A stretch of DNA of 39,236 bases, taken from an uncultured Rhodospirillales bacterium (GTDB lineage Bacteria > Pseudomonadota > Alphaproteobacteria > Azospirillales > Azospirillaceae). This document shows positions 1 to 39,236 of this stretch, in pieces. A model generated the notes under the pieces. That model was not told where the DNA came from. It ran no database searches and was given only the letters and a program-made list of their open reading frames with translations. The translations under genes were made by a program, and so were the position numbers. The stretch covers positions 1-39,236 of the forward strand of contig CAIZDL010000001.1 of the NCBI GenBank assembly GCA_903931735.1, in the 5' to 3' direction. How positions within the stretch are numbered: the first letter of the stretch is position 1; every line of letters starts with the position of its first letter.

Positions 1-761
1 CGCCGGCCCAACCCGGTCGACATGTGGTTGGCTTTGCTGATCGCGACGATGCGATCAACCTTCAACCAGCGCGCCAAAGCATAGGTTGCCTCCAGCACCG
101 CGCGCTTTGGCCTCAGACCATCGAGCGTTCGGGTGGCATGAACGATCTCGGTCTTGCCAATCGGCAACGACGGACCTTGCAAGCCACTGATAAACAACAC
201 TCGCTGACCATCGGGATTGATTCGCAGGTTGATGCACAACGTAGACAGCTTGCAGCGCAACGCCTCGTCCCAAAACACCACCTCCAACTCGCCCTGCTGG
301 TGAAACCGGCGATGGCGCGTGAGGTGAATGGTATAGCGATCCTCGGGGTTGCGCCGCCCTTGCAGGCGCGCCACCGGCAGCTCGGCCCCCGACACCAGCG
401 CCTCCAACACCGGGCCGGGCAACGTGGCCGACAAAATCGTGTAGTGACCGATCAACATCGCCGTGCGCCCGGCGGTGCCGAGGTTGAGCCGGGCATAAGG
501 GCGGTGAATCTTCTCCGCCATTTCCTTGCGCACCACCGGGGGAATTGCGGCCAGCGGCAGCGCTTCCAGCATCTCCAGCCACCGGGTGGTGTCCTGCCAC
601 CAAAACAGCGCCCGACCGAAGAACTTCGCCCCCCGCACCAATCGGGCACTGCCCAGCAGGCCGCCGGCCCGGTGCTGGTCATGAGCCAATTTGCTGTAAC
701 GAAGAACCAGCGAGAATCTGGAGAGTTTGCTACCGACGGACACAGGGCGCCCCGTTATCAT
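1..761 (-). CDS. DUF535 (VirK/YbjX-like) family protein, partial
   Basis: This gene is missing from the ORF track because its stop lies beyond the left edge. Reading the minus strand from an ATG at 761 (or a GTG at 743) gives an uninterrupted frame to base 1, about 253 residues. The end seen here reads ATYALARWLKVDRIVAISKANH, and an earlier stretch reads ISGLQGPSLP. Both match the conserved C-terminal half of the DUF535 family (VirK of Shigella, YbjX of Salmonella/E. coli), linked in enterics to virulence-protein expression and envelope/peptide resistance; the biochemical role is unknown. The C-terminus is not in the window. It is transcribed divergently from the KdsB-like gene. ORFs 24..764, 55..603 and 452..682 are shadows of this frame, rich in R/Q/H/G without family motifs. 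The start is uncertain because neither candidate has a strong Shine-Dalgarno site. Confidence 0.82.
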   Translation of the reverse strand, partial: MITGRPVSVGSKLSRFSLVLRYSKLAHDQHRAGGLLGSARLVRGAKFFGRALFWWQDTTRWLEMLEALPLAAIPPVVRKEMAEKIHRPYARLNLGTAGRTAMLIGHYTILSATLPGPVLEALVSGAELPVARLQGRRNPEDRYTIHLTRHRRFHQQGELEVVFWDEALRCKLSTLCINLRINPDGQRVLFISGLQGPSLPIGKTEIVHATRTLDGLRPKRAVLEATYALARWLKVDRIVAISKANHMSTGLGR

Positions 762-896
762 TGATCGGACCGGCGAAAACCGGACCTTCAGCAAAAGGGA
801 TACCGCCAAGCCGCCGCCGCCACAAGGCCCGCGCATCCGTAACCATCCCAATCCGGCCGACATTGAATTCGCCCCAAGGCCGGGAGTACAACAAGG

Positions 897-993
897 CTCC
901 TCCGTTTCACACTCCCCTCCTCCGTTTCACTCGCCCCTCCTCCGTTTCACACCCCCTCCTCCGTTTCACACCCCCTCCTCCGTTTCACTCGCC
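897..993. repeat. Tandem repeat, five copies of a 19-20 nt unit
   Basis: The unit TCCGTTTCACACCCCCTCC recurs five times in a row, with ACACTCC, ACTCGCC and ACACCCC variants, ending just before the Shine-Dalgarno site of the KdsB-like gene. The mixed 19 and 20 nt spacing breaks any reading frame, so this is noncoding even though the ORF track runs through it (giving RFTPPPPFHS-type peptide). It lies in the divergent promoter region and may place repeated protein- or polymerase-contacting sites there, or be slippage-derived; its role is unknown. Confidence 0.9.
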
Positions 994-1009
994 CAAAAGG
1001 AGCCCGCCC

Positions 1010-1801
1010 TTGGATATCGCCATCGCCATTCCGGCACGGTACGGCTCAAAACGCTTCCCCGGCAAACCCATGGCCATGATCCGCGGTGCGACGCTGCTGC
1101 ATCGCGTATGGCTGATCGCCCGCCAGGTGACCGGGGTGAGCCAAGTTTACGTCGCCACCGACGATGAACGGGTCGCCGAACATGCCCGGGGCTTTGGCGC
1201 CGCCGTCATCATGACCTCGCCTAGTTGCGAAAATGGCACGGTGCGGGTGCAACAGGCAATGCGCTCATTGGCAAAGCCGCCGGAAGCCGTGATCAATTTT
1301 CAAGGCGACGCCGTGCTAACCCCGCCCTGGGTGCTTCAAGGGCTGGTTGGGGCGTTTTACGCCGACCCCGCCCTGCAACTCGTCACCCCGGCCGTGCATC
1401 TCACCTGGGATGAGCTGGAGGAATTGAAGCGCTCGAAGGAAACGACTCCGTTCAGCGGCACCCTGGTGGTTTTTGACCGCGCCATGAACGCGCTCTATTT
1501 TTCAAAAACCATCATCCCCTCGCTTCGAGCCCGCAACCAGCCGCAACCGCCGGTCTACCGCCACATCGGCCTTTACGGATATCGACTCTCGGCGCTCGAC
1601 CGGCTGGCCGCGCTCGCGCCAACGCCGCTGGAAATGGCCGAACAGTTGGAGCAGTTGCGGGCGCTGGAAAACTGCATCCCGATTCGCGTCGTCCTCACCG
1701 ACTATCACGGCCGGACGCACTGGTCGGTGGATAGCCCCGAAGACGCTCTTAAAGTCGCAGAGTTGATCGATCGCGACGGTGAGTTGGTTCCCCTTCCCTA
1801 A
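1010..1801 (+). CDS. kdsB: KdsB-like CMP-sugar (ulosonate) cytidylyltransferase
   Basis: The product (263 aa) resembles 3-deoxy-manno-octulosonate cytidylyltransferase, which activates Kdo with CTP for lipopolysaccharide core synthesis in the cytoplasm. I chose a TTG start because it follows AAAAGGAG by 7 nt and the protein then begins directly with DIAIAIPARYGSKRFPGKPM, the N-terminal nucleotide-binding signature. Later family blocks are INFQGD (metal-binding Asp), YRHIGLYGYR, LEQLRALEN and VDSPEDAL. Two blocks differ from typical KdsB: the usual SGTDR(I/V) reads NGTVRV, and QGDEP reads QGDAVLTP. It could be a true KdsB or a paralogue for another ulosonic or acidic sugar; the downstream histidine-phosphatase gene, 19 nt away, suggests a surface-polysaccharide sugar pathway. 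The ORF track start at 545 is far too early and crosses a noncoding repeat. Confidence 0.8.
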   Translation: MDIAIAIPARYGSKRFPGKPMAMIRGATLLHRVWLIARQVTGVSQVYVATDDERVAEHARGFGAAVIMTSPSCENGTVRVQQAMRSLAKPPEAVINFQGDAVLTPPWVLQGLVGAFYADPALQLVTPAVHLTWDELEELKRSKETTPFSGTLVVFDRAMNALYFSKTIIPSLRARNQPQPPVYRHIGLYGYRLSALDRLAALAPTPLEMAEQLEQLRALENCIPIRVVLTDYHGRTHWSVDSPEDALKVAELIDRDGELVPLP

Positions 1802-1820
1802 AACTACGGACACGCTTTCC

Positions 1821-2468
1821 ATGGACATTATTTTTGGCCGCCACGGCAATACCTTCGGCCCCAACGACAAGGTGGTGTGGGTTGGACGGGAAACCGATCT
1901 GCCGTTGGTAGATGCCGGCTGGCAGCAAGCCCGGGCCTTCGGGTCGGCGCTGCTGCGCATCGGCATGGTGCCCGACCGGGTGTTTTGCGCCTCGCTCCAA
2001 CGGACCCGGGGCTTTGCCGATGCCATGGGCGAGGTTCAAATGCGGTGGCGCAAGCCGACCGTCGATTCCCGCCTCGACGAAATAAATTATGGCGCCTGGG
2101 CCGGCATGAGTACCGCCGAAATCGAGGCCACGCCCGGCGGCGCCAACGCCATCGAACTGTGGACCAAGCACGACGTGTTCCCGAGCGATGCCGGATGGGT
2201 CAGCACCGAGGCGGAAATCTTTGGCAACATCAATGCCTTCATCGATGACGTGATCAAAAACGCCGACCCCAGGGAAAAGGTGCTGGTGGTAAGCAGCAAC
2301 GGCATCCTGCGGTTTTTCCCCCGGCTGCTGGGCTCCCGCAACGGCGATTTGCCGAGCTACGTCATGAAGACCGGCCACATTGGTATGGTTTCGGGCGAGC
2401 CGGGTAATTTCCGCGTCCGCTTCTGGAATATCAGCGCCGAGGCCCTCTCGCGGGACTATCTCGCCTAA
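1821..2468 (+). CDS. Histidine phosphatase (phosphoglycerate mutase-like) family protein
   Basis: The 215-aa product starts MDIIFGRHGNTF, with the RHG motif carrying the phospho-acceptor histidine of the histidine phosphatase superfamily. Further family features are RTRGFADAM and RLDEINYGAWAG, the region with the acidic general acid/base. The second catalytic histidine normally sits in S-H-G-G near residue 160; here the line reads VVSSNGILRF, so that His appears replaced by Ser. The enzyme may use a variant mechanism, act on an unusual sugar phosphate, or be inactive. It follows the KdsB-like gene closely and is probably co-transcribed, so a role in sugar-phosphate processing for surface glycans is plausible. 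The ATG at 1821 is preferred over the upstream ATG at 1779 because homology begins there; its Shine-Dalgarno site is weak. Confidence 0.85.
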   Translation: MDIIFGRHGNTFGPNDKVVWVGRETDLPLVDAGWQQARAFGSALLRIGMVPDRVFCASLQRTRGFADAMGEVQMRWRKPTVDSRLDEINYGAWAGMSTAEIEATPGGANAIELWTKHDVFPSDAGWVSTEAEIFGNINAFIDDVIKNADPREKVLVVSSNGILRFFPRLLGSRNGDLPSYVMKTGHIGMVSGEPGNFRVRFWNISAEALSRDYLA

Positions 2469-2540
2469 CGGGCCAATCGCCCGGGGCCTCGCCTAACGGG
2501 CCAATCGCCCGGGGCCTCGCCTAACGGGCCAATCACCCGG
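2462..2540. repeat. Tandem repeat, three 28-nt copies starting at the stop codon
   Basis: CGCCTAACGGGCCAATCGCCCGGGGCCT is repeated at 2462, 2490 and 2518 (the third copy has ATCACCCGG). The first copy contains the last Ala codon and the TAA stop of the phosphatase gene, so the gene end itself has been multiplied. Each unit can fold into a CGGGC-CAATC-GCCCG stem-loop. A triple hairpin here could slow 3'-to-5' RNA decay or help terminate transcription, but no U-tract follows. Confidence 0.9.
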
Positions 2541-2632
2541 CCCAACCGTTGAAGCGGCGCCAGAGCCACAAAGACCGGTAACAATCGTTGGCAAACGGGC
2601 TCGGGCCTTGCCGCGCCCCCCGCCAGCCGTTA

Positions 2633-2663
2633 GGCTCGCATCCAGAAGCGATGGGTGCGAGCC
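2633..2663 (+). promoter_or_regulatory. 11-bp hairpin immediately upstream of the antiporter start
   Basis: GGCTCGCATCC and GGGTGCGAGCC form an 11-bp stem (one G-U pair) with the 9-nt loop AGAAGCGAT, ending 3 nt before the ATG at 2667. In the mRNA it would bury the ribosome-binding region of the antiporter gene. It has no T-tract, so it does not look like an intrinsic terminator. A translational control element is possible but unproven. Confidence 0.5.
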
Positions 2664-2666
2664 GTT

Positions 2667-5180
2667 ATGAAGGATGTCAGCGTCGTTCTCTTCGGGATGG
2701 CCGGGCTGCTGGCGCTGGTAAGCCTGCTGCCGCCGGTGGCCGCTCGACTGAACCTCCCCTATACCGTTCTGCTCGCGGTGGTTGGGACAACGCTCGGTCT
2801 GTTTATCCGCTTCTCCGAAGTCTTCGAGCATTTTGGCATTCCCGGCGATTTCTTTCGGGTCCTTGGCGAGATTCACCTCAGCGCCGAGGCGTTTCAGGTG
2901 ATGTTCCTGCCCGCGCTCCTGTTTGAGGCCGCGCTCACCATCGATGTGCGCCGGTTGCTGGAAGATATCGCCCCAATTCTCATGCTTGCGGTGGTGGCGG
3001 TGCTGTTGTCGACCGTGGCGGTGGGCTACGCGGTCGCACCGTTCACCGATGTGCCGCTGGTCGGCTGCCTGATGCTCGGCTCTATTCTCGCCACCACCGA
3101 CCCCACCGCCGTGATCGGAATATTTCGCGATCTTGGCGCACCCCGGCGGCTGAGTTTGCTGGTCGCGGGCGAAAGCCTGCTCAACGACGCCGCCGCCATC
3201 GTGCTGTTTACCCTGCTGCTGGCCATGGTGGCAGGCGAGCAGGAGCCGTCAGTGCTCGGCGCCACCCTCGGCTTTGCCCGCAGCTTCCTTGGCGCGTTGG
3301 TGGTCGGCTATGGCATGGGGCGGCTGGTCTGCCATTTGGCACCAATGCTCCGCGACCAACCCTTATCGGAGGTTTCGCTCACCGTCGCCTTTGCGTATCT
3401 CACCTTCATTCTTGCCGACCACTATCTGGGGTTTTCCGGTGTGGTGGCGGTGGTGGTCAATGCGCTGGTGGTTGGCTCGATCGGCCGAACGCGCCTTTCG
3501 CCCGCCACCTGGGGCGATCTGGAACTCACCTGGCGCCAGCTTGGCTTTTGGGCCAGCTCGATGATCTTTTTACTCGCAGCGATGCTGGTGCCGCAAAACC
3601 TCTCGATGGTCACCATTCATGACGTTATCCCGCTTGGGGTGGTGATGGCGGCGGCGCTGGGGGCGCGGGCGGTGGTGCTGTTTGGGCTGCTGCCGTTGCT
3701 CTCGGCGCTCAAACTTGCCCAACACATCTCGTTTCGGCACAGCACCGTGATCTTGTGGGGGGGGTTGCGCGGGGCGCTCTCGCTTACGCTCGCGCTGGCG
3801 GTGACCGAAAGCCCCGACGTCGAACCCTACATTCAGCATTTTGTCGCGGTGCTGGCGCCGGGCTATGTGCTGTTGACGCTGTTTATCCACGGCACCACCC
3901 TGCGCGGCCTGATCCACCTGCTCCGACTGGATCGTTTATCGCCGACCGACCTTGCCATGCGCAACCGGGCGCTGGCGCTGTCCCTTGCCAGTGTCGCCGA
4001 AAAGGTTGAGGAAATGGCGCGGGAATTTTTGGTCGACCCTGAAGTTGCCCAGCGCACCGTCAACCAATACGTGGAACGCCAGGAGGCAGCCGAACGGGAA
4101 TTGGCCCACGCCCATGGGCTGAGCGAGGATGACCGGCTCTACATTGGCCTCGTCATCCTGATCAACCGCGAAGAGGAGCTTTACCTCCAAAATTTCAAGG
4201 CCGGCATCATCACCCGCCCGGTGGTGGAAGCGCTGACCGACCGCACCGGCTGGCTGCTCGACGGCGTGCGGGCCGAGCGACTGGCGGGATACGAAAAAGC
4301 GGCGCGGGAAGCGCTTGGCTTTTCCCGCCACATGCTATGGGCGCTGCGCCTGCAACGTCGGCTCAATCTGCGCGGGCCGCTATCCCGGCGTTTGTCGCTC
4401 CGGTTTGAGGCGTTGCTGATCAACCGGGCAGTGCTCTTGAGCCTGGAGGCGCTCAACCGCCGAATGCTCACCCACCTGCTTGGCACCACAGCGGCGGACA
4501 CCCTCGGCGCAACCCTGGAGCGCCGGCGCGGGCTGGTCAACAAAGCCCTCACGGCCCTCAAGGCCCGCTATCCCGACTATGCCCCGGTGATGGAGTTTCA
4601 GTATCTCAAACGCGCCGCTCTGCGCATGGAGGAGACCCAATACAGCTTGATGTACGAGGAATCGATCATCAGCCAGGAAATCCTCAGTGATTTGAAGCAC
4701 GATATCAAGCGGCGCTGGCGGGCGGTGGAGCAACCGCCCCACCTCGACCTCGGCTTGCACCTGCCGGACCTGATCGCACGGGTGCCGATTTTTGCCGGCT
4801 TGCCCGAAGACCGGCTGACCGTGATCGCCCGCCTGCTCAGCCCCCGGCTGGCGCTGCCCGACGAAACGCTGGTGCGCCAGGGGGATCGGGGGATCTCGAT
4901 GTTTTTCCTCGCCTCGGGCCATGTCGAGGTAAGCTTGCCGGGGGGCAGCCCCGCAATCCAACTGAGCGCCGGGGACTTTTTCGGCGAGTTGGCCCTGCTG
5001 ACCGGTGAGCCGCGCGGAGCCGACGTGCGATCGCTCGGCTACTGCCATTTGCTCGAACTGACCGAACCCGATTTCCGCCGGCTGACCGAGCAAGACGAGG
5101 AAATGCGCAACCACATCATGCGGGTTGCGACCGAACGCCGCACCTGCCTCAGCCTGAACGCCTCCGAAAGTCAGACCTGA
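2667..5180 (+). CDS. CPA1 Na+/H+ antiporter with C-terminal cyclic-nucleotide-binding domain
   Basis: This 837-aa inner-membrane protein has three parts. Residues 1 to about 415 are the monovalent cation:proton antiporter-1 core with about 12 hydrophobic helices, including TTDPTAVIGIF, the ion-binding GESLLNDAAAIVLF segment and LWGGLRGALSLTLAL. Residues of about 420-680 are a long charged helical cytosolic linker (many REEL, ERRR, KRAALRMEE stretches). Residues of about 690-825 form a cyclic-nucleotide-binding domain: IFAGLPEDRL, LVRQGDRGISMFFLASG and the phosphate-binding cassette GDFFGELALLTGEPRGADV. The family exchanges Na+ or K+ for H+; the fused domain implies gating by a cyclic nucleotide or use of the domain as a plain oligomer sensor. 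It stands alone between noncoding repeats. A GTG at 2655 is an alternative start. Confidence 0.93.
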   Translation: MKDVSVVLFGMAGLLALVSLLPPVAARLNLPYTVLLAVVGTTLGLFIRFSEVFEHFGIPGDFFRVLGEIHLSAEAFQVMFLPALLFEAALTIDVRRLLEDIAPILMLAVVAVLLSTVAVGYAVAPFTDVPLVGCLMLGSILATTDPTAVIGIFRDLGAPRRLSLLVAGESLLNDAAAIVLFTLLLAMVAGEQEPSVLGATLGFARSFLGALVVGYGMGRLVCHLAPMLRDQPLSEVSLTVAFAYLTFILADHYLGFSGVVAVVVNALVVGSIGRTRLSPATWGDLELTWRQLGFWASSMIFLLAAMLVPQNLSMVTIHDVIPLGVVMAAALGARAVVLFGLLPLLSALKLAQHISFRHSTVILWGGLRGALSLTLALAVTESPDVEPYIQHFVAVLAPGYVLLTLFIHGTTLRGLIHLLRLDRLSPTDLAMRNRALALSLASVAEKVEEMAREFLVDPEVAQRTVNQYVERQEAAERELAHAHGLSEDDRLYIGLVILINREEELYLQNFKAGIITRPVVEALTDRTGWLLDGVRAERLAGYEKAAREALGFSRHMLWALRLQRRLNLRGPLSRRLSLRFEALLINRAVLLSLEALNRRMLTHLLGTTAADTLGATLERRRGLVNKALTALKARYPDYAPVMEFQYLKRAALRMEETQYSLMYEESIISQEILSDLKHDIKRRWRAVEQPPHLDLGLHLPDLIARVPIFAGLPEDRLTVIARLLSPRLALPDETLVRQGDRGISMFFLASGHVEVSLPGGSPAIQLSAGDFFGELALLTGEPRGADVRSLGYCHLLELTEPDFRRLTEQDEEMRNHIMRVATERRTCLSLNASESQT

Positions 5181-5519
5181 CCGACAGGCGACGCCAGGAG
5201 AGCGGAAACTACCGGTTTCGGTGAATCTGGGGCGTGACAGCGGCTTTCGGCAACGGTATAGTGGCCAGAAGTTTATCTCTTTCCGACATAATGCTCGCTC
5301 AAAACGCCGCCGGGAATCGATGCGATTAGAGACGGGCGCGGTTGGGGCCGGGCACGGTTGGAGATGAACGCGATTAGAGCGGGTCGCGAAGGGGTGGACG
5401 AACCCCGTGGCGTTGATCCGCTCTAAAAACCGGGTGCCTGACATGGGCGTCATCACGCGGACTTCTGATCGGGCTCCATCGTGGAAACCGCCAGACTCTT
5501 GGCCTAACGGGATCACACC
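5181..5519. other. 339-bp intergenic region with a compound inverted repeat
   Basis: No convincing gene lies here; the antisense ORFs 4380..5516 and 5374..5754 have shadow-like composition. The stretch holds the word GCGATTAGAG twice (near 5320 and 5370). At 5374-5426, TTAGAGCGG pairs with CCGCTCTAA, enclosing a second small hairpin GGGGT-GGACGA-ACCCC. A run of five A follows. It may be a REP/MITE-like element or a processing site; I could not assign a promoter with confidence. Confidence 0.6.
5374..5426. repeat. Nested inverted repeat (outer stem TTAGAGCGG/CCGCTCTAA)
   Basis: The outer arms are perfect over 9 bp and extend by a G-T, T-A, C-G trio; the inner hairpin has a 5-bp stem. Symmetric ends and a nested stem are typical of short palindromic intergenic elements, though no target-site duplication could be assigned by eye. 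Confidence 0.6.
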
Positions 5520-5897
5520 ATGGCGCCGCTGCCTCTAGACGACAAACGCACGCTTCAGGCGATCGGGATTTTGGCCGATGCGCTCGACGATGTTTCGGGA
5601 GCCGGCGTTCTCGACACGGTGCTGGTTTCCAAGGCGTTGCGTCAGGTGTTGGCCACCAAATCCCGCCCGGCGTTTGATTTTGCCTCCCGCGCCTTTTCAA
5701 CGCTGGACCCGGAGGTAAAACGCCAAGTTGCCGTTGATGCCAGCAGCAAGGCACGGGTGCAAGCCGAGCAGGAAGCCGAACAGGCGCTCCCGATTGGAAT
5801 CCGCAGGGCCGCCACCGCAGCGCCGACCGGCATTCTTGGCGCCCTCAACAGCCGAGGCCGCCCCCCCCGCCGGCCCGCCAGCGGCGGCGACAAATAA
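5520..5897 (+). CDS. Hypothetical protein, 125 aa
   Basis: I do not recognise a family. The first 90 residues look like a compact helical domain (LQAIGILADALDDVSGAGVLDTVLVSKALRQVL), followed by a charged helix (SSKARVQAEQEAEQ) and a basic, proline-rich tail (RGRPPRRPASGGDK). No signal peptide or membrane segment is visible. Coding is supported by the helical heptad-like pattern and by the position 44 nt upstream of the lipoprotein gene on the same strand; the ORFs on the other strand (5642..6151, 5845..6183) read as shadows. The Shine-Dalgarno site is weak. Confidence 0.65.
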   Translation: MAPLPLDDKRTLQAIGILADALDDVSGAGVLDTVLVSKALRQVLATKSRPAFDFASRAFSTLDPEVKRQVAVDASSKARVQAEQEAEQALPIGIRRAATAAPTGILGALNSRGRPPRRPASGGDK

Positions 5898-5941
5898 GCA
5901 ATCTTTCCAGCCTTATGGAACGACAAGGGGCGGGCTGAGGC

Positions 5942-6541
5942 ATGAAGACGACAACGCGCCCGTGGGCCGGGCGATTGCACCGTGGCTTGGGGCTGGCAGC
6001 ACTTGCCGGGCTGCTCGCCGGCTGCGCCGCAAACCTCAACGGCACCGGCCTGCTCAGCCGCCAAGACGCCAACAGCTTCACCAACAACGACACCAGCACC
6101 GTCGTCCCGCCCGATGTGCTGAAAATTCCGCAGTTTCCGGTGCCGCCCCACGCCACGGTGGTGCTGGCCGACACCGTGATCATTGGTGACGATGAAGACT
6201 GGTCGGGGCAGGTCTTTTTGACCGCGCCCTACACCACGATTCAGGTAACCCAGTTTTACCGCACCGAAATGCCCAAAAGCGGCTGGATCGAGACCGCGAT
6301 CGTGCGCTCGCGCCGGACCTCCATCTCGTATACCCGGGCCAACCGGGTGGCCACGCTCCGCCTCAGCCCCCAGCGGGACGATGCCAGGGGCTCCGACATC
6401 GATCTCGTTATCTCACCGATCCACACCCAGGGCACCGCCGGCAACCGGGCGGGCGCGGGGACTTACAACGGCGGGGCCTACGGCACCGTTGCCACCGCGC
6501 CCTTGCCGCCGGCACCATCGTCATCGCGCAACCGGCCGTAA
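5942..6541 (+). CDS. Putative outer- or inner-membrane lipoprotein, 199 aa
   Basis: The N-terminus has a basic start (MKTTTRPWAGRLHRG), a hydrophobic core and the lipobox LLAGC at about residue 28, so the mature protein should be a lipoprotein anchored at Cys. The mature part contains a mixed alpha/beta domain with TTIQVTQFYRTEMPKSGW, a pattern seen in uncharacterised proteobacterial lipoproteins in which a helix precedes a GW-starting strand pair; then RSRRTSISYTRAN and LRLSPQ. The last 45 residues are Gly/Pro-rich and probably disordered. It lies just upstream of flagellar export genes on the same strand, but nothing in the protein is specifically flagellar. The GGGGCGGGCTGAGGC leader gives a plausible ribosome-binding site. 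Confidence 0.8.
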   Translation: MKTTTRPWAGRLHRGLGLAALAGLLAGCAANLNGTGLLSRQDANSFTNNDTSTVVPPDVLKIPQFPVPPHATVVLADTVIIGDDEDWSGQVFLTAPYTTIQVTQFYRTEMPKSGWIETAIVRSRRTSISYTRANRVATLRLSPQRDDARGSDIDLVISPIHTQGTAGNRAGAGTYNGGAYGTVATAPLPPAPSSSRNRP

Positions 6542-6551
6542 GGGGCGCTGG

Positions 6552-6884
6552 GTGAACAAGGCGCCCCCGCCCAAATCCCAGCGCAGCCGGCCCGGTCGCC
6601 CCGTTGCGGTGGCGCTGAATTATGAGCCCGGCAAATCCGCCCTTCCGCGCGTGGTGGCCACCGGCCGGGGCTTCATCGCCGAGCAAATTTTGGAGCTGGC
6701 CTTTGCCAACGGCATCAAGGTGCGCGAAGATGCCGACCTGGCGCAAATGCTGGCAGCGGTCGATATCGATAGCGAAATTCCCATCGAGGCGCTGGTCGCG
6801 GTGGCCGAAATTTTAGCACGGGTTTATCGGGCCAACGGGCAGGCGGAAACCATATCGGCACCAGACGAGGGGGCCACCGAATGA
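6552..6884 (+). CDS. FlhB C-terminal-like protein (export switch domain)
   Basis: The 110-aa product matches the cytoplasmic C-terminal domain of FlhB/YscU export-gate proteins without the membrane part: VAVALNYEPGKSALPRVVATGRG, then IAEQILELAFANGIKV, DLAQMLAAVDIDSEIP and EALVAVAEILARVYRANG. The autocleavage motif NPTH of true FlhB is absent, as in the stand-alone FlhB-like proteins of the FhlB/YlqH type. It probably acts in or modulates flagellar type III export in the cytoplasm. The GTG start at 6552 follows AAGGGGCG at a good distance, while the ORF track start at 6381 lies in the lipoprotein gene. Its TGA overlaps the ATG of the next gene (ATGA), implying translational coupling. Confidence 0.85.
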   Translation: MNKAPPPKSQRSRPGRPVAVALNYEPGKSALPRVVATGRGFIAEQILELAFANGIKVREDADLAQMLAAVDIDSEIPIEALVAVAEILARVYRANGQAETISAPDEGATE

Positions 6885-7243
6885 GCAACGACCAAACACC
6901 CACCCTGGACGGGGCCACCATCGACCAAATCGCCCAAGCCATCGAAAAGACCACCCGCGCCATGAACAGCGCCCGCACCCGTTTCGAGGCTGGCGAAACC
7001 GTCTATTTGGCCGAGCTGGGGCTGGACACGCAAATGCGCGCGATCTACGCCGCCGTGGACCATGCCGAGGGCGCTGAGGTCGCCGAGCGCCTGTTGCCGC
7101 CCCTGCGAACGCTGGTTGAAACCCTGGACCGGCTGGAAATCGCCGTGAAGGCGCACGCGGCAAAACCGGCCCCGGTGGCAAATGCGCGCCGGGCCACCGA
7201 AGCATACGGCGCCGCAGCCCCGCCGCGCTCGCCAAACCACTGA
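6881..7243 (+). CDS. Small helical protein in flagellar export cluster
   Basis: I do not recognise this 120-aa protein. It is soluble and largely helical: IDQIAQAIEKTTRAMNSARTRFEAGE, then LDTQMRAIYAAVDHAEGAEVAERLLPPLRTLVETLDRLEIAVKAH, then an Ala/Pro-rich tail. The size, the amphipathic helices and the position, overlapping the FlhB-like gene by 4 nt and preceding fliO, suggest a flagellar export accessory or chaperone-like protein (FlgN/FliT-like in style only), which is an inference from context. Coding is strongly supported by the ATGA overlap. Confidence 0.8.
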   Translation: MSNDQTPTLDGATIDQIAQAIEKTTRAMNSARTRFEAGETVYLAELGLDTQMRAIYAAVDHAEGAEVAERLLPPLRTLVETLDRLEIAVKAHAAKPAPVANARRATEAYGAAAPPRSPNH

Positions 7244-7253
7244 GACAGCGCCG

Positions 7254-7589
7254 ATGACCGGCTCGCCACCCGACACCTTGACCCTCGAGACCCTGGTGCG
7301 CTTTTCCGTGGCGCTGGCGGCGGTACTGGCCCTGATTTTGGCGGGAGGCTGGCTGCTCCGGCGGCTGATTGAGAAGGGCATCCTGCCCGGCTCGCTGCTG
7401 CCCCCCGGCGACCGGCGGTCCCAGCGCCTCGGCGTGATTGAGATCCGCCAACTCGATGTCCGCCGCCGGCTGGTCTTGGTGCGCCGCGACAACGTGGAAC
7501 ATTTGCTGCTGCTGGGCGCCACCCACGATTTGGTGATAGAGCAAGGCATCGCCCCGTCCACGGTCCCACCGCCCGAGGCCACACCATGA
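7254..7589 (+). CDS. fliO: Flagellar biosynthesis protein FliO
   Basis: The 111-aa product has a single membrane helix near the N-terminus (FSVALAAVLALILAGGWLLRRL) followed by a small cytoplasmic beta-rich domain RLGVIEIRQLDVRRRLVLVRRDNVEHLLLLGATHDLVIEQGI, which is the FliO pattern. FliO stabilises FliP during assembly of the export gate in the inner membrane. The stop overlaps the fliP start (ATGA), consistent with that partnership. The ATG at 7254 is chosen because the upstream extension in the ORF track overlaps the preceding gene. Confidence 0.9.
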   Translation: MTGSPPDTLTLETLVRFSVALAAVLALILAGGWLLRRLIEKGILPGSLLPPGDRRSQRLGVIEIRQLDVRRRLVLVRRDNVEHLLLLGATHDLVIEQGIAPSTVPPPEATP

Positions 7590-8362
7590 CCCGCACCGAG
7601 CTTTTTTCGCGTAAAACCGGCGCTAGGGTCGCTTTGGCGGTGGCGGGCATCGCGCTGGCGTGGGTGGTCTGGCCCAGCGGCGCGCTGGCGCAAAGCCTAT
7701 CGCTCAACCTTGGCGAAGGCGGCTCGATGACCGGGCGCGTCCTTCAATTGATGGCCCTGTTGACGGTGCTGTCGCTGGCGCCGTCGATCCTGATCATGGT
7801 CACCTGCTTTACCCGAATTATCATCGTGTTATCGTTTTTACGCACCGCCATGGGGGTGCAACAAGTCCCGCCCAACACGGTGCTGGTCAGCCTCGCGCTG
7901 TTCCTCACCTTTTTCGTGATGCAGCCGGTGTTCGAGCGGTGCTACACCGATGGCATCAAGCCGCTTTTATCAGAAGAAATTGATGAAGTCGAAGCCTTCA
8001 AACGCACGATCAAGCCGCTGCACGCCTTCATGATCCGCCAAACATCCGACCACGATATTCAGCTCTTCATGGACATGTCGAAGTCTCCCGCCGTAAAAGA
8101 CCGCGCGGACCTGCCGCTTCAAGTCGTGATTCCGGCGTTTATGATTTCGGAGATCAAGCGCGCCTTCGAGATCGGCTTTCTGTTGTTCCTGCCATTCCTG
8201 ATCATCGACATGGTGGTCGGCGCGATCCTGATGGCCATGGGCATGATGATGCTGCCACCAACCATGGTGGCCATGCCGTTCAAGATCATCTTCTTTGTGA
8301 TCGTCGATGGCTGGTATCTGGTCGCGGGCTCCCTTGCCAAGAGCTTCGGAACCTTTAATTAG
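7586..8362 (+). CDS. fliP: Flagellar export gate protein FliP
   Basis: The 258-aa protein has an N-terminal signal-like hydrophobic segment (residues 14-36, ending ALAQ) as usual for FliP, then the conserved blocks SLAPSILIMVTCFTRIIIVLSFLR, PPNTVLVSLALFLTFFVM, DLPLQVVIPAFMISEIKRAFEIGF and GMMMLPPTMVAMPFKIIFFV. FliP forms the pentameric core of the FliP-FliQ-FliR export gate at the base of the flagellum. FliQ, FliR and FlhB are not in the window, so the gate genes are dispersed in this genome. A large inverted-repeat element lies directly downstream. Confidence 0.97.
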   Translation: MTRTELFSRKTGARVALAVAGIALAWVVWPSGALAQSLSLNLGEGGSMTGRVLQLMALLTVLSLAPSILIMVTCFTRIIIVLSFLRTAMGVQQVPPNTVLVSLALFLTFFVMQPVFERCYTDGIKPLLSEEIDEVEAFKRTIKPLHAFMIRQTSDHDIQLFMDMSKSPAVKDRADLPLQVVIPAFMISEIKRAFEIGFLLFLPFLIIDMVVGAILMAMGMMMLPPTMVAMPFKIIFFVIVDGWYLVAGSLAKSFGTFN

Positions 8363-8410
8363 GGGGCCGCCGAGTGGGCCGCATCCGTTAAATTGCACGG
8401 TAAAAGTCCG

Positions 8411-8531
8411 GGTTTCCAATGGCCGGCGGCCTTTGGTCGCCGAAGGCAATCCGAATGTTTTGTCGGGGCCGAATGTTTTGTCGGGGCTTTGCCCCTACGA
8501 CCCCACCAAAGGCCGCCGGCCTTTGGAAACC
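8411..8531. repeat. Long inverted-repeat element (27-bp arms) with internal tandem repeat
   Basis: The arms 8411-8437 (GGTTTCCAATGGCCGGCGGC...) and 8505-8531 are inverted copies with one mismatch over 27 nt. Between them is an 18-nt direct repeat CCGAATGTTTTGTCGGGG (8451 and 8469) and a small hairpin GGGGC-TTT-GCCCC. It occupies the convergent junction between fliP and the PBP1A gene. It looks like a MITE or compound REP element and could terminate or process both transcripts; the long arms have no coding potential. Confidence 0.85.
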
Positions 8532-8565
8532 GTTAACCCAGCAATTTTGCTGACGCCCCCCGTCC

Positions 8566-11127
8566 TCAATACAAACCGCTGGTGCCAACGTCGTCGGGGA
8601 TGGTCGGCGGCGGGGACACGGGCCGACCGGGCATCGCATAACTCGGGGCCGCCGGCTCGCCCAAAATCGGGGGCGAGGCCACCGCTGTCGGTGCGGTTAC
8701 GCCAAGGCTGCCGGTATAAAGATCCGTGCCGGTCAGGGCCGGGTCGCTATCGGGGTTGAGCGGTGCGCCCGGCTCCAACTGGCTGGGGCCGAGGCCGATG
8801 TTACCACCCAAAACCGGCGCTTCCGGCTCGGCGCCGGGCTCGGTGCCGGGAAGGTAGGCCTCCCAAATCAACTTTCGGCTGCCATACTCGGCAAGGCGGC
8901 CGGTTTCGGCATCCACCCGCACCAAGCGCACGCCCTTCGGCACCCGGAACGGGCTGGCCGGCTTGCCCTTGAGCGCCTCCGCGATAAAGCTTTCGAAGAT
9001 CGGCACCGCCGTCGAGCCGCCGGTCTCGCGGTCGCCCAGCGATTGGGGCTGATCGAAGCCAACATAGAGCCCAACCACCAAATCGGGCGAAAAACCGACA
9101 AACCAGGCATCGTTGCTGTCATTGGTGGTGCCGGTTTTGCCGGCGAGCGGACGGCCAAGCGCCGCCAGCCGCGCGGCGGTGCCCCGCTGCACCACGCCGG
9201 TCATGATATTGACGATTTGATAGCAAGTGCGCGGATCTTCGATCTGCTCGCGGGTATCGGGCAAATCGGGAGCGACCAGATCGGGCGTCCAGGCCATGCC
9301 GGCGCAGCCGGTGCAGGGGCGGTCATCGTGACGGTAAATGGTCTTGCCGTTACGGTCCTGAACCCGGTCGATGATGGTCGGAGTGATGCGCTTGCCGCCA
9401 TTATCGAGCATGGCATAGGCGGTAACCATGCGCAAAACGGTGGTCTCGCCCGCGCCCAGCGCCATGGGCAGGTAGGGCTGAAAATTATCGATGATGCCAA
9501 ACTTCTCGACCATCGCCTTGATTTTATCCATGCCCACGCGGTCGGCCAGCCGCACCGTCATGAGATTGCGCGATTTCTCGATGCCAACCCGAAGCGGAGT
9601 CGGCCCGTAATAGGCTTGGTGATAGTTCTCCGGCCGCCAGACCGGCTGGCCATGACCGGGATCATATTCAAACGGCGCATCAAGGATCAGCGACGAGGGG
9701 GTGAAGCCGTTATCGAGGGCGGTTAAATAAACAAACGGCTTGAACGCCGAGCCCGGTTGGCGCATCGCCTGGGTGGCACGGTTAAACTGGCTCATGGTCG
9801 GGCTGAAGCCGCCACTCATGGCCAGAACCCGCCCGGTGTGCGGGTCCATGGCCACCAAACCACCCTGAACCTCGGGGATTTGACGCAGACCAAACCCCTC
9901 CACGCCACCGCCCAACGCCTCCACCAGCACAATATCGCCCCGGGCGGGCTTGACCCAGCGCAATTCGGCGGCGGGAATCCGCCCCTTATCGCCATTCGAG
10001 AAGCCGATCACCGCCTCTTCGCCGCTCCGGCCCTTGCCGCTGGCGCCGGGGGCATACTCCAGCACCGTTGCCAGCCGCCACGCCTCACCGCCCTTGGGCA
10101 CCGCCGTTGTGGCCAATTGCTGTTGCCAAGCCTCGGGGTTTCGCACCCGCGCCACCGGCCCGCGCCAGCCATGACGGCGGTCATAGGCGATCAAGCCCTT
10201 GCGCAGCGCCCGGGTCGCGATTTCCTGCAAGCCGGGATCGAGCGTCGTGCGCACCGAAAGCCCGCCCTCATAAAGCTTGGTATCGCCGAAATGCTTCGAT
10301 ATCTCCCGCCGCACCTCTTCTGAAAAATATTCGGCGGTGACCTGCTCGGTGATGGAGCGCCGGCGAATCTCCAGCGGCTCGGCAATCGCCGCCGTGACCT
10401 CGGCAGCGGAGATGTAGCCATCTTCGGCCAGCCGCCCGATAACCCAGTTGCGACGGCCAACAGCGGCATCGTGCTGCCGCTCGGGGTTGTAATTGTTGGG
10501 CGCCTTGGGCAAAGCCGCAAGAAACGAGGCTTCGCCAACGGTCAACTCATCCAGCGATTTGTTAAAATAATTGAGCGCCGCCGCAGCCACGCCATAAGAC
10601 CGATTGCCGAGAAAAATCTCATTAAGATAAAGCTCGAGAATTCGGTCCTTCGACAACGCCTGCTCGATGCGCAGTGCCAAAATCGCCTCTTTAACCTTGC
10701 GGGCGATCGAGACCTCATTGGTCAAAAGAAAGTTCTTTGCTACCTGCTGCGTGATGGTCGAGGCGCCCATCGGCCGGCGGTCGCTGTGCATATGTTCAAA
10801 GTTGGTAATCGTCGCCCGGATCACGCCCTGGATATCGATGCCCGGATGGTCGTAAAAATTCTTGTCCTCGGCCGCCAGAAACGCATGAACCACCCGCTTG
10901 GGCATGGCCTCGATCGGGATGAACACCCGGCGCTCCGACGCAAATTCCGCCAGCAAACGGCCGTCGCCGGCATGAACCCGGGTCACCGTCGGCGGCTCAT
11001 AATCCACCAGCCGGTTATAGTCGGGCAAATCGCGGCCATAGTGGTAGAGCACCCAATAGAGCCCGCCCATCCCGGCCAGGACGACAAAAAACAGCAGCGC
11101 CAGCAGCCTCAGAAAGACCCGTCCCAT
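8566..11127 (-). CDS. mrcA: Penicillin-binding protein 1A (bifunctional transglycosylase/transpeptidase)
   Basis: The 853-aa class A PBP has one N-terminal membrane helix (LLALLFFVVLAGMGGLYWVL), then a glycosyltransferase 51 domain (about residues 50-230) with AAEDKNFYDHPGID, GASTITQQVAKNFLL, RKVKEAILALRIE and ILELYLNEIFLG, then an OB-like insert, then the transpeptidase domain with QPGSAFKPF (catalytic Ser), SRN and KTGTTNDSNDAW. The C-terminus is a long Pro/Ala-rich tail. It polymerises and crosslinks peptidoglycan on the periplasmic side. The ORF track start at 11163 adds 12 residues (MPGNGAGLGGAK); I prefer the Met before GRVFLRLL because the membrane anchor follows directly, but the Shine-Dalgarno evidence is weak for both. 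Confidence 0.96.
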   Translation of the reverse strand: MGRVFLRLLALLFFVVLAGMGGLYWVLYHYGRDLPDYNRLVDYEPPTVTRVHAGDGRLLAEFASERRVFIPIEAMPKRVVHAFLAAEDKNFYDHPGIDIQGVIRATITNFEHMHSDRRPMGASTITQQVAKNFLLTNEVSIARKVKEAILALRIEQALSKDRILELYLNEIFLGNRSYGVAAAALNYFNKSLDELTVGEASFLAALPKAPNNYNPERQHDAAVGRRNWVIGRLAEDGYISAAEVTAAIAEPLEIRRRSITEQVTAEYFSEEVRREISKHFGDTKLYEGGLSVRTTLDPGLQEIATRALRKGLIAYDRRHGWRGPVARVRNPEAWQQQLATTAVPKGGEAWRLATVLEYAPGASGKGRSGEEAVIGFSNGDKGRIPAAELRWVKPARGDIVLVEALGGGVEGFGLRQIPEVQGGLVAMDPHTGRVLAMSGGFSPTMSQFNRATQAMRQPGSAFKPFVYLTALDNGFTPSSLILDAPFEYDPGHGQPVWRPENYHQAYYGPTPLRVGIEKSRNLMTVRLADRVGMDKIKAMVEKFGIIDNFQPYLPMALGAGETTVLRMVTAYAMLDNGGKRITPTIIDRVQDRNGKTIYRHDDRPCTGCAGMAWTPDLVAPDLPDTREQIEDPRTCYQIVNIMTGVVQRGTAARLAALGRPLAGKTGTTNDSNDAWFVGFSPDLVVGLYVGFDQPQSLGDRETGGSTAVPIFESFIAEALKGKPASPFRVPKGVRLVRVDAETGRLAEYGSRKLIWEAYLPGTEPGAEPEAPVLGGNIGLGPSQLEPGAPLNPDSDPALTGTDLYTGSLGVTAPTAVASPPILGEPAAPSYAMPGRPVSPPPTIPDDVGTSGLY

Positions 11128-11765
11128 CTTTGCACCACCAAGCCCCGCACCATTTCCCGGCACTGCCGGTTATAGCTCAGGTGGCGGAGAAATCCCACGG
11201 GACAATCGCACATTCCAAACCGCCGATTACGCCGTTTCGGCCTTAATATTTTTAACAAGATACTGTAGTATCGCTGGAATGAGTTTTCCGCGCGCTGCCT
11301 GGAGCCTCCGCCCTTGCCCAGCATCCCGCCCACCGCGCCGACGCTAAGATATCTGGCGCTGCCCCCTCCCGGCAGCGTGGCGAGGCCCAACGCCGGAGGC
11401 GTTTCTAAACCGGACACCGGAGGCGTTTCTAAACCGGACACCGGAGGCGTTTCTAAACCGGACACCGGAGGCGTTTCTAAACCGGACACCGGAGGCGTTT
11501 CTAAACCGGACACCGGAGGCGTTTCTAGACCGGACACGGGAGGCGTCTTCAAGGCTGCGGTGTCCGCCGCCGAACCACGGGGGGCAACCGCCGGAACTGG
11601 GTTGAGTGGCGGCTCCAGCGCGGCATTTGCAGCGCAAAGTATCTCCCAGGAGCACCTCGGCTCCGGCCTCCACATCGAGCCGTGGTCGGCGGCACTCAGT
11701 TCCTACCGCAGCGCGGCGGCCTTACCCGCATCCACCACCCACGGCAAAGGGATATTGGTTTGACC
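11128..11765. other. 638-bp region without a convincing gene
   Basis: This stretch separates the PBP1A start from a response-regulator gene transcribed the other way. It is dominated by a 24-nt tandem repeat. ORFs run through it on both strands (11109..11675 minus, 11314..11763 plus), but these are open mainly because the 24-nt unit contains no stop in several frames, and the flanking peptide has no recognisable domain. The stretch 11185-11280 is AT-richer (TTAATATTTTTAACAAGATACTGTAG) and may hold the promoter of the PBP1A gene or of a divergent transcript. Confidence 0.55.
11393..11549. repeat. 24-nt tandem repeat, six copies plus a partial
   Basis: The unit CCGGAGGCGTTTCTAAACCGGACA begins at 11393, 11417, 11441, 11465, 11489 and 11513, the sixth with GTTTCTAGACC, and a partial seventh follows at 11537. 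Exact identity of the central copies indicates recent amplification. The unit contains GTTT-CT-AAAC, flanked by CCGG on both sides. If translated on the plus strand it would give GGVSKPDT repeats, but no start or domain supports translation. Confidence 0.93.
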
Positions 11766-12227
11766 ATGATCGAGTCCGGCAGCGCGCCCGGCTTGGCCCC
11801 GGACCGCGCCGAGGGTACCAATTGCGCCGAAGGTGGCCTGGACAAGCGCCTTGCCGGCTACCGGTTACTGGCGGCGGAAGACTGCCCGATCACCCGGCTC
11901 TTACTGGAAGGGCTGCTCGCACGCCACTGTGCACGGCTAGAGTTCGTCGAAACCGGGCAGGACGTACTTGCCCTCATTCGACAGGAAGGACCGGACGCCT
12001 TCGATCTGGTGCTGACCGACATTCAAATGCCGGGCATGAACGGATGCGAGGCCGCCCTCCACCTCCGGGTGCTCGCGCCGCATTTGCCGGTGGTTGGGTT
12101 GACTGGCAACGACCACCCGGGAGACCGCGCGGCGTGCCTTGCCGCCGGCATGGTGGATGTTATCCACAAGCCGCTCAAGCTGGCCGAACTGGTCGCCGCC
12201 ATAGAGCGCCACGGCCGGCAGCCGTAA
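11766..12227 (+). CDS. Single-domain response regulator
   Basis: The 153-aa product is a receiver domain with a 35-residue N-terminal extension and no output domain. Key residues are visible: the acidic pair in YRLLAAEDCPI, the phospho-acceptor Asp in DLVLTDIQMPGMNG, the Thr in VVGLTGND and the Lys in VIHKPLKLAEL. It probably receives phosphate from a histidine kinase, often a hybrid kinase using an Hpt or such receivers, and works through protein contacts. It ends 12 nt before the convergent end of another receiver gene. The ATG at 11766 is preferred; an AAAGGGA lies about 12 nt upstream. Confidence 0.9.
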   Translation: MIESGSAPGLAPDRAEGTNCAEGGLDKRLAGYRLLAAEDCPITRLLLEGLLARHCARLEFVETGQDVLALIRQEGPDAFDLVLTDIQMPGMNGCEAALHLRVLAPHLPVVGLTGNDHPGDRAACLAAGMVDVIHKPLKLAELVAAIERHGRQP

Positions 12228-12239
12228 CCAACGCACGGC

Positions 12240-12647
12240 TCAATAAGGTATATAGCCGGCACAGCGGGCCAGAACATTACGCAAGTCGTTGACGGTGAAG
12301 GGCTTAATGAGAATGTCGCTGATGCCGAGGCTATGAGCCGGGCCAAGAGCGCGCCTGCGCTTTTCAGGGTCGGCGAGCTTGGTATCACCGGTCATGAAAA
12401 TCACCGGGATATTGCGTCCTCGCAAATAAGGCACCTTTTGGACGCTGGCACAAAAGGCAAAACCATCCATCGGCGCCATGTGCCAGTCGCAGAGAATAAC
12501 GTCAAAATCCGGCTCGTGTTGCAGGAGCGCCAGCGCTTCTTCGCCATCCACGGCCGTGGTCACCGAATTTATTCCGAGCGCGTTCAATTGACGACGCACA
12601 ATCAGGCGAAATGTCGCGGTGTCTTCAACGATCAGAACCTTGAGCAT
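12240..12647 (-). CDS. CheY-like single-domain response regulator
   Basis: The 135-aa receiver has MLKVLIVEDTATFR (acidic pocket), the phospho-acceptor in DVILCDWHMAPMDG, the switch Thr in VIFMTGD and the Lys in ILIKPFTVNDL. The insertion TKLADPEKRRRALGPAHSLG between the Thr strand and the Lys loop is longer than in CheY and is shared with the neighbouring paralogue. The start follows GCGGGGACG closely; upstream in-frame Met codons exist, but the family begins at MLKVL. It lies downstream of its paralogue on the same strand with a 92-nt gap. Confidence 0.9.
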   Translation of the reverse strand: MLKVLIVEDTATFRLIVRRQLNALGINSVTTAVDGEEALALLQHEPDFDVILCDWHMAPMDGFAFCASVQKVPYLRGRNIPVIFMTGDTKLADPEKRRRALGPAHSLGISDILIKPFTVNDLRNVLARCAGYIPY

Positions 12648-12739
12648 CGTCCCCGCAATCTCTTCCCGCACCCCGTACATCGGGTCGGCCGGCATCTTAA
12701 CAGCGATTGGCCGGTTCGTGATGCGCTGATTGTCGCGGC

Positions 12740-13165
12740 CTAGTCTGTAGACCGCCCGTGAATTCCGCACCGATCCAAGCTCGCTTGAATATCCGCTGCG
12801 GTGAACGGCTTGATCAAAATATCGATAATCCCAAGATCGCGCGCCGTTTCCAGTGCCCGCTTCCGCTTGGCCGAGTCTTCGGCCAGCCGCTCGTCGCCGG
12901 TCATGAGTAACACCGGGATCCGCCGCCCGCCCAAATAGGGCGTGGCCTGCACCCGGGCGCAAAACTCCAGGCCATCCATGTGTTCCATGTGCCAATCGCT
13001 GAGAATAAGATCAAAATCCGGCTCGTTCAGCAACAAATCGAGCGCTTCGACACCATCGCCGGTGCAGATTACCTTGGTGATGCCGATTTCAGCCAGTTGA
13101 TGCCGGATCAAGGTCCGAAACACCGAGACATCCTCGACCACCAGGACCTTAAGTGCAGCCTTCAC
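12740..13165 (-). CDS. CheY-like single-domain response regulator (paralogue of the preceding gene)
   Basis: The 141-aa receiver (VKAALKVLVVEDVSVFRTLIRHQLAEIGI) is clearly a duplicate of the adjacent gene: both have SDWHM/CDWHM around the phospho-acceptor Asp, the MTGD switch segment, the same long KRKRALETARDLGI insertion and the DILIKPFT Lys loop. The GTG at 13165 is chosen because GGGGAGG lies 6 nt before it; a second GTG at 13183 is the ORF-track start. The pair likely arose by tandem duplication and may serve one kinase with different kinetics, or two motor or adaptor targets. Confidence 0.9.
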   Translation of the reverse strand: MKAALKVLVVEDVSVFRTLIRHQLAEIGITKVICTGDGVEALDLLLNEPDFDLILSDWHMEHMDGLEFCARVQATPYLGGRRIPVLLMTGDERLAEDSAKRKRALETARDLGIIDILIKPFTAADIQASLDRCGIHGRSTD

Positions 13166-13389
13166 ACCACGCCTCCCCGCCACGCTCGACTCAAAATCGA
13201 TTGCATTTTTTTCAGATATTGAAACGCCCCAACGATAGACGCTGAATTCACCGAGGTGATGCCACCAGAATTAAGCGATGCGCATTCTTCTAACTGCATT
13301 GAGTTTTTGGCAATGTCCCCCCGATTGTCAACCATTTTCGCAATGAATAGCGGCGGCCCCGGCCAAACCAGGAGCCGCCGCGATGGTTA

Positions 13390-15057
<1,668 letters not shown>

Positions 15058-15163
15058 TCAGAGAGCCCGGAATCAACCCACCGATCTCGCGCCCCGCCTC
15101 GCGCAAAAGACGGCCCCGACGCCCAAGCCTGCTGAAAAAATCACTACCATCAAAAACATTTTT

Positions 15164-15172
15164 TGCTATACT
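15164..15172 (+). promoter_or_regulatory. Possible extended -10 promoter element
   Basis: TGCTATACT in an unusually AT-rich patch resembles an extended -10 box (TGnTATAAT). It would start transcription about 35-40 nt before the ATG of the 302-aa gene. No good -35 hexamer is seen at 17 nt, as is common for extended -10 promoters. Confidence 0.35.
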
Positions 15173-15212
15173 ATCTGCAATTGGAGGTCGTGGACAGAGG
15201 AATCATAATACC

Positions 15213-16121
15213 ATGACGATGGACAACGGCAACCCAGGCGAGGGCTCTCGGTCCCAACGTGGTTTGTTGCTTGGCCGCGAAATCAACCTTAAGCCGGAGC
15301 CCCCCGCCAAAGACCTGCTCGATGGCCCGCTGGTCGTCACAAAACTACCCGCGATTAAACTGGTGCGGGAAACGTTTAAAGATCGGGTTACCGCCCTGTT
15401 GGTCCGGACCATGCTTGGATACCGGGAAGGCGAATACAAAACCATGGTCGAGCTGCGCCGAACCACCGCCGCCGTCATCGCCAGCGTCTCCAGGGCCGCC
15501 GAAAGACGACTGGAAGACGCCGGCTGGATCCTGGAAGGGCGGGGCATCGGCGCGCAACGGGTGGTTCAACTCACCCACCCCGACCAATTGCGCGATGCCT
15601 TCCAAGCCATGATGCTGGCCCCCGAGGCCCTGTCCCACGATAGCCGCGCGCTGGAGGTTCTGCTGGCCGTGGTGCTGCGGAACTATCTGCGAGAAATTTC
15701 GAGAGTGACCAGCACCCGCTTTTCGTTTGAAACCGAGGCGCACAGCCATTGCATGACCGGGTACGAGCAGGAACGCCAATTGAAAAACGTCATCGATAGC
15801 CGGGAGCGGGTGGCGGTTATCCAAAACATTTACAACAGCTATATGTATACGGTAAATTATTATCAATACTCACTCATCACACGAGAGCGAGCTGAGCACG
15901 GCGGCAAAATGTTTTCCATGTATATCCGCGCAATATTCTTTAACAGTCGGGTCATGTATGATGGAACGATTGCAGATAATGTTAACCGCCGCCGACTCCC
16001 CTTCCGGCGCGAGGTATTGTTCTTGGTAAAACGCGACCGGGCCTTGCAACAGCGCTACACTAAAGACGACGAGTTCGCCACGCAGATTAAAAACGTGTTA
16101 AACTTCTTTCCCACGGCGTGA
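15213..16121 (+). CDS. Hypothetical protein, possible winged-helix N-terminal half, 302 aa
   Basis: I do not recognise the family. Residues of about 55-130 (KLVRETFKDRVTALLVRTML, then RRTTAAVIASVSRAAERRLEDAGWI, then RGIGAQRVVQLT) have the shape of a winged helix-turn-helix, where RLEDAGWILEGRG...VVQLT would be the recognition helix and wing. The C-terminal half is helical and rich in aromatic residues and Asn (NIYNSYMYTVNYYQYSLI) and is coded by more AT-rich DNA than its neighbours, a possible sign of transfer. No membrane segment or signal is visible. An AGAGGAA lies about 11 nt upstream of the ATG at 15213. A regulator role is only a suggestion from the fold guess. Confidence 0.75.
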   Translation: MTMDNGNPGEGSRSQRGLLLGREINLKPEPPAKDLLDGPLVVTKLPAIKLVRETFKDRVTALLVRTMLGYREGEYKTMVELRRTTAAVIASVSRAAERRLEDAGWILEGRGIGAQRVVQLTHPDQLRDAFQAMMLAPEALSHDSRALEVLLAVVLRNYLREISRVTSTRFSFETEAHSHCMTGYEQERQLKNVIDSRERVAVIQNIYNSYMYTVNYYQYSLITRERAEHGGKMFSMYIRAIFFNSRVMYDGTIADNVNRRRLPFRREVLFLVKRDRALQQRYTKDDEFATQIKNVLNFFPTA

Positions 16122-16181
16122 CGGCTGGCCGGGGTGGGGCCAACCGGGTATAATCGGCGAAAATCAGTAAGGGGAACCGCC

Positions 16182-16592
16182 GTGATGCCACCCAACCTTT
16201 TAGAGCCGGACGCAGCCTCGCCCCCGAGTGCTCCCGATCAAGGGTTCGAGTTGACCTGCGCCTGGCAACACCAGGAGGGCCACCCCCATCTTTCCGTGGG
16301 CTATGTCATGGCAGACCACGAAATAATTTGGGGCGTTTACATCTGCTCGGCGACCACCCTGGTTCCCGGCAATGAATGGTCGTTCACCTTGCCCATGAGC
16401 TTCGGCATCCATGAGGTGACGATCACCGCGCTGAACGCCATCGCTTGGGATCGGTTTGCCGTGATCGAGGAAGCGCGGCCGGATTTCGATCAGGCGGCAA
16501 AGCACTTCATCGTCGATAGCCTGCGCACCATCGCCACCCACTCCAAACCCTGCCGGCTGGTCACCGCGATCAAAGATTTTTTGGGCGCCTGA
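16182..16592 (+). CDS. Hypothetical protein, 136 aa
   Basis: No family recognised. The protein is acidic and soluble, with a beta-rich core (FELTCAWQHQEGHPHLSVGYVMADHEIIWGVYICSA) followed by helices (DFDQAAKHFIVDSLRTIATH). AAGGGGA precedes the GTG at 16182 and the ATG at 16185, either of which could start. The stop codon TGA is immediately followed by the reverse stop TCA of the next gene, so the two convergent genes abut with no spacer. This arrangement supports both as real coding regions. Confidence 0.7.
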   Translation: MMPPNLLEPDAASPPSAPDQGFELTCAWQHQEGHPHLSVGYVMADHEIIWGVYICSATTLVPGNEWSFTLPMSFGIHEVTITALNAIAWDRFAVIEEARPDFDQAAKHFIVDSLRTIATHSKPCRLVTAIKDFLGA

Positions 16593-17312
16593 TCAGGGCC
16601 GGCGGTGGCGGATATCCCCCCCACCCGCCGGCTTCCACGATGGCGGCAACACCTGCGATTCGGCCCGGCCCGCTGGCATGGTGGCAAACTGAAACTCGAC
16701 ATTGCTACGGTCGTGGGGGCACCAGGCGGTGAACGAGGCTTCGTGTTCCCCCTCGCCGAAATCTTCCTTGATGTAAGAATAGCCGCCCATCCAGCCGACT
16801 TCCCGGGTCTGAACGCCCTTAAAGTCGAGCCGCAAGAAACACGATGGCGCGTCGCCCCCCACAATCCGCCAGCCGAACTTGCGCGTCTCCCCCGGAGCCA
16901 CAATCATAAAGCCGCCGCCCGCCGCCTCGCCCTTTTCAAAGCGCACCAGCATGTGACCGCTAAAGCCCTGGGGCGGAATTTCGACCCCGCCCGCCTGCCA
17001 GCCGGGAAACGTCACCAACCCCGGAGACTTGGCGCGGCCATTACCCTGGGCGCCCGCGCCGCCAAACGGGTCGCCGCCGCTGCTCCAATCAACCAGCATG
17101 ACAACCGCGACCAGCGCTGCAACGCCGATCGCCATCAGGGTTTTGCGAAGCCGTTGCCGCTCCTCGGCCCGGTGGATTTCGATTTTATTGGGCGTATGAC
17201 CAGTAAAGTCCATCTCGTCCGCGTCATACTCAATCGTCTGCCCCCGTTTTCCCATCAGGGAAAGAGCGATCGCGACGATCAAGAGCGCGGAAAGCGTTAG
17301 CATGAGCTGCAC
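16593..17312 (-). CDS. Hypothetical membrane-anchored protein, 239 aa
   Basis: The protein has two hydrophobic helices, residues 2-19 (LMLTLSALLIVAIALSLMG) and about 60-76 (LMAIGVAALVAVVMLV), separated by a charged, cytosolic-type segment (EERQRLRKTLM). The rest (GLVTFPGWQAGG...) is a Gly/aromatic-rich, probably periplasmic beta domain that includes VGWMGGYSYIKEDFGEGEHEASFTAWCPHD. I do not recognise it. Start is either GTG 17312 or ATG 17303. The plus-strand ORF 16605..17300 is the shadow. No operon partner is visible. Confidence 0.75.
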   Translation of the reverse strand: MQLMLTLSALLIVAIALSLMGKRGQTIEYDADEMDFTGHTPNKIEIHRAEERQRLRKTLMAIGVAALVAVVMLVDWSSGGDPFGGAGAQGNGRAKSPGLVTFPGWQAGGVEIPPQGFSGHMLVRFEKGEAAGGGFMIVAPGETRKFGWRIVGGDAPSCFLRLDFKGVQTREVGWMGGYSYIKEDFGEGEHEASFTAWCPHDRSNVEFQFATMPAGRAESQVLPPSWKPAGGGDIRHRRP

Positions 17313-17675
17313 TCAACGAAAATTATTGCTATCCGGTTGAGCGCAAGGTTAACATCTTCCCGGCATCACTTCAACCGGCCCAAACTGGCGAAGGGAATTT
17401 CGCGATCGTGCGCGTTATGACGCGGCTGCGACGCCCCCAGCGGCTTTTGTCGGGTTGGAGCGAACCACCGAATGTGCTATCACTGGTTAGGATATTGGCA
17501 AACCACGTTTGTAGCGGGGCGGGCCGGGAAACAGGCGACATCGGGTTTGGTCAGCAAATCCGGTGGGTGACAACGTGGCCCGCGTCGGCGTATGAGTGAC
17601 AGCCAAAGCATGGGACCGGTGCGAACGCGAGTTAACGATTAGAGACCGGGTTAACGGAAGAGACGGAGAGTCTAG
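17313..17675. other. 363-bp upstream region of cheY
   Basis: No gene is supported; the 63-aa ORF at 17408..17599 has no family features and no ribosome-binding site. The region must carry the promoter of the cheY-cheZ pair. A TTGGCAAACCACGTTTG word near 17495 superficially resembles a sigma-54 site but has the wrong GG-to-GC spacing. The leader just before cheY contains ACGGAAGAGACGGAGAG, a usable ribosome-binding site. Confidence 0.55.
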
Positions 17676-18041
17676 ATGAAAGTTCTTGTCGTCGATGATT
17701 ATGCCACCATGCGCCGGATTGTGCGCAATCTGCTGACGCAGATCGGCTTTACCGATGTGGAAGAGGCCGGCGATGGCGTAACGGCGCTTCAGAAGCTACG
17801 GGAAAACAAGTTCGGTCTGGTCATTTCCGACTGGAACATGGAGCCGATGACCGGCCTTCAGCTTCTAAAAGAAGTCCGGGCCGACGTTAAGCTGAGCGGC
17901 ACTCCCTTCATCATGGTTACTGCCGAAAGCAAGACCGAGAACGTGGTCGCCGCCAAGCAGGCCGGCGTCAACAACTACATCGTGAAACCCTTCAACGCCG
18001 AAACACTAAAGAACAAGATTCAGTCGGTGCTCGGAGCGTGA
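17676..18041 (+). CDS. cheY: Chemotaxis response regulator CheY
   Basis: The 121-aa receiver shows every CheY landmark: MKVLVVDDYATMRRIVRNLL (acidic pocket), the phospho-acceptor Asp in LVISDWNMEPMTG, the Thr in FIMVTAES and the Lys in YIVKPFNAETL. Phospho-CheY binds FliM at the flagellar switch and changes rotation. CheA, CheW and receptors are not in the window. The gene is followed after 4 nt by the CheZ-like phosphatase, strongly suggesting one operon and that this CheY is its main substrate. Confidence 0.96.
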   Translation: MKVLVVDDYATMRRIVRNLLTQIGFTDVEEAGDGVTALQKLRENKFGLVISDWNMEPMTGLQLLKEVRADVKLSGTPFIMVTAESKTENVVAAKQAGVNNYIVKPFNAETLKNKIQSVLGA

Positions 18042-18045
18042 AATT

Positions 18046-19617
18046 GTGGACCGTCTCTCCCAGATAACCGAGGACGAGTTCGAACATATCGAGGAAGAAA
18101 TTTCTCGGACGGTGAAGGGGCGCGCCTTTCTGCGGCGCTTCCGACGCCAGGCGTTAGGGGCCGCGACCGAGGAAATTCGCACGATGCTGGAAGAGTTTCG
18201 GCTCTCCTGGCGACAGCAGACCCAGGCAATCGAGGCGGCCAATCGTATCAGCGTCCTGCGCCAGGAGTTGATCGAGATGGCGGCCTCGATCGAGCGGGCA
18301 CGGCGGGAAATCGCCGCGCTGCAACCGGCCGATGCCGACAACAACAAAATTATTTCCGCCACCAGCGAGCTGGATGCGATTGTAATCTCAACAGAGCGCG
18401 CCTCTTTTGAGATTCTCAACGCAGCCGAGCGGCTGATGGATTTGTCATCGCGCTTCCGCGAAGGCGGCGCCGATGGCGAGCTGTGCTCAATCCTCGACAA
18501 CGAAGTCACGGCGATTTTCACCGCCTGCTCGTTCCAAGATCTAACCGGCCAGCGGACCAGCAAAGTGGTCAACGCCCTGCGCTACATCGAACAGCGCGTC
18601 GCCGCCATGATCGGGATATGGGGCGCGGACGAGGGCGACCACCAACCGATCACCGACGATTTCACCGACAAGCGGGAAGACGCGCACCTGCTCCAGGGAC
18701 CCCAGGCCGAGGGCAAGGGCGTCAGCCAATCCGACGTGGACGCCATGTTCTCGTTCGACGCCCCGCCGGCATCGGCGGCGCTGGAGGCGGTCAACAAGCT
18801 GCTGGCAATGGCCGGCTCCACCGCCGAAGCGGCACCACAGCCGGCCGCGTTTGAAGAAGACGAGGAAGAAGACGACCCCGCCAACCACTTCAGTCAGGCC
18901 GATATCGATGCCCTAATGAGCGGAGCGCCACCGCCAAAACCGGCCGGCAAGCCCCAGAGCCAAACGGATATCGACGCCCTGTTTGGTCCTGACCCCCCGG
19001 CACCCAAACCGATGGCACCCCGGCCACTCCCGGCTCCGGTTCCTGCGGCGAAGGCCAAGCCGAACAACCAATCCGATATCGACAGCATGTTCGACGCCCC
19101 GGCGCCAAAAGCGGCGGCAGCTCCGGCACCAAAGCCAGCGCCAGCAACTCCGGCACCAAAAGGGCAGCCGAACAACCAAGCCGGCATCGACAGCATGTTC
19201 GATACTCCGGCACCAAAAGCGGCGGCAGCTCCGGCGCCAAAGCCAGCAACTCCGGCACCAAAAGGGCAGCCGAACAACCAAGCCGGCATCGACAGCATGT
19301 TCGATACTCCGGCACCAAAAGCGGTGGCAGCTCCGGCACCAAAGCCAGCGCCAGCAACTCCGGCACCAAAGGGGCAGCCGAACAACCAAGCCGGCATCGA
19401 CAGCATGTTCGATGCCCCGGCACCAAAAGCGGCGGCAGCTCCGGCGCCAAAGCCAGCGCCAGCTACCCCGGCACCAAAGGGGAAGCCGAACAACCAAGCC
19501 GATATCGACAGCATGTTCGATACTCCGGCACCAAAACCCGCGGCAGCGGCCAAACCAAAAGGGGCGGAGCCCGTAACGCCCCTCGACCAGTCGGCGATTG
19601 ACGCTCTTTTTGGGTGA
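18046..19617 (+). CDS. cheZ: CheZ-like CheY-P phosphatase with repetitive multivalent tail
   Basis: The first 200 residues form a long helical hairpin like CheZ, with the catalytic-Gln signature ACSFQDLTGQR (Gln at about residue 164). CheZ accelerates dephosphorylation of CheY-P. The remaining 320 residues are low-complexity (Ala/Pro/Lys) and contain nine short motifs: VSQSDVDAMF, FSQADIDALM, QSQTDIDALF, NNQSDIDSMF, NNQAGIDSMF (three times), NNQADIDSMF and a terminal LDQSAIDALFG. E. coli CheZ ends in one CheY-binding peptide (VDDLLDSLGF), and the FliM N-terminus carries LSQAEIDALL, which also binds CheY. Nine such peptides suggest an array of CheY-P docking sites. At 523 aa it is more than twice the usual length. 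The GTG start at 18046 lies 4 nt after cheY. Confidence 0.9.
   Translation: MDRLSQITEDEFEHIEEEISRTVKGRAFLRRFRRQALGAATEEIRTMLEEFRLSWRQQTQAIEAANRISVLRQELIEMAASIERARREIAALQPADADNNKIISATSELDAIVISTERASFEILNAAERLMDLSSRFREGGADGELCSILDNEVTAIFTACSFQDLTGQRTSKVVNALRYIEQRVAAMIGIWGADEGDHQPITDDFTDKREDAHLLQGPQAEGKGVSQSDVDAMFSFDAPPASAALEAVNKLLAMAGSTAEAAPQPAAFEEDEEEDDPANHFSQADIDALMSGAPPPKPAGKPQSQTDIDALFGPDPPAPKPMAPRPLPAPVPAAKAKPNNQSDIDSMFDAPAPKAAAAPAPKPAPATPAPKGQPNNQAGIDSMFDTPAPKAAAAPAPKPATPAPKGQPNNQAGIDSMFDTPAPKAVAAPAPKPAPATPAPKGQPNNQAGIDSMFDAPAPKAAAAPAPKPAPATPAPKGKPNNQADIDSMFDTPAPKPAAAAKPKGAEPVTPLDQSAIDALFG
19063..19600. repeat. In-frame tandem repeat in cheZ, units of 102-108 nt
   Basis: The word AACAACCAAGCC(G/A) and the following GACAGCATGTTCGAT begin units at 19063, 19171, 19273, 19381 and 19489 (spacing 108, 102, 108 and 108 nt). 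All spacings are multiples of three, so the repeat can gain or lose copies without breaking the frame. The near identity of the DNA means recent amplification. The antisense ORFs 18890..19450 and 18894..19553 exist only because of it. Confidence 0.93.
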
Positions 19618-19693
19618 AGCCAGAGTTTGACGACCGCCGCCGGGGATGATTTAAGAAACCCGCACAGCGACCTTTCGCGAAGAGATTTGATCG

Positions 19694-21103
19694 ATGTCCA
19701 AGCCGCGCACCTTATTCGACAAAATCTGGGACGCCCATCTGGTTCACCGCCAGGAGGATGGCTCCTCGATTCTTTATATCGACCGCCAACTGGTCCACGA
19801 GGTCACCAGCCCGCAGGCGTTCGAAGGGCTGCGCATGACCGGCCGCAAGGTCCGGCGGCCCGAGGCGACACTGGCAGTGGCCGATCACAACGTACCGACC
19901 ACCGACCGCTCACAGGGCATCGCAAACCCCGAGAGCCGGTTGCAAATCGAGACCCTGGAAGCCAACGTCCGCGAGTTTGGCGTGCCCTATTTCGGTATGG
20001 ACGACATTCGCCAGGGCGTGGTGCATATCATCGGGCCGGAGCAGGGCTTCACCTTGCCGGGCGCGACCATCGTGTGCGGCGACAGCCATACCTCGACCCA
20101 CGGGGCCTTTGGGGCCTTAGCCTTTGGCATTGGCACCTCCGAGGTTGAGCATGTGCTGGCGACCCAAACGCTCCAGCAGACCCCGGCCAAAAACATGCGA
20201 ATCACGGTCGAGGGCGCGTTGCCGGCGGGCGTTACCGCCAAAGACCTAGCCCTGGCGATCATCGGGACCATCGGCACCGCCGGCGGTACCGGCTATGTCA
20301 TCGAGTATGCCGGGCGGGCCATTCGCGACCTTTCCATGGAAGGCCGAATGACCGTATGCAACATGACCATTGAAGCCGGCGCGCGCTCGGGCCTGATCGC
20401 GCCCGACGACACCACCTTCGAGTACCTCAAGGGCCGCCCCATGGCCCCCAAGGCGGGCGCGTGGGAACAAGCGGTGGCCGGGTGGCGAGCCCTGGTCAGC
20501 GACGCGGACGCCCATTTCGACCGCGAAGTGGTGGTGCGCGCGGGCGACCTTGTGCCGCAAGTCACCTGGGGCACCAGCCCACAAGATGTTTTGCCGATTA
20601 CCGGGTGCGTCCCCAACCCCGCCGATAGCGCAGACGCCGGCCACCGCACAGCAATGGAGCGGGCGCTGGCCTACATGGGCCTCACCCCCGGCACGCCGCT
20701 CACCGAGGTCACCATCGACCGGGTGTTCATCGGGTCTTGCACCAATGGCCGGATCGAAGACCTGCGCGCCGCCGCCGTGGTCGCGTTGGGGCGCAAGGTT
20801 GCCGCCGGGGTCAACGCCATCGTCGTGCCGGGGTCCGGGCTGGTCAAGCAGCAGGCCGAAGAAGAAGGGCTGGACGCGGTGTTTCGCGAAGCAGGGTTTG
20901 AATGGCGCGAGCCCGGCTGCTCCATGTGCCTTGCCATGAACGCCGACAAGCTGGAACCGGGGGAGCGTTGCGCCTCGACCTCGAACCGCAACTTTGAGGG
21001 CCGCCAAGGGCGCGGCGGCCGGACTCATTTGGTCAGCCCGGCGATGGCGGCAGCGGCGGCGGTGACGGGAAAGTTGACGGACGTTCGAACTCTTCCTCTA
21101 TAG
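19694..21103 (+). CDS. leuC: 3-isopropylmalate dehydratase large subunit LeuC
   Basis: The 469-aa protein isomerises 2-isopropylmalate to 3-isopropylmalate in leucine synthesis, together with the small subunit LeuD. It is an aconitase-family enzyme with a [4Fe-4S] cluster: cluster cysteines lie in [15 protein letters not shown] and in [11 protein letters not shown], and [23 protein letters not shown] is the usual substrate-binding block. Length and start ([17 protein letters not shown]) are typical. LeuD, often next door, is not found in the window; instead the convergent hemerythrin gene overlaps the last 71 nt. Confidence 0.98.
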
Positions 21104-21512
21104 CCCGTAAAGACAAGCGCTGCTTTTTGACCGCCTCCGCGAGCGGGCGGTCAAAAAGTGCTTGATGGCGATCCTTCCAGAGGAACAGCAACTCGTTAAT
21201 ATTATCCACGACGCTGCCGTTGTGCTTTTGGCAGTCGAACAATAACTGACTTAGCCGGGTAAGGTACTCGTCGTGCCGAGCGCGGTGGGCTTCGGCTTGC
21301 CCATAATCCATCTGGCGCATCAGCTCGTCTTCAACCTCCAGGTGATCGCAAAACACATCAACCAAGTGCGATAGCGCGGCAACAAAAGGTGCGCGCCCCC
21401 GCTCGCTGGCAAGAGTGCGCAAAACCTCGTCAAACACCGCAGCAAGCCGCTGATGCCCGGCGTCGATCTCCTCCACACCGGTAACGAGGCCGTCATCCCA
21501 GGTCGGCTGCAT
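21033..21512 (-). CDS. Bacteriohemerythrin
   Basis: The 159-aa protein is a hemerythrin-like O2-binding protein with a non-heme diiron site. Iron ligands can be followed: His in [19 protein letters not shown], His and Glu in [12 protein letters not shown], His pair in [12 protein letters not shown], and His in [11 protein letters not shown] with the last Asp. It may store, deliver or sense O2, often in connection with chemotaxis or aerobic respiration. GGGGAGG lies 6 nt before the ATG at 21512, so the longer ORF start at 21584 is not used. The C-terminal tail is Pro/Ser-rich ([15 protein letters not shown]) and its coding DNA overlaps the 3' end of leuC. Confidence 0.93.
21123..21158. repeat. 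13-bp perfect inverted repeat inside the hemerythrin gene, downstream of leuC
   Basis: CTTTTTGACCGCC and GGCGGTCAAAAAG are exact inverted copies with a 10-nt loop, starting 20 nt after the leuC stop. On the minus strand the same bases encode [12 protein letters not shown] of the hemerythrin. The stem has the U-run on the 5' side, opposite to an intrinsic terminator, but could stabilise the leuC mRNA end. Confidence 0.7.
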
Positions 21513-21801
21513 TTTCGCCTCCCCTTCCCCTGCGAAACAGACGGGCAGGATACGTCGCCCCACCCCATTAAGCACAGCGGCCAAACGTTCACAGCGCTAA
21601 GCCTGGGACCCAGACCACGCCACCTTTGCGTGCGCTGCAAAATTATCCCCGCCCCACGCACCTGTGCATGAGCCGATCGCAGCGCAATACCAGCCCGCGC
21701 ATGGCTTACCGGTTAAAGTTGCAGAATGGTCGCTGGGCGGCAGGGCACTCGCATGTCTGGAATTTTAGGGACTTTTAATTCGATTTTTTGGTATGTAGCG
21801 T

Positions 21802-22584
21802 TTAGGCTATAGAACGACCAGCCGCCCGCAGCAAGGCGGCCTCGCCAAATGCGCGCAGTAACGCCATCGACGCCGGATTATCGCCGAAACACCACTCCGG
21901 ATGCCACTGAACGGCGACTGCGAACGCGGGAGCTGCCGTCACCGATACCGCCTCGATCAAACCATCCGGCGCCACGGCCTCCACTTTAAGGCCCGCCGCC
22001 AAACGGTCGATGCCTTGCCAATGTAGCGAGTTGACGATAATTTCGTTTGCCGCGACCATCGCCGCCAAGACACCGCCGGGGGTTATGCGAACCGGGTGCG
22101 CCGGGCCATACTGCTTTTCCAGCGGGTCGGCATCATCCCAACGATGATCTTGTTTTCCCGGCAACTCGTGAACGCGCTGGTGAAGGGTGCCGCCGAGGGC
22201 CACATTCAACTCCTGCAACCCGCGACAAATGCCAAGCAAGGGCACCCCCGCGTTCAGCGCAGCCCTGATCAGCGGTAAGGTGGTCGCGTCCCGGTCGGGG
22301 TCGTGGAGCGTTCCCGGATGACTGGGCTCGCCGCCATAATGACGGGGCAGAATGTTGGATGGACTTCCGGTGATCAGCAGGCCATCAAGGCGCGCCGCCA
22401 CCTCCTCCGCCTCCGGTGGGCCGCCAAGCGCCGGAACCAGCAACGGCAGGCCGCCAGCGCCATCCAGCACCGCGCGCAGGTATTGATCACCTGCCGCATG
22501 ATAGGGCATGTCGTCTATCTCGTAGCAACAGGCGGTGACGCCGATCAGCGGTCGATAGGCGCGGGAGGCGGAAGAAACTGGCAT
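21802..22584 (-). CDS. Class I glutamine amidotransferase-like (gamma-glutamyl-GABA hydrolase, PuuD type)
   Basis: The 260-aa protein belongs to the peptidase C26 group, with the catalytic Cys in [17 protein letters not shown] and the His/Glu pair in VQWHPEW. The segment [21 protein letters not shown] is typical of PuuD-like enzymes, which cleave gamma-glutamyl amides in putrescine breakdown. No other polyamine gene is near, so the exact substrate is unknown. The Met at 22584 ([20 protein letters not shown]) is the better start; the longer ORF to 22746 has unrelated N-terminal sequence. It is divergent from panD. Confidence 0.87.
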
Positions 22585-22790
22585 GGCGAACGACAGGACC
22601 GTGGTTGACGAAGCCGGAAGCGGGGGTGGCTCAAGCCGGTGCATTAAGCGCCGAGCCGGCCCTTGAGCAAGCCCGATTTGCCCATGAAGGCAAAAAAACA
22701 CCCGATCAACCGCAATCGTACCAAAAAGGCGTTGAACCGAACCCAAAATTGCCCGATAAGCGGCGGTCCCCGCCGGGGCAAGGGTGCCGC

Positions 22791-23345
22791 ATGGAGTTCC
22801 GGAGCATGATGAAAGTCATTCGTGCCAAGTTGCATGGTATCCGCGTCACCAACGCCGATCTGAACTACCACGGTTCGATCACGCTGGACCCCGAGGTGTG
22901 CGGCTTGGCCGGCATTTATCCGCTGGAATTCGTCGATATCTGGAACAAAAACTCCGGAGCGCGGATCAGCACCTATGTCATTTTCGGCGAAGCGGGAAGT
23001 CGGTGCGCCATTCTTAACGGTGCCGCCGCCCGCACCTGCCAACTCGGCGATGAATTGATCATCGCCGCCGCCGACTATATCGCGCCCGCCAAGCTCTATG
23101 AGCTAAAGCCGCGCATCCTAACCTTTTTGCCCAACAATCAGGTTGACCAAATCCTTTACTACGACGTGTTCGCGTCGGAGCAGCGGCCGTTCGATTTCCG
23201 CATCGTCGATACCGACCAGCAGACCGCCGCAAGTTGCCACACTTGGCCCAATGTCAACGTTGCCGCGATTCGCGAGGAGCTGAAGGCCAAAGGCTGGAGC
23301 ACCGACGACATCGACACCTTCGTGCGCTCCCATCTTTCCCTCTAA
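22791..23345 (+). CDS. panD: Aspartate 1-decarboxylase (PanD) with C-terminal extension
   Basis: Residues of about 6-105 of the 184-aa product match Pan[29 protein letters not shown], where the Gly-Ser of YHGS is the self-cleavage site that forms the pyruvoyl cofactor; [10 protein letters not shown] with the active-site Tyr; and [24 protein letters not shown]. PanD makes beta-alanine for pantothenate and CoA. Usual length is near 126 residues; here roughly 80 more follow ([24 protein letters not shown]...), ending [23 protein letters not shown], of unknown function. The ATG at 22791 follows AAGGG by 7 nt. The ORF track start at 22605 is too far upstream. Confidence 0.88.
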
Positions 23346-23422
23346 CGCTGTCGCTGGCCCCTCTAACGCTGTCGCTGGCCCCTCTAACGCTGTCGCTGGC
23401 CCCTCTAACGCTGTCGCTGGTG
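23339..23422. repeat. 21-nt tandem repeat, four copies, starting at the panD stop
   Basis: CTAACGCTGTCGCTGGCCCCT is repeated with period 21; its TAA falls at 23343, 23364, 23385 and 23406. The first TAA is the stop codon of panD, and since 21 is a multiple of three, each further TAA lies in the same frame. The region fills most of the junction with the convergent 698-aa gene. Confidence 0.92.
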
Positions 23423-23429
23423 CCCCGAC

Positions 23430-25526
23430 TCAGCCGTGGGCGGTAGCGGTCAGCTTGGCGATGGCGATCATCAGGGGGATTTCGGCCAACGGCGCGCCAC
23501 CATGAACCGCGTGGGCCACCAGCGCATAATCAACCCACGAGGGCAACTCCGGGGCGGCACCGCCGGCCTTGAGCCATAGCGCGGTCCACACCAGCCGCTC
23601 GACCCAAACATCGCGCCGGGGCTCGACCACCTCGGCCAGGAGCGCCGCGATCAGCTTTTTGGACGTGCGAGAATGGGCGGCACAAACCTGCCGCGCACTT
23701 TCATCATCCTCAAACCACGAATCACCAATTTCGGCGTGCTGCAACAAATCCGCGCTGCGCTTGACCGCATCCGCCTGGGCCGCCGGGGTAAGCTGGGCTG
23801 GGGTAAGCTGCCCTAGCAATTGCTCAATCTCAACTCCGGCATCGAGCCTCTGCGCCCGCCACTCGGCGGCTCCCATGATTTCGGCCACCTCCAGCAACTC
23901 CAGCGGCGGCACCCGTCCGGCGGCAACGCCGGTCCACAGCGCGTGCTGAACCATGCGGTCGAGGTAGGGCCGAGCCACCGGCAGGGTCAACACCCGGTCG
24001 GCGACCGAAGCCAGCATGGCATCGGCATCGCGGCGGGACAGGCCCCGCTCCAGCATGACATCGCGCACGCCAAAGCCCTGCTTGAGCAAGATGCCGGTGA
24101 AAAGAGTGCGCCGGTCGTCCTTTGCCAGGCCAACCACGCTCTGGCAGCCCGACCCATCGATCACCGTGGCCTTGAGCGCCCGCACCTGCCCCGCCGGCCA
24201 CGGCGCGCAATCAACGCCCGCCAGCCGGGCTTTTCTGATCGCCTGATCCACCGTTGGCCGCTCGGCCTCCGGCAGCCACGACCGCACCGCGATCAAGCGG
24301 CGCAAGCCTGCCGGGGTCAACCGCTTTTCGGCCGCCATCAGCTCGAGCGCGGCCCCGGCCGCCTGCCGGCACGCCGCTTCCGGCGCCAACAGCACCAAGG
24401 GCAACACATCGCGGAGCGCCGGTAATGGCGCCTCGCTGATCATCATCACGCCGGCATTCGCAAAGTCCGGCGGCATCATCGTCATGGCGTCAAAGAGGTG
24501 GTGCGCAATGCGGAACGGGTCGCCCCCGCCCGATTCCACGATCTCCTCCAGCGAGTGCATAATATCGACCGCCGCCGGCCCCCGGCCCGCCCCGGACGCA
24601 AGATCGAGCGACGCCGCGCGCACATCGGCCCTGATCTGAATCTTGGCCCGATCGAGGGCAATGACCAACGCTTGCCAAGTGTTGATCTCCACACCCGGCC
24701 CCCGGGCCATGGCCAGCAAGTCCGACTGATAACGGTCGATCATATCCAGTGCCCAGGCGTGCTTGCGCTCGGCCTTGAAGCGGATCTCTTCGAGCTGCTT
24801 TTCGAGCAAATTCTGCCATGCCGACAACACCGCCGAATCCGCCGACAGCCCCGCCCGGGCGCGGGCGATGAAGCCATCGCGGATCGCCCACAGTGCCCCC
24901 GGGGTGGCAACCAGGAAGTGTTCGTCCTCGGCCAGGATGCCCTCGCCCGGCCGCCCGGCCAACACCCCCGCAAGCCGAGCCACGATCGACTCCACCCGGT
25001 CCCGAATAATTTCTTGCAACGGGCCATCGGCGGTGCCGACACCAAACTGAAACTCCGGAGTCATGTCCTCGTCTTCGTCGGCCGCATCCGCCTCGATTTC
25101 GAGCATCGTTGCAAAGCGGTGAGCAACCTCGATCGCCTTAACGGCGTCGCCCGTGAAGCTTTCAACACCGGCGGCGGTCACATCGAACGCCTCGATATCG
25201 TAAATCGCCATCACCTCGGCGCGAAAATCCTCCTCCTCGACCGCGACGACAAACTCGCCCCATTTGGACTGCGCCAGCACCCGCATGGTGTAGCCGCCGG
25301 GACGCTCCCACGACCGGATCTCCCGCAGGACATCGGCGCCGCCCCGGGGCCGACGCTTACGGGCGGCACTTTTCTGCCACCGCCGGTATTCAGCCTCCAC
25401 CTCGGGATCGGTGAACGAGGCATCAAGCGCACAGACCGCCAGCCTGACCAGCCGATAACACAAAAAATCACGAACCGGGTTAGCGGTCCAAGACGACTCG
25501 GAAGGTGGTGTCGGTAAGGAGACCAT
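23430..25526 (-). CDS. Large hypothetical protein, 698 aa
   Basis: I do not recognise a domain. The protein is acidic, Ala-rich and predicted mostly helical, with no signal peptide or membrane helix. The N-terminal region (VRDFLCYRLVRLAVCALDASFTDPEVEAEYRRWQK) is followed by an acidic stretch (LEIEADAADEDEDMTPEFQFG), a charged helix EKQLEEIRFKAERKHAWALDMI, and a long C-terminal helical array (LLPLVLLAPEAACRQAAGAALELMAAEKRL and similar) that resembles an alpha-solenoid repeat fold. Coding is well supported by length and composition, and antisense ORFs such as 24498..25517 are its shadows. It is followed on the same strand, across about 150 nt, by mlaA and hpnN upstream, but need not be in their operon. 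Confidence 0.8.
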   Translation of the reverse strand: MVSLPTPPSESSWTANPVRDFLCYRLVRLAVCALDASFTDPEVEAEYRRWQKSAARKRRPRGGADVLREIRSWERPGGYTMRVLAQSKWGEFVVAVEEEDFRAEVMAIYDIEAFDVTAAGVESFTGDAVKAIEVAHRFATMLEIEADAADEDEDMTPEFQFGVGTADGPLQEIIRDRVESIVARLAGVLAGRPGEGILAEDEHFLVATPGALWAIRDGFIARARAGLSADSAVLSAWQNLLEKQLEEIRFKAERKHAWALDMIDRYQSDLLAMARGPGVEINTWQALVIALDRAKIQIRADVRAASLDLASGAGRGPAAVDIMHSLEEIVESGGGDPFRIAHHLFDAMTMMPPDFANAGVMMISEAPLPALRDVLPLVLLAPEAACRQAAGAALELMAAEKRLTPAGLRRLIAVRSWLPEAERPTVDQAIRKARLAGVDCAPWPAGQVRALKATVIDGSGCQSVVGLAKDDRRTLFTGILLKQGFGVRDVMLERGLSRRDADAMLASVADRVLTLPVARPYLDRMVQHALWTGVAAGRVPPLELLEVAEIMGAAEWRAQRLDAGVEIEQLLGQLTPAQLTPAAQADAVKRSADLLQHAEIGDSWFEDDESARQVCAAHSRTSKKLIAALLAEVVEPRRDVWVERLVWTALWLKAGGAAPELPSWVDYALVAHAVHGGAPLAEIPLMIAIAKLTATAHG

Positions 25527-25674
25527 GTTTCATCGCGATAAAGGCCACGGCAAGGGCCGACTGTCGCACGCCGCCACCCACCAACGCAACGCACAACCGA
25601 CCAATCTTGCGACGACCGGCGGCGGAAAAACAACGCCACCGCTGGCAAGCAGAGGGGGCGCTGGGTCTTGGGCG

Positions 25675-26610
25675 TTAGTCGTCGCCGCGATCTGGCTTCG
25701 AACCCGGCCGTGGCACCGGCTTTTCGCCCGGCTTCGGAATGGCCTTAGGGCTCGGCTTCACACCCGGCGTCGCACTTGCCGAAGCGCCCGGCTTGGCCGA
25801 AACGCCCGGCTTGGCCGAAGCGCCCGGCTCATCATAGAAATCGAAGCTCGGGTAAGTCGGGCTGCTGACCCCTTCAATCCCCAGTTGTTTAGCCCGGTGC
25901 TGCCTGCTCATACTGCGCATCTGGGCGTAGAAATCGATCGACGATTTTTCCAGCGATTCCAGCGGTTCGATGAACTCGGCCCGTTTATCGATCGCCCCCA
26001 TGCCGGTGAGACCGTCGTTGACCATCGACAGGTCGTTAAGCTTGAAGGTCCAACCGATCGGGTCGCCGAACATTTCGGCCACCATCCCGGCGGCATCACG
26101 CGGATTGGAGGGGCCAAACATCGGCAGGACCAGATACGGCCCTTCCGGCAACCCCCAAACATGGAGCGTCTGGCCAAAATCGGCGTCGGTGGCCGCCAGA
26201 CCAAAATCGGTGGCAACGTCAAAAAGCCCGCCCGCGCCCAAGGTCGAATTGACCACAAAGCGGCCAACGGTAGTGACGCCATCGGTCGCCCGCCCCTGGA
26301 GTGCATCGTTGATCACATCCATCGGCGCGCTCAGGTTATCGAGGGCGTTGTGAACGCGCTTGCGACCAAACTCGGGAACGATCAAACGATAGGTATCCGC
26401 CCATGGGTGAATGAGCAGAAAATCGAACATCCTGTTAAGCTCAAAGAAATAGCGATTGAGCGGCTCCAAAGGATCGTTGATCTGCTCAAACTCGGCCCGC
26501 GCAGCGGGATCACTGGGCGGCGTGACGCACCCGGCGATCGACCCCGCCACCATACCAACGGCGATAAGGCCAACCGCAACTTTGCCCGCTTTTTCCTGGA
26601 GCCTGTTCAT
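25675..26610 (-). CDS. mlaA: MlaA-family outer-membrane lipoprotein
   Basis: The 311-aa product begins with a signal peptide and the lipobox SIAGC (Cys near residue 28), then the MlaA/VacJ domain: INDPLEPLNRYFFELNRMFD, TVGRFVVNSTLGAGGLFDVATDFGL, FGQTLHVWGLPEGPYLVLPMFGPSNPRDA. MlaA sits in the outer membrane and removes phospholipids from the outer leaflet, passing them to MlaC. The C-terminus has a low-complexity tail (GASAKPGVSAKPGASASATPG) with a 24-nt DNA repeat. It is adjacent to hpnN on the same strand, a pairing consistent with lipid traffic to the outer membrane. The start at 26610 rather than 26775 is set by the signal peptide. Confidence 0.94.
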   Translation of the reverse strand: MNRLQEKAGKVAVGLIAVGMVAGSIAGCVTPPSDPAARAEFEQINDPLEPLNRYFFELNRMFDFLLIHPWADTYRLIVPEFGRKRVHNALDNLSAPMDVINDALQGRATDGVTTVGRFVVNSTLGAGGLFDVATDFGLAATDADFGQTLHVWGLPEGPYLVLPMFGPSNPRDAAGMVAEMFGDPIGWTFKLNDLSMVNDGLTGMGAIDKRAEFIEPLESLEKSSIDFYAQMRSMSRQHRAKQLGIEGVSSPTYPSFDFYDEPGASAKPGVSAKPGASASATPGVKPSPKAIPKPGEKPVPRPGSKPDRGDD

Positions 26611-26652
26611 TTGCACAATCCGCCAATGGGCATTTAAGCGAGGGGAGAGACC

Positions 26653-26715
26653 CCGATTTTGGGAAACTTGGCACCGATTTTGGGAAACTTGGCCCCGATC
26701 TGGAAAACTTGAAGA
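26653..26715. repeat. 21-nt tandem repeat, three copies, upstream of mlaA
   Basis: CCGATTTTGGGAAACTTGGCA begins at 26653, 26674 and 26695, the last degenerate (CCGATCTGGAAAACTT). It lies in the 161-bp gap between hpnN and mlaA and may influence the expression of mlaA, whose start is about 40 nt away. Confidence 0.85.
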
Positions 26716-26771
26716 CGCGATCCTGGGACCCGTAAAACCCTTTGTTAAGTGGGCCCGTTCACCCCCATCTG

Positions 26772-29417
26772 TCAAGACGGTGCCCGGTCCGGGTTGATAT
26801 CGTTCAGTCCTAACTGTGGCATTGCAGACTCACACCGCGGCTGCGGCACCCCAAGCAGAGCCGGCAAGGTGATCAACGTGTTAAGCAAGGTAAACCCGAG
26901 GGAGATCGTCAACAACAGCCCCATGGATGCGGTGCCCGGATGTTTGGAGAGCGCAAGGGTGCCAAACGCGACCGTTGTGGTAAGGGCACTAAACAACACG
27001 GCTCGCGCGATGCTCGACTGCAAAGGGTTAGGATTGCCCCGCTGCCAATTGATCACGATGTAAATGTTAAAGGCGACGCCAATCCCCAGCAAAAGCGGCA
27101 ACGCGATGACGTTCGCAAAATTGAGCTGCAACCCCAAGGCGAGGCACACCACCCCCGTCATCAAAGCCGACAAAACCAGCGGCACCAGCACCAGCACGAT
27201 CAGGTAAAACCGCCGCAGCACCAAGCCCAGCAGCACACAAATAGTGCCAAGCGCGATCGACCCTGCCTCGGTGAAGGCGAAAACGATGGTCTTGGCGGAC
27301 TCGGCGGTACTCACCGCCGGGCCGGTGGCGTTGGGCGCCACGCTGCGCACCGCCGCCACAAAACGGAACAGCGTGCCCGGATCGCCGACATTCCCCTTGG
27401 GGAAAACCTGAATACGGGCCGCGCCGTCGGGGCTGATCCAATCCCGGCGCAGGCTTTGGGGCATGGTTGCGAGGGTGACCGGCTCGGCCGTCAACGCCTC
27501 GCGCAGGGATGAAAGGCGCGGCATCAACCCCGAGAGCAACGCCGTCGACAGCGGGCCGAACACCGCATCGCCGCCCGCCAACACCTGCTCCAACAGCCCC
27601 AGGAGCCGACGCGCCGTCGGCTCCTTTTGCAGCGGACGCAACCCCGCAAGCGCGGCCGTCAAGGTTTGACGAATAGCGGCGCCGTCAGGGGCGGGCGCCA
27701 CGGTCACCGGGGTCAGGGTTGGTCCCAGCAACAAGGTAAGGTCGTCGAGGATCGGCAGCTTCAACTCCTGCTGCTCGGGCACGAAAACGGCAAGCGCCAG
27801 CGCCCGGTTAACCTCGGGCAGCGCCTCCAGCTTGCTCAGCAACTCGGGCACCCGCGCCGGATCGGCGACCAAAATCTCGGCGGTAAAGGGCGAGGTATCG
27901 GGATCGGCCATCAGGTCGAGAGCCACCGCCACCGACTCGGTGCCAGCGTCGCGCAAGTTCATCGGGTTGGTATCAAAACCGAGCCGGGGCACCAGCACCA
28001 GTCCGACCACTGCGACGACCGCAGCGGCCCCAACCACCCAGCCCCGCCGCGATATCAGCCAACGATCGAGGACGGCCGCACCGGCAAAGCCCACCGACGC
28101 CGTTTCCCCCTTCGGCCGGAACACGGTCAACAGCGCCGGCAACAACGTAAAATTGAGCCCCGCCGCAATCAGCATTCCAACGCCGGCAATCAGGCCGAGT
28201 TGCGAAACCCCGACATAGGCGGTGGGCAAAAAGGCGAAAAAACCAACCGAAGTGGTCAACGCCGCCAGCAGCACGCCGCCGGCCATATTGGCGGCAGTGT
28301 AGCGCAGCGCAACAGCGGGGTCGGGATGGAGAAAGCGCTCCTCGCGATAGCGCACCGTCATCTGAATGCTGAAATCCACCGCCAGCCCAATAAACAGCAC
28401 CGCGAACGCGGCGGAAATCGGGTTGAGCGTTCCCACGCTCAAAGCGGCAAACCCGGCGGTGGCCACCAGCCCGGCCACCAGGGTGATCAAAATTGGCGCA
28501 ATAAGGCGGATAGAGCGCAGGGCGCCAAACAACACCAGCCCCATCAACACCACCGACAGCCCGAAGGTCAGGCCGGCTCCCCGGGCGAGGGTGGCCATTT
28601 CATCGGTCTCGATCGCCACCTCACCGGTCACACGCACCCGCACGCCCCGGTCGGCGGTCAACCCCAGCGCCCGGGCGGCATCGTGAATGGCGTTGATGGC
28701 ATCGTCGGCGGAGGTCAGCTCGGCAAAATCGCGCACCGCTTGCAACAAAACAAACCGCCGCAGCTCATCAGGCCGAGGCTTGCGCCCGGTCAAAAGATTG
28801 GACCAACCCAGCGGCCGCGCCGACCCCTGGAGCACCGATGCGATGGTATCGGCAACTGCGGCCAGCGGCTTTTCAAGCCGGGAAAACGCCGCCTGCCCGC
28901 GCGAGACGCCCTCAAAGGCCAGCGACAACGTGCCAAACAAGCCGCGCAGGCTAGGGTCGGCCGCGAGCGAACCGATGAACGCTTGCGCCTCGATCACCTG
29001 AGACGCCATCGCCGACAACTCCTCCGGCGCAAGAAACAACATGCCCTCGCGGCGGAAAAAAGGGTCGGCATCGGGGCGGATGACATTCGAAAACAAGTCT
29101 TTTCGAGCCGAGAGCCGGGCCGCCAGGGCCGCCGCGGCATCGTCGGCGGCATCGGCGTCGTCGCTCTCTACCACCGCGACCACCAAATCCCCCAACTGAG
29201 GAAACGCGCGGTCGAACACCCCTTGCTGCACCCGCCAGCGCTCGCTCACCGAGATCAGATGGTCGAGGTTGCTATCCATGCTCAGCCGGGTGGCGGCCAC
29301 GTACCCCAGCCCCCCAACCACAGCAAGACACACCACAAGCACAGACAGCGCGCGCACCCGGCTGAATTCCACCAACCCAACCGCGGTGCGCTTTATAAAC
29401 AGATTAAAGTTTGGCAC
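26772..29417 (-). CDS. hpnN: Hopanoid transporter HpnN (MMPL/RND family)
   Basis: The 881-aa protein has the RND/MMPL plan: one helix at residues 24-42, a large periplasmic loop, five clustered helices around residues 280-440, a second loop, and five further helices near the C-terminus (TICVLLGLVLRRFYLIVLVLVPLVLSAL...). Motifs include NPISAAFAVLFIGLAVDFSIQMTVRYREER and FANVIALPLLLGIGVAFNIYIVINW, which hold the proton-relay region. HpnN moves hopanoids to the outer membrane and is typical of hopanoid-producing alphaproteobacteria. The antisense 615-aa ORF 27627..29474 is a shadow. It is 13 nt from copD, so the genes may be co-transcribed. Confidence 0.92.
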   Translation of the reverse strand: MPNFNLFIKRTAVGLVEFSRVRALSVLVVCLAVVGGLGYVAATRLSMDSNLDHLISVSERWRVQQGVFDRAFPQLGDLVVAVVESDDADAADDAAAALAARLSARKDLFSNVIRPDADPFFRREGMLFLAPEELSAMASQVIEAQAFIGSLAADPSLRGLFGTLSLAFEGVSRGQAAFSRLEKPLAAVADTIASVLQGSARPLGWSNLLTGRKPRPDELRRFVLLQAVRDFAELTSADDAINAIHDAARALGLTADRGVRVRVTGEVAIETDEMATLARGAGLTFGLSVVLMGLVLFGALRSIRLIAPILITLVAGLVATAGFAALSVGTLNPISAAFAVLFIGLAVDFSIQMTVRYREERFLHPDPAVALRYTAANMAGGVLLAALTTSVGFFAFLPTAYVGVSQLGLIAGVGMLIAAGLNFTLLPALLTVFRPKGETASVGFAGAAVLDRWLISRRGWVVGAAAVVAVVGLVLVPRLGFDTNPMNLRDAGTESVAVALDLMADPDTSPFTAEILVADPARVPELLSKLEALPEVNRALALAVFVPEQQELKLPILDDLTLLLGPTLTPVTVAPAPDGAAIRQTLTAALAGLRPLQKEPTARRLLGLLEQVLAGGDAVFGPLSTALLSGLMPRLSSLREALTAEPVTLATMPQSLRRDWISPDGAARIQVFPKGNVGDPGTLFRFVAAVRSVAPNATGPAVSTAESAKTIVFAFTEAGSIALGTICVLLGLVLRRFYLIVLVLVPLVLSALMTGVVCLALGLQLNFANVIALPLLLGIGVAFNIYIVINWQRGNPNPLQSSIARAVLFSALTTTVAFGTLALSKHPGTASMGLLLTISLGFTLLNTLITLPALLGVPQPRCESAMPQLGLNDINPDRAPS

Positions 29418-29430
29418 GGGACTCCCGACT

Positions 29431-31089
29431 TTACGCCTCGCGGTAAACCATCAGCAGCACGCCAATCGCGATGAACAGCACCGGCCAAAGGAAGCCATAA
29501 AAACGGCCGCGCGGTGCCGGCAACCGCAACTCCAGCCAGCGCGCCCAGCCGGCCGCGACTCCGAACACCGCCACCGGAATATGGGTCCACTCGATCAGCA
29601 ACTCCTGGTGGACATTGCCAAGCGCGTGGGAGTGCGTGAGCATCACCGTGCCGCCGGCGGCCACCATCAACGGAAACACCAGGGCCGCGCCCTTGGATTT
29701 CAGAATCCCAAGCCGCACCGCCCACTCGAATAAACCAAACCCAATTGTCAGTGCCGCGAACAGGCGGTGCTGGGCCACCTCGGGATCGCGTAACGACTCC
29801 CAAAACCCAAGCCCCCCCAACGGCCAAGCCTCGGGGTCGGAGCGCACCACCACAAAGCCGGCCAAGACCAAAAACAGCAACGGCCAGTGCCGCACAATGG
29901 GAATCCAGCCGGTTTTATCCAACAACGCCAGGAGGCCGATCAACACCACCGCAATGCCGGCCCAGTTGTGGTTAAATTCGGACCACGCGATATCCACCGG
30001 ATTGGGCGGCACGATGGTGCCGGCCCCGGGAACGTACGCCAATGGCCCGGCATCGACAGCGCCCGACGCCCGCGCCGCCGCGAGTTTGGCCTCAAGGGCG
30101 GGAATGGCCAACTTATCGTGATCGGGACTGACCAAGCGTGGCATGGCCGGGGTCAACCGCTCCACCAGTTCGTGCCAGCCCACCCGGTCTTGCATCAAAT
30201 CGGCTGCCGGCGGCAGCGAGGTCAACGATGCGGCCGACAACATCACCGCGATGCCAACGCCAAGCTCCACCTCGGCAAAGCGGCGCATCACCATCACCGG
30301 CGCATCGGGTGAGCGCCGCAGGCGTTGCACGATCAGCATATTTTTAAAACCGAACCCGAGCAGACCCGCGAACATCAACAACTTGGTAAACAGCATCGCC
30401 CCATAGGCCGTGCCATAAACCGCCTCGGTCGAATCAATATAGACGTAGGACATACCAAGGCCGCTCGCCAGCAGCACGATCACGGCCAACAGCGCCATAA
30501 GCGAGAAGCGGCTACCAATCCGGTGGCTGGCAACGTGATCGCGCGCGAGGGCCAGCGCCGAAAGAAAATAGGGCAGCCCACCAAGCCAAACCGCCACGGC
30601 GATCAGGTGAACAACGATCAGGCCCATCAACAGCGCCCGGTCTTCCAGCCGCGCCGCGCCATGGGTCAGCAGCGCCACGGCGCCGAGAATCATGCACGCC
30701 ACCAGCGGCAGCAACAGCGGCCGGTGCTGATCAAGCCGGGTCGCCGCCAAAACAGCGGTGGCCAGCGCCGCCAGGGCAATCACGAAGCCCGCGCGGACAA
30801 AAAGGGCGCCAAAAGCATCGGTAAGGGTAAGATCCAGGGTGCCGGCCAGCACATAAGCCTCGAGCACGGCTCGGCCACCCGCCACCACAGCGAGCGAAAA
30901 AGCGCTCCAGACCAAAATCGTCCGGGTGCGGCCAAGCAACCCCTCGCCAAGATCGCCAAGCGACCCGGCCAATGGCCGCGCCAATAACATCAGGAAGGAT
31001 ACGCCGCCAAGGGTAAAGGACAGCGCAACCATCGTTGCCCCATCCAATAAAACGGTCACAAACCCAATAATATCGAAGAGAAGCGCCAT
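29431..31089 (-). CDS. copD: CopD-family copper resistance/uptake membrane protein
   Basis: The 552-aa protein has many membrane helices. The N-terminal half carries the CopD domain: GLIVVHLIAVAVWLGGLPYFLSAL, then SRFSLMALLAVIVLLASGLGMSY, with His residues in membrane-facing positions (LTHGAARLED, VVHLIAV). The C-terminal half adds a second polytopic module with LTHSHALGNVHQELLIEWTHIPVA, unusual for classic CopD (about 310 aa). It is likely to pass copper across the inner membrane in partnership with periplasmic CopC, encoded 7 nt upstream on the same strand. Length suggests a fused or extended family member (compare YcnJ-type fusions). Confidence 0.88.
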   Translation of the reverse strand: MALLFDIIGFVTVLLDGATMVALSFTLGGVSFLMLLARPLAGSLGDLGEGLLGRTRTILVWSAFSLAVVAGGRAVLEAYVLAGTLDLTLTDAFGALFVRAGFVIALAALATAVLAATRLDQHRPLLLPLVACMILGAVALLTHGAARLEDRALLMGLIVVHLIAVAVWLGGLPYFLSALALARDHVASHRIGSRFSLMALLAVIVLLASGLGMSYVYIDSTEAVYGTAYGAMLFTKLLMFAGLLGFGFKNMLIVQRLRRSPDAPVMVMRRFAEVELGVGIAVMLSAASLTSLPPAADLMQDRVGWHELVERLTPAMPRLVSPDHDKLAIPALEAKLAAARASGAVDAGPLAYVPGAGTIVPPNPVDIAWSEFNHNWAGIAVVLIGLLALLDKTGWIPIVRHWPLLFLVLAGFVVVRSDPEAWPLGGLGFWESLRDPEVAQHRLFAALTIGFGLFEWAVRLGILKSKGAALVFPLMVAAGGTVMLTHSHALGNVHQELLIEWTHIPVAVFGVAAGWARWLELRLPAPRGRFYGFLWPVLFIAIGVLLMVYREA

Positions 31090-31096
31090 GATTGAC

Positions 31097-31510
31097 CTAC
31101 CGCTCGCCGACGGTGAAAGGAATATTGCCCCGGGTCATATGCCCGTCGACTGCCAAAACCTGCCAATGCAAAACATAACCGCCGGACGCCAAGCCCTGAA
31201 GCCGGACCCCCAACTGCGCTGGTTCAGCCGGATTATTGGCCGCCGACAACGGCTTCCGGCTGCCATCGGGCAAAGTGAGGGACAAGCGCGACCGTCGCAG
31301 ATCGAGTCGGCTATTGAAGCGCAGCGCCACATCGACATCCGGCCCGGCCACCTTGGACCCCGCCGCCGGCGTCGCCGACTGAATGATCGCGTGAGCCTGG
31401 ACCTGCCCCGACCACCCCACGGTGGCCATAACCCCAAGCGCCAGCACGCAAAACGCCCGTAGCGCGCCTGCCCACCGTCTGCCCCGATTGCTTTTTGTAA
31501 ACGCCCTCAT
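31097..31510 (-). CDS. copC: CopC-family periplasmic copper-binding protein
   Basis: The 137-aa product has a basic N-terminus and signal peptide ending near AQA-H (VQAHAIIQSATPAAGS); the mature protein starts with the His that binds Cu(II) in CopC. The conserved C-terminal part GGYVLHWQVLAVDGHMTRGNIPFTV matches the CopC DGH(P)xxG block. It carries copper in the periplasm for CopD, whose gene begins 7 nt downstream. The start at 31510 gives a normal signal peptide; the ORF track start at 31606 does not. Confidence 0.93.
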   Translation of the reverse strand: MRAFTKSNRGRRWAGALRAFCVLALGVMATVGWSGQVQAHAIIQSATPAAGSKVAGPDVDVALRFNSRLDLRRSRLSLTLPDGSRKPLSAANNPAEPAQLGVRLQGLASGGYVLHWQVLAVDGHMTRGNIPFTVGER

Positions 31511-31602
31511 CGCCGGTTTCTCCCGCCCGTCGCCGTCGGTTTCATCCGGCCATTTGATTATCAGAACCCGCACCCAAGCGCAAATAGACTGCGGCGAAAA
31601 CC

Positions 31603-31824
31603 TCAAGGTTCAGTGGGCGACGGGGCAGTCGGGGCCACGGGTGGCGATGAGCTGCCGCCACCGGCCAAGTCGGCAATGCCCTCCACCGTCCCCGAAACCA
31701 CACTGGCAGCGCCCGAGACCACGCTACCGGTCACGGAAACCGCCGTATCGACCGCTGAAACAACCGAGCAGCCGCAGAGCTGCAAACCGAACCCGATCAC
31801 CGCCACCCCAGTTATCACCTTCAT
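31603..31824 (-). CDS. Small putative lipoprotein, 73 aa
   Basis: The peptide MKVITGVAVIGFGLQLCGC is a short hydrophobic leader with Cys residues at positions 17 and 19, so a lipoprotein signal is likely (LCGC as lipobox). The mature part is a Val/Ser/Gly-rich amphipathic segment (SVVSAVDTAVSVTGSVVSGAASVVSGTVEG), a pattern seen in small proteobacterial lipoproteins, and ends in Pro/Ser. A strong GAGGAGA lies about 7 nt before the ATG. It precedes copC on the same strand with a 92-nt gap; a copper role would be a guess. Confidence 0.8.
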   Translation of the reverse strand: MKVITGVAVIGFGLQLCGCSVVSAVDTAVSVTGSVVSGAASVVSGTVEGIADLAGGGSSSPPVAPTAPSPTEP

Positions 31825-31930
31825 CTCGACATCTCCTCGATTTTACCACGAAGTCTTTCGACACCAATCACCCAAGCATGGAACAGGTCGGCCCCGAAGG
31901 CAAGCGCGCGCGTATGCCCTTTAACGCAAT

Positions 31931-31961
31931 AAAAAAGGGGGGCCGGACAGCCCCCCTTTTT
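31931..31961 (-). terminator. Intrinsic terminator of the porin gene
   Basis: AAAAAGGGGGGC-CGGACA-GCCCCCCTTTTT is a perfect GC stem with A and T tracts on both sides, 27 nt beyond the porin stop. It reads as a terminator in either direction, and serves the minus-strand porin. Confidence 0.93.
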
Positions 31962-31987
31962 GCCAATCGACCGAAACACACAGGAGA

Positions 31988-33418
31988 TTAGAAGGTAACT
32001 ACGTTCTTCCACAACAACATAGAGGCGTTGCTGCTGCCCCAGGTGCTATTGCCGGCGATATAGTCGCCACTCAACTCGGTGAAGCCGTTCTGATTCTTCG
32101 TGATGCTGCGCAAGTACTCAAGCGAAGTAGTCAAGCCCGGAGCCAAAGTATAGGTCGCGCCAACCGAATACAAATTGGCCTCGCGCTTGCCGGCCAGCGT
32201 CAGATCGCCGGCATCTTGACCGTGAGCATAGTTGAAACCAACAACCACCGGGCCAGTCTCGTAAGAGAACCCGGCAGTGATCGAGCTTTGCCCGGTCTTA
32301 TTCTGCACCGGTGTCAACACCCCAACGCCCGCAACAGTGCGGTAAACGGACCCGTTGCGATTATAGCCGGACTTCCCGGCATCCAAGTAGCTGCCACCAA
32401 CCAGGAAGCCGGCATAGCCGACCTGGAACCCAACCTGATACGCCGAAAGGTCATAAAAGCCGGTGTTATAATCGGCAGGGTTAGCGGCAGTAATCGCGCC
32501 CGTGTACCCGCCGGTGGAGCCAGCGCTACCATGAATGTAACCGGCGCTGCCCGAGAGGCTGACCCCGTTAAAGGTGCCGTCATAGCGCAGCCCCGCTTCC
32601 ATCACGTTCTTCCAGGCGCACCCCTGAACGCTGGTCGAGGAAAAATAAGAAAACTGGCAAAAGCTATCGCCGGGGTTGGGAATTCCACCCTGAGCGAGAT
32701 TGGCGCCGCCGGCCAAAACGCCGTAGGTCTGGCTGGCCCGGGGCGACCGGGTGGCGCTGGTGTTCACGCTCACGTTTTGCGGCGCGTAGGAGAGCATCCC
32801 CATCAAACCAGTGGCGGGAGCGTCTTCCTGCGCAAAGGCGCGGGGGGTGAAGTAATTGATCTTGGTCGAGGGGTTGTTGCTGGTGATCGAGTTGTATTCG
32901 CCACCAAACACGCCAGCGATATAGGTGTTCTGGTTGAATATGAATGAAGCTGCGCCAGCGCCATTGGTCGGGCCATCCGCCCAGTCGCCGGTAACACCGC
33001 CGGTGCCAAAGCCGCTGGGTGCGCTCACGCCATACTGGCTGTTCAACCCGGCATTAACACCCAACTCGACCCGGCCCAACGTGCCGTCAAAAAACATGTA
33101 GGCTTGATCGGCATCGACCATGCCGTCGCCCCGCCACGCGCGAAGACGGAAGCTGGCGCCGTATTCCATGCCGTTGTTGGCGGTCGCTTGCGGTGTGATC
33201 TGGAGGCGGAACCGATTGACCAAATCCCCCTTCAAGCCGCCGTTGCCCGACTGATTGGTGTTTTGAGCATCATAGTTCTGCTTGACATAACCGGCAGTGA
33301 TCGACGCATCGCCGGAGATCTTGATGTCAAACTTACCGGGATCGGTGTCCGCGACTGCGTTTTCACAAGTAGCCGCGAGAGCAACCAGGGCGCATCCCGC
33401 TAACAGAGCCCTTTTCAT
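31988..33418 (-). CDS. Outer-membrane porin (Gram-negative general porin type)
   Basis: The 476-aa product has a signal peptide (MKRALLAGCALVALAATCENAVAD), then alternating beta strands with aromatic girdle residues (RFRLQITPQATANNGMEYGASFRLRAW, GRVELGVNAGLNSQYG) and many Gly/Asn loops, and it ends in KNVVTF with the terminal Phe used for outer-membrane assembly. It resembles the Porin_4-type porins of Rhodospirillales. It is expected to form trimeric 16-strand pores. A strong terminator follows. The start is Met 33418 (ORF track gives three residues more). A shadow ORF 32216..32947 covers part of it. Confidence 0.95.
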   Translation of the reverse strand: MKRALLAGCALVALAATCENAVADTDPGKFDIKISGDASITAGYVKQNYDAQNTNQSGNGGLKGDLVNRFRLQITPQATANNGMEYGASFRLRAWRGDGMVDADQAYMFFDGTLGRVELGVNAGLNSQYGVSAPSGFGTGGVTGDWADGPTNGAGAASFIFNQNTYIAGVFGGEYNSITSNNPSTKINYFTPRAFAQEDAPATGLMGMLSYAPQNVSVNTSATRSPRASQTYGVLAGGANLAQGGIPNPGDSFCQFSYFSSTSVQGCAWKNVMEAGLRYDGTFNGVSLSGSAGYIHGSAGSTGGYTGAITAANPADYNTGFYDLSAYQVGFQVGYAGFLVGGSYLDAGKSGYNRNGSVYRTVAGVGVLTPVQNKTGQSSITAGFSYETGPVVVGFNYAHGQDAGDLTLAGKREANLYSVGATYTLAPGLTTSLEYLRSITKNQNGFTELSGDYIAGNSTWGSSNASMLLWKNVVTF

Positions 33419-33786
33419 CGCACACATCCTTACATCCGGGTTTTGCAGCTTGCGGCGAACCGCAGCGCTAAGTGATTTATGAAGGAGAGGTAATGAAATT
33501 TTTGGCTATCCCCGCAACATAAAAGGCCTGCCTTGCCTGGGAACCTACCGCCCCTGTTGTATTCCGGCCACGACCAGCAAGCGCCGTTTTCTTATCTCTC
33601 TGGAATAAAACATTAAATCTGCGGGAGCTTGTCAGGGGACATACTCGGCGAGAGGCCAGCGATTCTACCCGATCGGAGGCCTCTCTCCAATCAACCCTGT
33701 CAATATAACCAGGATGGTGCGGCGCGCTCGGCCCGAATCGCGGATTGTTCCGCGAACAGCGCCTTAAAACCACTACCGCCGTTCGT
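33419..33786. other. 368-bp upstream region of the porin
   Basis: No gene is supported; the small ORFs 33477..33773 and 33629..33835 lack domain features and ribosome-binding sites. The long leader is typical for a highly expressed porin. I see a TTCATAAAT word on the minus strand near 33478 that could be part of a promoter, but no complete -35/-10 pair. Confidence 0.45.
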
Positions 33787-34233
33787 CTACCGCCGTTCGT
33801 CCAACCGCCGCTTCAGCTCCATATCGTTCTGGTGAAGGATGGACTGCCCGTCCAGCACCTTCCCAATCAACGACTCGATCCGCGCCAAGGCATCGCTGTG
33901 CTGCTGTAAAAGAACACCGTGCTCATCGACCCTCCCCTCGAGGGTCACGAACCGATTTTCCAGCGCCACAAACCGCTCTTCCAGTGCCACGAACCGCTTG
34001 TCGAACCGCTCTTCCAGCGCCACGAGCCGCTTATCAAACCGCTCTTCCAGCGCCACAAACCGCTTGTCGATCGAACGACCTAATTTTTCGACCGCATCGA
34101 GCACCGCCTTTTTGCTGATGCCGACCTGGGAATCCGCCAACATTTCCCCCAGCACCTCGGCTTGAGGCTCAGGCATTCCCACCGCCGTCATGCGCGTGAC
34201 ACAATCGCGGGTATCTATGGCTGCTGCCGTCAT
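33787..34233 (-). CDS. Coiled-coil protein, DUF1640-like, 148 aa
   Basis: The N-terminal region DTRDCVTRMTAVGMPEPQAEVLGEMLADS resembles the start of DUF1640 (CCDC90/MCU-regulator-like) proteins, where a helix precedes a QAE(V/A)L motif. It is followed by a long coiled coil made of 11-residue units: RFVALEERFDK, RLVALEERFDK, RFVALEERFVALENRFVTLEGRV. The periodic 11-mer gives a right-handed-type or tetrameric coiled coil. Unlike many family members, the end has no membrane helix. AGAGGAT sits 7 nt before the ATG. Role unknown; 33-nt DNA repeats encode the coil. Confidence 0.82.
   Translation of the reverse strand: MTAAAIDTRDCVTRMTAVGMPEPQAEVLGEMLADSQVGISKKAVLDAVEKLGRSIDKRFVALEERFDKRLVALEERFDKRFVALEERFVALENRFVTLEGRVDEHGVLLQQHSDALARIESLIGKVLDGQSILHQNDMELKRRLDERR
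33940..34070. repeat. 33-nt in-frame repeats in the coiled-coil gene
   Basis: The word CGCTCTTCCAG(C/T)GCCACRARCCG recurs about four times; each copy on the minus strand encodes RFVALEERFDK. The in-frame units explain how coil length can change by unequal recombination. Confidence 0.8.
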
Positions 34234-34308
34234 CGCGAACTATCCTCTGAAGAGCAACAGGCCGGCGGCGCCTAGCCACCTCTCAGGCTAATGCTAACAC
34301 CAACCAGG

Positions 34309-34338
34309 AAAAGGGGGAAGCTCAGACTGTCCCCTTTG
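34309..34338. repeat. Short inverted repeat AAAGGGG/CCCCTTT
   Basis: AAAGGGG and CCCCTTT flank a 14-nt loop (GAAGCTCAGACTGT). On the minus strand it ends in CCCCCTTTTTCC and so looks like a terminator for leftward transcription, but no leftward gene starts to the right; it may be a remnant of a repeat family. Confidence 0.5.
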
Positions 34339-34409
34339 GCTTGAAGCTGCTGGGTGGTATTCATTGGGAGTTGCGCGGGCATCCCGCCGGTTTTGTTCGG
34401 CAGACCAGA

Positions 34410-35549
34410 ATGACAACCATCTTGCACATTATCACCTCGCTTGAGCGCGGCGGCGCCGAGGCTATGCTGGTCAAGCTGGTGGCAGGGCTGGCTCCGCTTG
34501 TGGTACGATCGGCGGTGGTATCGCTAACCGGCCCCGGGGTTTATGGCCCGGTTCTGGAAGAAATGGGCGTGCCGGTGTGGTCCCTTGGCCTCTCGCGCGC
34601 GGTGCCCGATCCGGCGGCGCTGGTGCGGCTGGTGGGCATTTTGCGCAGGAGCCGGCCGGATCTGGTTCAAACTTGGCTTTATCACGCCGATCTGATGGGG
34701 CTGCTGGCGGCGCGGCTGGCCGGGGTCCGCCCGCTTTGCTGGAACATTCGCTGTTCCGACATGGATATGAGCCACTACTCCTGGCGCTCCCGGCTGTTGC
34801 CCCGGCTGCTGGGCCGGCTTTCCCGCCAACCGGACGCGATTCTGGTCAACTCCGAGGCCGGGATGCGCGCCCACCGTGCTCTCGGCTATCACCCGCGCGC
34901 ATGGCACGTTATCCCCAATGGCTTTGACACCACGCGCTATTTCCCGAGCGAAAGCGCTCGCGCACAAATTCGGGACGAACTTTGCCTGACCGATGAAACG
35001 CCGCTGATCGGCCTTATTGCGCGCTTCGATCCGATGAAGGACCACACAACTTTTCTGGCGGCGGCCGCCCTGGTCGCCCACAGCCAGCCAAGGGCGCATT
35101 TCTTGCTGGCCGGGCTGGGAGTGGTGCCGAACAATCCGGCCTTTAGAGCGACGCTGACCGGTGATTTGGCGGGCCGGGTCCACCTGCTTGGCCCGCGCGA
35201 CGATATTCCGCGCATTATGGCCGCACTCGATCTTTGCTGCCTTTCCTCGATCAGCGAAAGCTTCCCCAATGTATTGGGCGAGGCGATGGCGTGCGGCGTT
35301 CCTTGCGTTGCCACCGATGTCGGTGCGAGCGCCCTGATAATCGGGGATACCGGCACCGTGGTTCCGCCTGCGTGCCCCGAGGCCCTGGCGGCAGCCCTCG
35401 ACGCGGAGGTGGCCGGAGGGCCGGCACTTTGGCGCAAATGGGGCGCTGCTGCCCGATTCCGGGTCGAGCAAAACTTTTCGATGGCCGTGGTCGCCAAACA
35501 CTACCGCGATGTTTACGCCGGGCTGCTGAGCGCACACGCCGCTCGCTAA
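34410..35549 (+). CDS. Family 4 glycosyltransferase (GT-B fold)
   Basis: The 379-aa product begins MTTILHIITSLERGGAEAMLVKLV, the Gly-Gly-Ala-Glu acceptor loop of GT4 enzymes, and later has GLIARFDPMKDH, LAGLGVVPNN and the nucleotide-sugar binding EX7E-type segment SSISESFPNVLGEAMACGVPCVATDVG. Such enzymes add sugars to lipid or polysaccharide acceptors at the inner membrane. No other sugar-transfer gene is next to it. The first 23 residues of the ORF-track version (MKLLGGIHWELRG...) are not family-like, so the ATG at 34410 is preferred although its ribosome-binding site is poor. Confidence 0.92.
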   Translation: MTTILHIITSLERGGAEAMLVKLVAGLAPLVVRSAVVSLTGPGVYGPVLEEMGVPVWSLGLSRAVPDPAALVRLVGILRRSRPDLVQTWLYHADLMGLLAARLAGVRPLCWNIRCSDMDMSHYSWRSRLLPRLLGRLSRQPDAILVNSEAGMRAHRALGYHPRAWHVIPNGFDTTRYFPSESARAQIRDELCLTDETPLIGLIARFDPMKDHTTFLAAAALVAHSQPRAHFLLAGLGVVPNNPAFRATLTGDLAGRVHLLGPRDDIPRIMAALDLCCLSSISESFPNVLGEAMACGVPCVATDVGASALIIGDTGTVVPPACPEALAAALDAEVAGGPALWRKWGAAARFRVEQNFSMAVVAKHYRDVYAGLLSAHAAR

Positions 35550-35665
35550 TTTCCTCTTCGCAACTGCACAATACAGGCTTGAAAGCGGCCCCGATCAGGC
35601 GCACCTCTAAGGGCGGATTTGGACGCAAGACCGAAATATCGGCAAAAATAGAGATTGGGGACGCC

Positions 35666-36064
35666 ATGCACGCCAGCCACACCCCAGGGCCGTGGCGGAT
35701 CGCGGGCAACGAGATCCGCGGTGCCGCCCATGAGCATTCCAAAGCCGCATACGAAACGGCGGCCACCGTCGTCCCGGTCCACCGGACCGAGGTATCGGCA
35801 GCCGGCGTGACGCAAGAGCAGCGGAGCCATGAGGTCGAGAAGGCCAATGCACACCTGATCGCGGCGGCTCCCGAGCTGCTCGCCGCCCTCGAAACCTTAC
35901 GGTTGGCGGTCAGCCACGCCGTCGAGCGCGGCCTGCTTGAAGAGGCCCCGCTGGACCCGCGCACGGCCCTCGATGCCCAGGAATGGATGCGGACACAGCT
36001 TAGCGAGGCGTCCCGTCATGCGAAATCGGCCATTGACCGGGCCTGGGGTCGCGGCGTGTCCTAA
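35666..36064 (+). CDS. Phage-type small protein (HTPGPW/NAHLIAAAPELLAAL)
   Basis: The 132-aa product starts MHASHTPGPWRIAGNEIRG and later reads KANAHLIAAAPELLAALETLRLAV. Small proteins with this H-T-P-G-P-W opening and the NAxLIAxAPELL block are frequent in phages and prophages of proteobacteria; their role is not known. No phage structural gene is nearby, so it could be a remnant or a domesticated gene. GGGG lies just upstream of the ATG at 35666. It is followed after 37 nt by the 9-residue repeat protein on the same strand, which may be its partner. Confidence 0.75.
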   Translation: MHASHTPGPWRIAGNEIRGAAHEHSKAAYETAATVVPVHRTEVSAAGVTQEQRSHEVEKANAHLIAAAPELLAALETLRLAVSHAVERGLLEEAPLDPRTALDAQEWMRTQLSEASRHAKSAIDRAWGRGVS

Positions 36065-36101
36065 GTCCCTACGATGACGAACAAAGAAGGAGGCCCCGGC
36101 G

Positions 36102-36494
36102 ATGAGTGGGGTTACTTACGACAAGCCCGTAGTCTCAACCTCCCGCCATCAGCCGGTTGCCGATACCAACCGTCGTGAGCCGGTGAGGGATACCAATCAC
36201 CACCAGCCGGTCGCGGACACCAACCGCCATGAGCCGGTAAGGGATACCAATCAGCACCAACCGGTCGCGACCCCCCGCCGGCATGAACCGGTAAGCGATA
36301 CCAACCACCACCAGCCGGTCGCGGGGGCCAATCGCCACGAACCGGTGGCAGACACCAACCACCACCAGCCAGTGGCAGGCACCGACCCCCACAGGCCAGT
36401 CGCCGATACCAATCACCACCACCCCGTATCAGACACCAACCGCCACGAGCCGGTGGTATCCAACGTCGTTCACGGCCCGGGGCCGCCCGCTTGA
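36102..36494 (+). CDS. Protein made of thirteen 9-residue repeats (xPVxDTNxH)
   Basis: The 130-aa product is 7 residues (MSGVTYD), then thirteen 9-residue units, then GPGPPA. Units include QPVADTNRH, EPVRDTNHH, QPVADTNRH, EPVRDTNQH, QPVATPRRH, EPVSDTNHH, EPVADTNHH and HPVSDTNRH; twelve end in His and one in Arg, and Q-type and E-type units alternate. There is no signal peptide, membrane helix or Cys. The many histidines invite a metal- or pH-dependent role, and the rigid period suggests an extended or solenoid shape, but no function is known to me. GGAGG lies 9 nt before the ATG. Its 3' end overlaps the convergent bacteriohemerythrin gene by 25 nt. The minus-strand ORF 36135..36422 is the mirror of the repeat. 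Confidence 0.8.
   Translation: MSGVTYDKPVVSTSRHQPVADTNRREPVRDTNHHQPVADTNRHEPVRDTNQHQPVATPRRHEPVSDTNHHQPVAGANRHEPVADTNHHQPVAGTDPHRPVADTNHHHPVSDTNRHEPVVSNVVHGPGPPA
36123..36474. repeat. 27-nt tandem repeat coding for the 9-residue units
   Basis: A unit of 27 nt, often CAGCCGGTCGCGGACACCAACCGCCAT-like, repeats thirteen times with exact spacing (13 x 27 = 351 nt) and substitutions mainly in a few positions. Copies alternate between two subtypes (CAGCCGGT and GAGCCGGT starts), so a 54-nt pair is the likely unit of duplication. Confidence 0.88.
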
Positions 36495-36925
36495 TGGCGC
36501 ATCAAGTAGTTGACGAACAACTTATCTTCGGCCGACTCGTGCTGGACCAGCCAAGAAGCCAGAAAGGCTTGAATTTCCCGGATCAGCCCGACCCGGCCCG
36601 TTTCGAAGCCATAAATAAACTGGGTGAGCGACGAAAAAAACTGGCAGTGAGATAGCATGTGCTGATCAAAGAGCGGGTAACGGATGCTCTGCATCAGAGT
36701 CTCTTCATGCCCGAAATGAACAAGCACATAGTCGGTGATATCGCATAGAACCTCGCCGATCTCGGTGGCATTTTCCGAATCGACAAGGGCCTCAAGCCGG
36801 TTAATAATATCCACAATGCCTTGGTGCTCGTGGTCGATCACCGGGTGGCCGGTTTGGTGCTCGTCCGTCCATTCGATATGCATGAAGGCGCCCTGGCGTC
36901 CCATTTTCACTGTCGTTGTCGACAT
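36470..36925 (-). CDS. Bacteriohemerythrin
   Basis: The 151-aa protein is a second hemerythrin: IEWTDEHQTGHPVIDHEHQGIVDIIN (first His ligands), VHFGHEETLM (His and Glu), FDQHMLSHCQF (His pair) and LVQHESAEDKLF (final His and Asp). It is not a close copy of the other hemerythrin in the window. It could bind O2 for sensing or storage. Its C-terminal Ala-Gly-Gly-Pro-Gly-Pro tail is coded by bases that overlap the 3' end of the 9-residue-repeat gene. Several in-frame Met codons exist (36925, 36904, 36883); the last, MHIEWTDEH, is where family homology begins, so the true start may be later than listed. Confidence 0.92.
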   Translation of the reverse strand: MSTTTVKMGRQGAFMHIEWTDEHQTGHPVIDHEHQGIVDIINRLEALVDSENATEIGEVLCDITDYVLVHFGHEETLMQSIRYPLFDQHMLSHCQFFSSLTQFIYGFETGRVGLIREIQAFLASWLVQHESAEDKLFVNYLMRHQAGGPGP

Positions 36926-37118
36926 TATGCACCCACCGTGGCGCCCGATAAACTAATCTTTAACGGTACGTTGAAATGCGCCTTTTATGATGGCTCAATG
37001 GCCACTCGACCGCCGGATAGATTTTTTATTGCCCCCTCGCGGCTTGCAGCTTTTCAGGGCCGGATTTCAGAACAAATCAGTATGCCAGAACCACATCGGT
37101 CGACGTTGGAGGAAAGAA

Positions 37119-37910
37119 ATGGCCAAAAGAACGACGGGGGCGGTGATCGTGACACTGACTCTCGCGGTTTTGCTGGGATCTTGGCAACCAGTGAACGCCG
37201 CCGATTACTGGGGCAAGAAGCTATCCGTCCAGCCGACCCAATTCATTTTTGGGTATGGATCGCTGATCAACACGCCATCCCGCAATTCAACCGCGGGCAA
37301 GGTCACGGTGGCGATTCCGGTCCGGGTTTCGCCGGAATTCGGCTATATTCGCGCCTGGGTCGCGCGCTCCCCTTCCGGGTTCACCGCGCTCGGACTGCGC
37401 AAGCCCGCCCCGGGGGAGAAGCCGGAGACCATCAACGGCGTGCTCTACCCGGTAGACGGCGCCGACATGACGCCCTTCGACAACCGCGAAAAGGGCTACG
37501 TTCGGATCGGGGTGCCCTTAGCGCAGGTGGAAGCGGTGTCGTGGCAAGCCGTGCCGCGCGATGTTCAGATTTGGGTTTATGTGCCGGTGGGTGAGGGCGG
37601 CGAGCCGGGCGCAGGCTTAACGCCACCAAACACCGCGTTTCCCCTGCTCCAGTCCTACATCGACGTCGTAATCGACGGCGCGCTTGAGTTTGGCCCAGAC
37701 TATGCCCGGGAGTTTGTTGAAACCACGCGGGATTGGTCGGAGTTCTGGCTCAACGACCGGCAATTGGCCCGCCGGCCCTGGATTTTCGACACCAACTATT
37801 CCAACGAAGACCGACTGTTATCGACCACCGCTCCCGCCTCCGAACACTTCAAAGACCGGCAATACCCCGAGGTGTTCGGCGCCCGCTACTTCGGACAGCA
37901 CACGCCCTAG
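37119..37910 (+). CDS. Secreted gamma-glutamylcyclotransferase-fold protein
   Basis: The 263-aa product has a clear signal peptide (MAKRTTGAVIVTLTLAVLLGSWQPVNAAD) and then the GGCT/ChaC-type fold: FIFGYGSLINTPSRN (the YGSL substrate loop), GVLYPVDGADMTPFDNREKGYVRIGV, where the Glu corresponds in position to the catalytic acid. GGCT enzymes release 5-oxoproline from gamma-glutamyl compounds, normally in the cytosol, so an exported form is unusual and its substrate is unknown. The C-terminal 80 residues (QSYIDVVIDGALEFGPDYAREFVETTRDW) form an added domain. GGAGGAAAGAA directly precedes the ATG at 37119, so the ORF-track start at 36987 is too early. Confidence 0.83.
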   Translation: MAKRTTGAVIVTLTLAVLLGSWQPVNAADYWGKKLSVQPTQFIFGYGSLINTPSRNSTAGKVTVAIPVRVSPEFGYIRAWVARSPSGFTALGLRKPAPGEKPETINGVLYPVDGADMTPFDNREKGYVRIGVPLAQVEAVSWQAVPRDVQIWVYVPVGEGGEPGAGLTPPNTAFPLLQSYIDVVIDGALEFGPDYAREFVETTRDWSEFWLNDRQLARRPWIFDTNYSNEDRLLSTTAPASEHFKDRQYPEVFGARYFGQHTP

Positions 37911-38022
37911 ACCGATATTTGCTCCCCCGATTCTTTCCCTGATCTGGCGCTTGCATTACCCCTCTGCCCTGCCGACATAACGAGGGGGACACACGGCGCT
38001 TCCAGAGGGTGGTGGGGCGATC

Positions 38023-38520
38023 ATGCTGCGGGGGTTTGACGGCCACGACGATGATGGCTCCGGCGAAGGGCGGGGGGGGCGCTCCGACCATCAGGAGCGC
38101 TTGCACAACATCATTCGCTCTCGGGAGAGCACGAGAGGCGAAGGGGGCCGAAGTGACGGGAGCCGGGCGGACCGCGATCACCGGTTCGAGCATCGGCCTT
38201 CCCACGCGGGTCATAACGATGGTTCGCACCGGGGCGCGGGCGACGCTGCGGCTCACAATTGGCAACGGAGCTGGCAGGACGCTGGCGCGTTGCCGCCGGT
38301 TTACGAAGCCCCGCTCGACGCCTCGCCGTGGTGGGAATCAATCAAGGTGCTGGTGGTTCTGGGCCTGACCATCTTCGGGTCGCTCTATGGCGTCTATGCG
38401 CTGAACGGCTACCTCGAAGGCCAGCACAAAGAAACGCCGCTCTATGGCGACACCGCCGCCCCGCCACCCGGCCGGGGCTCCGGCCCCCCCAACATTAGCT
38501 GGGGGAGCGCGAAGCACTAA
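38023..38520 (+). CDS. Hypothetical single-pass membrane protein, 165 aa
   Basis: No family recognised. The first 95 residues are hydrophilic, with many Arg, Asp, Gly and His (FDGHDDDGSGEGRGGRSDHQ) and probably disordered. One membrane helix follows (WWESIKVLVVLGLTIFGSLYGVYAL, about 103-127), then a short tail (PLYGDTAAPPPGRG). It is likely to be anchored with its N-terminus in the cytosol. GGTGGGG lies before the ATG. Its stop is followed directly by a 14-nt repeat. Confidence 0.7.
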   Translation: MLRGFDGHDDDGSGEGRGGRSDHQERLHNIIRSRESTRGEGGRSDGSRADRDHRFEHRPSHAGHNDGSHRGAGDAAAHNWQRSWQDAGALPPVYEAPLDASPWWESIKVLVVLGLTIFGSLYGVYALNGYLEGQHKETPLYGDTAAPPPGRGSGPPNISWGSAKH

Positions 38521-38548
38521 GGGCCAATCGATCAGGGCCAATCGATCA
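38521..38548. repeat. 14-nt direct repeat right after the stop codon
   Basis: GGGCCAATCGATCA is present twice in tandem, starting at the base after TAA. The first ten bases, GGGCCAATCG, are shared with the 28-nt repeat that begins at the phosphatase stop codon near 2462. Confidence 0.85.
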
Positions 38549-38559
38549 GAGTGTTCGGA

Positions 38560-38955
38560 TCAGAGTTTTTCCTGGAGCGGCACTTTGTCTTCAGCCGGCA
38601 CTTGGCCGTGGTTCCAGCCCACAGTCTCCAGCGCGGCGGCAAGCTTGCCGAACTGCCCGCCGAGCTTGCTCTTGGCTTCCTCCGTCGCGGCATAATAGCT
38701 CTGTTCGAGTTGTTGCTCGTCCACCGCCATGCGCTCATCGTGAGGAACTTGGCCGTGGTTCCAGCCAATGGTGTTGAGCGCCGCCGCGAGCCGGCCGATA
38801 TCGCCCCCAAGACCCGACTCCTGCCCTGCTCCCGTGGTCGGATAGGCTGAGGAGACGACGGGAGGCTGACTCTCCGCAGGATTTTTGAGCGTAACCGAAT
38901 CGATCACCGCTGTATTGGCGACAAAGCCGCCCTGCGACGCAAAAACTGTTTTCAT
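38560..38955 (-). CDS. Hypothetical protein with duplicated GWNHGQVP motif, 131 aa
   Basis: Two halves repeat: LGGDIGRLAAALNTIGWNHGQVP near residue 60 and LGGQFGKLAAALETVGWNHGQVP near residue 105, separated by a charged helix (DEQQLEQSYYAATEEAKSK). Each is a short amphipathic helix followed by GWNHGQVP. I know no family with this signature. The N-terminus (MKTVFASQGGFVANTAVIDSVTLKN) has no signal peptide. A GGAGAAAT site lies about 8 nt before the ATG at 38955. Possible roles include a binding scaffold with two identical sites. The ORF track start at 39222 includes unrelated upstream sequence. Confidence 0.78.
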   Translation of the reverse strand: MKTVFASQGGFVANTAVIDSVTLKNPAESQPPVVSSAYPTTGAGQESGLGGDIGRLAAALNTIGWNHGQVPHDERMAVDEQQLEQSYYAATEEAKSKLGGQFGKLAAALETVGWNHGQVPAEDKVPLQEKL

Positions 38956-39236
38956 CTCATATTTCTCCAACGACGATTCATTCCACCAAACAACCATCCT
39001 AGCGTCTAATCCGTCAACATCAAGTGCGGTCCTGCCCTTAGCTACGGAAGGCGCGAACCATCTCCCGGGCCTGCTCCCGAAACTCCGGATGCTCCAGACC
39101 TTGCCTATCCGGTTAACGCAGACACCCACTACATGTTGGGTGCGCCCAATCGCCGGAGTAGAGTTCAGCGTAGGTCGGCGCCTCAGCCCCGCCCGCGATC
39201 CCCAGCAATGATCTGAAGGCATTGAACGGGTAGAAG
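38956..39236. other. Right-edge region without a supported gene
   Basis: No gene could be supported in the last 281 bases. The plus ORF 38885..39211 and the upstream part of minus ORF 38560..39222 are rich in rare or mixed residues and lack ribosome-binding sites. Confidence 0.4.

Follow-up and report, generated by a model that had tools for sequence, protein, structure and literature searches.

The locus considered here raises the question of whether an open reading frame that consists almost entirely of short tandem units is a gene and, if so, what kind of protein it encodes. It occupies positions 36102–36494 of the plus strand of the window, by which we mean the whole 39,236-nucleotide stretch of DNA that was analyzed. 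The reading that we favor, with a probability of about 0.4, is that the product, a cytosolic repeat protein rich in His, is disordered, under selection, and restricted to its lineage, and that it plausibly acts as a weak multivalent metal ligand.

Organization and conformation of the repeat protein

Re-reading of the DNA gave a His-rich nonapeptide-repeat protein of 130 aa, in which MSGVTYD is followed by thirteen nine-residue units and then by GPGPPA. The architecture of 7 + 13 × 9 + 6 residues in the original prediction was therefore exact in coordinates, frame, and length. The thirteen 27-bp units (36123–36473, plus strand) have the consensus [QE]PVxDTNxH and a DNA super-period of 54 bp. 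Units 1–5 read KPVVSTSRH, QPVADTNRR, EPVRDTNHH, QPVADTNRH, and EPVRDTNQH; units 6–10 read QPVATPRRH, EPVSDTNHH, QPVAGANRH, EPVADTNHH, and QPVAGTDPH; and units 11–13 read RPVADTNHH, HPVSDTNRH, and EPVVSNVVH. Unit 1 (36123–36149, plus strand) is of the PVVST type that also occurs in a paralogue described below, and unit 13 (36447–36473, plus strand) is of a diverged PVVS type. His was found at position 9 in 12/13 units, as had been claimed, which gives the regular placement in tandem units that is expected of a His-rich repeat. The consensus PV..DTN..H had been described as strict; this is true of PV (13/13 units), but it overstates the conservation of DTN, which is intact in only 8/13. Similarly, the alternation of Gln and Glu at the start of successive units is perfect for units 2–10 only, and units 11–13 start with R, H, and E.

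The identity of the protein to itself was 0.46 at lag 9 and 0.62 at lag 18, and both values lie far above the maximum of 0.24 obtained at any lag from 2 to 39 in 10,000 residue shuffles. At the DNA level, Tandem Repeats Finder reported a 54-bp (two-unit) array with 5.7 copies and a 75% match.

The protein contains 18 Pro (14%) and 17 His (13%), has a GRAVY score of −1.29, and lacks Cys, Trp, Phe, Leu, and Ile altogether; its N-terminus has no signal-like features. AlphaFold2 produced a model with a mean pLDDT of 53 and no secondary structure, although a model made from a single sequence is weak evidence for disorder. Judged from the composition, the N-terminus, and the featureless model, the protein is most likely an intrinsically disordered, very hydrophilic chain that is located in the cytosol.

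The original prediction had instead envisaged a regular fiber or solenoid. A β-solenoid or fiber with two units (18 residues) per coil, and with the His residues stacked in a ladder, would explain the Q/E alternation and is consistent with the higher protein-level identity at lag 18 than at lag 9. Two-sided RTX β-rolls have 18 residues per coil, and the first and last units of the array differ, as caps might. However, duplication of a 54-bp block also explains the 18-residue period (DNA-level identity is 0.71 at lag 54 vs 0.61 at lag 27), and the only regular hydrophobic residue of the unit is a single Val, which always follows Pro. The AlphaFold2 model contains no strand, and a Foldseek search with this low-confidence model returned no fold match. 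The idea thus received no positive support, and we regard it as unlikely.

Relatives, neighbors, and origin

Homologue searches covered the genome that contains the window (G000), 99 relatives, and 82 family, 385 class, and 399 phylum genomes, as well as the contigs of 84,980 species (searched with peptide and two-unit patterns), viral contigs, plasmids, and phages. Because the window itself carries the strict pattern, the pattern scans were able to detect such repeats. These searches identified no convincing relative outside the protein's own genome, and their sole survivor was a short paralogue within that genome, on contig C217. The repeat gene was not recovered from the four remaining genomes of the genus; a scan of these and of 77 further genomes of the family yielded only two one-mismatch matches (in G443 and G035), and the G443 locus, when read in one frame, does not show the repeat. 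A match between the paralogue and contig C39 of genome G083 (E 6e-5) contained stops and lacked the nine-residue period. Inspection of the translations of weak matches showed them to be RTX, low-complexity, antisense, or chance matches, and the plasmid and phage matches had only the nine-residue period or the composition in common with the repeat protein.

Nor did the protein match any Pfam, NCBIfam, or PHROG family over cut-off. The best Pfam match (DUF2742) scored 16.1 bits, which is below the cut-off of 22.7, and the best PHROG match (phrog_38550, E 0.0019) was dismissed as short because it spans only 18 residues. No sequence relative was present in the PDB, and literature searches found no description of such a protein. 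The orphan status assigned to the protein was upheld in the genus, the family, the sampled class and phylum, the 84,980 species, Pfam, NCBIfam, and the PDB. On its sequence, the protein would be classed with short-period His-rich repeat proteins, outside every curated family tested.

The paralogue (C217, 393–584) is a 63-aa protein that begins MTPNRQPVASTVHHQPVVSTTHHEPVTSTIHHSAVVSTSHRQPV and has its own Shine-Dalgarno sequence, AGGAGGAGG. Its units (QPVASTVHH, QPVVSTTHH, and EPVTSTIHH) have the same nine-residue period, and there are ~4 of them, of ST type, as against the 13 units, of DTN type, in the 130-aa protein. The resemblance of unit 1 of the longer protein to the PVVST units of the paralogue suggests that the PVVST type is ancestral and that the DTN units were derived from it. 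Because the best tandem period at the DNA level is 54 bp, the most recent duplications probably copied a Q-type and an E-type unit together as a pair. The array would have grown by duplication of the 27-bp unit first and of 54-bp pairs later, and comparison of the units indicates that their amino acid sequence has since been kept by selection.

Both neighbors named in the original prediction were recovered. A small phage-type protein with a ANAHLIAAAPELL motif (phrog_1273, E 7e-14) is encoded at 35666–36064 on the plus strand, 37 nt upstream of the repeat gene, with which it is possibly co-transcribed. The convergent gene at 36470–36925 on the minus strand, the 3′ end of which overlaps the repeat gene by 25 bp, encodes a bacteriohemerythrin (NF033749, over cut-off). 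A homologue of the latter (57% identical) is present on contig C227 of a congeneric genome, G002, where it adjoins a homologue (L078:5157–5570) of the window gene at 38560–39222. The repeat gene is absent from this locus, and a PBP1A-like gene lies downstream of the hemerythrin gene, at the site expected for the repeat gene; the PBP1A gene of the window itself is at 8566–11163. As the G002 locus keeps the hemerythrin gene without the repeat gene, comparison of the two sequences identifies the repeat gene as a lineage-specific gain or as a gene lost in other sampled species.

A gain of this kind might have come from a phage or mobile element. The repeat gene would then be a moron, an accessory gene that moves together with the phage-type gene upstream and encodes a linker, decoy, or binding protein. 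The two genes lie on the same strand, the upstream gene matches phrog_1273, searches of the remaining four genomes of the genus recovered neither, and the C217 paralogue lies ~280 bp from a dispersed, many-copy element. On the other hand, no similar protein was found in phages or viral contigs, no further phage genes were recognized around the repeat gene, and the ending of contigs in dispersed repeats is an assembly effect. We consider such an origin improbable.

The dispersed element occupies 39095–39236 of the window and C217:1–114, and it is present in at least 40 copies, nearly all of them at contig ends; it probably represents a mobile element whose copies interrupted the assembly. Two other genes near this end of the window encode proteins of note. 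The product of 38560–39222 (minus strand) is a small protein of no known family with two GRLAAALNTIGWNHGQVP-type repeats, and that of 38023–38520 (plus strand) is a 165-aa protein whose N-terminal half is rich in His, Asp, and Arg and which has one hydrophobic segment and no Pfam match.

The host and a possible role in metal binding

Contigs C43 and C153 of the same genome encode proteins that match the MamK, MamM, MamP, MamQ, and MamB models over cut-off, together with MamE-, MamO-, and MamT-like proteins that fall below the model cut-off. Magnetochrome domains were detected in both G000 (nine matches) and G002. Because G000 contains magnetosome genes and magnetochrome domains, the host is probably a magnetotactic member of the Alphaproteobacteria. 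It has 32 hemerythrin-type matches, within a range of 28 to 42 per genome across the five genomes of the genus. Its setting appears to resemble that of magnetotactic Azospirillaceae, a group with some members that deposit calcium carbonate inside the cell (PMC11773610).

If the product is the disordered cytosolic protein that we favor, it would most plausibly work as a flexible, multivalent ligand array: a His recurs every nine residues, flanked by Asp, Asn, and Thr, and each would contribute weak, additive binding of divalent metal ions or of a partner. A putative role in buffering metal or iron is reasonable, given the probable magnetotaxis of the host and its many hemerythrin-type genes. 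The absence of Cys and of any canonical metal motif counts against binding of metal. A more specific proposal is that a lineage-specific His-ladder protein serves to buffer iron or another divalent metal, or to deliver it, in a magnetotactic host that may form minerals, and that the number of units tunes affinity. We think this distinctly unlikely. None of the contigs on which magnetosome genes were seen (C43 = L087, C153 = L086, and C65) contains the repeat gene, and because this gene is absent from the magnetochrome-bearing G002, any role that it has is not general to magnetotaxis. Were metal binding true, a magnetotactic bacterium would have one more accessory component for handling metal, and the paralogue would provide a natural comparison (~4 vs 13 units, ST-type vs DTN-type).

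Prion octarepeats and Plasmodium HRP2 are His-rich, disordered, metal-binding repeats. The repeat protein resembles them in having short, His-containing tandem repeats that are likely disordered, but it is unrelated to them in sequence and its metal binding is putative. With MamJ-type magnetosome proteins, which are low-complexity and Glu-rich, it has in common a repetitive sequence, a lineage-specific distribution, and a probably magnetotactic host; it differs from them in being encoded outside the magnetosome cluster and in being rich in His instead of Glu. A mamE-like gene and mamK flank L087:1306–3051, which encodes a 581-aa protein rich in Ala, Pro, and Val at the site expected for MamJ. 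This protein contains a stretch of 20-residue (60-bp) repeats and has no Pfam or NCBIfam match.

The reading frame and other nonapeptide repeats

An array of this kind could also be a non-functional open reading frame over a DNA repeat, or the shadow of a mirror ORF (36135–36422) on the minus strand, which is likewise open and has a pN/pS below 1 (0.48). Among the 11 core units, pN/pS was 0.34 in the plus frame and 1.1–1.6 in the other four frames, and within the Q-type and E-type classes it was 0.24 in the plus frame. Neutral simulation gave a mean of ~1.06, and 0/2,000 runs reached the observed 0.34 or 0.24; as pN/pS was derived from unit-to-unit comparisons that share ancestry and the simulation used a star phylogeny, the simulated probability is inexact, but its direction is clear. 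The original prediction had raised the prospect that the mirror frame is the one under selection. The plus frame is better supported, because its pN/pS is lower than both the mirror value and the neutral mean, and a mirror value below 1 would be expected from shadowing of the plus frame, since codon boundaries are partly common to the two.

Third codon positions of the units vary most (Mann-Whitney P 0.006), and the GC content by codon position (0.73/0.47/0.73) is like that of neighboring genes. A strong Shine-Dalgarno sequence, AAGGAGG (36087–36093, plus strand), precedes the plus-frame ATG by 8 nt, and the same plus-frame peptide pattern is kept in the paralogue. A scan for promoters and terminators around the gene found no terminator-like site and one promoter-like site, at chance level. 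A non-functional or shadow frame is thus very unlikely, and the open reading frame most likely, on these sequence features, encodes a genuine protein, one of two members seen of a family found in this genome alone. The protein illustrates cleanly the case of a repeat protein that is restricted to one taxon, whose units show measurable purifying selection, and that has a second family member in the same genome.

The original prediction knew of no family with this period, but nine-residue units occur elsewhere. RTX repeats are nonapeptides (PMC7354457, PMC6891781), and tblastn found nine-residue GDNSASSAT / NQSAATNTG arrays in phage-type proteins (Acinetobacter phage fLi-Aba02, Salmonella plasmid pCFSAN000929, and a Eubacterium eligens plasmid). 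That the protein is an RTX-type secreted calcium-binding repeat (GGxGxDxUx) is extremely improbable: it shares with RTX proteins a tandem nine-residue period and Asp/Asn in most units, but it has almost no Gly, lacks a Gly-rich loop, has a single Val as its sole aliphatic core position, and has no Pfam or NCBIfam match, it has an invariant Pro-Val and a His in nearly every unit, and the absence of the GGxG(N/D)Dx(L/I/F)x consensus from its units refutes membership. The GDNSASSAT / NQSAATNTG proteins, some matches to which are antisense to an annotated gene, share the nine-residue period but differ in their Ala/Ser/Thr/Gly composition and in having their own N- and C-terminal domains, with no unit in common; the likeness in period is convergent.

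Elsewhere in the window, a 24-bp repeat (11393–11546; 6.4 copies, 98% match) lies immediately beyond the start of the PBP1A gene, and a minus-strand ORF that overlaps this repeat translates into ETPPVSGL repeats.
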